Shown here: piece after piece, positions 1-47,589 of the stretch
How positions within the stretch are numbered: the first letter of the stretch is position 1
Layout of the letters: every line of letters begins with the position of its first letter
Assembly: GCA_017550525.1 (NCBI GenBank)
Contig: JAFZOU010000119.1
Location: 1-47,589, forward strand
DNA length: 47,589 bases
Source: Bacteroidales bacterium
Lineage (GTDB): Bacteria; Bacteroidota; Bacteroidia; Bacteroidales; UBA932
Reading direction: 5' to 3'
Notes under the pieces: model-generated
What the model was told of the DNA's origin: nothing
Databases searched by the model: none
Seen by the model: the letters and a program-made list of their open reading frames with translations, nothing else
Translations under genes and position numbers: made by a program

Positions 1-40
1 TGGGTGCCATTCCTGCGGGCATTTTCTATAAGTCAAGAAA

Positions 41-62
41 TGTGGGAACTTTGTGGGAACTT
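41..62. repeat. Exact tandem 11-bp repeat at left edge
   Basis: TGTGGGAACTT occurs twice head to tail just before the tRNA-Phe terminator. On the minus strand a reading frame could begin with ATG at 22 and run off the window. A tandem repeat next to a tRNA resembles recombinase arm sites, but no recombinase sequence is visible here, so this is only a suggestion. Confidence 0.5.
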
Positions 63-70
63 TTCAACAC

Positions 71-105
71 TAAAAATGCCCCTCACGGGCGTGAGAGGCA
101 TTGTC
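71..105 (-). terminator. Rho-independent terminator of tRNA-Phe
   Basis: Positions 75-102 form a 13-bp stem with one mismatch and a short loop. On the minus strand the stem is followed by a run of five T. It begins a few bases after the tRNA 3' end, so it should end the tRNA transcript. Confidence 0.85.
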
Positions 106-107
106 TG

Positions 108-180
108 TGGTGCTGGGAAGAATCGAACTGCCGACACATGGATTTTCAGTCCATTGCTCTACCATCTGAGCTACAGCACC
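108..180 (-). tRNA. tRNA-Phe (anticodon GAA)
   Basis: The reverse complement folds as a full cloverleaf of 73 nt. The 7-bp acceptor stem pairs GGTGCTG with CAGCACC, with discriminator A at 108. The anticodon stem ATGGA/TCCAT encloses loop CTGAAAA with anticodon GAA, and the T loop has TTCGATT. CCA is not encoded. It has its own promoter and terminator, so it is a monocistronic tRNA gene. tRNA-Phe genes are common integration sites, and a tandem repeat lies just past the terminator. Confidence 0.97.
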
Positions 181-194
181 GTGGTTTGGGAATG

Positions 195-225
195 CAAAGA
201 TAGTAACTTTTTTGGAGCCCGCAAA
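195..225 (-). promoter_or_regulatory. Bacteroidetes-type promoter of tRNA-Phe
   Basis: On the minus strand TTTG (225-222) is followed after exactly 19 nt by TATCTTTG (202-195), and the tRNA begins 14 nt later. This is a textbook -33/-7 arrangement for the Bacteroidetes primary sigma factor and serves as an internal reference for other promoter calls here. Confidence 0.9.
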
Positions 226-275
226 CTTTTTTTGTAAAAATCTTAATTATCTTTGTAATCCTAAATCTGATATCT

Positions 276-1028
276 ATGGATCCGGTTATTCTGGCACTGC
301 TCATACCGTTTTTGGGAACTGCCCTTGGGGCGGGATTCGTGTTCTTTATGAAAAAGGATATGCCGGCGCTACTGCAGAAGGCGCTGCTGGGCTTTGCGTC
401 CGGTGTGATGGTGGCGGCTTCTGTGTGGTCACTGCTTATTCCTTCTATGGAGATGGGTCCTATCGGCCCTACTCTTGCGGGCCTTCTGGGCGGCTTTGCG
501 TTCCTCCTTTTCATTGACCACGTGACACCGCACATCCACATTGGCGGTGAGGCGGAGGGCCCTCGCAGCAGCCTTTCCCGTACCGCAAAACTGGCCCTGG
601 CCGTGACCATCCACAATTTCCCGGAGGGAATGGCCGTGGGCGTTGCAATTGCCGGGGCTCTTCAGGCCGATTTCAACATGGCCGCCGCCCTGGCCCTTTC
701 CCTTGGAATAGCCATCCAGAATATCCCTGAGGGCGCTATCATCTCTATGCCACTGCGGGCTGCGGGGAATGGCAAGGGGAGGTCTTTCCTCATTGGGGCA
801 CTCAGCGGAATTGTCGAGCCCATCGGCGGGGGACTGGTGCTTGGACTTGCATCGGCCATAACGGGAATCATGCCCTTCATGCTGTCCTTTGCCGCCGGCG
901 CCATGCTTTACGTGGTGGTGGAGGAACTCATTCCGGATGCCTCTCACGGGGAACACTCCAACCTTGGCACCGTGGGCTTTGCCATAGGTTTTGCCCTTAT
1001 GATGGCCCTGGACGTGGTCCTGGGCTAG
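276..1028 (+). CDS. ZIP-family divalent metal transporter (ZupT/GufA-like)
   Basis: A 250-residue integral membrane protein predicted to import zinc or other divalent cations. Two ZIP signatures are visible: HNFPEG (residues 113-118, TM4) and QNIPEG (148-153, TM5), whose His/Asn/Glu residues line the metal site in this family. EPIGG follows near residue 181. About eight hydrophobic segments and a poorly conserved His/Glu-rich loop (HVTPHIHIGGEAEG) between TM3 and TM4 fit the family. TATCTTTG at 248-255 gives a leader of roughly 15-20 nt to the ATG. The stop overlaps the convergent symporter gene by 4 nt. Metal specificity cannot be read from sequence. Confidence 0.93.
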   Translation: MDPVILALLIPFLGTALGAGFVFFMKKDMPALLQKALLGFASGVMVAASVWSLLIPSMEMGPIGPTLAGLLGGFAFLLFIDHVTPHIHIGGEAEGPRSSLSRTAKLALAVTIHNFPEGMAVGVAIAGALQADFNMAAALALSLGIAIQNIPEGAIISMPLRAAGNGKGRSFLIGALSGIVEPIGGGLVLGLASAITGIMPFMLSFAAGAMLYVVVEELIPDASHGEHSNLGTVGFAIGFALMMALDVVLG

Positions 1029-2404
1029 AGATTCTTCTCAAAGTCTTTCAGGGCCGATATTGCCTTGGGGCAGAGGATGATGATGGAGACCACGGTGACC
1101 CAGGCCATGAGGCCAACGCCGATGTCTCCTATCTGCCACACTACGTCCGCTTCCTTAACAGCCCCGAACACCACGGCTCCAAGCATCACGGTCTGCAGGA
1201 TGAGGATGACCGTGCGTTCTCCCTTGGATGGCGTGGAATCCCTCTTCCGGAACAGATAAATGATACTGGTCTCTGCGTAGAAGTAGTAGGCCATGATGGT
1301 GGTGAAAACAAAGAACACCATGGCAACAGAGACAAACTTGCTGCCAAAGCCCGTGAAGACGGAGTCTACGGCGCTCTGGGTGTAGTTCACGTAGTTGCCG
1401 CCAAGCTCAGGGGCGCCGCCAAAGAAGACCTGACCGTCCGGGCCAAATATATTGTAGGTACCTGAACAGAGGATCATAAGAGCCGTGGCGGTGCACACCA
1501 GAAGGGTATCCACGTACACGGAAAAGGCCTGCGCAAGGCCCTGCTGGGCCGGGTGGGGGACATCCGTGGCGGCCGATACAATGGCCCCCGTGCCCTGGCC
1601 GGCCTCGTTGGAGAAGATGCCCCTCTTCACGCCCATGGCGATGGTGGAGCCTATGATACCGCCGCAAACGGGATTGAGCCCGAAGGCGCCCTTCACAATT
1701 GCCCCCAGCACCGCCGGGACGTCCTGGATATGGAACGCCACCACAACCAGCGACAGCACAATGTATCCAAGCGCCATGAACGGCGTCACAATGGACGCAA
1801 CGCGCGCAATGCGCTTCACCCCTCCAAGGATCACCAGCCCCAGTACAACCGCCAGGCCAATTCCGGCAGCAAGGGGAGTGACGGGGAAGGAATTATTAAT
1901 GGCCGATGCCGCCCCGTTTGACTGCACCGTAGGAAGGAAGAACCCGCAGGAAACCGCCGTGATGACGGCAAACAAAATCCCCAGCCAGCGCGCCCCAAGG
2001 CCGTGCTCAATGAAACTGAACGGACCTCCGCGGTAACCAGAGGAATGATGGAACTTATACATCTGGGCCAGGGTGGACTCTACAAAAGCAGTGGATGCCC
2101 CGAAGAAAGCCACAACCCACATCCAGAACACCGCTCCTGGGCCGCCAAAGGCAATGGCCGTGGCAACACCCACTATATTTCCCGTTCCAACCCTTCCGGA
2201 AAGCGCAATTGAAAAAGCCTCGAAAGACGATATCCCCTTATTGTCCTGTTTCTTTGAGAACAGTGACCTGAGCATAAGGCCAAACCGCCTCACCTGCACA
2301 AAGCGCGTGCGGAATGAGAAATACAGCCCGGCGGCAATAAGGAGCACCACCAGCCCCGGATTCCATACTATGGCATTTATCTGAGATACTATCTTTTCAA
2401 ACAT
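1025..2404 (-). CDS. Sodium:alanine/glycine symporter (AGCS family)
   Basis: A 459-residue inner-membrane cotransporter that should take up alanine or glycine with Na+. The family signature is clear: ALSGRVGTGNIVGVA early in the protein, then GGPGAVFWMWVVAFFGAS, and SNEAGQGTG in the middle. It has about ten hydrophobic helices and normal family length. The open frame extends upstream to 2602, but that part is not membrane-like and crosses the divergent porin gene. ATG 2404 (MFEKIVSQ) fits family starts and sits just after a near-consensus TATATTCG. It is divergent from the porin gene. Confidence 0.93.
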   Translation of the reverse strand: MFEKIVSQINAIVWNPGLVVLLIAAGLYFSFRTRFVQVRRFGLMLRSLFSKKQDNKGISSFEAFSIALSGRVGTGNIVGVATAIAFGGPGAVFWMWVVAFFGASTAFVESTLAQMYKFHHSSGYRGGPFSFIEHGLGARWLGILFAVITAVSCGFFLPTVQSNGAASAINNSFPVTPLAAGIGLAVVLGLVILGGVKRIARVASIVTPFMALGYIVLSLVVVAFHIQDVPAVLGAIVKGAFGLNPVCGGIIGSTIAMGVKRGIFSNEAGQGTGAIVSAATDVPHPAQQGLAQAFSVYVDTLLVCTATALMILCSGTYNIFGPDGQVFFGGAPELGGNYVNYTQSAVDSVFTGFGSKFVSVAMVFFVFTTIMAYYFYAETSIIYLFRKRDSTPSKGERTVILILQTVMLGAVVFGAVKEADVVWQIGDIGVGLMAWVTVVSIIILCPKAISALKDFEKNL

Positions 2405-2471
2405 AGGGGGAAGCAATGTATTTGCGAATATAATAAAAAATGTGCAATTTTGAGAAATAATTGCCAGCAGT

Positions 2472-3764
2472 ATGTTCCGTAGAATCATAGCTTTACTCGC
2501 GCTCAGCGGTCTCACCATCCTTTCCCGGGGCCAGGACAACATCGTGTACCTGGACCTGCAGGTGATGGGCCGCGGGGAAGTAAGGGACGGAGGTCTTCCC
2601 AATGCCGATGACGCCTCTCAGGACCATTCCGCCTTCTTCCTAAGCCGCAGCCGTCTGGTGGTGGGATACAAGCGCCCGGAGTTTGAGGTAAAGACCTCGA
2701 TGCAGCACTCCGGCATATGGGGACAGGCCGATAAAGGCTCCTTCAACGTTCACGAAGCCTGGATAAAGCTAAACGCTCCATTCGGCCTCTTTACAAAGCT
2801 TGGAAGGCAGGCGCTGAGCTATGACGACGAACGTATTATCGGCCCCAATGACTGGAATATGGCGGGCAATTCCCACGACGTAATAATTGCCGGATTCGAG
2901 GGTTACGGGCATAAATTCCACGTTGCAGGGGCCTTCAACCAGAGCGCAGAGAATATCAACCGCGGCAGCACCTACTATCCCGGAGGATCGGCCCCATACA
3001 AAACCATGCAGCTGGCGTGGTACCACTATGACCTCCCGGTGGCTCCCGTGGGCCTTTCCCTTATGTTCCTTAATATAGGTATGCAGGCGGGCGCGGAAGG
3101 GGCCGATGCCCATGTAGAATGGCAGCATGTGTTTGGCGGCTATGCAAAATACGCCCCAGAGAACTTCAAAGTGGAGGCCTCATACTACAGGCAAATTGGT
3201 AAAAACGAGCAAGGAATACGCCTGGATGCATGGATGGCCAGCGCCAGGGCAGCCTACAACCCCTGGAAACTGATTGGCTTCGAAGCCGGCTACGACTTCC
3301 TGAGCGGAGACGACACCTACGCCGTGCCTCAGCCCGGTCATATCGGCCTTGTGCAGCACGATGTAATTAAAGGCTTCAACCCCGTTTACGGCTCCCATCA
3401 CAAGTTCTACGGTGCAATGGATTTCTTCTACATGAGCACCTACGTGAACGGCTTCAGCCCCGGTCTCCAGAACGCCTTTGCGGGGGTAAACGTAAAGCCT
3501 ATGTCCGGGATGAACATAGGCCTTCAGTATCATTATCTTGCCATTGCAACCAAGCTTTATGATATTGGAAGCACGCTTGGTCACGAGTTTGAACTCCAGG
3601 GTTCCTGGTCCTTCATAAAGGACGTCACGCTGTCTATGGGCCTTTCCTATATGGTAGGCACTAAGAATATGCAGCTCCTGAAAAGGGCCTCCAATGACGG
3701 CCGCCTTTTCTGGGCCTGGATCTCCCTCACGGCAGCCCCAAGGATCCTGAACTACGGCTGGTAG
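2472..3764 (+). CDS. Alginate-export-like outer-membrane porin
   Basis: A 430-residue exported protein with a signal peptide (MFRRIIALLALSGLTILSRGQ). It resembles the alginate_exp/long beta-barrel porins common in Bacteroidetes. Visible signs are alternating aromatic-hydrophobic strands, the segment KLGRQALSYDDERIIG typical of these porins, and many Tyr/Trp-rich hairpins to the C-terminus. It probably forms a substrate channel in the outer membrane; the cargo is unknown. It is divergent from the amino-acid symporter across a 67-bp AT-rich gap and ends 4 bp before the convergent aldolase gene. Confidence 0.8.
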   Translation: MFRRIIALLALSGLTILSRGQDNIVYLDLQVMGRGEVRDGGLPNADDASQDHSAFFLSRSRLVVGYKRPEFEVKTSMQHSGIWGQADKGSFNVHEAWIKLNAPFGLFTKLGRQALSYDDERIIGPNDWNMAGNSHDVIIAGFEGYGHKFHVAGAFNQSAENINRGSTYYPGGSAPYKTMQLAWYHYDLPVAPVGLSLMFLNIGMQAGAEGADAHVEWQHVFGGYAKYAPENFKVEASYYRQIGKNEQGIRLDAWMASARAAYNPWKLIGFEAGYDFLSGDDTYAVPQPGHIGLVQHDVIKGFNPVYGSHHKFYGAMDFFYMSTYVNGFSPGLQNAFAGVNVKPMSGMNIGLQYHYLAIATKLYDIGSTLGHEFELQGSWSFIKDVTLSMGLSYMVGTKNMQLLKRASNDGRLFWAWISLTAAPRILNYGW

Positions 3765-3768
3765 GGGA

Positions 3769-4587
3769 TTATCCCTTCATTACCTGATACTTCTCCTTCA
3801 GGAGTTCCACCACTGGATCCATTGCCTTGGGGAATACCTTCCTGAGGTCAATTTCATCGCTCTCTGACAGCACTTTCTTGAGGGCACGCATGAAGTTGTC
3901 CTTGATTTCCGTTGCAAGGTTCACCTTCACAATACCGTTGTGGATGGCGTCCTTCACTTGGTCGTGAGGAATGCCTGAAGAACCGTGCAGAACAAGCGCC
4001 ACGGGCGTTGCAGCGTGGATGGCGGCAAGGCGGGGGATGTCAAGGTGAGGAGGAAGTTTATAGAATCCGTGGGCCGATCCAATGGACACCGCCAGGGCCG
4101 ATACCCCCGTCCTGTTCACAAACTCAACGGCCTGCTCAGGGGTGGTGAAGCCGCCGCCCTGCTCCTGGCCAAGTTTAGCCACGTAACCGAGCTCTGCCTC
4201 TACATTGGCCCCGTACGGCTTTGCCATCTCCACCGCTTTGGCCGATGTCTCCACATTCTCCTCGAAAGGCTTCTCCGATGCATCAATCATAACGGAGTCA
4301 AAACCTTCATCCAGGCAGCGCTGGACAAGTTCCAGGCTGGGACCGTGGTCCAGGTGGATGTAGCCCTGCAGGCCGTAATCGGCCAAAACCTGCCTACCCA
4401 TCTTGTAAGCCGTATGAAGGCCCATGTAGTCAATGGAAGAGCGGGTGAGCTGGAGCATCACGGGGGCATTCATTGCCTGGGCGGCCTTGGCTACGCAGAG
4501 GAGCGTTTCATAGTTATAGAAATTGGTTGCCAGCACAGCTGTTTTATTGGCCTGGCACTCATAGAGGACTTCTTTAATGGTTTTCAT
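3769..4587 (-). CDS. Class II ketose-bisphosphate aldolase (Fba/GatY/KbaY-like)
   Basis: A 272-residue zinc-dependent aldolase that cleaves fructose- or tagatose-1,6-bisphosphate to DHAP and glyceraldehyde-3-phosphate. Motifs include HLDHGPS (catalytic Asp and a zinc His), VEAELGYV, the phosphate-loop region VSIGSAHGFYK with a zinc His, and LHGSSGI with the third His, then NLATE. Length is normal for the short class IIA/GatY branch. Minus-strand TATATTTG at 4616-4609 is the likely promoter, giving a leader of about 15-20 nt. Whether the substrate is fructose or tagatose bisphosphate cannot be decided from sequence. Confidence 0.93.
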   Translation of the reverse strand: MKTIKEVLYECQANKTAVLATNFYNYETLLCVAKAAQAMNAPVMLQLTRSSIDYMGLHTAYKMGRQVLADYGLQGYIHLDHGPSLELVQRCLDEGFDSVMIDASEKPFEENVETSAKAVEMAKPYGANVEAELGYVAKLGQEQGGGFTTPEQAVEFVNRTGVSALAVSIGSAHGFYKLPPHLDIPRLAAIHAATPVALVLHGSSGIPHDQVKDAIHNGIVKVNLATEIKDNFMRALKKVLSESDEIDLRKVFPKAMDPVVELLKEKYQVMKG

Positions 4588-4738
4588 GTGAATTAGAGTT
4601 TATCCTTACAAATATAACCATTTTTTCATCAATCTCTTCAACTGAGGAGGGAAGGAACTAAAAGTCCTAATCGGCATATAAATATCCCTAAAAGAAACCG
4701 CTGGGATTCCTTTACTTTGCATACTCAAAGCAAATAGT

Positions 4739-5062
4739 ATGAATTTCAGCGGAATAATTGTGGGTGCGGCCGTATTCCTGAGCATAGGGATATGCCACCC
4801 CCTTGTGATAAAGATGGAGTATGAACTTGGCAGGAAGAGCTGGTGGATATGGCTTGTGGCCGGGCTGGCATTTCTTGGACTGTCCCTTTTTGTGAAAAAC
4901 CAGATACTGTCAATCATAATAGGAGGCTTTGCATTCTGCTGCATCTGGGGCATCCACGAGATGTTCCTTCAGGAAAAGCGTGTCCTCAGGGGCTGGTTTC
5001 CGGAAAATCCCAAACGCCACCAGTATTATGAGGAAAAGAGGCGGGAGATGAAAATAAAGTAG
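4739..5062 (+). CDS. DUF4491 family small membrane protein
   Basis: A 107-residue protein with three hydrophobic segments (about residues 1-22, 34-52 and 56-72) and a basic, Arg/Glu-rich cytoplasmic tail. The order MNFSGIIVG, GICHPLVIKMEYELGRKSWW, then GGFAFCCIWGIHEMFLQEKRV matches what I recall of DUF4491, a Bacteroidetes family of unknown function. The BASS transporter starts 28 bp after its stop and is probably co-transcribed. No catalytic residues are recognisable. Confidence 0.8.
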   Translation: MNFSGIIVGAAVFLSIGICHPLVIKMEYELGRKSWWIWLVAGLAFLGLSLFVKNQILSIIIGGFAFCCIWGIHEMFLQEKRVLRGWFPENPKRHQYYEEKRREMKIK

Positions 5063-5090
5063 TAACTTCACAGTCCAAAAAAGTTTGGTT

Positions 5091-5936
5091 ATGGCTATTT
5101 GGATTGTACTGCCCATACTTGCTCTTTTAATGTTCGACCTTGGGCTCACGCTCAGGTTTGAAGACTTCGGAAGGGTCGTAACCCGCCCCTGGCCCATTGT
5201 AATTGCCCTTTTCGGGCAGTTGGTGCTGCTTCCTCTCATAGCGCTTGGCCTTTCCTGGGCCTTTAAGCTCACGCCGGTGTTTTTTATCGGCCTTATTCTC
5301 ATTGCGTGCTGTCCCGGCGGCAGTTCATCCAACGTATTCTCCAAACTGGCCAAAGGCGATGTTGCGCTTTCCGTCACCCTCACGGCCCTCAGCAGCATCA
5401 TCACGCTTTTCACCATCCCCGTGATCATGGGCATTGCAACGCGTCTGGTGGGGGAGAGTGTGGGCATTAGCCTTCCCATAGGCAATCTCATCAAGCAAAA
5501 CCTTGTTATGATGCTGGTTCCCGTGCTCCTTGGAATCGGCCTTCATTACGCCTTTCCAAAGGCTGCCGAAAAAACGGACAAGGTCCTTAGCAAGCTGGCC
5601 TTCCCGCTGCTACTGGTGCTCATTACCATTTTCTATATTCAGCATCACAAGACCATACTGGATAATATCGGCATCCTTGGGCTCTGCGTCACGGCTCTTA
5701 TCATTGTGGCCATAACGTGCTCCTCGCTCCTGTCACGTCTTGTGCGCACTGACGCTGCCCAGCGCCGCACCGTGGTCATAGAAGTGGGCATGCAGAACGC
5801 TGCCCAGGCAATAGCCATTGCCTCCAGCCCCTTCATCTTTGCCAACGAAGAAATGGCTATCCCCGCCATCCTCTACTCCCTCATGATGAATATAGTCCTT
5901 CTCATCTACGTGGGCGTTGTCCGCCGCAGGGGCTAG
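5091..5936 (+). CDS. Bile acid:sodium symporter (BASS) family transporter
   Basis: A 281-residue inner-membrane protein with about nine or ten helices. The family motif LIACCPGGSSSNVFSKLAKGDVA is present, with the Na+-site Asn in the crossover helix, and VGMQNAAQAIAIA forms the second crossover. Members carry bile acids, pantoate or other organic anions with Na+; the substrate here is unknown. An upstream TTG at 5085 is in frame, but ATG 5091 (MAIWIVLPI) is the better start because it begins the first helix. It follows the DUF4491 gene closely. The repeat-rich gap begins right after its stop. Confidence 0.92.
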   Translation: MAIWIVLPILALLMFDLGLTLRFEDFGRVVTRPWPIVIALFGQLVLLPLIALGLSWAFKLTPVFFIGLILIACCPGGSSSNVFSKLAKGDVALSVTLTALSSIITLFTIPVIMGIATRLVGESVGISLPIGNLIKQNLVMMLVPVLLGIGLHYAFPKAAEKTDKVLSKLAFPLLLVLITIFYIQHHKTILDNIGILGLCVTALIIVAITCSSLLSRLVRTDAAQRRTVVIEVGMQNAAQAIAIASSPFIFANEEMAIPAILYSLMMNIVLLIYVGVVRRRG

Positions 5937-5942
5937 CCCTGC

Positions 5943-6066
5943 CGGTAATGCCGATGCAGTGCAGATTAAAGTGTTGATTTACAGTTAATTACAGGGTTCT
6001 TTGGGATTACCGGTAATCCCAAACACTTGCGTAACTTTCTGTGTATCAACAACTTAACCTCCACCC
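5943..6066. repeat. Long palindromic intergenic repeat, family P, copy 1
   Basis: The centre is a perfect 24-bp palindrome at 6000-6023 with half TTTGGGATTACC. Complementarity continues outward: GTTGATTTACAG on the left pairs with CTGTGTATCAAC on the right. The outer edges carry GGTAATGCCGAT-type sequence, and the whole element is an imperfect palindrome of about 120 bp. Copies lie at 10038-10166 and 24853-24976, all in gaps between genes. Function is unknown; a protein-binding site or a large RNA hairpin are both possible. Confidence 0.85.
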
Positions 6067-6081
6067 GTAGTCAGTCTCTTC

Positions 6082-6228
6082 CGGCAGCCCTATGCCCTTC
6101 GGACCGGTACGGACCTTCGGTCCTATCCCTCGGGTGGGCAAAACGGGGCCCCCGAAAATCTTTGATTTTTGGGGTGTCATCACGAAGCCACGGGCGGCTA
6201 CGCCGTCCGAAGGGCATAGGTCCTGCCG
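6082..6228. other. Multi-hairpin structured element, possible RNA
   Basis: An outer stem pairs CGGCAG (6082-6087) with CTGCCG (6223-6228) and CTATGCCCTTCGGAC (6090-6104) with its exact complement at 6205-6219. Inside are two more hairpins: GGACC-TTC-GGTCC (6111-6123) and a CCCC-GAAAATC stem closed by TTT (6150-6174). No convincing reading frame covers it. Nested structure on this scale suggests a folded RNA or a compound palindromic insertion; only one copy is in the window. Direction of transcription is unknown. Confidence 0.55.
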
Positions 6229-6251
6229 TTACAGTGCCGGACTACCCACTT

Positions 6252-6384
6252 CCGAAACTTAAACCGCACTTTGGCCTCCACAAGGCCCTTTTTGTCGTTT
6301 ACCCCCTTACTGGAACATAGTGTAAACGACACCACCCCCTCCCAGAATCCCTTCTGAGGCCACCCCCTGCTGTTTAAGTTTCGG
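6252..6384. repeat. Inverted-repeat element, family Q, copy A with nested insertion
   Basis: The ends CCGAAACTTAAAC (6252-6264) and GTTTAAGTTTCGG (6372-6384) are perfect inverted repeats. The body matches the 70-bp element at 11235-11304. Copy A carries about 60 extra bases after the left end, including a second palindrome with arms TCGTTTAC and GTAAACGA (6295-6329) and a GGCC hairpin. It looks like a small palindromic unit inserted into another. No gene is present between 5937 and 6453 other than these repeats. Confidence 0.8.
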
Positions 6385-6423
6385 AGGTTACACGTAAGCC
6401 AGGGCAAGTTCTCACTTTTTTAG

Positions 6424-6431
6424 TATATTTG
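6424..6431 (+). promoter_or_regulatory. -7 element TATATTTG of the envelope operon
   Basis: The consensus TAnnTTTG lies 2 nt before an in-frame ATG at 6433. Transcription should start about 5 nt after the box, so that ATG would not be on the mRNA. This decides the start of the SGNH gene in favour of ATG 6454. Confidence 0.8.
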
Positions 6432-6453
6432 TATGAAATACGGCCCCATAATA

Positions 6454-7149
6454 ATGAAAACCAAGATCTCCATCCTTCTTATTGCCATCCTGATGGCGGC
6501 GCCAAAAGCGTTAGCGCAGGAAGAAGTGCCGTTCTATGACTGGGCACAGTTTGGCGCCTATGCGGCACAGAACGAGGCGGCAGGGGGCTGCAGGCCCCTT
6601 GCAGTGATTATGGGAGACTCCATCACAGCAGGCTGGGCAGCCATGGATCCTGATTTCTTCAAGGAGAACAACATCCTTGGAAGGGGAATCAGCGGCCAGG
6701 TAACCTCCCAGATGCTGGTCCGCTTCCGGAGGGATGTCCTGGACCACAGTCCCAAGTACGTTGTGATCATCGGGGGCATCAACGACATAGCCCGTAACGC
6801 CGGTTACATTTCCCTTGATAACATCCTTGGAAACATCGCCTCAATGTGTGAACTTGCCGTATCCCACGGTATCATCCCCGTGCTAGCCACGGTTGTTCCC
6901 GCAGACCACATAGGCTGGCGTCCTGCCATCACCGGAACCCGTGAGGAGGTTGCATCCCTCAGCGCAAAAATCCGTGAATACGCGGCCGCAAGCGGTATCG
7001 GCCTAATAGACCTGGAGGTAATTATGGCCGATGAAAACGGCGCCCCAAGAACCGACCTCTCCCCGGACACTATCCATCCCAGTTATTCCGGCTACAAGGT
7101 CATTGAATCGGCCCTCCTGAATATCCTGAATCAGCACAAAAACCTATAA
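6454..7149 (+). CDS. Exported SGNH/GDSL-family esterase
   Basis: A 231-residue secreted hydrolase with a signal peptide (MKTKISILLIAILMAAPKALAQ). SGNH blocks are present: GDSIT with nucleophile Ser56, the Gly block GRGISGQ, GGINDI with the Asn, and SPDTIHPS carrying the Asp-x-x-His pair near the C-terminus. Members deacetylate carbohydrates or cleave lipid esters; the target here is unknown. The ATG at 6433 sits on the promoter box and is rejected. First gene of a five-gene operon ending at 10003; the next gene starts 2 bp after the stop. Confidence 0.9.
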   Translation: MKTKISILLIAILMAAPKALAQEEVPFYDWAQFGAYAAQNEAAGGCRPLAVIMGDSITAGWAAMDPDFFKENNILGRGISGQVTSQMLVRFRRDVLDHSPKYVVIIGGINDIARNAGYISLDNILGNIASMCELAVSHGIIPVLATVVPADHIGWRPAITGTREEVASLSAKIREYAAASGIGLIDLEVIMADENGAPRTDLSPDTIHPSYSGYKVIESALLNILNQHKNL

Positions 7150-7151
7150 CA

Positions 7152-8018
7152 ATGAAACGTATCCTTATCATTGCAGCGGCCGCGCTGGCCATAGTCTCCT
7201 GCTCTCAAAACAGGCAGAAGAAAGACATCGCCTTCATAACTGACTTCTATGAGCATGTCCTTTGTAACAAGCCCATGACCGACGACTACCTCAAGAGCAC
7301 CGTCTCCAATGAAATCCTTAATACCCTCTGGGAAGCGGATTATGATGAGACTTACTCATTCTGGTATTTCCGCACAGGCTTCCAGGACGGCCCTTCAGAT
7401 GTCTCAACGGTGGAATCCATCGAGCCCCTTGGGGAAGGCTGGTACCGCGTGTGCTACTCAGACCTTGGCAATCCCGGAGTCACGGACGTAAAGGTGGAAG
7501 GCGGCAAGATCACCGCCTACAAGTTCCAGGACAACAGCCAGTACGCCCTCACTACCGCTTCAGCGGCCAAAGCCATTGACACTTACATGAGGGAGATAGG
7601 AAAGAATTACGCCCCGGCCATGTACTGCATCCCTTACGCCACCATAGTGGCAACGGATGAATCAGATCCCTCCGACATCAAGGTATATGGAGACTTCTGC
7701 GTAGAGAACTATAACCTTGAAGGTGAGGTGCTTAAGTTTATCTCCGGCGGCAGCCATCCCGGCCTTATGCACGTTTCAAAGGCCGATGATGGCACCTACT
7801 CCGTCACCGCCTTTGACCAGGTAACCGACGGCTCATCCTTCCATCCCACCGCAAAGGGAATCTTCGGGGATCTCTACAACCTTTTCCTCGAACGCCTTTC
7901 CGACGATGACATGAAGAAGGCCGACAGGGAAGCCGCCATCGCTGCATTTGTGGCCTCCGAGGGCATCCCCGCCAAGTATTACCAGGACTTTGGCTGGGAC
8001 CCCGTGGAGATTAAGTAG
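7152..8018 (+). CDS. Uncharacterised lipoprotein
   Basis: A 288-residue predicted lipoprotein with lipobox AIVSC and mature N-terminal Cys at residue 17. I do not recognise the family with confidence. The first half (FITDFYEHVLCNKPMTDDYLKS) has the look of DUF3828/NTF2-like 'DFY' domains; the second half is a mixed alpha/beta region with GGSHPGLMHVSKADDGTYSV. It probably sits in the periplasm or outer-membrane inner leaflet. It is tightly placed behind the SGNH esterase (2-bp gap), and its own stop is 8 bp before the next gene. Confidence 0.75.
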   Translation: MKRILIIAAAALAIVSCSQNRQKKDIAFITDFYEHVLCNKPMTDDYLKSTVSNEILNTLWEADYDETYSFWYFRTGFQDGPSDVSTVESIEPLGEGWYRVCYSDLGNPGVTDVKVEGGKITAYKFQDNSQYALTTASAAKAIDTYMREIGKNYAPAMYCIPYATIVATDESDPSDIKVYGDFCVENYNLEGEVLKFISGGSHPGLMHVSKADDGTYSVTAFDQVTDGSSFHPTAKGIFGDLYNLFLERLSDDDMKKADREAAIAAFVASEGIPAKYYQDFGWDPVEIK

Positions 8019-8026
8019 CCCGGAAT

Positions 8027-8740
8027 ATGAAATGGCCGATGATTGCCCTGGCGCTGATGCTGGGAACACTTCCGCTGAAGGCAGGAGTTCCCGGCAAAAC
8101 TGCCGACACCCCCCGCTCCTACGAGTTAGCAGTGATAGGCATCGGGGGCCAGAACCGCACGTGGGGCGGATATGGTGGCGGGGCGCTTCAGGCCAGCCTT
8201 CCGGTCCTTAAAAAGCTGGACATCCTCACCGGCATCCAGGGCCTCAGCCCCGGCGTTATGACAGGCCTCCTGCAGGTCCAGCCAGCGTTCCCGCTTAAAA
8301 AAGGAGAACTTTTTGCCGATATAACCGGCTATTACGGCGGCTTTTACAGATACGGCGTCACTGAATGGCTCACTGCAGTAGGTGCCGGCTGGCGGGCTGC
8401 TCATTTCAGCGCGCAGCTGGGCATCAGCGTCCGCTGGATCCTGGATGCCGCCAGTCCCAGCAAGGTTGTGGAGCCCATAGACCCGGTCTTCAGGATAGCA
8501 TACAGTGTCAAAGAAAGCGGCTCTCCCTGGAACATAACCGGGGGAGTGGCCAACTACTCCCGCTATCAGGTTGAACGCGCAATGCAGCCCATCTTCTTCC
8601 TGGAAGGCTACTATAGCGTCACACAGAATCTCTCCGTCACAGGGGAACTGAACATCAAGCCCGCCGGAATGTTCCACCTTGTTGCTTCCTGGTACGGATT
8701 CACCGCTGGGATCGGCCTTAAATACAGCTTTGCCTTATGA
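8027..8740 (+). CDS. Exported beta-rich protein, possible small outer-membrane barrel
   Basis: A 237-residue protein with an N-terminal signal peptide (MKWPMIALALMLGTLPLKA). The rest shows repeated alternating hydrophobic strands rich in Tyr, Gly and Trp (GGYGGGALQASLPVL, FADITGYYGGFYRYG, FTAGIGLKYSFAL) and ends in an aromatic-hydrophobic strand, as outer-membrane barrels do. No family is recognised. Its stop overlaps the start of the phosphoesterase gene by 4 bp, indicating translational coupling in the envelope operon. Confidence 0.65.
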   Translation: MKWPMIALALMLGTLPLKAGVPGKTADTPRSYELAVIGIGGQNRTWGGYGGGALQASLPVLKKLDILTGIQGLSPGVMTGLLQVQPAFPLKKGELFADITGYYGGFYRYGVTEWLTAVGAGWRAAHFSAQLGISVRWILDAASPSKVVEPIDPVFRIAYSVKESGSPWNITGGVANYSRYQVERAMQPIFFLEGYYSVTQNLSVTGELNIKPAGMFHLVASWYGFTAGIGLKYSFAL

Positions 8741-9597
8741 GAAAGCCCCTTATTATCATACTGATGGCTCTCTGCCTGAGCTCCTGCAACGTTGATATGC
8801 TGGGCTTCATCTACACCCGGAGCGGTGACCCTGACGCCCGCTTTGCACAGTCCATGGAATACAACGCCAAGGCGGGATTCGCCTCCATCACCGTCCCGGC
8901 CGATGAATACCGCGTCTACGTAATGACCGACGCCCACGTCACGGAAAAGGAAACCGCCAATCTGGACGGGTTTGTGAATGATCTGAAGGCCGATAATACT
9001 GCCGCCCCATTCTGGATCAACCTTGGCGACTGCGTAAACGACAAAGGGCAGCTGGGCGTATTCCAGAGCCATATTGCCCCGCTTGAAGAGGCAGGCTACA
9101 AGCATTTTCCCACCGCCGGGAACCACGACATATATTTTGGCGAATGGCCCCACTGGATTGCCCGTTTCCATACCGCCACTTATTGGTTTGAGGTCATAAC
9201 TCCCAGTCGCGGTAAGGACCTCTTTGTGAGCCTTGAATCGGCCGGCGGCACCCTTGGAAAAGACCAGCGCGCCTGGGCGGAGAAAATCCTCTCGGAGGCC
9301 AGGGGACAGTACAGCCATATCACCGTCTTCACCCACACGCATTTCTGGAAGCGGGACAACACCCAGTTCTCTACCGGCAACTATAATCTTGAGGAGACCT
9401 ATGATCTGGCCGATCTTTTCTCCCGCACAGGCGTAGATGTGGTCCTCTCCGGCCACGATCACGCCACGGAAACAACCATCTACAAGGGAGTCCGCTACGA
9501 GACCCTCGAGAGCCTGAAGATGAAGGACATATCTCCCGGCTACAACATCTTTACTTACGGCAGCACCATTGAGCGGAAATATATCCCCGTGGAATAG
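8737..9597 (+). CDS. Lipoprotein calcineurin-like metallophosphoesterase
   Basis: A 286-residue lipoprotein (lipobox LSSC, Cys17) with a calcineurin-like phosphoesterase fold. Metal-binding blocks appear in order: TDAHV (Asp, His), NLGDCVND (Asp), TAGNHDIYF (Asn, His), FTHTHFW (His) and LSGHDHAT (His, His). It likely hydrolyses phosphodiesters or phosphomonoesters outside the cytoplasm; the substrate is unknown. It overlaps the upstream gene by 4 bp (ATGA). The operon pairing with an SGNH esterase and a possible barrel suggests work on an envelope or imported phosphorylated compound, which is inference. Confidence 0.88.
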   Translation: MRKPLIIILMALCLSSCNVDMLGFIYTRSGDPDARFAQSMEYNAKAGFASITVPADEYRVYVMTDAHVTEKETANLDGFVNDLKADNTAAPFWINLGDCVNDKGQLGVFQSHIAPLEEAGYKHFPTAGNHDIYFGEWPHWIARFHTATYWFEVITPSRGKDLFVSLESAGGTLGKDQRAWAEKILSEARGQYSHITVFTHTHFWKRDNTQFSTGNYNLEETYDLADLFSRTGVDVVLSGHDHATETTIYKGVRYETLESLKMKDISPGYNIFTYGSTIERKYIPVE

Positions 9598-9610
9598 ATA
9601 ATAAACTACT

Positions 9611-10003
9611 ATGAATACCGAACTTCTGAACCTTTCCAACCAGTACCTTAACGCCGCCAACGCCCTCCACGATGCCATACGTGACATCATAAAAGGCGCC
9701 GGAGGCTTCATAAATACCACCAACAACCGCCAGGAAAAGCAGGATATAAAGGCCCTCGTGTTCGACAAGGCCAAAGGCTACACGGAAACCAAGCCCATAA
9801 GGGCCCTCAGGGTCAATCCCAAGGGTGAGGTGGAAGTTTGCATAGGGAACTTCGGAACCATCTACACGGACAAATTCCTCCGCGGAAGCGCCTCCGAGGA
9901 CCACTGGACCACCCTCCGCGGCTCCAACGTGATGTTCTACCAGACCATCCTCTCCATCATCAAAACCCTTGACATCTACCTCCCGGAAGGAGAAGGGAAA
10001 TAG
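9611..10003 (+). CDS. Small uncharacterised cytosolic protein
   Basis: A 130-residue protein without signal peptide. An N-terminal helix (NLSNQYLNAANALHDAIRD) is followed by a small beta region (IRALRVNPKGEVEVCIGN) and a C-terminal helix. I do not recognise the family. It follows the phosphoesterase by 13 bp and is likely the last gene of the operon; palindromic repeat P copy 2 begins 35 bp after its stop. Base and motif usage resemble the neighbours, so it looks native. Confidence 0.7.
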   Translation: MNTELLNLSNQYLNAANALHDAIRDIIKGAGGFINTTNNRQEKQDIKALVFDKAKGYTETKPIRALRVNPKGEVEVCIGNFGTIYTDKFLRGSASEDHWTTLRGSNVMFYQTILSIIKTLDIYLPEGEGK

Positions 10004-10037
10004 AGCGGGGGGCTGTTGTAATGCAGACACCCCCTAT

Positions 10038-10166
10038 GGTAATGCCGATGCGGTGGGGCTTAAGTTGTTAAATATCAGTTAGTTACAGAGTTCTTTGGGA
10101 TTACCGGTAATCCCAAATACTTGTGCAACTCATTGTGTTTCAATCAATTAGCTCCCACCTAATCCC
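10038..10166. repeat. Palindromic intergenic repeat, family P, copy 2
   Basis: The same perfect 24-bp core as copy 1 lies at 10094-10117. GGTGGGGCTTAAG on the left and an AGCTCCCACC-type sequence on the right pair at the edges. The left end keeps GGTAATGCCGATGC. The element fills the gap between the envelope operon and glycerate kinase, which otherwise holds only the promoter of the kinase. Confidence 0.85.
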
Positions 10167-10210
10167 TTGCCTCTAACCAGGCACCACCCACTTCCTTTAC
10201 ATAAAATGAT

Positions 10211-10218
10211 TATCTTTG
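10211..10218 (+). promoter_or_regulatory. -7 element TATCTTTG, near-leaderless glycerate kinase mRNA
   Basis: TATCTTTG ends 7 nt before the ATG at 10226. With initiation 4-7 nt after the box, the transcript would start at or within a few bases of the start codon. Confidence 0.75.
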
Positions 10219-10225
10219 TACTGAA

Positions 10226-11245
10226 ATGAAGATAATCGTAGCACCGGACTCTTACAAGGGCTGCCTCAGCGCAAGGGAGGTGGCGGGGGCTATCGGCCAC
10301 GCATTAATGGAATCATGCCCCGACGCCGAAATAATTACAATCCCTCTGGCCGATGGCGGAGAGGGCACGGTGGAGATCCTCTCGGAGGCCCTTGGCGGAA
10401 AGATCCAAACCGCCACAGTCACGGACCCCCTTGGACGGAAGGTGCAGGCAAAATACGCCCTCAAAGGGGACACCGCCATAATTGAAGTGGCCGAGGCCTG
10501 CGGGATGAAACTCCTCCGGAAAGAGGAACTGAGCCCCCTCAAAGCCAGCACAAGGGGAGTGGGGGAACTCCTCATGGCTGCAAGGAAAAACGGCGCAGAC
10601 CACTTTATAATCGGCCTTGGAGGCACCGCAACCTGCGACGGCGGGGAAGGAATGATGTCGGTTACCGGCATCCGTGAAGCGCTAAAAGGGGCAAGGATAG
10701 AGCTTCTCTCGGACGTGGATAATCCCTTCACCGGAAAGGCCGGTGCCGCGCGTGTCTTTGCCCCTCAGAAGGGCGCAACCGGGGCCGATATTGACATCCT
10801 TGAGAACCGTCTCACCCAAATTGCCCAAATAATCCTCCAGGAGACAGGCAGGGACATCACAAATCTTCCCGGCGCTGGCGCAGCAGGCGGCCTTGGCGGC
10901 GCGCTTGTGGGCTGGTTTGGCGCCACAATCACCTCCGGCATTGACCGCATCCTGGACCTGGTCCACTTTGACAAGCAGATAAAGGTGGCGGATCTCATCA
11001 TCACCGGCGAAGGCAGTTCCGACCTCCAGACCCTTCACGGCAAGGTTCCCATGGGCGTTCTCCGCCGCGCCGGCGGCATCCCCGTCACCCTTGTCTCCGG
11101 CCGCATAGACGCCAAAGCGGAACTCCTCAAGGCCGGGTTCACAAGCCTAATCGAGGTCACCCCGCGTGAGATGCCGCTGCACATTGCCCTCCAGCCGGAA
11201 GTCGCCATAGCAAACATCCACTCCGCCCTTACTTCCGAAACTTAA
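10226..11245 (+). CDS. Glycerate kinase (GarK/GlxK family), internally shortened
   Basis: A 339-residue enzyme that phosphorylates D-glycerate (most of this family make 2-phosphoglycerate). Motifs seen: MKIIVAPDSYKG at the N-terminus, PLADGGEGT, LGGTATCDGGEGM, SDVDNPFTG, PGAGAAGGLGG and TGEGSSDLQTLHGK. Family members are usually 370-385 residues. The missing part lies between CDGGEGM and SDVDNPF, where roughly 30 residues of a typical enzyme are absent, and the Asp of the usual GEGxxDxQ is followed by Leu. Activity may be altered. The stop codon lies inside a repeat-Q element, so the C-terminus may have been changed by that insertion. Confidence 0.92.
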   Translation: MKIIVAPDSYKGCLSAREVAGAIGHALMESCPDAEIITIPLADGGEGTVEILSEALGGKIQTATVTDPLGRKVQAKYALKGDTAIIEVAEACGMKLLRKEELSPLKASTRGVGELLMAARKNGADHFIIGLGGTATCDGGEGMMSVTGIREALKGARIELLSDVDNPFTGKAGAARVFAPQKGATGADIDILENRLTQIAQIILQETGRDITNLPGAGAAGGLGGALVGWFGATITSGIDRILDLVHFDKQIKVADLIITGEGSSDLQTLHGKVPMGVLRRAGGIPVTLVSGRIDAKAELLKAGFTSLIEVTPREMPLHIALQPEVAIANIHSALTSET

Positions 11246-11304
11246 ACCGCACCACCCCGCCTCAGAGTACCCTCAGATGGCACCCCCTGCTGTTTAACTT
11301 TCGG
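11235..11304. repeat. Inverted-repeat element, family Q, copy B
   Basis: CCGAAACTTAAAC at 11235-11247 is mirrored by GTTTAACTTTCGG at 11292-11304 (one mismatch). The body (CACCCCCTGCTG next to the right arm) matches copy A without its insertion. The left arm contains the TAA stop of glycerate kinase. Followed by TTTTT, the hairpin could act as its terminator. Confidence 0.8.
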
Positions 11305-11341
11305 ATTTTTCTTTCAAATTATCCCAAGTTCGGTCAGGATA

Positions 11342-11566
11342 TTAATCATCTTTGAATTTTGATAGTATTGCCGATGATACCTCCTCTGGGATAGCAAGTA
11401 CCGGAAGATTAAGGATACTCTCGTACTCTTCCAGAATCTCATCACAAACAAGCGGCTGGATGATTCCAGAGAATACTAACGTAAGTACCTGGGATGCTGA
11501 TGAATATGGTTTATGAGATTTGGCTGCGGCAACTAATACATTTGTGTCAATAACTGCGTATATCAT
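11342..11566 (-). pseudogene. Truncated PIN-domain toxin (COG1569-like)
   Basis: A 74-residue frame starting MIYAVIDTNVLVAA, the N-terminal strand and first acidic residue of PIN-domain RNases, followed by VCDEILEEYESIL with the second acidic patch. PIN toxins of this group run to about 130-140 residues; the C-terminal half with the remaining active-site acids is missing. The frame stops at KFKDD and the following 60 bases hold no continuation in any frame I could see. The start codon immediately follows the antitoxin stop (TAG then ATG). Most likely a broken toxin; a short functional variant is less likely. Confidence 0.7.
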
Positions 11567-11869
11567 CTATTGTTTTCTTTTTTTACTTCTGTGTTCTGCA
11601 ATTAACTGGTCTATTTCATCATCTGTCCATTCGTGCGCTTCTTGTGCCGATAGGACTTGACTTGTAGATAGTGCATTTTGTGCAGCGATAGATCTTTTCT
11701 CAGATTCACTGCCAATTGATATGGAGAAAGGGATTGCCTTCTCCCGTACAACAGCACGTGCGAACAAGTTGAATGCGGCATTTGTGCTTATGCCGAATTC
11801 CTTACAAAGGTTGTCAAATTGTTTTTTGATGTCCGAATCAAGGCGGATTGAAATTGCAGTTGTTGACAT
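11567..11869 (-). CDS. RelB/DinJ-family antitoxin
   Basis: A 100-residue protein starting MSTTAISIRLDSDIKKQFD, the ribbon-helix-helix DNA-binding segment of RelB/DinJ antitoxins. FGISTNAAFNLFARAVVREKAIPF completes the domain, followed by a charged toxin-binding tail (EWTDDEIDQLI) ending in basic residues. The frame extends to 11944, but ATG 11869 follows the family and lies 23 nt after a TATCTTTG box (11899-11892, minus). RelB/DinJ is usually paired with a RelE/YafQ toxin; here the partner is a PIN protein, now truncated. It probably represses its own promoter. Confidence 0.88.
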   Translation of the reverse strand: MSTTAISIRLDSDIKKQFDNLCKEFGISTNAAFNLFARAVVREKAIPFSISIGSESEKRSIAAQNALSTSQVLSAQEAHEWTDDEIDQLIAEHRSKKRKQ

Positions 11870-11944
11870 AATGTATTGCTGTTTTATATTGCAAAGATAG
11901 CATAATAATATTATTTTACAATGAAATTGATAAATTAATTGCAT

Positions 11945-11958
11945 ATCGCATATGCGAT
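11945..11958. promoter_or_regulatory. Perfect 14-bp palindrome, possible antitoxin operator
   Basis: ATCGCATATGCGAT is a perfect palindrome located about 45 bp upstream of the -7 box of the RelB/DinJ gene. Ribbon-helix-helix antitoxins bind such palindromes, so autoregulation is plausible; the distance from the box makes this uncertain. Confidence 0.45.
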
Positions 11959-11981
11959 GTGATTGTGTGTTTATTTGATTT

Positions 11982-12074
11982 GAAGGGAGCCGCTTCCAAG
12001 ACGTGGAAGACTTACCATACTCCTTGTTTCATTACCGGCCGATTTCGACGACCGCTACCGTCAAAACAAATATA
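11982..12074 (-). other. Conserved 93-bp transcribed element, copy 1
   Basis: On the minus strand it begins with TATATTTG (12074-12067) and continues through a block shared with 16979-16886 at roughly 85-90 percent identity. The block includes AAGGAGTATGGTAAGTC and a hairpin CTTCCA-CGTC-TTGGAAG. The only reading frames in it are a few codons long. Both copies point toward toxin-type genes (RelB/PIN here, toxin A there). It may be a mobile promoter/leader or a small RNA. Confidence 0.5.
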
Positions 12075-12082
12075 GAGATTAG

Positions 12083-12121
12083 CGCAGTTTTCCGCAAGAT
12101 TATTCTTATATTTGTGAGAGC
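12083..12121 (+). promoter_or_regulatory. Conserved promoter block of nuclease-helicase 1
   Basis: The block starts CGCAGTTTTCC, runs through CAAGATTATTCT and ends with TATATTTG (12107-12114) and GAGAGC. It is identical to 17516-17554 except for one base. The two copies precede the two DUF2075 genes at similar distance, so the genes are probably regulated together. The ATG follows 19 nt after the -7 box. Confidence 0.8.
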
Positions 12122-12133
12122 AAACTCACTTTT

Positions 12134-13999
12134 ATGATAGTCTATAATGGCACTAAGCGCGTCTTCGTGGAGGACGTGAGGAATAATGTCATTGCCGATA
12201 AGATCCTGTCCCTGGTAAGGGAGAGGGGGCTTTCTGCGGGGCAGGAGCGGGAATTCGCCTCCTGGCAGAATTCCATGCAGTTCATGCGGAACATAGTGGA
12301 TGACAATGATATTGCCGATGACGTCCAGATTGCCATTGAGTACAATATCCCGCAGACCTCAAAACGCGTGGATTTCATCATCATGGGGGCCGATTCTACC
12401 GGCAAGGACAACATCGTAATAGTGGAACTGAAGCAGTGGACCAAGGCGGAGGTTGTTGATGATGACATGCATTTCAGCGTCCGCACTTACGTTGCCTCAG
12501 ACAACCGTATAGTTTGCCATCCCTCCTATCAGGCGTACTCCTACTCCCGTTTCCTTGTAAACTACTCTGAAGTGATTCAGGCCGGGGGAATCCGCCTTGT
12601 GCCGTGCGCGTACCTTCACAATTACATGCCGGCGTACAGGAGCGCTTTATCGGCCGATATATACAAGGACTGGTTCACCACGGCCCCGTTCTTTATCATG
12701 AACGAGTCCCGCCAGTTCAACGCCTTCATCAAGAAGTATGTCACAAGGAAGTCTTCCCGCGGAGACCTTCTCTATCTCATAGACCACGGCAGGATTAAGC
12801 CCACCAAATCCCTTCAGGACGCCCTTTCCACCATGGTCCGAGGGACTCCAGTGTTTGACCTTCTGGACGAGCAGGCCGTATGCTTTGACATGTGCATCCG
12901 CACCATGCTTCAGTGCCTGAAAGACAGGAAGAAGCGCACCATCCTCATCCAGGGCGGTCCTGGGACCGGTAAGTCCGTCCTTGCCGTGAATCTCCTGATG
13001 CACTTCATCACCTGTTCCTGCAACGCCGCGTACGTCACCAAGAACAGCGCCCCAAGGCAGGCGTTCCTTTCCATCCTATCCCAGAACAAGGCTGAGAACA
13101 TTGCCGATATCGGCCTTCTTTTCCGTTCTCCTTTTGGTCTTTCGCAGGTCCCGGCTAATGCCTATGACTGTCTTATCGTTGATGAGGCCCACCGTCTTGT
13201 GAAGAAGATGTACGGTGACTGGAATGGTGAGAATCAGGTGAAGGAGTGCATCGGCGCATCCCTCCTTACCATATTCATGCTTGACGAGGACCAGGCGGTG
13301 ACTACCAAGGATATCGGGTCCGTGGAGGAAATCACAAAGTGGTGCGGGGAACTTGGTTCCAGGATCATCATGCGCGATGAGACAAGGCTCACTTCCCAGT
13401 TCCGCTGCAACGGCTCCGACGCCTATATCCAGTTTATCGACAGGCTTCTTCAACGCAACGAGGAGACCGTGGATGTGGATTTAAAGGAACTCAACTATGA
13501 TTTCCGTGTGTTTGACAGCGCCTCCGAGATGCGCGAAGCCCTGCGTGAAAGGAATTCAGACAACAAGGCCAGGATGGTGGCTGGCTACTGCTATGACTGG
13601 AATGTAAAGAACGGCAGGGGAGACATTGATATTGAACTGGAAGGCGGTTTCAAGGCCAAGTGGAACCTTGCCAATGACAAGATTTGGGCTATCAACCCAA
13701 GGTCTTTTGAGGAGGTTGGCTGTATCCACACTGCCCAGGGCCTGGAGTTTGACTATGTTGGCGTGCTGATAGGGAAGGACCTCACGTATGACGCTGCATC
13801 GGGCCGTGTTCAAACGGACAAGAGCGCCATTTCCGGTGACGACAAATCCTCCGGCATAAGGACCGCCAGTGATGCCGATGCCCGAAGGCTCATCCTGAAC
13901 ACTTACAAGACGCTGCTGACGCGTGGGCAGAAAGGCTGCTTTGTGTACTGCGAAGACCCGGCACTTAGGGAGTACTTGAAGAGGATGGCAGGGAGGTAG
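12134..13999 (+). CDS. DUF2075/Schlafen-3-like nuclease-helicase 1
   Basis: A 621-residue two-part protein. The N-terminal region looks like a PD-(D/E)xK nuclease: RVDFIIMG with Asp80 and IVELKQW with Glu98 and Lys100. A superfamily-1-type helicase follows: Walker A GGPGTGKS (274-281), Walker B CLIVDEAHR (Asp350-Glu351), TSQFRC (motif IV-like), HTAQGLEFD (motif V) and TLLTRGQKG (motif VI). This layout matches DUF2075 proteins, grouped with Schlafen-like helicases and found in defence islands. It shares its promoter block with the gene at 17569. A role in phage or plasmid defence is inference. Confidence 0.87.
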   Translation: MIVYNGTKRVFVEDVRNNVIADKILSLVRERGLSAGQEREFASWQNSMQFMRNIVDDNDIADDVQIAIEYNIPQTSKRVDFIIMGADSTGKDNIVIVELKQWTKAEVVDDDMHFSVRTYVASDNRIVCHPSYQAYSYSRFLVNYSEVIQAGGIRLVPCAYLHNYMPAYRSALSADIYKDWFTTAPFFIMNESRQFNAFIKKYVTRKSSRGDLLYLIDHGRIKPTKSLQDALSTMVRGTPVFDLLDEQAVCFDMCIRTMLQCLKDRKKRTILIQGGPGTGKSVLAVNLLMHFITCSCNAAYVTKNSAPRQAFLSILSQNKAENIADIGLLFRSPFGLSQVPANAYDCLIVDEAHRLVKKMYGDWNGENQVKECIGASLLTIFMLDEDQAVTTKDIGSVEEITKWCGELGSRIIMRDETRLTSQFRCNGSDAYIQFIDRLLQRNEETVDVDLKELNYDFRVFDSASEMREALRERNSDNKARMVAGYCYDWNVKNGRGDIDIELEGGFKAKWNLANDKIWAINPRSFEEVGCIHTAQGLEFDYVGVLIGKDLTYDAASGRVQTDKSAISGDDKSSGIRTASDADARRLILNTYKTLLTRGQKGCFVYCEDPALREYLKRMAGR

Positions 14000-14024
14000 G
14001 GACGTCAGGGCCGATGTGATAACG

Positions 14025-14118
14025 TCATGCCCGACCTGATCGGGCATCTTTTTTGTCATCCTGAGCGAAGCGAAGGATCTCTTTCCTCTGTCATTTCGAG
14101 CGTAGCCGAGAGATCTCA
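14025..14118 (+). repeat. Dispersed repeat R, copy 1
   Basis: A small stem-loop (TCATGCCCGACCTGATCGGGCA) is followed by a GTCATTTCGAGCG...GAGATCTC block. The same pair recurs at 16165-16234, 17021-17082, 17343-17400 and, inverted, 22135-22200. Repeats of this type are scattered in many Bacteroidetes genomes. Copies here lie only in gaps of the accessory island. Confidence 0.85.
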
Positions 14119-14144
14119 TTCATGCCGATGGGTAGGGTAGAGAC

Positions 14145-14177
14145 AGACAGGCCCCCGCCAATGGCAGGGGCCTGTCT
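14145..14177. terminator. Strong bidirectional hairpin between convergent genes
   Basis: AGACAGGCCCC and its complement form a 16-bp stem with one G-T pair. The hairpin lies between the convergent helicase and fimbrillin-like genes. A T-rich tract follows only loosely on either side, so termination is likely but not certain. Confidence 0.65.
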
Positions 14178-14219
14178 CATTGATTTTAATGATGTTGTTT
14201 AGACAGATCGGATTTATGC

Positions 14220-15860
14220 TCAGTTTTCATAAACTAATTCACCAGTCTTTTGGTCATACTCCACTATCCTTGATCTAAGAACAGCACTACCTCCACCAAT
14301 GAAAGTGCATGCATCATAATAAATAGTGCCATTGATGTTGATATGACCGGTGCAAGTCCCATTATAACCGTAACCGAGGCAAAGAATATCACCGACATCA
14401 TTCATCCTCTCCGCATGCATAAAGTTAATACCTGCGGGAATATCGATGTTCTTGCATGAGCCTCTTAGTCCCGATCCGATGGCAGCTGCAAACTCTCCTC
14501 CATAAACGTAGATTTTGCCACCGATGATGTTGATATGGCCGCACGAGCTATCGGATCCCGTCCCAATAGCAGCACTGTAACGTCCTCCATATGCGGTAAT
14601 AATACCACCGTTGAAGATGATATCGCCACATGCGCCGTTGTATCCTGCACCGATAGCGGCACCGTTTTCTCCTCCAAATGCGGTAATACTACCGCCGATA
14701 GAGATACTGCCGCAAGTGCCATTAAGACCAGAACCGATGGCCGCCGCCCCGGAGCCACCATGGGCTTCCAGAGAACCGCTGACAAGGATACTGAGTGAGC
14801 CGTTGCCTTGTATGGCAGCGTAACCACCACCTGCTGAAATATAGTTTTCACCATCAAGGAAGATGGTGGCATCGCCCTCACAGGTTATACCTGCTTCCGA
14901 GGATTGTATATAAACGTCTTCGAGGGTCACCGAATCTCCGTCCCGGATGACGATAGGATTGTCCGGAGTACGTGGGCAATTGATGGTAAGGCTGCGGTAA
15001 AAGCGCTTGGCATAGAGCGTGACGCCTGCCATAGATCTGGAATAGGATCTTTTCGCCATTGCCGCTTGGTCATCAGGAGCATTCTTATGATTTCCCTGGA
15101 TGGAGAATGTGAAATCCTTATTCTCAGCTCCGAAGAGTGCCATATAGACCTCTCCCAGATTTCCCTTGGCAATATTGGTGGCAATGTATCTATGTACGGT
15201 GCTCCCTCCTTCCTTTTCCGTGATGGTGATATCGTAGTAGTTCTCCGTGGGGTCGGCATTCATGCCCGTGAAGTTGAACTTGCAGATGCAGCACTGGCTC
15301 TCCATCTGGATAGAGCCGCTTACAGTTGCCGTTCCTCCATCAACGACAATGGTGCCAGTCGTGGTGGCGGCGTCAAGATTAGCACTGATATAGTCTATGG
15401 TGCCATTCTGCTGTCTGAATGGAGTCATATTCATCTCTCCGTCAGTCTTCATTAGGGTGAACGGATAGATGAACGTCGCCTTTCCGCCCAAAGGATCGGA
15501 GAGGTGGGCCTCCACGGTTGCCACACCAGTCACGGGATCCACCGCGGTGATATCGGCATATCCCCTCTTGTAGGAGAGGTCGGTCTTCTGGTAGTAGATG
15601 GCTATCTTCTCATCCACCGCCCACGACACGTTGAGCACCTCCTTGTCCTGGGCATCCGTACCGGGGGTGATGACCTTGGTGGCGGCCCCATCCTTGGGGG
15701 CCAGGGTGGCCGTGAAGATGACGTCCAGGGATTCCTCCGTTTCGGGGGATGTCTCCTCTGCGGGGCTCTCCTCTACGGGGTCCACACCCTTGGAGCAGGA
15801 AAACAGGACGGCGCAGGGTACAAGCAGCACCGCCGCCAGTATGTGATTGATTGTCTTCAT
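14220..15860 (-). CDS. Fimbrillin-like lipoprotein with cysteine-ladder beta-solenoid
   Basis: A 546-residue surface lipoprotein (lipobox VLFSC). The N-terminal half resembles fimbrillin-family proteins: VIFTATLAP, ATKV, then a Cys-containing CCICKFNFTG strand. The C-terminal half has at least four repeats of about 29 residues, each starting AAIGxG, with a Cys at position 11 and a GG near the end (AIGSGLNGTCG, AIGAGYNGACG, AIGTGSDSSCG, AIGSGLRGSCK). These would stack as a right-handed beta-solenoid with one Cys per rung. Adhesion or glycan binding is likely by family; the ligand is unknown. Start MKTINHIL chosen for its signal peptide. A 51-codon gene precedes it in the same transcript. Confidence 0.8.
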   Translation of the reverse strand: MKTINHILAAVLLVPCAVLFSCSKGVDPVEESPAEETSPETEESLDVIFTATLAPKDGAATKVITPGTDAQDKEVLNVSWAVDEKIAIYYQKTDLSYKRGYADITAVDPVTGVATVEAHLSDPLGGKATFIYPFTLMKTDGEMNMTPFRQQNGTIDYISANLDAATTTGTIVVDGGTATVSGSIQMESQCCICKFNFTGMNADPTENYYDITITEKEGGSTVHRYIATNIAKGNLGEVYMALFGAENKDFTFSIQGNHKNAPDDQAAMAKRSYSRSMAGVTLYAKRFYRSLTINCPRTPDNPIVIRDGDSVTLEDVYIQSSEAGITCEGDATIFLDGENYISAGGGYAAIQGNGSLSILVSGSLEAHGGSGAAAIGSGLNGTCGSISIGGSITAFGGENGAAIGAGYNGACGDIIFNGGIITAYGGRYSAAIGTGSDSSCGHINIIGGKIYVYGGEFAAAIGSGLRGSCKNIDIPAGINFMHAERMNDVGDILCLGYGYNGTCTGHININGTIYYDACTFIGGGSAVLRSRIVEYDQKTGELVYEN

Positions 15861-15884
15861 TGTCTGCATTTGGTTAAGGGTAGT

Positions 15885-16040
15885 CTAACCGCCGAGGAAG
15901 GGGTTGGTGTCATCAGGTGTATAGGGGTCTCTCTCTCCCAGGCCATTGGGACTGAAGACCTGAAGGACCGCGGAGCCGTGCTGCAGCTGAAGAAGCTGCG
16001 ACTGGGGCGCATCATAGGGTTCTTTAAGATGGGTGTCCAT
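15885..16040 (-). CDS. 51-residue small protein upstream of fimbrillin-like gene
   Basis: An ATG-to-TAG frame of 51 codons starts at 16040, about 30 nt after the promoter, and ends 24 nt before the lipoprotein gene. The sequence MDTHLKEPYDAPQSQLLQLQ ends in YTPDDTNPFLGG. Short, Pro/Asp/Gly-rich proteins of this type (YxAP near the start, NPF..GG at the end) often precede exported-protein genes in Bacteroidales; this is from general familiarity, not a search. No signal peptide. Function unknown. Confidence 0.65.
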   Translation of the reverse strand: MDTHLKEPYDAPQSQLLQLQHGSAVLQVFSPNGLGERDPYTPDDTNPFLGG

Positions 16041-16071
16041 AAAAAAACTGCCTTTACTAACTAACGGGAAA

Positions 16072-16079
16072 CAAAGATA
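16072..16079 (-). promoter_or_regulatory. -7 element TATCTTTG of the small ORF/fimbrillin operon
   Basis: Consensus box on the minus strand about 30 nt upstream of the 51-codon gene. No better box is seen between the two genes, so the lipoprotein mRNA probably starts here. Confidence 0.75.
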
Positions 16080-16164
16080 ATCTTTTTCCGGGAAAAATGA
16101 ATGAAACAGGGGGGCGTTTTGTCATGGCCGATATGATATATGTCGTGCCCGACTGCGTTGGCTG

Positions 16165-16234
16165 TCATGCCCGACTTGATTGGGCATCTGACGTTGTCAT
16201 TTCGAGCGGAGCGTAGCGAAGCCGAGAAATCTCA
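16165..16234 (+). repeat. Dispersed repeat R, copy 2
   Basis: Stem-loop TCATGCCCGACTTGATTGGGCA followed by the CATTTCGAGCGGAGCG...GAGAAATCTC block. It directly adjoins the promoter of small RNA A; the repeat-to-promoter junction (TTTATTATTGCCGATTCAG) is the same as at copy 3 and small RNA B. Confidence 0.85.
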
Positions 16235-16241
16235 ATTTATT

Positions 16242-16410
16242 ATTGCCGATTCAGAAAAAAGCATTACCTTTGTAATGAGAAATAAACCGCGTATTAGGAT
16301 GAGGTAATTCGCTAAGTGCAAAGTCCCCGCCTCGAGCCTCACCTTTGGTAAAAATCCCACGCGTTTTCTTGGGGCAAGAATAAAGGATGCTTTCGAAAGC
16401 ATCCTTTTTT
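16242..16410 (+). ncRNA. Small RNA A, convergent with toxin A
   Basis: Promoter TTG then exactly 19 nt then TACCTTTG (16265-16272); predicted start near 16278. The transcript of about 130 nt ends in a perfect 26-bp palindromic terminator (16382-16407) followed by T6. There is no convincing ORF. It shares GTAATTCGCTAA...TCGAGCC with small RNA C and AAAGTCCCCG...CTCACCTTTGGTAAA with small RNA B. The terminator abuts the stop codon of the convergent toxin-like gene, overlapping by 2 nt. Proposed antitoxin RNA. Confidence 0.7.
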
Positions 16411-16813
16411 ATTTTTTGATTGCTGTTATGCAATACTGAACCTTTTCATGATTGCCTCGACGCACACCAATGGTCATCTTTACTAAGCCGATGCTATGGC
16501 AATCATAATGCATAACAATCATTTTATCAAATGGCTTTTGATTACCATTGTTTTTTGCCGGAACCTCGCCAACCTTAATTGCATTTTCTAAGATCTCATC
16601 AAGAAGAAGTACAGCTAGAGTCGAATTATATGTTCTTGAAGCATGAGTGCATGTTTCTGTAATAGATACGAAACGAATATTTATATACTCGTTTAATGAA
16701 TGATTGAAACAACTACGAGATGGATTTGCTATTTTCCATTCTCTGTAGAAGTTCGATATTACTCTTCGTCTAATACGAATGTCTTGTGGGCTATCTCCTG
16801 TAGGAATATCCAT
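16409..16813 (-). CDS. Toxin-like protein A (possible BECR/RelE-fold RNase)
   Basis: A 134-residue AT-rich gene homologous along its length to 25457-25927. Conserved features include MDIPTGDSPQDIR, FNHSLNEYINI, SITETCTHASRTYNSTLAVL with a His and Ser/Thr pair, LDEILENAI, NQKPFDKM and VQYCITAIKK. The pattern resembles the LPD3/phage BECR (Barnase-EndoU-ColicinE5-RelE) group, but I cannot confirm it. No signal peptide. Its 3' end meets small RNA A. A third, beheaded copy lies at 17264-17341. A conserved leader element (16979-16886) upstream may drive it. Toxin function is inference. Confidence 0.65.
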   Translation of the reverse strand: MDIPTGDSPQDIRIRRRVISNFYREWKIANPSRSCFNHSLNEYINIRFVSITETCTHASRTYNSTLAVLLLDEILENAIKVGEVPAKNNGNQKPFDKMIVMHYDCHSIGLVKMTIGVRRGNHEKVQYCITAIKK

Positions 16814-16885
16814 AGGTCAATGACAAATGAGAGAGGCACCATATTCAGTATGCCTTAAGCAGATTAAAAACAATAGTCTTTTTGT

Positions 16886-16979
16886 GAAGGGAGCTGCTTC
16901 CAAGACACGGAAGACTTACCATACTCCTTATTTCATTCCCGGCCGATTCCGACGACCCAGTCTTTCCAAAACAAATATA
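16886..16979 (-). other. Conserved 94-bp transcribed element, copy 2
   Basis: Near copy of 12074-11982, again starting with TATATTTG on the minus strand and including AAGGAGTATGGTAAGTC and the CTTCC hairpin. It lies 73 bp upstream of toxin A in the same direction, so it could be its promoter and leader. Confidence 0.5.
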
Positions 16980-17020
16980 ACATTATTTTCGTTATGCCCG
17001 GTCATACCAGCCCTAATTTC

Positions 17021-17082
17021 CGTCATGCCCGACCTGATCGGGCATCTCTTTTGTCATTTCGAGCGGAGCCGAGAAATCTCAC
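17021..17082 (+). repeat. Dispersed repeat R, copy 3
   Basis: TCATGCCCGACCTGATCGGGCA stem-loop plus CATTTCGAGCGGAGCCGAGAAATCTC, immediately followed by the promoter of small RNA B. Confidence 0.85.
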
Positions 17083-17089
17083 TTTATTA

Positions 17090-17265
17090 TTGCCGATTCA
17101 GAAAAAAGCATTACCTTTGCAATGGTCTGATAAGACGCAGTTTTCAGGGCTAATAAGCCATTATACAAAAGTCCTCGTTTGGGCGGGGCTCACCTTTAGG
17201 TAAACTGGAGCTGTGCAAGACTGAGGCAAAGATCCAAGGCACATCAGAAATGATGTGCCTTTTCT
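17090..17265 (+). ncRNA. Small RNA B, toxin lost
   Basis: Promoter TTG, 19 nt, TACCTTTG (17112-17119), identical to that of small RNA A. Predicted transcript from about 17125 to a terminator with an 11-bp perfect stem AAGGCACATCA and GAAA loop (17236-17261). AAAAGTCCTCG...GCTCACCTTTAGGTAAA matches small RNA A. It converges on a 25-codon remnant of a toxin A homologue. Confidence 0.68.
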
Positions 17266-17341
17266 ATTCTACTTCCAAGGATGTTATACAATACTGAATT
17301 TTCAGAAGAGTTTTATGCTTAACTCCTACTAGAAGCTTCAC
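17264..17341 (-). pseudogene. C-terminal remnant of a toxin A homologue
   Basis: Read on the minus strand, 25 codons ending TAG give VKLLVGVKHKTLL and IQYCITSLEVE. This aligns with VKMTIGVRRGNHEKVQYCITAIKK at the end of toxin A. Everything upstream has been replaced by dispersed repeat R copy 4. The surviving part is exactly the end facing small RNA B. Confidence 0.75.
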
Positions 17342-17342
17342 T

Positions 17343-17400
17343 AGCCCGACTTGATCGGGCATCTGACGTTGTCATTTCGAGCGCAGTCGAGAAATCTCAA
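17343..17400 (+). repeat. Dispersed repeat R, copy 4
   Basis: AGCCCGACTTGATCGGGCAT stem-loop plus CATTTCGAGCGCAGTCGAGAAATCTC. It abuts the point where the toxin remnant ends, so the repeat may mark the deletion junction. Confidence 0.8.
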
Positions 17401-17420
17401 TAAAAAGCCGATAGGTTAAG

Positions 17421-17509
17421 GGGCAGCTGGTTACCGGTTTCCCCGGGTTTAAATGCCCTTTTGGCATGTGGCAACCGCAAAAACGCCATTTTTAGGTAAT
17501 CAGCTGCCC
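17421..17509. repeat. Inverted repeat upstream of nuclease-helicase 2
   Basis: GGGCAGCTGGTTACC (17421-17435) is mirrored by GGTAATCAGCTGCCC (17495-17509) with one mismatch. The 59-bp interior holds a further ATGCC/GGCAT hairpin. It ends 6 bp before the conserved promoter block, so it could be a regulatory or mobile palindrome. Confidence 0.7.
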
Positions 17510-17515
17510 AAAGCA

Positions 17516-17554
17516 CGCAGTTTTCCACAAGATTATTCTTATATTTGTGAGAGC
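17516..17554 (+). promoter_or_regulatory. Conserved promoter block of nuclease-helicase 2
   Basis: Near-identical copy of 12083-12121 (CGCAGTTTTCC through TATATTTG at 17540-17547 and GAGAGC). The ATG at 17569 follows 21 nt after the -7 box. Confidence 0.8.
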
Positions 17555-17568
17555 GATTTCCCAGTTTG

Positions 17569-19614
17569 ATGCAGCGGTTTTATTACAGCGCAACATGCAG
17601 TAGTTTTCTTTCTCAGGATGCAGAAGGCATTCTGGGCCGTCTGAGTGCATATAATGAGTTTGACCTTACTCAGGAGCAGCGTGACGCATGGCTGGAAGAA
17701 ATTGCCATAATGAAGGACACTCTGAAAGGTCTTGGGAAGTCTGGTCAGATAGTTTTTGAGTACACAATTCCGCGTCTTGGAAAGCGTGTAGACGTTGTCC
17801 TTCTTGTAGACGGGATTGTCTTTACAATTGAGTTCAAAGCAGGCGCTGACGAGTATCTTGTCAACGACAAAGAGCAGGTTTGGGACTATGCCCTGGATCT
17901 TAAGAATTTCCATGAGGAGAGCCGGAATCTTGTAATAGTCCCTATCCTTGTTGCAACTGAAGCAAAAGAGTACTCAAACAGTTTCCAGTGCCAGTATGAC
18001 GACAAAGTCTACAATCCTCTTTTCTCTAACTCCCAAACGCTCCTAGGCATTATCAAGGCCATCCTTGAGCATGAGCCGGAACATCCCTCAATTGAAACTC
18101 ACGAATGGCTCTACAGCCGTTATAATCCCACTCCTACAATTATCCAGGCAGCCTCTGCCCTCTATATGAATCACAGTGTAGAGGACATCACTAAGCATGA
18201 GGCCGATAAAGCCGGAATTGACACCTGCACGGCCTTTATTCTGGATGTGATTAAACGCTCTAAGGAAAACCATCAGAAGAGCATTTGCTTTGTCACAGGT
18301 GTCCCTGGCGCGGGTAAGACTCTTGTTGGCCTTAACGTTGCCATTCAGCAGGAGCAGGGTGACCTTGCTGTGTATCTTTCCGGAAATGGTCCGCTGGTGA
18401 AAGTGCTCACAGAGGCTCTGGCGCGAGATAAGGTGAAAAAGGAGAAGGATGCCGGCAATAAGTGCACAAAGACTGAGGCTGAACGTCAGGTGAGTCGGTT
18501 TATCCAGATAATCCACCGCTACCGTGATAATATGCTTGCAAAGCTCAAGCAGCCTATTCAGGGTAATGTCATTGAAATTGACCCCGCAAAGGTCTCTAAG
18601 GCTGCAAAAGCAACTGCCGCCGAGGTAGAGAATGTGGCTATTTTTGATGAGGCCCAGCGCATGTGGGATATGCGTCATCTTAGCGCCTGGCTTGCCCGAA
18701 AAAAGGGTCTGGCGGGTTTCCCTATGTCGGAAGGCGAATTCCTTATTTGGTCCTTGGATCAGCATAAGGACTGGGCAACAATAGTGTGTCTTGTTGGTGG
18801 AGGACAGGAAATTAATTCCGGCGAAGGTGGAATTGGTCTATGGATTCAGGCTTTGAACGAAACGTTCCCGGATTGGCAGGTGTATATATCGGACCGTCTC
18901 ACGGATAAGGAGTACGCGGAGGGGAATGTGGCTAAGCTTCTTTCTGGTAATCCTAATGTTCACATGGAGCGGAATCTGCATTTGGCGGTATCTCAGCGGT
19001 CTTATAGGGCAGAGACTTTGTCTTTGTTTGTGCACCAGTTCCTGGATTTGGATTTTGCCGGGGCGCGAGCTACTTATGCCGAGATTAAGGAGCGTTATCC
19101 TATTGTTCTTACCAGGGATTTGGATAGGGCTAAGGCGTGGCTGCGTTCTCATGCCAGAGGGTCTGAGCGGTACGGGATTCTGGTTTCTTCCAAGGCTTTC
19201 CGTCTGAAGCCGCTGGCGATTGATATTCGTTCTCAGGCCGATATTGTTCCGTGGTTCCTTAATCCTATCACGGATATACGGTCGTCGCTGTTTTTGGAGG
19301 ATGTGGCTACGGAGTTTGATATTCAGGGGCTTGAGTTGGACTGGACGTGTCTAGTGTGGGATGGGGATTTTAGGTATGATCCGGTGAAGCACTGCTGGCA
19401 GCATTTTAATTTCCGGAGTGATAGGTGGCAGAATATTAACCAGGCCGAGGGGCGGGCGTATCAGCTGAATGCGTATCGCGTGCTGCTTACTCGTGCGCGA
19501 CAGGGGATGGTGATTTGCGTTCCGGAAGGAAATGTGGCCGATGGTACCAGGCTGCCGGAGTTTTACGATTCTACTTACCGGTGCTTTAAGGAGCTGGGGG
19601 TGGAGGAGATATAG
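17569..19614 (+). CDS. DUF2075/Schlafen-3-like nuclease-helicase 2
   Basis: A 681-residue relative of the gene at 12134 with the same layout but low overall similarity. The N-terminal nuclease-like motif has RVDVVLLV with Asp75 and FTIEFKAG with Glu88 and Lys90. Walker A is GVPGAGKT (244-251) and Walker B AIFDEAQR (Asp360). LVGGGQEI (motif III-like), DIQGLELDW (motif V) and LLTRARQGM (motif VI) follow. A TTG at 17566 directly precedes the ATG; ATG 17569 is preferred. The shared promoter with the other paralogue suggests co-expression. Restriction of foreign DNA or RNA is plausible from the family; the target is unknown. Confidence 0.85.
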   Translation: MQRFYYSATCSSFLSQDAEGILGRLSAYNEFDLTQEQRDAWLEEIAIMKDTLKGLGKSGQIVFEYTIPRLGKRVDVVLLVDGIVFTIEFKAGADEYLVNDKEQVWDYALDLKNFHEESRNLVIVPILVATEAKEYSNSFQCQYDDKVYNPLFSNSQTLLGIIKAILEHEPEHPSIETHEWLYSRYNPTPTIIQAASALYMNHSVEDITKHEADKAGIDTCTAFILDVIKRSKENHQKSICFVTGVPGAGKTLVGLNVAIQQEQGDLAVYLSGNGPLVKVLTEALARDKVKKEKDAGNKCTKTEAERQVSRFIQIIHRYRDNMLAKLKQPIQGNVIEIDPAKVSKAAKATAAEVENVAIFDEAQRMWDMRHLSAWLARKKGLAGFPMSEGEFLIWSLDQHKDWATIVCLVGGGQEINSGEGGIGLWIQALNETFPDWQVYISDRLTDKEYAEGNVAKLLSGNPNVHMERNLHLAVSQRSYRAETLSLFVHQFLDLDFAGARATYAEIKERYPIVLTRDLDRAKAWLRSHARGSERYGILVSSKAFRLKPLAIDIRSQADIVPWFLNPITDIRSSLFLEDVATEFDIQGLELDWTCLVWDGDFRYDPVKHCWQHFNFRSDRWQNINQAEGRAYQLNAYRVLLTRARQGMVICVPEGNVADGTRLPEFYDSTYRCFKELGVEEI

Positions 19615-19621
19615 GGGAGTA

Positions 19622-19735
19622 TTTGGAAATTAAAGAGTTTGTAGTATAGTTGTAATGCGGAGAGAAATAACCGCTGAAACCAGTCTGCGAAACTGGGGAC
19701 CCCTAAGGACTAAGGATTTGCCTTAGTCCTTTTGC
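19622..19735 (+). ncRNA. Small RNA D, toxin lost
   Basis: TTTG (19622-19625), exactly 19 nt, then TATAGTTG (19645-19652). The transcript of about 78 nt begins near AATGCGGAGAG. It has hairpins GCGG/CCGC (19657-19674) and CCAGT/ACTGG (19680-19696) and terminator stem AAGGACTAAGG (19705-19731). Nearly identical to small RNA E up to the terminator, whose stem sequence differs on both sides yet still pairs. It starts 8 bp after nuclease-helicase 2 and overlaps a toxin remnant. Confidence 0.72.
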
Positions 19736-19766
19736 TTAAATTGCCATTGATATTAAAAGAGATTTC
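19710..19766 (-). pseudogene. C-terminal remnant of a toxin E homologue
   Basis: The minus strand reads EISFNINGNLSKRTKANP and stop. This aligns with the end of toxin E, FFFIDGNIYKKTKDNLGL. Only about 18 codons survive. The stop codon lies within the terminator stem of small RNA D, the same geometry as in module E. Confidence 0.65.
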
Positions 19767-19795
19767 TGTATTTTTGTATACTAAGTGTTATAGTA

Positions 19796-19893
19796 AATGG
19801 AAGATACTACCGCCACTTCCGCAACGGAAAACTATATCGTTTTGTGACCTATGCTACCATCGAGGCAATTAAGGAGGTGAGATTGGTTGGTTG
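19796..19893 (+). pseudogene. Truncated DUF1653 gene fragment
   Basis: Codons from 19805 give YYRHFRNGKLYRFVTYATIE, matching the start of the intact DUF1653 gene at 22254, then diverge and stop. The ATG at 19797 is out of frame by one base relative to the match. A TATTTTTG box (19769-19776) still precedes it. Confidence 0.75.
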
Positions 19894-19920
19894 ATTGATA
19901 ATCTAAGTTAAAGAATCATT

Positions 19921-21000
19921 ATGGAAAACGAAGATCTCCTTAATCAATACAACGAGGTCCGCGAATGCGAATACAAGGGTCGCCGATACCTAGCCCGCGA
20001 CAATGGGGCCATCTGCCGCCTTCCCAAAGAAGGAGGTCAGCCCAGCAAGCTAGATAATGTCTGGTGCTTCGGCACCAAGAATCCAGAAAACGGATACAAG
20101 ATTTTCACTGGCAATATCCGTGTCCATCAGGTTGTCTGCACGGCCTTTCATGGCCCAGAGCCCGAGCCCCATATGGTTGTGGACCACATTGATACCAACC
20201 GCTGTAATAATCGGCCGGTGAATCTCCGTTGGCTTACCAGGCTTGAGAATGTTCTCAATAACCCGGTTACCAGAAAAAAGATTATCTATCTTTGTGGTAG
20301 TATCGAGGCGTTCATTGAGAATCCGTCCATACTTCGTGCCAAGGCCATACCTCCTAACTTAACATGGATGCGCACAGTCACCAAGGAGGAGGCTGCTAAT
20401 TGTCTGAAACACGTTGAGCGCTGGGCTAAAGAAGATAATCCTAAACCCGCTATATCTACTGGCATTGGTCTTGACGAGTGGGTTTTTTCAGATGACGAAA
20501 TGGCTATGGCGGCAGAGTGGAACAAAAGTAATCCTAACTCCGGATACAAACCATATGCAGTTCAAAAGGCAGAAATTGAAGAAGCCAATCGCCGCTATAA
20601 TGAGGAGCAGAATGGCCTCAAAGACTCACTTACGCCTGGAGCAAAACAATTGAACTGGAAAACACTTGCCGAGTTTCCGCAGATACCACAAAAGATAACC
20701 GATACGCCACTGCAGGACTACCTAACACGTTTACCGAAGGGAGCCATATATACTAGGAACCAATGGAGTGAATCCCCGGTTTATGATGCTGCTATGGCAG
20801 AAGATGGAAGTCATCTGGCAGTAGTGACGAAGATCTCCAGTGTCACAAACTATGCTCTATCCGAGGTGTATTTCCAAGATGGATTCTTCGTCCATAAGAG
20901 CATCCGCACATTCTTCTCAGAAGATGGCGCACAGAAGTTTTTCACTGAATCATTGGGCCGTGAATGGACTGGCGGGCATGTGCTGGAGGACGATTGTTAA
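19921..21000 (+). CDS. HNH endonuclease-like protein
   Basis: A 359-residue protein. Residues about 60-115 hold an HNH nuclease module: RVHQVVCTAFHG, then VVDHIDTNRCNNRPVNLRWLT with His89, the Asn pair and NLRW typical of phage and mobile HNH proteins. The N-terminus (CEYKGRRYLARDNGAICRL) looks like the NUMOD4 segment often fused to HNH domains. The remaining 240 residues are not recognised. AT-richer than the resident genes. Single-gene unit with ATG 25 bp after the DUF1653 fragment. Function could be homing, restriction or phage-derived. Confidence 0.75.
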   Translation: MENEDLLNQYNEVRECEYKGRRYLARDNGAICRLPKEGGQPSKLDNVWCFGTKNPENGYKIFTGNIRVHQVVCTAFHGPEPEPHMVVDHIDTNRCNNRPVNLRWLTRLENVLNNPVTRKKIIYLCGSIEAFIENPSILRAKAIPPNLTWMRTVTKEEAANCLKHVERWAKEDNPKPAISTGIGLDEWVFSDDEMAMAAEWNKSNPNSGYKPYAVQKAEIEEANRRYNEEQNGLKDSLTPGAKQLNWKTLAEFPQIPQKITDTPLQDYLTRLPKGAIYTRNQWSESPVYDAAMAEDGSHLAVVTKISSVTNYALSEVYFQDGFFVHKSIRTFFSEDGAQKFFTESLGREWTGGHVLEDDC

Positions 21001-21050
21001 CTTCATTCTAGAAAAAGACATTATCTTTGTTGCTACAAAAGTCATTAGTT

Positions 21051-22106
21051 ATGAGAAAGTTGACGACAATCATATTGGCAATATTGCTGACAGTTTTTTC
21101 TGCCTATGCACAGCGCTCTGAGGGCACTGCGATGGCGAATCTTAATGGGCGTTCTCTTGTTGGGAACCTTCCCAGATTGACCACTTCTGCCGTTGTGGAA
21201 GGGACCGTCGTCTTAACTATTAAGGTAGATCAGTATGGTAATGTAACTGAAGCAATTGCAGGAGCAGAAGGGACATCTATTACCAACAACAGTGTCTGGA
21301 ATGCAGCCAGATCTGCTGCACTCCGCGCTCATTTTGACATTAAAGCAGATGCCCCGGCACTGCAGACAGGAACCATCACATTCACATTCGGAAGCGGGAC
21401 TAGTGTCAGACCAAGTATTGACTATGATTTAACTAGTCTCAAAGAGTTAGTCGAAAATAAACAATACGGAGAGTTTATCATACGGGCTTTGTTTTATGAT
21501 GACTACAGGGATCTTGTGTTCCTGGTTGAAGAAGATGATTATATTATCCCTATTCGTTTGTTAAAGAAAGATTTGGGCGCAGAAAAACGTTACCGTGATT
21601 TGAATATCCAACGAGGCGATACTCTGATCATAAAAGGGGTGTTAACCGAGATTTATGTAAACAGGGAAGAGTTTAAAGGGCTAACTGAGGCGACAATTAT
21701 AGAGGCTTTCAGATGTGAAAGAGATGATTCTTTATTAGAGGAGCCTAAAGAATATAGCATTGATTTTGCTTCGATCAAAAAAGATCAGAATACTGAGCCG
21801 TTCCAGTTGGTTGAAGAGAAACCCTCATTCAATGGCGGAGATGCTAACGAGTTCTCAAAGTGGGTCAACTCACACCTGAAGTATCCAAAGGAAGCAGATT
21901 GTGCCCAAGGACGTGTCACTGTTCAGTTTACAGTAGATATTGACGGTAGTGTCAAGAATGTTTCGGTGTTGCGTGGTGTTGAGCCCTCATTGGATGCAGA
22001 AGCCGTCCGTGTTGTATCCCGATCTCCTAAATGGAAGCCTGGAAAGAGTAAAGGCAAGCCAGTCCCTGTAAGATATACTTTCCCGGTCATTTTTCAGCCC
22101 AGGTAG
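21051..22106 (+). CDS. Exported protein with two TonB C-terminal-like domains
   Basis: A 351-residue exported protein (signal peptide MRKLTTIILAILLTVFSAYA). The last 100 residues match the TonB/energy-transducer C-terminal domain: FNGGDANEFSKWVNSHLKYP, GRVTVQFTVDIDGSVKNV, GVEPSLDAEAVRVVSRSPKW, PVRYTFPVIF. A weaker copy lies near the N-terminus (VVEGTVVLTIKVDQYGNVTE). The middle is unrecognised. There is no N-terminal membrane anchor typical of TonB itself, so it is more likely a periplasmic relative than an energiser. TATCTTTG at 21022-21029 rules out the earlier frame start at 21027. Confidence 0.78.
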   Translation: MRKLTTIILAILLTVFSAYAQRSEGTAMANLNGRSLVGNLPRLTTSAVVEGTVVLTIKVDQYGNVTEAIAGAEGTSITNNSVWNAARSAALRAHFDIKADAPALQTGTITFTFGSGTSVRPSIDYDLTSLKELVENKQYGEFIIRALFYDDYRDLVFLVEEDDYIIPIRLLKKDLGAEKRYRDLNIQRGDTLIIKGVLTEIYVNREEFKGLTEATIIEAFRCERDDSLLEEPKEYSIDFASIKKDQNTEPFQLVEEKPSFNGGDANEFSKWVNSHLKYPKEADCAQGRVTVQFTVDIDGSVKNVSVLRGVEPSLDAEAVRVVSRSPKWKPGKSKGKPVPVRYTFPVIFQPR

Positions 22107-22134
22107 GTCGCGAGTAGAGTATCTTCTGACAATG

Positions 22135-22200
22135 AGATTTCTCGACTACGCTTCGCTCCGCTCGAAATGACAAGATGCCCGATCAGGTCGGGCATGACGG
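22135..22200 (-). repeat. Dispersed repeat R, copy 5 (inverted)
   Basis: GAGATTTCTCGACTACGCTTCGC and CAGGTCGGGCATGAC read as the reverse complement of the other copies. It lies between the TonB-domain gene and the DUF1653 gene. Confidence 0.85.
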
Positions 22201-22253
22201 AATCGAATCGGCCTAAAAAATAAATCGGCCATAATATCGGCCCCCAAAAACCT

Positions 22254-22469
22254 ATGAACGAATACTACCGCCACTTCCGCAACGGAAAACTCTACCGCTT
22301 CGTGACCTTCGCCACCATCGAGGCCACGGGGGAGGAAGCCGTCGTCTACCAGGCAATGTACGGCGACCACCGCTACTGGATCCGCCCCCGCGCAAACTTC
22401 TTTGAAGAAGTTGAGTATGATGGAAAGATGGTGCCAAGGTTCCAGAAAGTGGAAAATGCGGGGGAGTGA
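22254..22469 (+). CDS. DUF1653 domain protein
   Basis: A 71-residue protein with the full DUF1653 pattern: YYRHFRNGKLYRF, ATGEEAVVYQAMYGDHRYWIRP, FFEEVEYDGKMVPRFQKV. These small SH3-like proteins are widespread; function unknown. GC-rich codon use fits the resident genome. An N-terminal fragment of a second copy survives at 19796-19893, 2.4 kb upstream, implying duplication followed by decay. Confidence 0.88.
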   Translation: MNEYYRHFRNGKLYRFVTFATIEATGEEAVVYQAMYGDHRYWIRPRANFFEEVEYDGKMVPRFQKVENAGE

Positions 22470-22532
22470 TTGAAATCCTTGCTTCTGAGCTAATTTTTTC
22501 GTAACTTTAAAAAACTATCCGACAGTTAAAGA

Positions 22533-23639
22533 ATGAGCGAATTTGATGAATATATCCGGCAGGGAGAACCGGGAAGAAAAGAGAAGGCGTCTGCCTGGCA
22601 GACGGCAATTGGCCTTCAGGATGTAGATGGGCTAAAGCCATCGGCATACTTGATTGATACAGCAAGAAAACACATTGAGGGAGACATCACTATAGAGGAT
22701 GTCAAACAGATGCTGGATTCTTATTATAAGTCAAAAACCGCCAGGACAGAAGTTGAGGATAATAGAACAGAAGAGGCTGATAAAGTATCCGCGCGTATAG
22801 AAGAGCTTCTTACGGAAAAATCATTTTCATTCTCTCCGGAGTATTTAGTAAGAATTCATCGACATTTGTTTCAGGGAATATTCAAGTTTGCCGGTAACTA
22901 TCGCGATTATGATATCACTAAACGGGAATGGGTCTTAGACGGCGATACAGTCTTGTATGCCAGCACGTCAATGATTACTCAGACATTGACCTATGACTTT
23001 TCTCAAGAGAGACAGGTCAATTATTCATCTCTTAACACTGATAAGGCCATTGAACAAATAGCCAAGTTTATTTCTGGTGTGTGGCAAATCCATCCTTTTG
23101 GAGAAGGTAATACCCGTACGATAGCAGTGTTCGCTATGAAGTATCTTCAATCGTTCGGATTTGAAGTGAAGAATAATATGTTTAAGGACCACTCCTGGTA
23201 TTTCCGCAATGCCCTTGTACGGGCCAATTATAACAACTACCCTAGAGGAATTCAGGCTACTGATGAATACTTGATTCTTTTCTTCCGAAATCTTATCCTT
23301 GGTGAGAGAAATGAATTAAAGAACCGTTATTTATTGGTGTCCTCACCCCAAAGTGCCAAGTTATCGGCCCCAAAGTGCCAAAATGACACTTTGGACTGCA
23401 CGTTGGAAGAATTGGCCATTAAAGAAAGAACTCTGAATCCTTCAATTACTATGGCACAACAATACCCCTGCGAAACCTGCCCCTTCAGGGCAAAGTACGA
23501 CAACAACCCCAAATCCCTCGCCGGACGCATCTGGCGCTGGCATATCAATTTCTGCCCCGGCTGGAAGAACTACTTCACCCACCAGGACGAGGAAACCAAA
23601 CTGGCACTGAGGGAGAAATATAACTTCAAGAAGTACTGA
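22533..23639 (+). CDS. Fic-family AMPylase with fused VbhA-like head and foreign Cys-rich tail
   Basis: A 368-residue protein in three parts. Residues 1-65 resemble a VbhA-type antitoxin helix (AIGLQDVDGLKPSAY, then IEGDITIEDV) whose inhibitory S-x-x-x-E-G is here L-x-x-x-D-G. Residues 90-265 form the Fic domain with HPFGEGNTR (187-195), which transfers AMP to target proteins. From about 285 a winged-helix typical of this subfamily begins (LEELAIK, NPSIT) but stops abruptly at Met307. After it comes YPCETCPFRAKYDNNPKSL...NFCPGW, a separate small Cys-rich protein type. Base composition jumps from AT-rich to GC-rich at about 23455. ATG 23451 could also be an internal start. Confidence 0.85.
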   Translation: MSEFDEYIRQGEPGRKEKASAWQTAIGLQDVDGLKPSAYLIDTARKHIEGDITIEDVKQMLDSYYKSKTARTEVEDNRTEEADKVSARIEELLTEKSFSFSPEYLVRIHRHLFQGIFKFAGNYRDYDITKREWVLDGDTVLYASTSMITQTLTYDFSQERQVNYSSLNTDKAIEQIAKFISGVWQIHPFGEGNTRTIAVFAMKYLQSFGFEVKNNMFKDHSWYFRNALVRANYNNYPRGIQATDEYLILFFRNLILGERNELKNRYLLVSSPQSAKLSAPKCQNDTLDCTLEELAIKERTLNPSITMAQQYPCETCPFRAKYDNNPKSLAGRIWRWHINFCPGWKNYFTHQDEETKLALREKYNFKKY

Positions 23640-23648
23640 TTATCGGCC

Positions 23649-24065
23649 TTACAAAGCCCGGACTAGATCCTCCAGATTGCCCACCACGGCATCAAAGAGT
23701 TTGTACATAAGCTCCGGCTCCACCATCTCAGGGATATAAGCGATAACCTTCTTCCCGGCGCCGGCCATCCACCCGGCCTCGGTGTGAGCGCTGCGGCCGC
23801 AGGGGAGTACAAGGACACAGGTATCGGCCTCATTAAGGGCCGATAAATCCGCCTGGAACTGCTTTTCCGCAAGGGGATGGCTCAATCCTTGAGCGTACTC
23901 CTCAAACGTCCAATTCGGGGCGTTTTCGTCCACGTCCGTCCAATGGAAGCCCGCACCGCCGTGAGGAGGATTGCGGAAGTCATAGACCGTGTGGCCCTCC
24001 TGACGAAGGCGCTTCACCACTTCAGGGTAATAAGGATTTCTCCAGCTGGATGCAACGTAAATCAT
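23649..24065 (-). CDS. Nucleoside 2-deoxyribosyltransferase-like protein
   Basis: A 138-residue protein with a Rossmann-like fold of the nucleoside deoxyribosyltransferase/DUF4406 type: MIYVASSWRNPYYPEVV at the N-terminus, DFRNPPHGGAGFHW, and LVLPCGRSAHTEAGWMAGAGK, where the Glu corresponds to the catalytic nucleophile in deoxyribosyltransferases. Members hydrolyse or exchange N-glycosidic bonds of nucleotides; the substrate is unknown. Minus-strand TATCTTCG near 24085 is a likely promoter. GC-rich native codon use. Convergent with the Fic fusion gene, 9 bp apart. Confidence 0.8.
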   Translation of the reverse strand: MIYVASSWRNPYYPEVVKRLRQEGHTVYDFRNPPHGGAGFHWTDVDENAPNWTFEEYAQGLSHPLAEKQFQADLSALNEADTCVLVLPCGRSAHTEAGWMAGAGKKVIAYIPEMVEPELMYKLFDAVVGNLEDLVRAL

Positions 24066-24130
24066 AGCAGATGAATTGGTTCACGCGAAGATAAGAAATT
24101 TGTTTGGAAAAGGAATATGTGTAGATTTTA

Positions 24131-24241
24131 TTTGCAAATAAAGAAATAGTGACTATCTTTGCAATGCGGAGAGAAATAACCGCTGAAACCAGTCCGCGAA
24201 ACTGGGGACCCTTAAAGACCAAGGTTGTCCTTGGTCTTTTT
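24131..24241 (+). ncRNA. Small RNA E, convergent with toxin E
   Basis: TTTG (24131-24134), exactly 19 nt, TATCTTTG (24154-24161). The transcript starts near AATGCGGAGAG and is about 76 nt long. It has hairpins GCGG/CCGC and CCAGT/ACTGG, and terminator stem AAAGACCAAGG with TTGT loop (24214-24239) followed by T. The loop sequence TCCGC can also pair with the 5' GCGGA, so two folds compete. The last 30 nt are antisense to the final codons and stop of toxin E. Confidence 0.75.
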
Positions 24242-24757
24242 GTATATATTGCCGTCTATAAAGAAAAAAACCTCGTCTTTGTCGTAAGCCTCCCCCCTAA
24301 ACACTCTTTTAGCATAGTCATCTAATTGATTAACATTTAAAGGCAAGCGATGATTTGTGATACAAGCAAAAGCAGATTGCCGGGATGCTTTACTTGCATT
24401 ATGAGATAGTTTGTCAATAATAAGTGAAGATTTTACATCAATAAAGACACCTCGATCAATCATTATATCTGGGGTGTATCCATTGTCAATACTTAATCCA
24501 AACAATCCTCTCAGAATCCTTTCTCTTGCATTGATTTCAGGGAGAATATATACCTTAATCTGATAATCTAATGCAAGCACTTTAGCAACATCTAATACCC
24601 GATTGTAGTCTTCGGCCAGGACTGATTTGATGAGATGTTTCATCACAACCGCTTTTCCATCCTCAAAAACAGAAACAAATTGTTTTTCGATAGGTCTTGA
24701 GTAAATCTCTTTCCTTTCTTCAAGAGTATAACTCCGATAATTGCTATTGCTCAACAT
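24212..24757 (-). CDS. Toxin-like protein E (CdiA_C/restriction-fold nuclease candidate)
   Basis: A 181-residue AT-rich gene. GYTPDIMIDRGVFIDVKSS has the D...DxK arrangement of restriction-endonuclease-fold nucleases. It is followed by KASRQSAFACITNHR, like the Gln-containing helix of CdiA C-terminal tRNA nucleases. Upstream, VYILPEINARERILRGLFG is also typical of that group. ATG 24757 is taken; the frame extends to a TTG at 24790. TATCTTTG at 24837-24830 (minus) gives a 68-nt leader with a CTCCAT/ATGGAG hairpin. The stop (24214-24212) lies at the base of the small RNA E terminator. The family match is tentative. Confidence 0.65.
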   Translation of the reverse strand: MLSNSNYRSYTLEERKEIYSRPIEKQFVSVFEDGKAVVMKHLIKSVLAEDYNRVLDVAKVLALDYQIKVYILPEINARERILRGLFGLSIDNGYTPDIMIDRGVFIDVKSSLIIDKLSHNASKASRQSAFACITNHRLPLNVNQLDDYAKRVFRGEAYDKDEVFFFIDGNIYKKTKDNLGL

Positions 24758-24852
24758 TCTAATCCCAATCACACTATTATGATATGACAATTATACCTCC
24801 ATTTTTTCGTGGATGGAGAACCACACGCACAAAGATATGAAATGGCTATAAG

Positions 24853-24976
24853 CACGGTGGGGGTTAAGTGATTGTTACACAGAATGTTACAGGATTCTTT
24901 GGGAAAACCGGTAATCCCAAAGGATTCTGTAACTGGCTGATAGTTAGCGGGTTAAGCTCCACCCAATCGGCATTAC
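24853..24976. repeat. Palindromic intergenic repeat, family P, copy 3
   Basis: The core at 24898-24921 matches copies 1 and 2 with two changes in the left half (GGGAAAACC for GGGATTACC). GTGGGGGTTAA on the left and GGGTTAAGCTCCACCC on the right form the outer arms. AATCGGCATTAC at the right end is the mirror of GGTAATGCCGAT at the left end of copies 1 and 2. Confidence 0.82.
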
Positions 24977-25042
24977 AAGGGAGGGATGTGCGGAGTTTAG
25001 CAAATAATCCGTAACTTTGAGACGGAAAGGATTTATCGGCAT

Positions 25043-25249
25043 ATGAAAATTGAAGAAGCCATAGTGTACCTCCTGGCTAGTTCCGGGTACGGAATGCGGA
25101 CGGAGCAGATTGCCCGGGAAATCAATTCAAGGGGCCTCTGTGTCCGCAGGGACGGCCAGCCGGTGACTGACAAACAGGTTTACGCAGTGATCATGTCCCA
25201 CCCGGAGACTTTCGTAAAGTCCGAGGGCAGGATAAGGCTGATGATATAA
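25043..25249 (+). CDS. HARE-HTH-like winged-helix protein
   Basis: A 68-residue protein that is essentially one domain: KIEEAIVYLLASSGYGMRTEQIAREINSRGL, then RRDGQPVTDKQVYAVIMSHPETF and SEGRIRL. This matches the HARE-HTH/HB1-ASXL winged helix, which in bacteria is linked to DNA-modification and restriction systems. It could be a stand-alone DNA-binding protein or the remnant of a larger one. The ATG at 25043 lies about 30 nt after a gtaactttg box. Confidence 0.78.
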   Translation: MKIEEAIVYLLASSGYGMRTEQIAREINSRGLCVRRDGQPVTDKQVYAVIMSHPETFVKSEGRIRLMI

Positions 25250-25251
25250 CT

Positions 25252-25332
25252 ACCTTACACACCGGCTTTGTGGAGCAGACGGAAAAGTACTGCTCCGTCC
25301 TTGAGAAGTGGCTGGAAGAGGTGGAGCACTAA
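25252..25332 (+). pseudogene. Possible C-terminal gene remnant
   Basis: Directly after the winged-helix gene, a frame reads TLHTGFVEQTEKYCSVLEKW and a few more residues to TAA with no start codon. It could be the tail of a lost gene or chance. No family recognised. Confidence 0.3.
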
Positions 25333-25353
25333 AGTGAAAATTGACTCCAAGTG

Positions 25354-25487
25354 CTTGTTATTCTAAAAAGAATATGTACCTTTGTAGTGGAATCGTCACG
25401 GGGAATTCGCTGAAGGGTTGACAACCCTTTTGAGCAAATGCTTGATTCGAGCCCCTTCAAAAGTCGCAGCCTAGGCGGCTTTTATTT
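25354..25487 (+). ncRNA. Small RNA C, convergent with toxin C
   Basis: TTG at 25355-25357, 19 nt, TACCTTTG (25377-25384). The transcript of about 98 nt from near 25390 has an inner hairpin GGGTT/AACCC and an outer stem GGGG...CCCC enclosing AATTCGCTGA and TTCGAG, elements shared with small RNA A. Terminator stem AAAAGTCGC/GCGGCTTTT (25459-25483) with a T-rich tract. Its last 28 nt are antisense to the 3' end of toxin C. Confidence 0.7.
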
Positions 25488-25927
25488 TTTTCTTTTCTTT
25501 TCCGCTTTCTCTTCCTTCTTCTCTCATTAGGGGAATTATTACTACTGGAAGTAATGCTATATTGTACATAATCACCTTTGGAAGGTTGATATCCAACAAT
25601 CAAACGTATGCCTTTGTATCGCATTACATAGATTTCCGAGAAGGCTTTTTGATTTTTGTCATCTGACTTGTGCGGGCCATGAGAAACAATTACGGCATTG
25701 GATAGGATCTCTGTTAGGTCCATAACCGCAAGCGTAGATTCATAAGAGCGCGCTGCATGCTCATATGTCTCGTTGATTGATATGCCTTTGACCTTTATTA
25801 CTGCATTCAATGAGTTGTTCCAAACAGTCTTGGAAGGATTGTTTGCAATCCATCCAGCATAATAATCTTTGATGATTTTCTCACGGGCCTTAATATCTTC
25901 CCGCGTTTTACCCCTCGGTATCTCCAT
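25457..25927 (-). CDS. Toxin-like protein C (homologue of toxin A)
   Basis: A 156-residue gene matching toxin A: MEIPRGKTREDIKAREK, WNNSLNAVIKVKGISINETYEHAARSYESTLAV, LTEILSNAV, NQKAFSEIYVM, VQYSITSS. After that the two diverge: here the frame reads on through low-complexity RRRKRKRKRKEK codons and the small RNA C terminator, ending DF-stop, so the tail is probably read-through rather than conserved sequence. The promoter is a perfect TTTG-19-TATGTTTG on the minus strand (-7 at 25953-25946). AT-rich, likely acquired. An RNase role is inferred from a loose resemblance to BECR/LPD3 proteins. Confidence 0.68.
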   Translation of the reverse strand: MEIPRGKTREDIKAREKIIKDYYAGWIANNPSKTVWNNSLNAVIKVKGISINETYEHAARSYESTLAVMDLTEILSNAVIVSHGPHKSDDKNQKAFSEIYVMRYKGIRLIVGYQPSKGDYVQYSITSSSNNSPNERRRKRKRKRKEKNKSRLGCDF

Positions 25928-26055
25928 AGATTCAATTCATTTCTACAAACATAATCATTTTTATACATTTTACAAAGATTTGTTGACATTTAATATAAGT
26001 TGTAGCAGTACGTTGTCTCCAACCTCTCCCGCCTACATAACAATGTCTTGTTTCA

Positions 26056-26135
26056 TCCGGGAAAATGGCCAAAAATCCGGATGGATGTGGCAAAAACAGC
26101 GTTCCGTCCGGGAAAATGGCCCAAAATCCGGATGG
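26056..26135. repeat. Two direct 29-bp repeats upstream of dtd
   Basis: TCCGGGAAAATGGCC followed by AAAATCCGGATGG occurs at 26056-26084 and 26107-26135, 51 bp apart, with one difference. Each copy has CCGG at both ends in mirror image. They precede the dtd promoter (TATCTTTG, 26162-26169) and may be regulatory or part of a larger repeat family. Confidence 0.7.
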
Positions 26136-26189
26136 GAATCAGAATCGGCCGGAATTTTTGCTATCTTTGAATGTTAAAAAACATTAGCT

Positions 26190-26639
26190 ATGCGTGTAGT
26201 AATTCAGCGGGTATCATCGGCCTCGGTGACAATTGAGGGGAAGGTGAAGAGTGCCATCGGGCCGGGGCTGCTTGTGCTTCTTGGGGTGGGACTGGAGGAT
26301 ACTGAGGCGGACATTGACTACCTTGTGAAAAAGACTGCGGCGCTGCGGATTTTCCCGGATGAGGAGGGTGTTATGAACCGTAGCGTGGTGGAAACTGGCG
26401 GGGACATCATTGTTGTGAGCCAGTTTACGCTGATGGCTTTAACAAAGAAGGGGAACAGGCCGTCATATATAGAGGCGGCGGGACACGAACTTGCAGTGCC
26501 ATTGTATGAGAGGTTCTGCGCCGCAATGTCTGAGGCTATCGGCAAACCTGTTGGGACAGGGGAGTTTGGCGCAGATATGAAAGTGGCCCTTGTGAACGAC
26601 GGCCCCGTGACAATTTGTATGGATTCAAAGAATAAGTGA
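26190..26639 (+). CDS. D-aminoacyl-tRNA deacylase
   Basis: A 149-residue cytosolic enzyme that removes D-amino acids (and Gly from tRNA-Ala) mischarged on tRNA. Full family pattern: [45 protein letters not shown] with the active-site Thr region, and the Gly-cisPro-type motif as VNDGPVT. Length is normal. Preceded by TATCTTTG at 26162-26169. The next gene begins 1 bp after its stop, so the two are co-transcribed. Confidence 0.96.
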
Positions 26640-26640
26640 T

Positions 26641-27009
26641 ATGCAATTCCTTGGAAATATCTTTTGGCTGATCCTTGGCGGAATCATCATTGCCCTGATC
26701 TACTATATTGTGGGGCTTTTAATGTGCATCACCATAGTGGGCATTCCCTTTGGCATCCAGCTTTTTAAACTGGGCACTTATTCCCTGTGGCCGTTTGGCC
26801 ACGAGCTTGTGGACGGGCCCAATGAGCCCGGGTGCCTCTCCACTGTGATGAACCTTATCTGGATCCTTCTTGGATGGTGGGAGATAGCTGCCCTTCACCT
26901 TGTGTTCGGGCTTATCTTCTGCGTCACAATTGTTGGAATCCCTTTCGGCCTCCAGCATTTCAAGATGGCCCTTGGCAGCATTTTCCCGTTTGGAAAGCAA
27001 ATACAGTAA
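26641..27009 (+). CDS. YccF-family inner-membrane protein
   Basis: A 122-residue protein made of two YccF (DUF307) repeats, each ending in the hallmark CITIVGIPFGIQLFK / CVTIVGIPFGLQHFK followed by a PFG turn. Three or four membrane helices. Function unknown in the family. It starts 1 bp after dtd. Confidence 0.9.
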   Translation: MQFLGNIFWLILGGIIIALIYYIVGLLMCITIVGIPFGIQLFKLGTYSLWPFGHELVDGPNEPGCLSTVMNLIWILLGWWEIAALHLVFGLIFCVTIVGIPFGLQHFKMALGSIFPFGKQIQ

Positions 27010-27075
27010 ATTCTGTTTTATTACTCGATTACTCGGGCATTATCTTTGCCAGTAGACGGTCCTAAATGAATCTTT

Positions 27076-27951
27076 ATGAGAATCAGGCTGCTTCTGGCAT
27101 TTTTTCTTTTTCCTATTTTTCCTTTCTGCGCGTTCTCGCAGGATTATTTCCCGGTTAAGGGACAGGTTGTAAACACAAGGGGTGAAGCCGTGGAATATGT
27201 CCAAGTGGGCGTTCCCGGGCTGCAGATAGGTACTATTTCTTCCCCTGACGGACAGTTTGAAATATCCGTCCCGGAGTGCACGTTGGAGTTTTTCCACGTG
27301 TCATATAAGCCGGCGTCCCTTTCTGTTACGGGAGCGACTTCGGATGTTGTGATTGTGCTTGAAGACGAGGAACTTCCGCCGGCTGTATTTGTCGGTGGGA
27401 ACACCAAGGCAAAGTATCTTCTCAGGCCGGGGTCTAAACTCCCTGGCGGCGTTGTGAGTTTCTCCCTGCAGGAGGGCCGTCCCAAAGGGCGTGAACTGGG
27501 CTCAGTTGCCGTGGTAAGGAAACCGTTCCTGGTGAAGGACATCCTTCTTTCCGTGCGCAGTAACCATATTCCGGGGTGTGTATCGGCCATAAATATCTAT
27601 AGGATTGATAAGGCCGATTCCAAGACGGAAACCTTCGTCAATGTGCTCCACAAGCCTATGTACTTTGACGTGGAGGTGTCGGATAAACCGCAGAATATTG
27701 TAGTGCGGCCTGAAGAGACTCTCCTTTTTGAGCCGGGCCGATACTTCATTGCCTTCCAGATTGTGGACTGCAACCAGGAGGCCCTTCAGGCTTTTATGGC
27801 TAAGCCCAAGGAAGAACGGCAGTTCTGGGAGATGACGATGGACTTTACACTCCACTTCAAGAGCAGCTACCTCCGGGAAGCCGCGCTTGGTGAAATGCAG
27901 CACCTGCCAATTAATATCGGCATCTCCGTACGGGGCCTGGAATTCCAGTAG
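27076..27951 (+). CDS. Exported protein with CarboxypepD_reg-like domain
   Basis: A 291-residue secreted protein (signal peptide ending FCAFS). Residues 25-95 form a carboxypeptidase-regulatory-like beta-sandwich (FPVKGQVVNTRGEAVEYVQV, GTISSPDGQFEISV), as in the N-terminal part of SusC-like proteins but without a barrel. The rest (VRKPFLVKDILLSVRSNHIPG, FEPGRYFIAFQIVD) is a second beta-rich domain found in similar stand-alone proteins. The role is unknown. TATCTTTG at 27041-27048. Confidence 0.8.
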   Translation: MRIRLLLAFFLFPIFPFCAFSQDYFPVKGQVVNTRGEAVEYVQVGVPGLQIGTISSPDGQFEISVPECTLEFFHVSYKPASLSVTGATSDVVIVLEDEELPPAVFVGGNTKAKYLLRPGSKLPGGVVSFSLQEGRPKGRELGSVAVVRKPFLVKDILLSVRSNHIPGCVSAINIYRIDKADSKTETFVNVLHKPMYFDVEVSDKPQNIVVRPEETLLFEPGRYFIAFQIVDCNQEALQAFMAKPKEERQFWEMTMDFTLHFKSSYLREAALGEMQHLPINIGISVRGLEFQ

Positions 27952-28001
27952 TTTTTATCCGGTTTATTTTGTAAATTTGGCGATAGAAAAATGCCGAATT
28001 T

Positions 28002-28667
28002 ATGAAAAAGATTGTTTTGCTGGGCCTGGTGGGCCTGCTTGCTTTTGTTGGATGCAAAAATCAAAATAATACCCCTATGAGTAACTCTGAACCCCTGAAA
28101 GAGGTGGCCGGACGCAAGAATTTCGGCCCTGATCACGCCCTTGTGACAACGCCCCAGCCGTGCGTTATGATTGCAACCTGGGACAAGGACCATAACCCGG
28201 ATGTTATGATGGCCGCCTGGGCCGGACAGTACGACTACAAGAAGATTGTTGTGTCTATGTCCAAGCACAAGACCACTGAAAACCTTGAACTAACCGGCGC
28301 ATTTACGGTGTCTTTTGCCGATGTTCGTACCGTGGCTGAGTCCGATTACTTTGGCCTTGTGAGCGGCTTCAAAGTGCCGGACAAGGTGGCTAAAGTGGGA
28401 TTTACGGTAACGCCCAGCCCCAATGTAGATGCTCCCATCATCAATGAATATCCTCTTACACTTGAATGCAAGGTGGTTAGCTGGGCCGATGGCATCCTGG
28501 TAGGGGAGGTTGTGAACCAGAGCGCTGCCGATTGCATCCTCACGGATGGCAAGATTGACCTTTCCAAGCTCCAGCCCATTGTGTTTGACGCCGCCGGAAT
28601 GTGCTACCGCGCACTTGGAGAGGTTGTTGGCGGCGCCTGGAATGCCGGCAAGAAGTTCACGGAATAA
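28002..28667 (+). CDS. Flavin reductase-like FMN-binding lipoprotein
   Basis: A 221-residue protein of the flavin reductase/NAD(P)H:FMN oxidoreductase split-barrel fold: ALVTTPQPCVMIATWDKDHNPDVMMAAW, VSMSKHKTTENLELTGAFTVSF, and FKVPDKVAKVGFT. Unusually, it carries an N-terminal hydrophobic segment ending in LLAFVGC, a lipobox with Cys18, so it would be exported and lipid-anchored. An internal start (Met26, MSNSEP) could also give a cytosolic form. TAAATTTG at 27972-27979 puts the first ATG on the mRNA, favouring the exported form. Confidence 0.82.
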   Translation: MKKIVLLGLVGLLAFVGCKNQNNTPMSNSEPLKEVAGRKNFGPDHALVTTPQPCVMIATWDKDHNPDVMMAAWAGQYDYKKIVVSMSKHKTTENLELTGAFTVSFADVRTVAESDYFGLVSGFKVPDKVAKVGFTVTPSPNVDAPIINEYPLTLECKVVSWADGILVGEVVNQSAADCILTDGKIDLSKLQPIVFDAAGMCYRALGEVVGGAWNAGKKFTE

Positions 28668-28670
28668 TAT

Positions 28671-29111
28671 CTATCCCAGCATAGCCTCGCAGCCTTCCAG
28701 AAGATCCTGGAAGGTTTCTTCAAAATCTCCGGTGTACCAGGGGTCCGCAACATCGCGGCCAACACCAGTGTAGGACATCATAAGGTGGATCTTCCCCTGA
28801 GGATCCTCCGGGATGATGCGCCGTATAAGTCGAAGGTTGGAGCCGTCCATACAGATAATCCGGTCAAAGCGGTTGTAATCCTCCGGGGTTACCTGCCTGG
28901 CGCGTTTCCCGGGGTCAAACCACACTCCGTGCTGGGAGAGGCAGCGCTTTGCCGGGGGATATATGGGATTGCCGATTTCCTCCCTTGAAACGGCCGCAGA
29001 CTCAATATGATACAGGCCCTCCAGCCCTCTGGCTTTAACCAGGGCCTTCAGGATGAATTCCGCCATAGGGCTTCGGCAGATGTTGCCGTGACAGACAAAC
29101 AGGACTTTCAT
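28671..29111 (-). CDS. Low-molecular-weight protein tyrosine phosphatase
   Basis: A 146-residue cytosolic phosphatase. The P-loop VCHGNICRSP (nucleophile Cys7, Arg13) lies at the N-terminus, and VADPWYTGDFEE carries the general-acid Asp near residue 118. Family length. The frame extends upstream to 29288 through operator-like repeats; ATG 29111 is the family start. It is convergent with the flavin reductase (3-bp gap) and divergent from the lipocalin/PEP-synthase operon. Confidence 0.94.
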   Translation of the reverse strand: MKVLFVCHGNICRSPMAEFILKALVKARGLEGLYHIESAAVSREEIGNPIYPPAKRCLSQHGVWFDPGKRARQVTPEDYNRFDRIICMDGSNLRLIRRIIPEDPQGKIHLMMSYTGVGRDVADPWYTGDFEETFQDLLEGCEAMLG

Positions 29112-29150
29112 AATTGCTGTAAAGTTAACACTTTTCCAGGAATTGCAGTT

Positions 29151-29287
29151 TGCCGTGTTGGCACCAAAAACCCCAACAGGGGCAATCTGACTGCCAACAC
29201 GGCACAGAAAACCGCCCAAACTGCCAAAATCCTTGCCGTGTTGGCATAAAAAACGGCCCTGGAAGCATTCTAGATGCCAACACGGCA
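29151..29287. promoter_or_regulatory. Four 13-bp operator-like sites at 41-42 bp spacing
   Basis: TGCCGTGTTGGCA occurs at 29151-29163 and 29234-29246, and its exact complement TGCCAACACGGCA at 29192-29204 and 29275-29287. Orientation alternates and start-to-start distances are 41, 42 and 41 bp, close to four helical turns. The last site ends 19 bp before the -7 box at 29307, so it covers the -33 region. A repressor or looping regulator of the downstream operon is likely. Confidence 0.75.
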
Positions 29288-29306
29288 AACAAAAGAAGTT
29301 TTTTAC

Positions 29307-29314
29307 TATCTTTG
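29307..29314 (+). promoter_or_regulatory. -7 element TATCTTTG of the lipocalin/PEP-synthase operon
   Basis: Consensus box 36 nt before the ATG at 29351, directly downstream of the operator array. Transcript start is predicted near 29320. Confidence 0.8.
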
Positions 29315-29350
29315 CATCTCAATTGACGATAGACTAAACCCTAAAACCTG

Positions 29351-30367
29351 ATGTTTTTTAGACTTAAACGTGAAATTATTCAAAGGGGCCTGGAGAAAAG
29401 GAACAGGGAAAAGCCCTTTGACTATGATTACGCAGAGAATTACTCATTGGAGGGAATAACTGACCCTCTTATCAATAATTCCTATTATTTTTCCGCCCAC
29501 AGTGAGGGGCTGTCCTTTTATGCACGCTTAGGAAGGCGTGTGAATATGGACGAGACCTGGTTTGCAATATACCAGGGCGGCAAAATGTATTCTTTGCCAG
29601 TGGAGGATTTCCCTGCCGGGGAGTCTCCCATAAAGGTTGCAAAGAAGGCCGACACCTGGACCATCTCCTACAAAGGCATACTGAATGAAAAGGATGAGGT
29701 AGATTTCACCGGTACTTTCATTCCAAAGCAAGGGCCCATAGATTTCACCAGCAATATGCCCGCCGTAAGGATGGCAACAGGAATAGCCAACGAGAAATGG
29801 AGCAGGGACCTGTTCTCCAACCTCCAGGAAATCAGCGGCCAGTGCCATTATGAGCAGGAAGGCATCCTGAAAGGGGATTTTACCCTGAACGGCACCGCAA
29901 CTCCTTTTGAACTGCCCTGCGTGAGGGACCACTCCTTTGGAAAGCGTGACTGGAACTTTATGAACAACCACCTGTGGCTGATGGCCGTCTCGGAAGGCTG
30001 CCAGTTCAACTACTCCCTGGTGTCATATCCCGTAATCAGTGCCCTGGAGGTGGGAAATTACCGTGACACCGCAGGTATGCACTATATGATGCAGGCAAAC
30101 CTGGATCTCAGCAAGGTAGGAACTGGAGAAGTGCCGGAAGAACTGTCTTTCAGCGTCCTTCTGGACGATGGCCGGTCCATCCCCGTAAAAGCCCGGAAAC
30201 TCACCGGCGTAACCTATCATTTTCAGAACGGGCAGTACATCCTCATTGAGAGTATTGCAGAGTTCACAATAGATGGAAAAACCTGCCGAGGCATACTTGA
30301 AATAGGCTTTAACAGTGACAGCAGCCGTTTCTTTAACAAGAGAAATCTGGGAGAGATAAGAAGATGA
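29351..30367 (+). CDS. Lipocalin-like protein (DUF7064/CrtC-like) paired with PEP-synthase-like enzyme
   Basis: A 338-residue cytosolic protein without signal peptide. The motif PCVRDHSFGKRDWNFMNNHLWL matches the R-D-H-S-x-G-x-R-D-W core of lipocalin-like two-barrel proteins related to AttH/CrtC and DUF7064. Two beta-rich halves flank it (SFYARLGRRVNMDETW before, GVTYHFQNGQYILIE after). In animals and some bacteria such domains are fused or adjacent to PEP-synthase-like proteins, as they are here (4-bp overlap). Substrate unknown, probably a lipid or other hydrophobic compound. Confidence 0.68.
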   Translation: MFFRLKREIIQRGLEKRNREKPFDYDYAENYSLEGITDPLINNSYYFSAHSEGLSFYARLGRRVNMDETWFAIYQGGKMYSLPVEDFPAGESPIKVAKKADTWTISYKGILNEKDEVDFTGTFIPKQGPIDFTSNMPAVRMATGIANEKWSRDLFSNLQEISGQCHYEQEGILKGDFTLNGTATPFELPCVRDHSFGKRDWNFMNNHLWLMAVSEGCQFNYSLVSYPVISALEVGNYRDTAGMHYMMQANLDLSKVGTGEVPEELSFSVLLDDGRSIPVKARKLTGVTYHFQNGQYILIESIAEFTIDGKTCRGILEIGFNSDSSRFFNKRNLGEIRR

Positions 30368-32703
30368 AGATATATAACCTGGGAGAATTACCTGAAAAAC
30401 TATACAGTGAGGTAGGAGGGAAAGCAAAAGGTCTTGATGAACTTTCAAGGCACGGATATACCGTTCCCGCCGGATTTGTAATTACAGATATTGACAAGCT
30501 GGATGAGGAAGCAATCCTCACGGCATTTGACTCCCTTGGCACCGCCAAGGTGTCTGTCCGTTCTTCCGCCTCCAACGAGGACCAGGGCGCCGCATCAAAC
30601 GCCGGTCAGTATGAAACCTACCTCTTTGTAGACCGCGCCCACCTCATAGAAAGCGTTCAGAAATGCGTGGCGTCCCTTGATGCCGCCCGCGTGAAGGATT
30701 ACGCAAAGCATTTTGACCTTGAGAAGGGCCGGATGAACGTTGTGGTGCAGCAGATGATTGACAGTGAAAAGGCGGGCGTCCTTTTCACAGCCAGCCCTTC
30801 CAACGGCTCCGCAATCCTCATTGAGGCCGTCTCCGGGCAGGGGGAAAACCTTGTTTCGGGGCAGGTATCGGCCCATAGATATGAGATCTCAAGGAAGTAC
30901 TACAGGCCCGTTGCCGATGACCTTCTCTCGGAGGACGAGGTCCGTCTCCTCTATGAAACCGGCAAAAAGATAAGGGCCGATTTTTCCGGAGAACTTGACC
31001 TTGAATGGGCCATTGCAGGAGGGAAACTCTACCTCCTCCAGATGCGTCCCATCACAACCGAAGTCATAGACATAGAGGAATTTGACCGTGACGACGACAT
31101 CTCCGGCCACCTTTTCACCAAGAGAAACGTTGGGGAGATGATGCCCGGGGCTGTGACGCCGCTTACGCTCTCTACATCGGCCAAAGCCATAGACTACGGA
31201 ATGAGATATATGCTGGCCCTTGCCGGCGTATACAAAAGTGCCCACGAGGAGACCCCTCTTAGGCTCATTTCCTCAATATCCGGGCACCTTTTCTTTGACA
31301 TGAACCTGCTCTATGCCATGCACGCAAAGGTTGGCATAGCAAATCCTCAGTCAATGAACCTCTCAATAATGGGAGAGTACCATGATTATCCGCCAGTCAC
31401 CATTCCATATTCCAACGGAATTGTGCGCGCAATCAATTCAGTGAAGTTCCTCAAATACGTTTTCTCCGGCCACGCCGCTATGGGAAAACTGGACAGGCTC
31501 ATTCCAAGGATTGCGTTTGAGGGGGATACCTACAAGGGTCTCTATGCCAGCATAGACAGGAACCTTGCCCTTCTTGACGAGAGCCTTATCTACCACTATG
31601 CTTCATCGGCCTATTCAGGAAGTGCCACAAGTACGCTTTATATGATGGTGGACAAGTTCTTCCCGGACAAGAATGAGTACCAGTCTTTCCTCTCCAGCCT
31701 TCTTAGCAACATTCCCGGGATTGAGAGTGCCGATATCCTCAGCCGCCTCCAGGAACTTGCCTCTATGATAAAGGCCATTGATCCCGCTGCGGCATCATTC
31801 AAGGCCGATGAACTCCTCTCATTCATAGGAAAGCACCCTGCAGTAAGGGCTAAGTACCACGACTTCCTGAGTCTTCACGGCCATCGCTGCATCAAGGAGG
31901 CCGAGCTAAGGAACAAGCCCTGGAGGGAGGACGAGATTCCCCTTATGAACTACCTTTCCAGCATCATCAATTCTCCTATGAATCTTACCCAGAAAGAGGA
32001 GAAGATAGACTACCGGAAAAAGTTTGGCTTCATTAAGAATCCCCTTCTCAAGGCGGCCAGCATAATCTATGCAAAAAAGGCCCGTCAGGCCGTTGTGGAC
32101 AGGGAATACACCAAATCCAGGCTCATTGAAATCATAGACCTTTTCAAGACTCAATATGCCCGTCTGGCTGCTCTTCTTGTTTCCGCAGGGCTGCTTCCGG
32201 ATGCGGACCTCATTTACTTCTTTACGCATGATGAAATCGGCCTCCTGATTGACGGAGACGCCTCCCTTGTGCTGAAGGCGGTGCTCCGGCGCAAGGCCAA
32301 TGCCATCCAGGAAGGACTCTCCTTTGACGACACATACATAGGGAAGCCCATTGCCGATGTATTTGACATTGAGTCCGGAGAAGGTGAAATCACCGGCGTA
32401 CCCGTTTCAAACGGTTCCTGCGAGGGAATTGTGCGCATTGTGAACTGCGCCGATGACGCCAATGAACTCCGAAAAGGGGAGATTATGGTGGCCAGGTTCA
32501 CGGACATCGGCTGGACTCCTTACTATTCAATTGTGAACGGCCTCATTACGGAAATAGGATCCTCGCTGTCCCACGGCGCCGTTGTGGCACGTGAGTACGG
32601 CCTTCCCACAATTGTTAATGTAAAGGGCGCCACAAAGGTCCTTAAGAACGGCGACCACATTGTGATGGATGCCAGCCGCGGCCTTATCACAAAAGTGGCC
32701 TGA
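30364..32703 (+). CDS. PEP-synthase/rifampicin-phosphotransferase-like enzyme
   Basis: A 779-residue multidomain phosphotransferase. Residues 1-235 form the PPDK-type ATP-grasp domain (GGKAKGLDEL, VSVRSSASNEDQ, GVLFTASP, DLEWAIAGGKLYLLQMRP). A long middle domain follows, like the acceptor domain of rifampicin phosphotransferase. The C-terminal swivelling domain has GSSLSHGAVVAREYGLP with the phospho-carrier His737. No PEP-binding TIM barrel is present, so it is not a true PEP synthase. It probably phosphorylates an unknown small molecule using ATP. It overlaps the lipocalin-like gene by 4 bp. Confidence 0.85.
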   Translation: MKIYNLGELPEKLYSEVGGKAKGLDELSRHGYTVPAGFVITDIDKLDEEAILTAFDSLGTAKVSVRSSASNEDQGAASNAGQYETYLFVDRAHLIESVQKCVASLDAARVKDYAKHFDLEKGRMNVVVQQMIDSEKAGVLFTASPSNGSAILIEAVSGQGENLVSGQVSAHRYEISRKYYRPVADDLLSEDEVRLLYETGKKIRADFSGELDLEWAIAGGKLYLLQMRPITTEVIDIEEFDRDDDISGHLFTKRNVGEMMPGAVTPLTLSTSAKAIDYGMRYMLALAGVYKSAHEETPLRLISSISGHLFFDMNLLYAMHAKVGIANPQSMNLSIMGEYHDYPPVTIPYSNGIVRAINSVKFLKYVFSGHAAMGKLDRLIPRIAFEGDTYKGLYASIDRNLALLDESLIYHYASSAYSGSATSTLYMMVDKFFPDKNEYQSFLSSLLSNIPGIESADILSRLQELASMIKAIDPAAASFKADELLSFIGKHPAVRAKYHDFLSLHGHRCIKEAELRNKPWREDEIPLMNYLSSIINSPMNLTQKEEKIDYRKKFGFIKNPLLKAASIIYAKKARQAVVDREYTKSRLIEIIDLFKTQYARLAALLVSAGLLPDADLIYFFTHDEIGLLIDGDASLVLKAVLRRKANAIQEGLSFDDTYIGKPIADVFDIESGEGEITGVPVSNGSCEGIVRIVNCADDANELRKGEIMVARFTDIGWTPYYSIVNGLITEIGSSLSHGAVVAREYGLPTIVNVKGATKVLKNGDHIVMDASRGLITKVA

Positions 32704-32722
32704 TAATTGCGGGAGTAGAAGT

Positions 32723-33184
32723 ATGAAAAGAATTGTTTTAATTGTTCTGGCAGTTCTTCTTGCGCTGCCTGTGTTTGCTCAGGTGGGCAGGTTCAAGAAC
32801 ATCAAAACCTGGTATCCCGGCTATTCCCTCAAATTTGACACCGCAACGGGGGAACTCTTTGCCATCCATTATGACAATGAGGCCGATATGACCTTCGAGG
32901 CTGTTGTTTCCCCCAAGCAGAGCCACAATCATCACCAGATTGGCCGATACGAATTCCGCCGTACCGGTCATATCGGCACATATCAGATCTTTGATACCTC
33001 CAGCGGGGATTACATTACCGTGAAGTGGATCCCCAAGGACAGCGAGGGGAGGGATATGGGTATAGATGTGGACAGCCTCATCAACAGCGCCGGGGAAGGC
33101 ATCAAGAACCTTCTGAGGCTGATGGAAGAGGGGTTGGAGAAAGCCCGGGAGAACTTCCCGGACACTCTTGTAAGAGCCTCCTAG
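32723..33184 (+). CDS. Small exported protein
   Basis: A 153-residue secreted protein (signal peptide MKRIVLIVLAVLLALPVFAQ). The mature part is beta-rich at first (KTWYPGYSLKFDTATGELF, YEFRRTGHIGTYQIFD) and ends in an amphipathic helix (EGIKNLLRLMEEGLEKAREN). Family not recognised. It starts 20 bp after the PEP-synthase-like gene and may be co-transcribed. The earlier frame start at 32669 lies inside that gene and is rejected. Confidence 0.75.
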   Translation: MKRIVLIVLAVLLALPVFAQVGRFKNIKTWYPGYSLKFDTATGELFAIHYDNEADMTFEAVVSPKQSHNHHQIGRYEFRRTGHIGTYQIFDTSSGDYITVKWIPKDSEGRDMGIDVDSLINSAGEGIKNLLRLMEEGLEKARENFPDTLVRAS

Positions 33185-33207
33185 ACTATTATTACAGACA
33201 TTTCCAT

Positions 33208-33678
33208 ATGAGAAAACTTTACGTTCTTATAGCGGCGCTTCTTATTGCCGCACCGGTTGTAAGTTCCTGTGGCAGTACTTCCAAGACCACTGAGACCACT
33301 TCAAAAGAAAATGTGGTGCGCACTCCCTCCACTGTCCGTAACCGCATCCTTTCCATGGGCCGGAGCCACCCTGAGGGCTTCACCCTGGATGTTCACACCA
33401 TGGAAGAGCCCAAGACGGGCATTGCCGTTGCGTATGCAGAGACAAAGGGGATGAGAGGCAACCGTGACATCTACAATGTTACCGCCCACGCCTATTCCCA
33501 TGACGGCTATGTTGGCGGCTGGAAGGACAAGGAATCCGGAAACTACTACTACGAGAGCGTAAAACTGTTCCCGGAAGAAGACCTTGAGGGCGCCATGAAG
33601 TTTGCCCGTGAAAACGGTCAGAAATCCGTGTACATCCTCTCTTCTGAAACTGAAATTCCGGTTCAGAGCGAGTTGTAA
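33208..33678 (+). CDS. Small lipoprotein
   Basis: A 156-residue lipoprotein (lipobox VVSSC). The mature part has a Thr/Ser-rich linker (GSTSKTTETTSKENV) and a compact alpha/beta domain (SHPEGFTLDVHTMEEPKTGI, VAYAETKGM, FPEEDLEGAMKFARENGQKS). Family not recognised. It follows the previous gene by 23 bp. Its 3' end overlaps the convergent cupin gene by 16 bp. Confidence 0.75.
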   Translation: MRKLYVLIAALLIAAPVVSSCGSTSKTTETTSKENVVRTPSTVRNRILSMGRSHPEGFTLDVHTMEEPKTGIAVAYAETKGMRGNRDIYNVTAHAYSHDGYVGGWKDKESGNYYYESVKLFPEEDLEGAMKFARENGQKSVYILSSETEIPVQSEL

Positions 33679-34454
33679 ATGCTGTCAGTGACGGGCTCCA
33701 GCCACTCATTGGAGGCACCTTCCTGCACGTCCTTATGGTAGGTGATGTGCTGGAACCAGGAGTCTGCGGCAGCGCCGTGCCAGTGCTTGACCTCTGCGGG
33801 AACGGAGATTATGGTTCCAGCGGTCATCGGCACTGCTTCCTTGCCCCATTCCTGATACCAGCCGCGGCCGGCCACACAGATTAGTACCTGGACCTGCTTG
33901 TGGTGGATGTGCCAGTTGTTGCGGCAGCGGGGCTCGAAGGTGACGTTCATAAGGCCTGCTTCAAGGGATGCCAGATAACTGTTTCCGGTGAAATACTGCG
34001 CATAGGCGGTGTTGGGCTCACCCTGGGGCCATACTGAGAAGTCTACAGTTTTGATCATAGTTTCGTTTGTTGTTCTGATATACTTTGCATCGTTTGCGGT
34101 GAGGTCTTCATCGGCCCTGTAATAGCGCTCTGCCTTCATTGTAAGGTTGTACTTTTCACGGAGGGCGGCGATTGTCCCCATCATAGGGGTCTGGTGATGG
34201 GCGTCAAGGGCCTTCTGGGAAGCCCAGCTGTCTATGAGGAGCACGGTTTCGGGGTCCTCCTGAGACAGGAAGTATTCATAGCGGAGGTTGCCTTCCTCGG
34301 CCCTTATGGCACTTGCAGTGCCGCTTGATTCCATCTCCTCCATAAACTTCCGGGCGCTGCCGTTCTCACCGGTGTAGTACAGGTTCATGGTGATAGGTTG
34401 CTGCTTGCAGGACATGGCTAAAAGTGCTAAAATGATTAAACGGATTGCTTTCAT
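33663..34454 (-). CDS. Lipoprotein with monooxygenase-like (ABM) and cupin domains
   Basis: A 263-residue protein with lipobox LLAMSC. Residues 22-108 form a ferredoxin-like ABM/quinol monooxygenase domain (MNLYYTGENGSARKF, NLRYEYFLSQEDPETVLLIDSW). Residues 135-250 form a cupin with metal-type ligands (NNWHIHHKQVQVL, PAEVKHWHGAA). Such proteins commonly accompany flavodoxins and alpha/beta hydrolases under AraC regulators in Bacteroidales. The substrate is unknown. Last gene of a three-gene operon, overlapping the flavodoxin gene by 4 bp. Confidence 0.82.
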   Translation of the reverse strand: MKAIRLIILALLAMSCKQQPITMNLYYTGENGSARKFMEEMESSGTASAIRAEEGNLRYEYFLSQEDPETVLLIDSWASQKALDAHHQTPMMGTIAALREKYNLTMKAERYYRADEDLTANDAKYIRTTNETMIKTVDFSVWPQGEPNTAYAQYFTGNSYLASLEAGLMNVTFEPRCRNNWHIHHKQVQVLICVAGRGWYQEWGKEAVPMTAGTIISVPAEVKHWHGAAADSWFQHITYHKDVQEGASNEWLEPVTDSIYNSL

Positions 34455-35455
34455 AGCTTTTCAAATTTTACTGAGACGCTTCCACGGCCAAGGGCATCGG
34501 CCAGTCCGGTAATATCTTCAATCTTTCCTATTCTGGTATAATTGTAGCCTCCTGCCAGGCCGTAGAATAATACCACGCAGTCACCGCTGTAGAGCATAAT
34601 GTCCCCAGCCTCAATGCGGTCATAACGACTGTCATTTTGGGGCAGGGCTACGCCGTAGCAGTATTTCTCGTTGCCGTTAAGTTCACTCATTTCAAGTGTC
34701 ATGGGCAGTCTCTGAATGAAGGCCTTACCGGTTTCTGAGCCCTCGATAGTTGCTGTAAAAGCCTTTCCGGCGGCTGTGATTGTGACTTTCATAGTGGTAT
34801 CTTCTTGATTTGAGGGGAACATTTTGCTGCACCAGGAGGCGGTGAGTTCGCTGGCCTGGTTTACCTCAGAGGCACGGATCCAGAGGCTGTCCTGGAGGAA
34901 GTTTCCGGAGGGGATGAGGCGTTTTGCATCGGCCACAACAGAAGAAATGCCGCTGCTGGCGCTGGAGACGATTAGTCCTATGGTTTTCCCAGCCATCTTT
35001 GAACCGTTCTGGAAGAGGTAGGTTTGCATAGGGGCGGCCATATTGCTCCACCAAAGGGGAGTTACAATGATAATTGTGTCGTAGTTTGAGGCATCCTTTT
35101 TCACTGGCTTTATGGCAGGGTAACTGGCGGGATCCGAAGGGTTATTGCGGATGGCCGCGATGAGGCTGCTTCCAATCTCGTAATTATTTGCAGCGTAGTC
35201 CAGGCCTTCTTCGGCGGGGAGGATTTCAAGGACATCGGCCTCAATACTGGAGGTGAGGGCGTTGACGATGGCCCTGCAGTTGCCGGTGAAACTGTAGTAT
35301 GCAACAAGGGTTTTGCCGGTGGCAGCGTGGGTCTTGGGGCCTTCACTCTGTTCCGGTTTATTCTGCTCCGGGTGGTCCTGCTTTGCAGGCTGAGGAGATG
35401 CGGTACAGGAAGCCGTGACGGTAGCCAGCGCTATGAAAAGATTCAGAAGTTTCAT
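34451..35455 (-). CDS. Flavodoxin fused to cyclophilin-like domain, lipoprotein
   Basis: A 334-residue protein with lipobox TASC and a charged Pro/Glu-rich linker. The flavodoxin domain (residues 48-215) shows LVAYYSFTGNCRAIV, the FMN-phosphate loop, and IIIVTPLWWSNMAAPMQTYL. From Met221 (MKVTITAAGKAFTATIEG) a cyclophilin-like domain follows with GDIMLYSGDCVVLFYG. The fold order suggests fusion of two proteins that are often separate genes. It likely transfers electrons from FMN in an exported pathway. It overlaps both operon neighbours by 4 bp. Confidence 0.84.
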   Translation of the reverse strand: MKLLNLFIALATVTASCTASPQPAKQDHPEQNKPEQSEGPKTHAATGKTLVAYYSFTGNCRAIVNALTSSIEADVLEILPAEEGLDYAANNYEIGSSLIAAIRNNPSDPASYPAIKPVKKDASNYDTIIIVTPLWWSNMAAPMQTYLFQNGSKMAGKTIGLIVSSASSGISSVVADAKRLIPSGNFLQDSLWIRASEVNQASELTASWCSKMFPSNQEDTTMKVTITAAGKAFTATIEGSETGKAFIQRLPMTLEMSELNGNEKYCYGVALPQNDSRYDRIEAGDIMLYSGDCVVLFYGLAGGYNYTRIGKIEDITGLADALGRGSVSVKFEKL

Positions 35456-36495
35456 TTCAAGTTGGTCTTGAAGAAGTTCTCAATCTTGTCATAGGGGATG
35501 ACGCCGGCTACGTCATCGTAGAGATCCACGTGGGAAGCGCCGGGGATAATCATAAGTTCCTTGTTCTTTCCGGTCATAAGGCCAAAGGCGTACTCGCTGA
35601 AATAGCGGCTGTGGGCCTTCTCACCGTGGATAAGGAGCACGGGGTTCTCAATTTCACCGGCCCAGGCAAGGAGCGGCTGGTTCAGGAAACTCTGGCATCC
35701 GGTAACATTCCAGCCATCATTTGAGTTGCCGCTTCTCTTGTGATAGCCGCGTGGAGTTTTGTAGTAGGCGTGGTAATCTTTCACAAACCAGGGAGCGTCT
35801 TCCGGGAGTGGATCGATGACTCCACCGGCGCGCTTGTAGGTGCCGGACTTGTAGTCTTCCGTGCGCTGTGCGGCAAGGGCGCGACGCTTTTCCATACGCT
35901 GTGCGGGAGTATCCTCGCTGGCAAAGTAGCCTTCAACGTTGACCTTGCTCATATCGTACATTGTGGAAGCCACGGTGGCCTTGATCCTGGGGTCAAGCGC
36001 GGCGGCATTGATAGCCATACCGCCAAATCCGCATATGCCGATGATTCCAATGCGTTCAGGATCTACCATTTCGCATGTTGAAAGGAAGTCCACTGCAGCA
36101 AGGAAATCTTCCGTGTTGATGTCCGGAGATGCCATCCTGCGGGGCTCTCCGCCGGATTCTCCAGTAAATGAGGGGTCAAAGGCAACGGTCACAAACCCGC
36201 GTTCCGCCATATGCTGGGCATAGAGGCCGGAGGACTGCTCCTTGACGGCTCCAAACGGGCCTGAAACCGCAATTGCAGGGAGAGACACAGCAATCTCCTT
36301 GGGCCAGTACATATCGGCCGCAAGTTCAATGCCGTAGCGGTTGTGGAAAGTGACCTTGCTGTGGTTCACAAGTTCTGATTTTGGGAATGTCTTGTCCCAT
36401 TCCTGGGTAAGGTTAAGTGTATTCATATCTGAAGTTTTTGTTCTGCACGAGAGAAGCATCATGGATGCAAGGGTTATGGTAATTATTCTTTTCAT
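35452..36495 (-). CDS. Lipoprotein alpha/beta hydrolase with Cys nucleophile elbow
   Basis: A 347-residue protein with lipobox MLLSC. The alpha/beta-hydrolase core shows FDPSFTGESGG, IGIIGICGFGGMAI (the nucleophile elbow has Cys instead of Ser, as in dienelactone hydrolases), LLIHGEKAHS and PGASHVDLYD with the catalytic His. Members of this Bacteroidales group are usually regulated by a divergent AraC protein, present here at 36599. The substrate is unknown. First gene of the operon 36495-33663. Confidence 0.85.
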   Translation of the reverse strand: MKRIITITLASMMLLSCRTKTSDMNTLNLTQEWDKTFPKSELVNHSKVTFHNRYGIELAADMYWPKEIAVSLPAIAVSGPFGAVKEQSSGLYAQHMAERGFVTVAFDPSFTGESGGEPRRMASPDINTEDFLAAVDFLSTCEMVDPERIGIIGICGFGGMAINAAALDPRIKATVASTMYDMSKVNVEGYFASEDTPAQRMEKRRALAAQRTEDYKSGTYKRAGGVIDPLPEDAPWFVKDYHAYYKTPRGYHKRSGNSNDGWNVTGCQSFLNQPLLAWAGEIENPVLLIHGEKAHSRYFSEYAFGLMTGKNKELMIIPGASHVDLYDDVAGVIPYDKIENFFKTNLK

Positions 36496-36598
36496 GGTGC
36501 AAAGGTACGCCTTCCGTATTGGAATTACTTACCGATTTTCGCTGGATTTATACCAATATCGCAGAAATTTGCAAATTTTTGAGGATTTTCATACCTTT

Positions 36599-37501
36599 AT
36601 GGCCGATATGAAGAACATCCTTCGCGTTACCGGTCCCAATGATTATGCCGGCTTTCTGGGTGCACCAGTCCTGCACCCGCTTGTTGCCGTAATCCACTAC
36701 GATGAAGTCTCTCCAATCCGCTCCAGCCTTAACCGTTACGGCGTATACGGCCTTTTCATCCAGAAGAATTTCCCCCGGAACCTCACCTACGGAATGAAGA
36801 TGTTCGACGCTCCGGACGGTTCCATAATTGCCGTGGAGCCCGGCCAGATTGGGGGTAAGGAAGATGACGGTGAAAAGATATTCATAAGCGGCTGGGTGCT
36901 AATGTTCTCTCCGGAACTAATTCACGGAACGGATCTGGAGCCCCGGATGAAGGATTATCATTTCTTCTCCTACTTTGCCACGGAAACCCTCCGTATGGAG
37001 GCTTCAGAGTGGGGAAGGATCACCCAGTTACTGACGCAACTCCGCCACGAACTTCAGGAGAATGAGGATTCGCCGGCCTTAAGGACCGTCATCCTTGGAT
37101 ATATAAGGCTCATTCTGGAGTATTGCAACCGCATATATCTGAGGCAGATATCGGCCGATGACAAGGCGTCTTCAGATATCCTGAAGCGCTTCCACGGCCT
37201 TCTCCGTGAATACTACCTTTCCGGCCTCCAGATAGACCTTGGCGTTCCTTCCGTCCAGTACTGCGCATCACAGTTGGCATATTCTCCCAGATACCTTGGT
37301 GATGTAATCCACAGGGCTACCGGCGGCACTGCAATAGGCTACATCCACTCATTTGTGATTGAACAGGGGAAGAACCTCCTCATGAACGGTCACAATATCA
37401 ATGAGACAGCCCACCTCCTGGGATTTGACTTCCCACATCACTTCACACGCCTGTTCAAGAAAGTCACCGGACTCACTCCCTCGCAATTTATGAAAATGTA
37501 G
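36599..37501 (+). CDS. AraC-family transcriptional regulator
   Basis: A 300-residue regulator. The N-terminal part is cupin-like (HPLVAVIHYDEVSP, SGWVLMFSPELIHGT). The C-terminal 100 residues form the AraC double HTH (VQYCASQLAYSPRYLGDVIH, then NINETAHLLGFDFPHHFTRLFKKVTGLTPSQF). It is divergent from the alpha/beta hydrolase operon and very likely its regulator. The frame opens far upstream at 36341, but that part overlaps the other gene. ATG 36599 (MADMKNIL) or 36608 are both possible; a TACCTTTA box at 36592-36599 would favour 36608. Confidence 0.9.
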   Translation: MADMKNILRVTGPNDYAGFLGAPVLHPLVAVIHYDEVSPIRSSLNRYGVYGLFIQKNFPRNLTYGMKMFDAPDGSIIAVEPGQIGGKEDDGEKIFISGWVLMFSPELIHGTDLEPRMKDYHFFSYFATETLRMEASEWGRITQLLTQLRHELQENEDSPALRTVILGYIRLILEYCNRIYLRQISADDKASSDILKRFHGLLREYYLSGLQIDLGVPSVQYCASQLAYSPRYLGDVIHRATGGTAIGYIHSFVIEQGKNLLMNGHNINETAHLLGFDFPHHFTRLFKKVTGLTPSQFMKM

Positions 37502-37642
37502 TGCGCTTAGGGGTACAAAATGTGTGCAGGGTAACCGCAAAAAAGGGGTGTTTTTGCAGTTAGGGGTCCAGTAGTATGGCCCCCTAACCGCACCATTATT
37601 CTTTTTTTTGCTAAATTTGTACTGCAAAAAGTGGTTAGACAG

Positions 37643-38857
37643 ATGCGAGAGTTTTTGATGTCCCTTTTGAAAGTGGTCTCAGAGATGAGCCCGTACCTGC
37701 TGCTGGGTTTTCTCATAGCGGGGCTGTTGCACGTGTTTGTGCCAAAGGGATTCTATAGAAAATATCTCTCCAGGGACAATAAGTGGGCTGTTCTATGGGC
37801 CGCGCTTCTTGGGGTTCCGCTGCCGCTCTGCTCCTGCGGGGTCATCCCCACGGCAATAGGCCTGAGACGTGAAAATGCATCCAAAGGCGCAGTGGCATCG
37901 TTTCTCATTGCAACGCCCCAAACGGGGATAGACTCCATCCTGGCAACGTTTTCCCTGCTGGGACTGAGCTTTGCCATTGTCCGTCCGGTGGCAGCACTGG
38001 TGACAGGTATCTGCGGCGGCATTCTTGTGAACAGGCTGGCAGGGGAGGAAGATGGAGAATCGGCCCGGAATGATTCCTGCAAGGTGGAATCCGGCAGCCG
38101 AATCTGGCGCGTCCTGAAGTACGCCTACTTTGAGATGATTCAGGATATTGGAGGGAGGCTTGCTATCGGCCTCCTGGTGGCTGCTCTTATCCAGGTGGCT
38201 GTTCCTGACCAGTTTTTCCTTCAGTTTGGCTCCGAGCCTCTCCTCCAGATGCTGGTCATTCTCATAGTTGCCATCCCTATGTACATCTGCTCCACCGGTA
38301 GCATTCCTGTGGCGGCGGCGCTCATGATGAAAGGCTTGTCGCCGGGTGCTGCACTGGTAATGCTTATGGCGGGGCCAGCAGTGAACCTGGCATCAATCCT
38401 TGTGGTCCGGAAGGCCCTTGGAAGCCGTTTTACGTGGATTTACCTTGGCACAATAGTGGCGTTCTCCATTGGCTTCGGGCTTGTCATCAATGCTATCGGC
38501 CTCAAGGTTCCTGAAGCCGCGGGAATTGCTTCCTGCTGCGCTTCAGAGGCACTTCCCAGTACTTTCAAACTAATTTGCGCGGCCGTTCTCACAATTCTTA
38601 TTATCTTTGCCCTTACTATGAAACTTTTTGAACGCTTTAAAGCTAAGGCTCAGGACCCTGACACCGCCGTGTATACCGTAGAAGGAATGCACTGCAGCCA
38701 CTGCGAGGCTGCCGTCTGCCGCGCCGTGGAAGAAGTTCCCGGAGTGGAGGAGGCCAAGGCCAGCGCATCGGCAAAACGCCTCATCATCAAGGGCCCTGCA
38801 AAGGCAGAAGACATCCGCGCCGCCGTAGAAAAGGCCGGATACACATTCAAAGGATAA
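37643..38857 (+). CDS. SO_0444-type metal efflux permease with C-terminal HMA domain
   Basis: A 404-residue inner-membrane protein. The permease part has the signature PLPLCSCGVIPTAIGLR and the second-half match MYICSTGSIPVAAALM, both with the conserved Cys of Cu/Zn-efflux permeases. The last 65 residues form a heavy-metal-associated domain with GMHCSHCEAAV. Predicted to export copper or zinc. A GTG at 37631 is in frame, but TAAATTTG (37612-37619) and ATG 37643 agree better. The next gene overlaps the stop by 1 bp (TAATG), and a TonB receptor follows: a metal-homeostasis operon. Confidence 0.9.
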   Translation: MREFLMSLLKVVSEMSPYLLLGFLIAGLLHVFVPKGFYRKYLSRDNKWAVLWAALLGVPLPLCSCGVIPTAIGLRRENASKGAVASFLIATPQTGIDSILATFSLLGLSFAIVRPVAALVTGICGGILVNRLAGEEDGESARNDSCKVESGSRIWRVLKYAYFEMIQDIGGRLAIGLLVAALIQVAVPDQFFLQFGSEPLLQMLVILIVAIPMYICSTGSIPVAAALMMKGLSPGAALVMLMAGPAVNLASILVVRKALGSRFTWIYLGTIVAFSIGFGLVINAIGLKVPEAAGIASCCASEALPSTFKLICAAVLTILIIFALTMKLFERFKAKAQDPDTAVYTVEGMHCSHCEAAVCRAVEEVPGVEEAKASASAKRLIIKGPAKAEDIRAAVEKAGYTFKG

Positions 38858-39204
38858 TGATTCTGAAAAGGCGCATATCGGCAACCATTCTTCTGGCTGT
38901 AATCCTGCCGGCAGTTCTCATTGCGCCTTTTCATCATCACCATAAACAGCTGCCTTCAGACATCAGCTGTGATTCCTGTGCCCAGCACCAGCCCCACCAT
39001 GGCCACCTGAATACCAACACAGGCACAGACAGCTGTCTCATTTGCCAACTCCTTGGGCAGCAGTATGTGCCCTCGGATGGCATCACAGTGTGCTTCAAAG
39101 CTGCTGTTTCATCACCGTCTCCGGAAGAATCTCCCGCAGACGCAGTCACCAAAGTCTATAACCCCTCATCCCCCCGTGCCCCACCAGTTTCATTCTGCTT
39201 GTAG
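38857..39204 (+). CDS. His/Cys-rich exported peptide of the metal operon
   Basis: A 115-residue protein with an N-terminal membrane or signal segment (SATILLAVILPAVLIAPF), followed by HHHHKQ, CDSCAQHQPHHGH and CLICQL, giving many His and two Cys pairs. Similar small proteins occur beside metal-linked TonB receptors in Bacteroidetes. It probably binds copper or zinc in the periplasm; this is inferred from composition and context. Translationally coupled to the permease (TAATG overlap). Confidence 0.8.
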   Translation: MILKRRISATILLAVILPAVLIAPFHHHHKQLPSDISCDSCAQHQPHHGHLNTNTGTDSCLICQLLGQQYVPSDGITVCFKAAVSSPSPEESPADAVTKVYNPSSPRAPPVSFCL

Positions 39205-39231
39205 TTACTAATCTTTAAAACTAAAATCAGA

Positions 39232-41229
39232 ATGAAAAAGACAATTTTTGTATTGTCGCTGCTACTTGTATGTGTGGCAGCGGCGGCACAGGAGGACTCC
39301 ACGGATGTATTCTTCAGGCACCTGGAGATCAAGGAAACTGTGGTCACTGGCCTTGCCGGTGACGCCAAACTGAAGGAAATGAGCGCGCCTGTTTCAGTAA
39401 TAAGGCCTGCCGATCTTAAATCCACCTCTGGCGGAAATATCATAAGCATAATAGCCAAAGAACCCGGCATAAGTGAAATCACAACCGGAGGCGGCATTTC
39501 CAAGCCCGTCATCCGCGGAATGGGCTACAACCGCGTTGTGGTTGTGAGCGACGGAATCCGTCAGGAAGGCCAGCAGTGGGGCGACGAACACGGAATAGAA
39601 ATTGACGGCGCCGGCGTCCATTCCGTTGAAATCCTGAAGGGCCCGGCCTCCCTCATGTACGGCTCAGACGCCCTTGCCGGCATTATAATCTTCCACCCGG
39701 AGCCCGTGCGCGGCCCGGGAGAGTTTGGCGGCAGCGCAGAGGCGGAGTACCAGACAAATAACGGCCTTGCAGCGTATTCCCTTGCCGTAGACGGCAATGT
39801 CAAGGGATGGATCCTTGGCGGCCGATTCTCCGACAAATACGCCCGCGCCTACTCCAATGCCTTCAACGGCCCCGTGGCAAATTCCGGGTTCCGGCAGAGG
39901 GCGGCATCGGCCTTAATAGGTAAAAATGGCCGATGGGGATACTCCAGGCTTCGTTTCTCCTACTTCCACCTTACCCCCGGAATGATAGAGGGGGAGGGTG
40001 ACAACTATGGCTATATGCCCGGGCTTCCGTTCCAGCAGGTGCGCCATTACAAGGCTGTGCTGGACAACACCATCCACCTTGGTCCCGGCAACATGAAGGT
40101 GCTCCTTGGCTGGCAGCAGAACCGCCGTCAGGAGTTTGAGGATGAGGCCGATGTCCCCGGCCTTGACTTCAAACTTAGCACCCTTAACTACGACATCCGC
40201 TGGCAGGGAAGCCTTTGGGAAGGCTGGAAAACCGCATTTGGAGTAGCTGGAATGGGACAGAGGAGCAGCAACCTTGGCGACGAATACCTCATCCCCGCAT
40301 ACAGCCTCTTTGACGCTGGCATCTTTGCAACCGCCTCAAAAACCCTTGGGGAATGGACCATTTCCGGCGGCTTACGGGCCGATATCCGCTGGCTCCACAG
40401 CGAAGCCCTTGAAGGGCGGTTTGAGGATTTCAGCCGCCGTTTCCCCGGCATAAGTGCCAGCATTGGAGCTGTGCGTCCGCTTGGAGAGCACTTCACGCTA
40501 AGGGCAAATGTGGCCCGCGGATTCCGCGCCCCCAATCTTGCGGAACTTGGCTCCAACGGTGAGCATGAAGGCACCTTCCGCTTTGAGGTTGGGAACAGGG
40601 ACCTGAAGCCGGAATACAGCCTCCAGGGTGATCTGGGAGTGGATTTCACTTCCAATTATGTATCCGTTCAGGCAGCCCTTTTTGCAAGCCGCGTAGACAA
40701 TTACATCTTTGCGGCAAGAAACGGAGCCGTCTCCGATGAAGGCCTCCCGGTTTATGCCTTCCGCAGCGGCCTTGCCCACCTTGCAGGCGGTGAAGTGGGG
40801 ATAGATGTCCACCCCATCCATCAGTTGCACCTCAGCAGCGCATTCTCCTGCGTCTATGCCCGTGAGGCCGGCGGGGACTTCCTTCCGCTTATCCCGGCCC
40901 CGCGCCTTTTCTCTGAGATAAAGTGGGAGATTACTCACGGCAATCACTTATTCAACAATGCCTTCCTATCCCTCAATCTTGACTGGAATATGCCCCAGGA
41001 CCACTTCTACGCCAAGGACGGCACGGAAACCGCAACGCCCGGGTACCTCCTTCTTGGAGCATCGGCCGGAACAGATGTGGTTATTGCCGGCAAAACGCGC
41101 TTTTCCCTGTATGTGATAGGCTCTAACCTCACGGACGCCGTATACGCCCCGCACCTCAGCCGCCTGAAGGACATCGGCATATTCAATATGGGCCGGAACA
41201 TCACTTTCAAGATGGTGGTGCCGTTCTGA
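39232..41229 (+). CDS. TonB-dependent outer-membrane receptor (metal operon)
   Basis: A 665-residue receptor with signal peptide (VLSLLLVCVAAAAQ), plug domain (ETVVTGLAGDAKLKEMSAPV, KPVIRGMGYNRVVVVSDGIR, EILKGPASLMYGSDALAG) and a 22-strand-type barrel with FTLRANVARGFRAPNLAELG and an aromatic end (FNMGRNITFKMVVPF). Length is typical for a short TBDR without CarboxypepD_reg domain. The operon context implies a metal or metallophore ligand. It starts 27 bp after the His-rich peptide gene. Confidence 0.93.
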   Translation: MKKTIFVLSLLLVCVAAAAQEDSTDVFFRHLEIKETVVTGLAGDAKLKEMSAPVSVIRPADLKSTSGGNIISIIAKEPGISEITTGGGISKPVIRGMGYNRVVVVSDGIRQEGQQWGDEHGIEIDGAGVHSVEILKGPASLMYGSDALAGIIIFHPEPVRGPGEFGGSAEAEYQTNNGLAAYSLAVDGNVKGWILGGRFSDKYARAYSNAFNGPVANSGFRQRAASALIGKNGRWGYSRLRFSYFHLTPGMIEGEGDNYGYMPGLPFQQVRHYKAVLDNTIHLGPGNMKVLLGWQQNRRQEFEDEADVPGLDFKLSTLNYDIRWQGSLWEGWKTAFGVAGMGQRSSNLGDEYLIPAYSLFDAGIFATASKTLGEWTISGGLRADIRWLHSEALEGRFEDFSRRFPGISASIGAVRPLGEHFTLRANVARGFRAPNLAELGSNGEHEGTFRFEVGNRDLKPEYSLQGDLGVDFTSNYVSVQAALFASRVDNYIFAARNGAVSDEGLPVYAFRSGLAHLAGGEVGIDVHPIHQLHLSSAFSCVYAREAGGDFLPLIPAPRLFSEIKWEITHGNHLFNNAFLSLNLDWNMPQDHFYAKDGTETATPGYLLLGASAGTDVVIAGKTRFSLYVIGSNLTDAVYAPHLSRLKDIGIFNMGRNITFKMVVPF

Positions 41230-41272
41230 GTAAATTGCTATATTTGTAGGAATTAACCATTTATCTGCCATT

Positions 41273-42175
41273 ATGAACTCAGACTTTGTCATTTCTCCCG
41301 TAGACGGGCTCAAACTATCACTCATTTTCTCAGAGCCCAAGGAAGCCCCCAAGGGCATAGTCCAGATTGCTCACGGAATGTGCGAGCACAAGGAAAGGTA
41401 TATTCCGCTTATGGAGTACCTGTGCCAGAACGGTTTTGCCGTAGTGTGCCATGACCACAGGGGCCACGGCGCTTCTGTGAAATCGGCTGATAATCTTGGA
41501 TTCATGGGTAAGGGCGGCTGGCTTGCCATGGTGGATGACACCAGGGAAGTGACTCTCTGGGCAAAGATGAAATGGCCTGGAATTCCGCTTACGCTCTTTG
41601 GACACAGCATGGGCTCAATGGTGGTGCGTTCCTATGCCAAGCGCTATGACAGCCTCATAGACAGCCTAATAGTGTGCGGCTGCCCTTCCGATAATCCCGC
41701 AAAGGGCGCGGGCATACTTCTGGCAAAGGTTATCGGCCGCATAAAAGGATGGCATTACAGGCCCACAGTCCTTCAGAAAATGTCCTTTGGCGCCTACAAC
41801 AAGCCTTTTGAGAAAGAGGGCTGGCCCGCCGCCTGGGTATGCTCAGACCCTGCAATCCTCAAGGCCTACCACGCAGATCCCCTGTGCCAGTTTGTGTTCA
41901 CCGCCGACGGTTTCCTGAACCTCCTTCTCCTAATGAAGGACTGCTATTCCACGGACTGGAAAACTCTCCGTTCAAGCCTTCCCGTTCATTTCATATCCGG
42001 GGCCGATGACCCCTGCCGCGTAAGCGACAAGGCCCTTCAGAACGCCGTCCAGGCTATGAAGGACCGTGGTTATGAGAATGTGTCGCTAAAGGTTTACCCT
42101 GGCCTCAGGCACGAAATCCACAACGAAACTGCTCACGAAGAGGTTTGGGCCGATATCCTCTCATACCTGGCATAA
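41273..42175 (+). CDS. Monoacylglycerol-lipase-like serine hydrolase
   Basis: A 300-residue cytosolic alpha/beta hydrolase (hydrolase_4/S33 type): VQIAHGMCEHKERY with the oxyanion HG, VCHDHRGHGAS, nucleophile elbow LFGHSMGSM, FISGADDPC with the Asp and LRHEIHNE with the His. Likely splits monoacylglycerols or lysophospholipids. TATATTTG at 41239-41246. The stop overlaps the next ATG (TAATG), so the two hydrolases are co-translated. Confidence 0.9.
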   Translation: MNSDFVISPVDGLKLSLIFSEPKEAPKGIVQIAHGMCEHKERYIPLMEYLCQNGFAVVCHDHRGHGASVKSADNLGFMGKGGWLAMVDDTREVTLWAKMKWPGIPLTLFGHSMGSMVVRSYAKRYDSLIDSLIVCGCPSDNPAKGAGILLAKVIGRIKGWHYRPTVLQKMSFGAYNKPFEKEGWPAAWVCSDPAILKAYHADPLCQFVFTADGFLNLLLLMKDCYSTDWKTLRSSLPVHFISGADDPCRVSDKALQNAVQAMKDRGYENVSLKVYPGLRHEIHNETAHEEVWADILSYLA

Positions 42176-43020
42176 TGAAAACACTGTACGGCTGGCTATT
42201 CGCGCTGTTTCTGACCTTTGCTTCACTACTTACCATTGAGGCAAAGGACTTCGATGTCATCGGCCCTCAAGGTGGCATCTCCTATAAGGTTTCACTTCCG
42301 GAAGGGCTCAATCCCGAAACTGACAAATGCCCCATGGTAATCCTTATGCACGGCATCTTCTCCAGCAAGGACTACAACCCCATGCCTGCGCTGGCAAAGG
42401 GGCTTGCAAAGGCCGGGATTGCCTCCATCCGCTTTGACTTTGGCGGCCACGGAAAGAGCGAGGGGGAGAAGCAGTTTATGACAATAGAGAAGGAGATCGC
42501 CGATGCAATGGCCATCTATGAGTACGCAAAATCCCTTCCTTATGTGAGTGAAATAGGCTTTCTGGGCCATTCTCAGGGCGGCGTGGTTGCCTCTATGACA
42601 GCCGGCCGCCTTGCCATGGCGGGTCTTGCTCCTGATGCCCTGGTCTTTCTTGCCCCCGGATCTGTAATCAAGGAAGCCTGCCAGGGAGGGAAGTTTTTCA
42701 ATGCCCGCTTTGATCCCAAGGACCCGCCGGAGTTCATCCGCTGCTGGGGCCTTTATAAACTGGGACGTGAGTACCTCCTGAGTACCCAGGAACTGGATAT
42801 TTACGGCACTGCATCGGCCTATGAAGGGGATGTCCTTATCCTTCACGGCACAAGGGATGGTATTGTGCCTCTATGGTGCAGCGAGCGCTACAAGGAAACG
42901 TACGGAGACAATGCCACGCTGAAACTCATTGACGGAGAGAACCACACCATAACCCGCCGCCGCAGCCAGGTGGTTTCAGAGGTGGTGGAATTCTTTAGGA
43001 AGAGCCTTGGCGTTATTTAA
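42175..43020 (+). CDS. Exported alpha/beta hydrolase
   Basis: A 281-residue secreted hydrolase (signal peptide MKTLYGWLFALFLTFASLLTIEA). It shows VILMHGIFSSKDYNP, FDFGGHGKSEG, nucleophile elbow FLGHSQGGVV, LHGTRDGIVP with the Asp and DGENHTI with the His: a complete triad of feruloyl-esterase/S9-like hydrolases. The earlier frame start (42145) overlaps the upstream gene and lacks the signal peptide. The 3' end overlaps the convergent acetyltransferase by 8 bp. Confidence 0.87.
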   Translation: MKTLYGWLFALFLTFASLLTIEAKDFDVIGPQGGISYKVSLPEGLNPETDKCPMVILMHGIFSSKDYNPMPALAKGLAKAGIASIRFDFGGHGKSEGEKQFMTIEKEIADAMAIYEYAKSLPYVSEIGFLGHSQGGVVASMTAGRLAMAGLAPDALVFLAPGSVIKEACQGGKFFNARFDPKDPPEFIRCWGLYKLGREYLLSTQELDIYGTASAYEGDVLILHGTRDGIVPLWCSERYKETYGDNATLKLIDGENHTITRRRSQVVSEVVEFFRKSLGVI

Positions 43021-43570
43021 GTTTTCTGATAATCCTGCAGGGATTACCGGCCGCAACAACGTTGGCCGGAATGTCCCTGGTGACAACTGAGCCGGCACCA
43101 ATGGTGGTATTATCTCCAATGGTCACCCCGGGAAGGATGGTCACGCTTCCCCCAATCCAGACGCTGTTACCAATTGTCACGGGCTCGGCCCATTCCCGCC
43201 GGCTGTTGCGTTCTTCTGGGTCCGTACTGTGGCAAGCCGTATAGATACTAACATTAGGGCCGATAAAACAGTCGTCCCCGATTGTCACAGGGGCCTCGTC
43301 CAGTACCGTGAAATTGAAGTTTGCAAAAAATCTTTTGCCAACGCTGATCTGTTTTCCGTAGTCGCAGTAGAACGGCTGGTTGATGCAGATGTTGTCATCT
43401 CCTATATGCCCCAGCAGGTCCTTCAGTATGGCACGAAGTTCCTCCTGATTGGAAGGCGGCAGGGAGTTGTATCTATGAATCACATCCTTTGTGGCGTTCA
43501 GTTCCCTCAGCAGCTGCAGATCCACAGCCGAGTAGGGAAGTCCGGATTGCATCAGTTCTTTTTCAGTCAT
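43013..43570 (-). CDS. Maltose/galactoside O-acetyltransferase-like (hexapeptide repeat)
   Basis: A 185-residue acetyl-CoA-dependent sugar acetyltransferase. N-terminal MTEKELMQSG and YNS...LPPSNQEELRAIL belong to the Maa/LacA family. A left-handed beta-helix follows (NFNFTVLDEAPVTIGDDCFIGPNV) with the active-site His in SIYTACHSTDPE, then IGNSVWIGGSVTILPGVTIGDN. Minus-strand TATATTTG (43584-43577) lies 6 nt before the ATG, so the mRNA is nearly leaderless. An upstream TTG start would lie inside the promoter box. Confidence 0.92.
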   Translation of the reverse strand: MTEKELMQSGLPYSAVDLQLLRELNATKDVIHRYNSLPPSNQEELRAILKDLLGHIGDDNICINQPFYCDYGKQISVGKRFFANFNFTVLDEAPVTIGDDCFIGPNVSIYTACHSTDPEERNSRREWAEPVTIGNSVWIGGSVTILPGVTIGDNTTIGAGSVVTRDIPANVVAAGNPCRIIRKLK

Positions 43571-43638
43571 AATACGCAAATATAACCTTTTTCTCCGCTA
43601 TTTCCATTATCTTTGTGGATACGAGTCGAATAAAGCCT

Positions 43639-44739
43639 ATGAAACTGAATCTAAAATCCCTCACTGCAGTGCTTCTATGCACATTACCATTTCTCCTCTC
43701 CTGCTCACAATGGAAACCCGTTCACGCAATGTATGTGATGGAATCAAGGATCCAGTCAGAGGATGAGATTACGGAAAGCGCACTTGAAGACTTCGATTTT
43801 TTCTATCTTGTGGCCCCTCCCAGATGGGTTGCTGAGGATTTTGACAAGGACAAGGAGTGGATCCTTGACAAGTATGTCCGGGGGCATCAGTATTCCCGGC
43901 CGGAAGTGGTCTCACGTTTTATCGAAACGGCCCATAAAGTTGGTGCATACGTCCTCTGTTCATTCCCTGGCAGTGCATTCATAAACATTGCCAAGGACAG
44001 TCTCCGCAGGGAAAACTATGCCCATATGGCCGCCGCTTTTGTACAGAGATATGATTATGACGGTATTGAACTGGACTGGGAACAGACAATCACACCTGAC
44101 CTTCACGTTGAGATGATGGAAGCCTTCAGGCGTGCCCTTTCCGGCCGCCCGGAGGGTAAGGCCTGGCTCACTACAGCCCTTAATTCGGCCCATCTCTATT
44201 CTGAAGAACTTACGGAGCGCCTCCAAAGTGCCGCCGACTGGATTAACATCATGTACTATGATATGGGCGGCGGAGAATGGGGCACCGTTCCCACCCACAA
44301 CGCTCCGCTGGACCAGATCCGTGAGAACTATGAGAGCAATTGGAGCCATTTCAAGCCCCGGAAACTGCATATCGGCCTTGCAAACTATGGATATGGCTAC
44401 TGTGGGATCAAACCCGGCGAGGAAGTAGCACCCGGAAAAACTCTGGCCGATTACTTCATTCACAGTTATCGGCCAGACATAAAGGACGGATGGACGGAGG
44501 TGTGGGACGCTACCGCGGAATGCCCGTATTACTTCTCTCCGGACGGAGAATGCTTCATGACCGTTGAGAATGAGCGTTCAATTCTCTCAAAACTGGCCTG
44601 GATACGTGGGAAAGGCTTTGGCGGCATCTTCTGGTGGGAGTTCCACTGTGACTGGGTTCCGCCAGGGAAGACAGGACTCAAAGGCACTCACCTTGTCACC
44701 GACACCGCAACTGATTACCTCCGGCATCAAAAACACTGA
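43639..44739 (+). CDS. GH18-family lipoprotein glycosidase
   Basis: A 366-residue lipoprotein (lipobox LLSC, then SQWKPVHAMY) with the GH18 TIM barrel. The catalytic strand is YDGIELDWEQT, ending in Glu148, the general acid; the first Asp of the usual DxxDxDxE is Gly-flanked Asp and the second is Glu. IMYYDMGG and FGGIFWWEFHCDW follow family order. Likely acts on GlcNAc-containing glycans as a chitinase or endo-beta-GlcNAcase. TATCTTTG (43608-43615) contains the frame's GTG, so ATG 43639 is used. Confidence 0.87.
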   Translation: MKLNLKSLTAVLLCTLPFLLSCSQWKPVHAMYVMESRIQSEDEITESALEDFDFFYLVAPPRWVAEDFDKDKEWILDKYVRGHQYSRPEVVSRFIETAHKVGAYVLCSFPGSAFINIAKDSLRRENYAHMAAAFVQRYDYDGIELDWEQTITPDLHVEMMEAFRRALSGRPEGKAWLTTALNSAHLYSEELTERLQSAADWINIMYYDMGGGEWGTVPTHNAPLDQIRENYESNWSHFKPRKLHIGLANYGYGYCGIKPGEEVAPGKTLADYFIHSYRPDIKDGWTEVWDATAECPYYFSPDGECFMTVENERSILSKLAWIRGKGFGGIFWWEFHCDWVPPGKTGLKGTHLVTDTATDYLRHQKH

Positions 44740-44754
44740 ATCCCTGGGAAGGGA

Positions 44755-45204
44755 CTACGCCAGAAGTTTCTTGACGATGTTGGAGATCGTTCGGCCATCG
44801 GACTGGCCGGCAAGGGCCTTGTTGGCAGCGCCCATTACCTTGCCCATATCTTTGATGGATGTGGCGCCAACCGTCGCGATTATTTCCCTGACTTTTGCTT
44901 CTACTTCGGCCTCAGAGAGCTGTTTGGGCAGGTATTTCTCCATAACGGAGGCTTCGGAGAGTTCGTTATCGGCCAGTTCCTGACGGCCGGCGGCTACAAA
45001 CTGTTCCGCGGCTTCCCTGCGCTGCTTCACAAGTTTCTGGATCATCTTCTGGATGTCTGCATCCGTGACTTCCTTGGAGCCTCCCTCAGAGGTTTTGAAG
45101 AGAAGGATCTCTCCCTTGATGGCGCGGGTGGCGTTCATGGCCACAGTATCCTTAGCCTTCATTGCGGCCTTGATGTCTTCCTGAATCTGTTGTTCGAGTG
45201 TCAT
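44755..45204 (-). CDS. GatB/YqeY-domain protein
   Basis: A 149-residue protein with the complete YqeY fold: MTLEQQIQEDIKAAMKAKD, RAIKGEI, QKMIQKLVKQRREAAEQF, LSEASVMEKYLPKQLSEAEV and GKVMGAANKALAG. Related to the tail domain of GatB and often found near glutamyl-tRNA genes; may act in tRNA-dependent amidation or tRNA binding. The next upstream gene on the strand ends 15 bp before it. Confidence 0.94.
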   Translation of the reverse strand: MTLEQQIQEDIKAAMKAKDTVAMNATRAIKGEILLFKTSEGGSKEVTDADIQKMIQKLVKQRREAAEQFVAAGRQELADNELSEASVMEKYLPKQLSEAEVEAKVREIIATVGATSIKDMGKVMGAANKALAGQSDGRTISNIVKKLLA

Positions 45205-45219
45205 ATTGCGTGTAATAAT

Positions 45220-46026
45220 TTATTCCAAACCATTTTCAATTTCCTTCTCAACGTACTCCCTGCTGCTGGGGATGATGACCTTTATTTCGGCAATGAGACT
45301 GGCCGATGACCGGTCAAGCTCAATCTGTCCCACGAAGGGGCAGGGGAGGTTCTGCTCATTGAAGTCCTCGTACCAGTCAAGCTGCGTGCGGGGAATGTAG
45401 CCAAGCAGCTTGCCGTCACTTCGGATTACCGCCTGCGCCCGGGCGTCATGCACATTGGACGGTTCCGGCTTCACTATGCCCACAATCCTGCCGCAGTCAT
45501 ACACCGTGCAGTGGTATCTGAGACCTGTGATGTCAAAGGTCTCCGTATTCTCTTCAAGGTCATCGGAGTAGTCAATGGTATCAAGGAACTGAAGATCCAT
45601 CTCCTCTTCTTCAGGGAACTGCTCATCCACCACGTCTGGCTGGGACGGCACTGAGTTCCACCCGTCCTGAGCCTCCTTGATGGCGTTTTTCACCACATCC
45701 CTGGCCATTCCCATCACTTCGCCAAATAGTTTCAGCGGTTCATCGGCCCCTTTCTTTGCATCGCCTATTGCAGCCTCTATCTCACCAAGGATCTGGTCCT
45801 TCAGCGATGGTCCGGACGGCTTCTTTTCCACCTTGGGCTGTTCTTTCTTTGGCTCCGTCTTAGGAGGAGTGGAAGTGAAATGCGCCTTGGAGGCTTCCTT
45901 CTGATAATGATTCTGCTGGGACTTTTTCTGTCCTTTTTCTGTTTTATTGTACGAACGGTCGTGGTCGTCCCAGAAAATCAGGAACAACGCCACGGCAACT
46001 ATGATTCCAAGTATTGCGTAAAACAT
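45220..46026 (-). CDS. Membrane-anchored HIRAN-domain protein
   Basis: A 268-residue protein. One N-terminal membrane helix (FYAILGIIVAVALFLIFW) is followed by a Lys/Pro/Glu-rich linker of about 60 residues, an amphipathic stretch (KDQILGEIEAAIGDAKKG) and an acidic segment (FPEEEEMDLQFLD). The C-terminal 100 residues resemble a HIRAN domain (GLRYHCTVYDCGRIVGIVKP, EPSNVHDARAQAV, LLGYIPRTQL), known from helicases as a 3'-DNA-end binder. A membrane-bound HIRAN protein is unusual. Probably co-transcribed with yqeY. Confidence 0.72.
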   Translation of the reverse strand: MFYAILGIIVAVALFLIFWDDHDRSYNKTEKGQKKSQQNHYQKEASKAHFTSTPPKTEPKKEQPKVEKKPSGPSLKDQILGEIEAAIGDAKKGADEPLKLFGEVMGMARDVVKNAIKEAQDGWNSVPSQPDVVDEQFPEEEEMDLQFLDTIDYSDDLEENTETFDITGLRYHCTVYDCGRIVGIVKPEPSNVHDARAQAVIRSDGKLLGYIPRTQLDWYEDFNEQNLPCPFVGQIELDRSSASLIAEIKVIIPSSREYVEKEIENGLE

Positions 46027-46052
46027 ACCGCTAATATAGCCATTTTTAACGA

Positions 46053-46460
46053 CTAATTAAGCGCCTTTACGAAACTCTCCGGCAGACAAACATTGTCAAG
46101 ACCCACTGCCTCACTGAACAGCGGGGCAATTTCTTTGTCCCGGAAGCCGGCGATGCCGCAGCCGATGCGGGTGACATAGAAAAAGAGTTCTGGGTGCTCC
46201 CTGGCAAATGCGATGAAATCATCCACATAGGGCTTGATGGTCTCTACACCGCCCTGCATTGTGGGTATGGCATAGCTCTGCCCCCGCAGACCCACGCCGC
46301 ATCCCATTACCGCGCCAAACTGCCTGAAGGCTACATAAGCCGCTCCACCGCCATGCATGCCAGCAAGGTTGGAGCCGAACACGAATACTTCATCGGCCTT
46401 AAGCCCTGTGATACGCTCCGGCGTGAACTCCGGGCGCTCCATTCCATTGTACGTTCTCAT
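46053..46460 (-). CDS. A1S_2505-type macro-like phage-related protein
   Basis: A 135-residue protein with ADEVFVFGSNLAGMHGGGAAY, GQSYAIPTMQGGVETI, FYVTRIGCGIAGFRDKEIA: the pattern of the A1S_2505 family of phage or mobile-element proteins, distantly macro-domain-like. Function unknown. Starts at ATG 46460 (MRTYNGMERPEF) or 46442. A TACCTTCG box ends about 10 nt upstream, so the mRNA is nearly leaderless. The long frame to 46559 is rejected because it overlaps a small membrane-protein gene. Confidence 0.82.
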   Translation of the reverse strand: MRTYNGMERPEFTPERITGLKADEVFVFGSNLAGMHGGGAAYVAFRQFGAVMGCGVGLRGQSYAIPTMQGGVETIKPYVDDFIAFAREHPELFFYVTRIGCGIAGFRDKEIAPLFSEAVGLDNVCLPESFVKALN

Positions 46461-46506
46461 ATCGCAAACGAAGGTACGAAGAATTCCCGGAAAAGCCGCG
46501 GAAAAT

Positions 46507-46620
46507 CTACGGCTCAGTGACAACGTTCTCATGGCTGTTATTACAGAAGGCAAATGCACCTTTCACTAAAAGTACAATAGCGCCGATATACAGGGCAACG
46601 GAAAAAACAATCTCTAACAT
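46507..46620 (-). CDS. 37-residue single-pass membrane protein
   Basis: ATG to TAG on the minus strand gives MLEIVFSVALYIGAIVLLVK and a tail FAFCNNSHENVVTEP, one membrane helix with a short polar end. TAGTTTTG (46649-46642, minus) fits the -7 consensus and places the start about 16 nt downstream. Located 46 bp upstream of the A1S_2505-type gene. Family unknown; too short to judge by coding statistics. Confidence 0.5.
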   Translation of the reverse strand: MLEIVFSVALYIGAIVLLVKGAFAFCNNSHENVVTEP

Positions 46621-46744
46621 GGCTCAATTCTTTTGTTGCTGCAAAACTAACGCTTGTTTGCGCCAAACCACTGCCCAAGCTCAAATAAATGCGGAAATTT
46701 TCCGTAACTTCGTGGCACAGGAAAACCAATACTCAAAAATCGCT

Positions 46745-47095
46745 ATGCCACAACTTATAACCTTCAACAACGAACTGATAAGGATCAACCCGGCCAACAA
46801 TCGCATTGAATACTCCACAAACCGCGGCCTCTCCTGGATATCCCGCTACTCCGGAAGCAGTTGCGGCACGTTCCGTGACCTGGTTCCCTACAACGGGAAG
46901 ATTGTAGCCATTACGGATAAAGGCGTGTATTATTCCTCTAACAAGGGACTCAGCTGGATATCCAAAAATACAAGTTCACAGGCCAAGACCTTCATTGCCA
47001 TCCAGGATGCTGGCAGGGAACTGCTGGCCCAGACCAATGACGGCCACCTGTACTATTCCACCAACGAGGGATTATCCTGGATAAGGAGGAGGTAA
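46745..47095 (+). CDS. Asp-box repeat protein
   Basis: A 116-residue protein with three near-identical blades: IEYSTNRGLSWISR, VYYSSNKGLSWISK and LYYSTNEGLSWIRR, each an Asp-box-like S-x-x-x-G-x-x-W turn as in BNR/sialidase propellers. No signal peptide. Three blades are too few for a closed propeller, so it may oligomerise. The start follows TAACTTCG (46705-46712). The frame open from 46517 runs through promoter and opposite-strand genes and is rejected. Confidence 0.7.
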   Translation: MPQLITFNNELIRINPANNRIEYSTNRGLSWISRYSGSSCGTFRDLVPYNGKIVAITDKGVYYSSNKGLSWISKNTSSQAKTFIAIQDAGRELLAQTNDGHLYYSTNEGLSWIRRR

Positions 47096-47101
47096 ACGCT
47101 G

Positions 47102-47287
47102 ATGGACCACCTTCCTCTCAGTGACATCCCCATGCTGGTCTCCACCATCAACTTCCTTCTCAGGGACGAGATCTTCGACAACCTGGACCAGATCTGCTAC
47201 TGCTTCAACGTGGAGCGGGAAGAGATGGACCGCCTCCTGGCCAGTCAGGGCTATGCCTATCAGGAACAACTTAACTGCGTGAAATGA
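47102..47287 (+). CDS. DUF4250 domain protein
   Basis: A 61-residue protein matching DUF4250: LPLSDIPMLVSTINFLLRDE, FDNLDQICYCFNVEREEMDR, LLASQGYAYQEQ. Two helix-turn units; function unknown, found across gut Bacteroidales and Firmicutes. It starts 6 bp after the Asp-box gene, probably the same transcript. Confidence 0.85.
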   Translation: MDHLPLSDIPMLVSTINFLLRDEIFDNLDQICYCFNVEREEMDRLLASQGYAYQEQLNCVK

Positions 47288-47345
47288 AAGAGTTGAGCAC
47301 CAGGTCCAAACGGGGCGGAAGAGGAAGCTTCCAGTTCACTTAACG

Positions 47346-47373
47346 AAAAAGGCCGCTTTTCAGCGACCTTTTT
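47346..47373 (+). terminator. Rho-independent terminator after DUF4250
   Basis: AAAAAGGCCGC pairs with GCGACCTTTTT (one mismatch) around a 6-nt loop, followed by more T. It ends the Asp-box/DUF4250 transcript. Confidence 0.85.
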
Positions 47374-47473
47374 TGTGGAGCATAGGACTCCATTTTCAAG
47401 AACAATAATATTCAAAAATAGTTTTATAAGTATTTGATTATAGCCACCTTAGCGAAAGAATAGTAAATCGAAG

Positions 47474-47481
47474 TATATTTG
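47474..47481 (+). promoter_or_regulatory. -7 element TATATTTG before the right-edge gene
   Basis: Consensus box followed by a 12-bp-period direct repeat (TTTATGCGTA at 47494-47503 and 47506-47515) in the leader region, then ATG 47537. The direct repeat may be a recombinase or repressor site. Confidence 0.6.
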
Positions 47482-47536
47482 GATTTTCAAAATTTTATGC
47501 GTAACTTTATGCGTAGATTTTAAACTTAGACTGATT

Positions 47537-47589
47537 ATGCCAGTTACAGTATACCTCGAAAATCGCGAAAGTAAGCGTACCAAGGAGAA
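47537..47589 (+). CDS. Partial CDS at the right edge, possible tyrosine recombinase
   Basis: The first 17 codons read MPVTVYLENRESKRTKE and leave the window. A basic, strand-forming N-terminus of this kind is common in the arm-binding domain of Bacteroidetes tyrosine recombinases, and a direct repeat lies just upstream. With only 17 residues this is a weak guess. Confidence 0.35.
   Translation, partial: MPVTVYLENRESKRTKE

Follow-up and report, generated by a model that had tools for sequence, protein, structure and literature searches.

In type I toxin-antitoxin pairs such as bsrG/SR4, a small RNA from the opposite strand meets the 3' end of the toxin gene. The toxins of such pairs are usually, if not universally, small hydrophobic peptides. 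RalR/RalA combines a DNase with a small-RNA antitoxin and is called type I in a title cited in PMC5576092. Type III systems (ToxIN, CptIN, TenpIN, and AbiQ) rely on a structured RNA that directly blocks the toxin; ToxI is an RNA pseudoknot (PMC5772629), and tandem repeats in the antitoxin RNA are described as a key type III feature (PMC12373285). In Clostridioides difficile, the phage-encoded RCd22 RNA (~100 nt, terminator-ended, with two abiF motifs, RF03085) is transcribed together with, and upstream of, a toxin gene of the Abi_2/AbiD/F family and neutralizes AbiF in cis and in trans by direct binding (PMC12373285). MuF polymorphic toxins of temperate phages carry an exchangeable C-terminal toxin domain with an immunity gene just downstream (PMC5576092, PMC11699363), and a small protein is the form of immunity described for polymorphic toxins (PMC5576092). 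LPD3 and PBECR are presented as domains of phage polyvalent proteins (PMC5512222). In titles and abstract openings of the openly licensed literature, we found no description of an RNA antidote for LPD3, CdiA_C, or MuF toxins; because only openly licensed papers were covered, this is weak evidence of absence.

We analyzed a 47,589-nucleotide stretch of Bacteroidales DNA (hereafter the window; contig JAFZOU010000119.1 of assembly GCA_017550525.1), in which a first-pass annotation had reported a layout outside both the peptide pairs of type I and the operons of type III. That claim was upheld by the position of the RNA, which is convergent with and downstream of a toxin-like gene and has its own promoter. 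The RNAs resemble SR4 in lying on the opposite strand at the toxin 3' end, but here the RNA has a conserved pseudoknot and showed no cognate complementarity beyond the overlap, and the proteins span 134 to 192 aa. The contrast drawn with type I thus holds for small-peptide pairs but was too sharp, because the DNase RalR also has a small-RNA antitoxin called type I. The likeness to type III lies in a structured pseudoknot RNA and, as we propose, in direct blocking of the toxin. However, the type III RNA is upstream and co-transcribed, whereas the RNAs described here are convergent, have their own promoter box, consist of a single unit without tandem repeats, and accompany other protein families, including phage-head fusions. 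As with AbiF/RCd22, a terminator-ended structured RNA sits beside a gene (here toxin-like) and can be phage-encoded, yet it is downstream and convergent, and the proteins do not belong to Abi_2/AbiD/F. MuF polymorphic toxins share the swappable C-terminal domain and the downstream partner, which here is a convergent RNA instead of a small protein. An RNA partner also sets these proteins apart from the LPD3 domains of polyvalent proteins, for which the available part of PMC5512222 mentions none.

Five convergent units in the window

Promoters of the form TTG-19-TAnnTTTG were read directly at all five units (A, B, C, D, and E), and all five RNAs end in a hairpin plus a T run, confirming the layout first annotated. 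The -7 box is TACCTTTG in A, B, and C, TATAGTTG in D (one mismatch), and TATCTTTG in E. The features are as follows.

16243..16272, + strand: promoter of RNA A, TTG-19-TACCTTTG, within a 63-nt repeat (95% identity) common to A and B
16273..16417, + strand: RNA A (alpha); core with pseudoknot at 16273-16378, then the terminator as a hairpin at 16382-16408 and its T run; 89.8 bits against model R1, which includes RNA A
16409..16813, - strand: putative toxin A of 134 aa, LPD3-like; sub-cut-off match to PF18798 (E 7e-5); AlphaFold2 model pLDDT 96
17112..17119, + strand: -7 box of RNA B, TACCTTTG, same promoter as A
17121..17264, + strand: RNA B, alpha type, orphan; core 17121-17230, terminator 17237-17264; R1 match E 1.8e-8
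17264..17344, - strand: 3' fragment of an LPD3 toxin gene opposite RNA B; translation LVKLLVGVKHKTLLKIQYCITSLEVE and stop, ending in VGVKHKTLLKIQYCITSLEVE and stop
19623..19652, + strand: promoter of RNA D, TTG-19-TATAGTTG with a single mismatch
19654..19735, + strand: RNA D, E type, orphan; terminator 19705-19733; 82% identical to E over a 96-nt repeat, promoter included; a row of model R2
19710..19763, - strand: 3' fragment of an E-type toxin gene opposite RNA D; ISFNINGNLSKRTKANP and stop, set against FFFIDGNIYKKTKDN by eye
24132..24161, + strand: promoter of RNA E, TTG-19-TATCTTTG
24163..24242, + strand: RNA E; hairpins GCGG/CCGC and CCAG/CUGG, terminator 24214-24240; in 4-locus alignment A11
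24212..24790, - strand: putative toxin E, CdiA_C-like, at most 192 aa, with an ATG ~12 codons in; PF18451 16.3 bits, below cut-off
25355..25384, + strand: promoter of RNA C, TTG-19-TACCTTTG
25386..25491, + strand: RNA C, gamma type; terminator 25459-25491; in loci L039 and L042 its core is seen again, upstream of an alpha RNA
25457..25927, - strand: putative toxin C, LPD3, 156 aa; PF18798 39.8 bits, above the cut-off of 27

An opposite-strand toxin gene had been annotated at each RNA. It is intact in A, C, and E, where the terminator overlaps the final codons of the ORF, but at B and D the RNA faces nothing more of the toxin gene than a 3' fragment, with likeness to the toxins judged by eye. 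The 63-nt A/B repeat takes in promoter A. Genes of candidate defense systems are also present in the window.

The two protein families proposed to stand behind this layout were recovered. A and C are LPD3-like, with A alone falling below the PF18798 cut-off (23.4 bits against 27), and 66 of 67 aligned family members matched LPD3 at E ≤ 1. Toxin E matched CdiA_C (PF18451) weakly, at 16.3 bits against a cut-off of 26.6 (15.6 to 16.3 over the three proteins scanned). The label "nuclease," in contrast, was not established. The confident model of toxin A (mixed helix and strand) had no PDB fold match at E ≤ 0.001, and LPD3 had none in a PDB sequence search; the toxin E model was poor (pLDDT 46) and was not used, and a search of toxin E against PDB sequences returned one irrelevant match (E 5). 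BECR-fold RNases are marked by a His in the N-terminal helix and a Ser/Thr close to the C-terminus, set on a core of a helix and 4-5 strands. Because no PDB fold matched, a BECR-like RNase reading of LPD3 would draw only on the conserved H57 (helix 48-58) and T130 (last strand, 124-131). PADLOC returned nothing for A, C, or E, PHROGs had no match for these three or for the toxin of phage contig L097, and Pfam yielded LPD3 or weak CdiA_C only, with no protein of the ToxN/AbiQ type.

Pairing of RNAs and toxin-like genes

The toxin-RNA layout is real and recurs far beyond the window. Among the best 80 of 119 LPD3 loci found, a Bacteroidota promoter box lay on the opposite strand just 3' of the stop in 75 of 76 testable loci, against 48 of the 336 remaining ORFs at these loci; the count omits L065, which has no stop, and L016, L043, and L052, which lie at contig ends. 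The sole testable locus without a box, L072, has an apparent insertion-element hit in the toxin end, as judged by eye. A terminator-like hairpin ended 75 of the 76 RNAs with a box in the box scan (L052 included, L072 excluded), within 9 nt of the toxin stop in 58 of those 75. The box was likewise present at all nine LPD3 loci from a genome search, A and C included. Starting from the RNA, the alpha model found five sites in 295 genomes, four beside LPD3 (one of them, G298, split over two frames) and one beside an LPD3 gene with an internal loss; A and the G191 locus had been in the model. The co-occurrence at different genomic sites that the first-pass annotation anticipated was thus found many times from either direction, and LPD3 toxins mostly lacking an adjacent RNA were not what we saw; the E family offers three loci with a toxin.

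Several RNA types exist, each tied to one toxin clade. On a tree of 67 proteins (A, C, and 65 of the 80 loci), RNA type required nine changes, the minimum possible, which was reached in 0 of 200 shuffles; the branch of toxin C is long and its placement poor. Congruence of this kind is expected from tight linkage alone too.

The LPD3 pair is scattered yet not rare, since 7 of the 295 genomes sampled from the order carry it; in a class-wide sample, LPD3 was found in 1 of 395 genomes, the window's own. Viral contigs gave no confirmed LPD3, and a tblastn search with toxin A gave none in plasmids and phages. These negatives reflect divergence, because MuF-LPD3 fusions sit in plasmid and phage collections. 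Toxin E was detected in one of 295 genomes (its own), in no viral contigs or phages, and in one plasmid record, while a DNA search found its RNA in 1 of 150 genomes, again its own. Model R2 marked 10 places in 9 of 267 genomes; the eight outside the window were dismissed by eye as chance, as they lack a promoter box just upstream and are mostly coding-like.

RNA folds and phage-head fusions

The RNAs range from ~60 to 220 nt. Across 61 alpha sequences, the 26 pairs of the model were paired in 84.3% of cases, and 20 had changed on both sides (0 of 500 shuffles). The pseudoknot pairs, which lie outside the model, were 99.1% paired with 11 double changes; two alpha helices paired in only 59.5% and 53.4% of cells. 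Unpaired motifs are conserved across RNAs whose toxins are 41 to 74% identical to A. Fold z-scores were -4.0 (E), -3.1 (B), -2.9 (D), -2.3 (A), and -0.7 (C), so that RNA C is not supported by energy alone; the minimum-energy fold of RNA E draws the second hairpin otherwise than alignment A11. No repeat of ≥22 nt occurs inside any window RNA, and the alignments show, by eye, single units without a tandem array, although L039 and L042 have two different RNAs in one unit. Membership in a known Rfam family, which the annotation had named as contrary evidence, was found neither in the window nor in another 20 loci: at gathering score only tRNAs matched, and at the E-value threshold there were sub-threshold matches only, taken as chance (region D was covered at gathering score).

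Both families also occur with an RNA as C-terminal domains of phage-head proteins, which the first-pass annotation had missed along with the fragment-only state of B and D. Two MuF-LPD3 fusions (PF18798 scores of 48.7 and 55.8 bits, cut-off 27) have a convergent RNA, and in Segatella an E-type RNA lies beside a toxin domain related to E (36.9%) and fused to a MuF head protein. The one MuF without a toxin domain that was checked has no RNA. The E RNA pattern gave a single hit in viral contigs, on L097, adjoining a toxin E relative (55%); the alpha2, beta, and gamma patterns gave none there. A direct profile comparison of the solo LPD3 alignment with the domain from MuF L116 was not significant.

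How the RNAs may act

We hypothesize that these loci are mobile cassettes of a toxin and an RNA antitoxin, and it is likely that the RNA binds and blocks its cognate toxin. The sequences themselves supply the pairing, the alpha structure, the agreement of RNA type with the toxin tree, the fusions to MuF, and the RNAs beside toxin fragments; from there we infer that the proteins are toxic, that the RNA neutralizes them by direct binding, and that they can serve as cargo. A putative intracellular toxin, either LPD3 or the unrelated CdiA_C-like E family, would be made from a solo gene or, in Mu-like phages of Bacteroidota, as a domain at the C-terminus of a MuF head protein. The convergent gene, with its own Bacteroidota promoter and a terminator near the toxin stop, would produce an RNA whose fold (pseudoknotted in alpha) blocks the toxin in the manner of ToxI with ToxN and of RCd22 with AbiF. 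Such an antidote could act in trans. Because it lies downstream, the antidote would be carried along when a carrier gene has a toxin domain swapped in at its 3' end.

It is also conceivable, though unlikely, that the RNA acts as in type I, pairing with the toxin mRNA at its 3' end to cause the decay of that message, while the fold merely stabilizes the RNA. RalR/RalA provides a precedent for an enzyme toxin with a type I RNA, and 39 of 75 RNAs end within the toxin ORF (overlap up to ~38 nt). This mode keeps some probability because the genes converge: transcription of the toxin gene past its end would yield an mRNA antisense to the RNA over its full length, covering the remainder. However, 36 of the 75 stop short of the ORF, fragment-facing RNAs have little left to pair with, and pairing needs neither conserved unpaired motifs nor a covarying pseudoknot. 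Moreover, in a random subset of 20 alpha and 12 beta pairs, duplex energies with the mRNA (5' region plus ORF) were about equal for cognate and non-cognate partners (alpha, -49.2 versus -49.0, mean rank 10.4 where chance is 10.5 of 20; beta, -42.5 versus -41.5, rank 5.9 where chance is 6.5 of 12), with no cognate-specific complementarity beyond the 3' overlap.

Strict pairing and co-evolution would fit an obligate ribonucleoprotein equally well, with the RNA as cofactor, guide, or sensor of a defense or regulatory enzyme, and the window does hold candidate defense genes. We regard this as improbable: no variable guide-like segment was seen by eye in the alpha RNA, fusion to a phage head suits a delivered toxin, and at B, D, L102, and L063 the RNA has outlasted a decaying protein gene, whereas a cofactor would be expected to show the reverse. 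Duplication of the modules might suggest a conserved end element of a mobile cassette (a terminator, recombination site, or insulator) that is inert toward the protein, but an own promoter box in 75 of 76 loci, covarying structure over the full length, and the existence of several RNA types that each keep to a single toxin clade make this very improbable. An 11-codon frame seen by eye in some alpha RNAs raised the idea of a small type II antitoxin peptide, which we rejected as hardly credible since the frame is not maintained in the family: at that position other rows read ATG-TAA or ATG-AGG-TAA, and indels are not multiples of three (both by eye).

Beyond the binding-and-blocking cassette, a broader reading is more doubtful than it but still a serious candidate: a new class in which convergent downstream structured RNAs of several folds neutralize at least two unrelated toxin families, as solo genes and phage-head cargo, and in which orphan RNAs provide immunity to phage-delivered toxin. 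Small folded RNA genes resembling an antidote regularly stand tail to tail with the genes of two toxin-like protein kinds in some gut Bacteroidales and their phages, possibly a new form of RNA-based toxin control. If true, polymorphic-toxin immunity would extend beyond small proteins to an RNA antidote against a toxin domain of phage heads, which could account for toxin loci that lack an immunity gene. RNA-antitoxin biology would gain protein families and an architecture, and several RNA folds recognizing related proteins would form a test set for RNA-protein recognition.

Orphan RNAs have been found in several settings. RNA B was detected by model R1, which was built without it, and was missed by a stricter genome-wide search. 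Decayed toxin genes also lie opposite the L102 RNA and a second RNA copy in L063, and a second alpha RNA in L027 has no recognizable toxin. Modules are duplicated, and the second L063 copy carries a base change in a pseudoknot strand.

Layout and recurrence of the RNA-toxin units

The promoter TTG-19-TAnnTTTG was read in all five window units, A to E (each a small RNA with an opposite-strand toxin-like gene or fragment), with one mismatch in D, and each held a terminator-ended unit on the + strand. Intact ORFs lay on the - strand opposite RNAs A, C, and E; opposite RNAs B and D, the matching toxin gene was reduced to a 3' fragment. The layout reported in the first-pass annotation (promoter, terminator-ended RNA, opposite-strand gene) is real and recurs as a module, and its claim of a toxin-like gene opposite every RNA holds for A, C, and E and fails for B and D. 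Pfam placed A and C in LPD3 (A below the cut-off) and E, weakly, in CdiA_C. None of the units matched an Rfam family at gathering score.

LPD3 relatives of C were found in 7 of 295 genomes of the order, counting the window's own, and in 1 of 395 genomes of a broad class sample, solely the window's own. All nine loci read from the 295-genome search, A and C among them, carried a convergent TAnnTTTG box (on the opposite strand past the toxin stop) near the toxin end. A species-genome scan, biased toward one LPD3 subfamily because it ran on two conserved motifs, returned 119 relatives, of which the best 80 were kept; judged by title, most were Bacteroidales MAGs of rumen or gut origin, and two MAGs carried the labels Lachnospiraceae and Clostridia. 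By script count, a box lay 45 to 260 nt beyond the toxin stop in 75 of 76 testable LPD3 loci versus 48 of 336 other ORFs of at least 100 aa in the same loci, and TTG-18..21-TAnnTTTG occurred in 53/76 versus 13/336. Among RNAs having a box, 75/76 had a terminator-like hairpin. RNA 3' ends are approximate, since hairpins were chosen automatically. For 58 of 75 RNAs, the 3' end and the last base of the toxin stop codon were at most 9 nt apart; of all 75, 39 ended inside the toxin ORF and 36 outside. RNA and protein are almost certainly specifically paired.

The LPD3 structure model was confident (pLDDT 96), with conserved H57 within a helix and T130 within the last strand, a layout that PMC5512222 describes for PBECR RNases. 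No solved fold matched the model at E ≤ 0.001.

RNA families and orphan RNAs

By motif, the RNAs of the 76 loci were alpha (A and B type; n = 50), beta (n = 18), delta (n = 2), or other (n = 6). Four of the last group (L029, L061, L095, and L077) matched the alpha model at E < 0.001, and L056 and L064 did so weakly (0.026 and 0.12). Across 61 model-aligned sequences, 84.3% of cells in the drawn alpha structure were paired versus 69.9% after shuffling, with changes on both sides in 20 of 26 pairs; pairing was weak in the first helix (59.5%) and in inner helix 5 (53.4%). A pseudoknot absent from the model, joining a CCCC loop to the GGGG preceding the terminator, was 99.1% paired with 11 double changes. 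Beta forms a closed hairpin that hardly varies, with the terminator as its 3' arm; its structure is little tested, with a double change in only one pair among 13 sequences. The gamma core of RNA C recurred in L039 and L042, 5' of an alpha RNA within one unit. There (L039 3543-3606; L042 1621-1700), one promoter serves the stacked pair, which has a single toxin, rather like a polyimmunity array. On a tree of 67 toxins, RNA-type labels required nine changes, the minimum for 10 groups; the branch of toxin C, which had no companion, was long and weakly placed.

Searching the 295 genomes with the alpha model, whose building set included A and the G191 locus (by its length, the L073 contig), gave five sites. 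Four adjoin LPD3 genes already seen by protein search, one of them (G298) split over two frames, and the fifth (G130) adjoins an LPD3 gene that has lost an internal stretch. Window RNA B, not in the model, matched it at E 1.8e-8; the stricter alpha-model search of the 295 genomes did not find it. Extra alpha copies stood beside an intact second toxin (L059 flank), beside a C-terminal toxin fragment (L063 flank), and with no LPD3 partner in sight (L027 flank). Retention of the RNA next to a toxin in decay is expected of an antidote.

Three further arrangements were seen in these relative loci:
L027 2444-2550, alpha RNA opposite a short ORF, ~0.4 kb upstream of an intact LPD3 gene
L059 2941-4202, two tandem LPD3-RNA pairs, both toxin ORFs open
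L102 2105-2190 and 2270-2350, two more promoter-plus-hairpin units with GCAGACGAAATAGT starts, read by eye, possibly other small RNAs

Phage head proteins and the proposed antidote

Toxin E matches (36.9%) the C-terminal part of a MuF phage head protein from Segatella hominis (Phage_Mu_F, 64.8 bits), which sits among phage genes in a record filed as a plasmid. Directly after its gene, the opposite strand encodes an E-kind RNA that has a terminator and a TATATTTG box. A pattern from the three E-type RNAs known by then matched one viral contig, where the convergent ORF (141 aa) is 55% identical to toxin E. Compared by eye, all four RNAs share the core GRAACCAGYCYGCGAARYUGG, and one pair in their first hairpin appears as C-G, U-A, and U-G. 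No further convincing E-type site was found in 267 genomes.

A search with the MuF part alone led to three listed records being read besides Segatella. The L114 and L116 proteins have LPD3 as their last domain (48.7 and 55.8 bits). A convergent box lies 70 nt past the stop in L114, with a second at 110 nt, and 83 nt past it in L116; by eye, both RNAs end at a hairpin plus T run, and they share the loop UUGYAGUU. The L115 protein stops after MuF; it gave no match to LPD3, and its gene has no box in the 260 nt that follow. Each of the two toxin families is thus found as a phage-head domain that has a convergent RNA attached. The kinship of solo LPD3 with the L116 domain rests on Pfam, since direct profile comparison was not significant.

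Judging from sequence, we consider it somewhat probable that the RNA is an antidote acting on the toxin protein, which it would bind. A protein-binding RNA would fit the covariation of the pseudoknot, the conservation of unpaired bases, the co-evolution type by type, and the orphan copies. PMC12373285 shows with AbiF/RCd22 that an RNA of this kind need not belong to the ToxIN families to neutralize its toxin in cis and trans. For MuF toxins, PMC5576092 and PMC11699363 describe small downstream ORFs as the source of immunity, whereas the MuF fusions here have a convergent RNA. An antidote that must travel with the C-terminal domain would account for the convergent downstream placement. There is a fair chance that the system is a class of its own among RNA-antitoxin systems.

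Surroundings of the units in the window

The following features lie among or next to the units:
16142-16211, 17022-17047, and 17339-17401, short repeats (GTCATGCCCGACYTGATYGGGCATCT and a GAGAAATCTCA motif), around A and B
17566-19614, Schlafen group 3 helicase protein (PADLOC PDC-S41)
19804-19877 and 22262-22335, 74-nt copy (84%) of a DUF1653 gene start
22533-23639, Fic protein (PDC-S72)

Schlafen and Fic genes between its RNA-toxin units give the stretch the look of a defence or accessory island. The short repeats may mark duplication or cassette ends. The DUF1653 start copy lies close to the toxin fragment opposite orphan RNA D, which suggests that recombination removed the toxin there.
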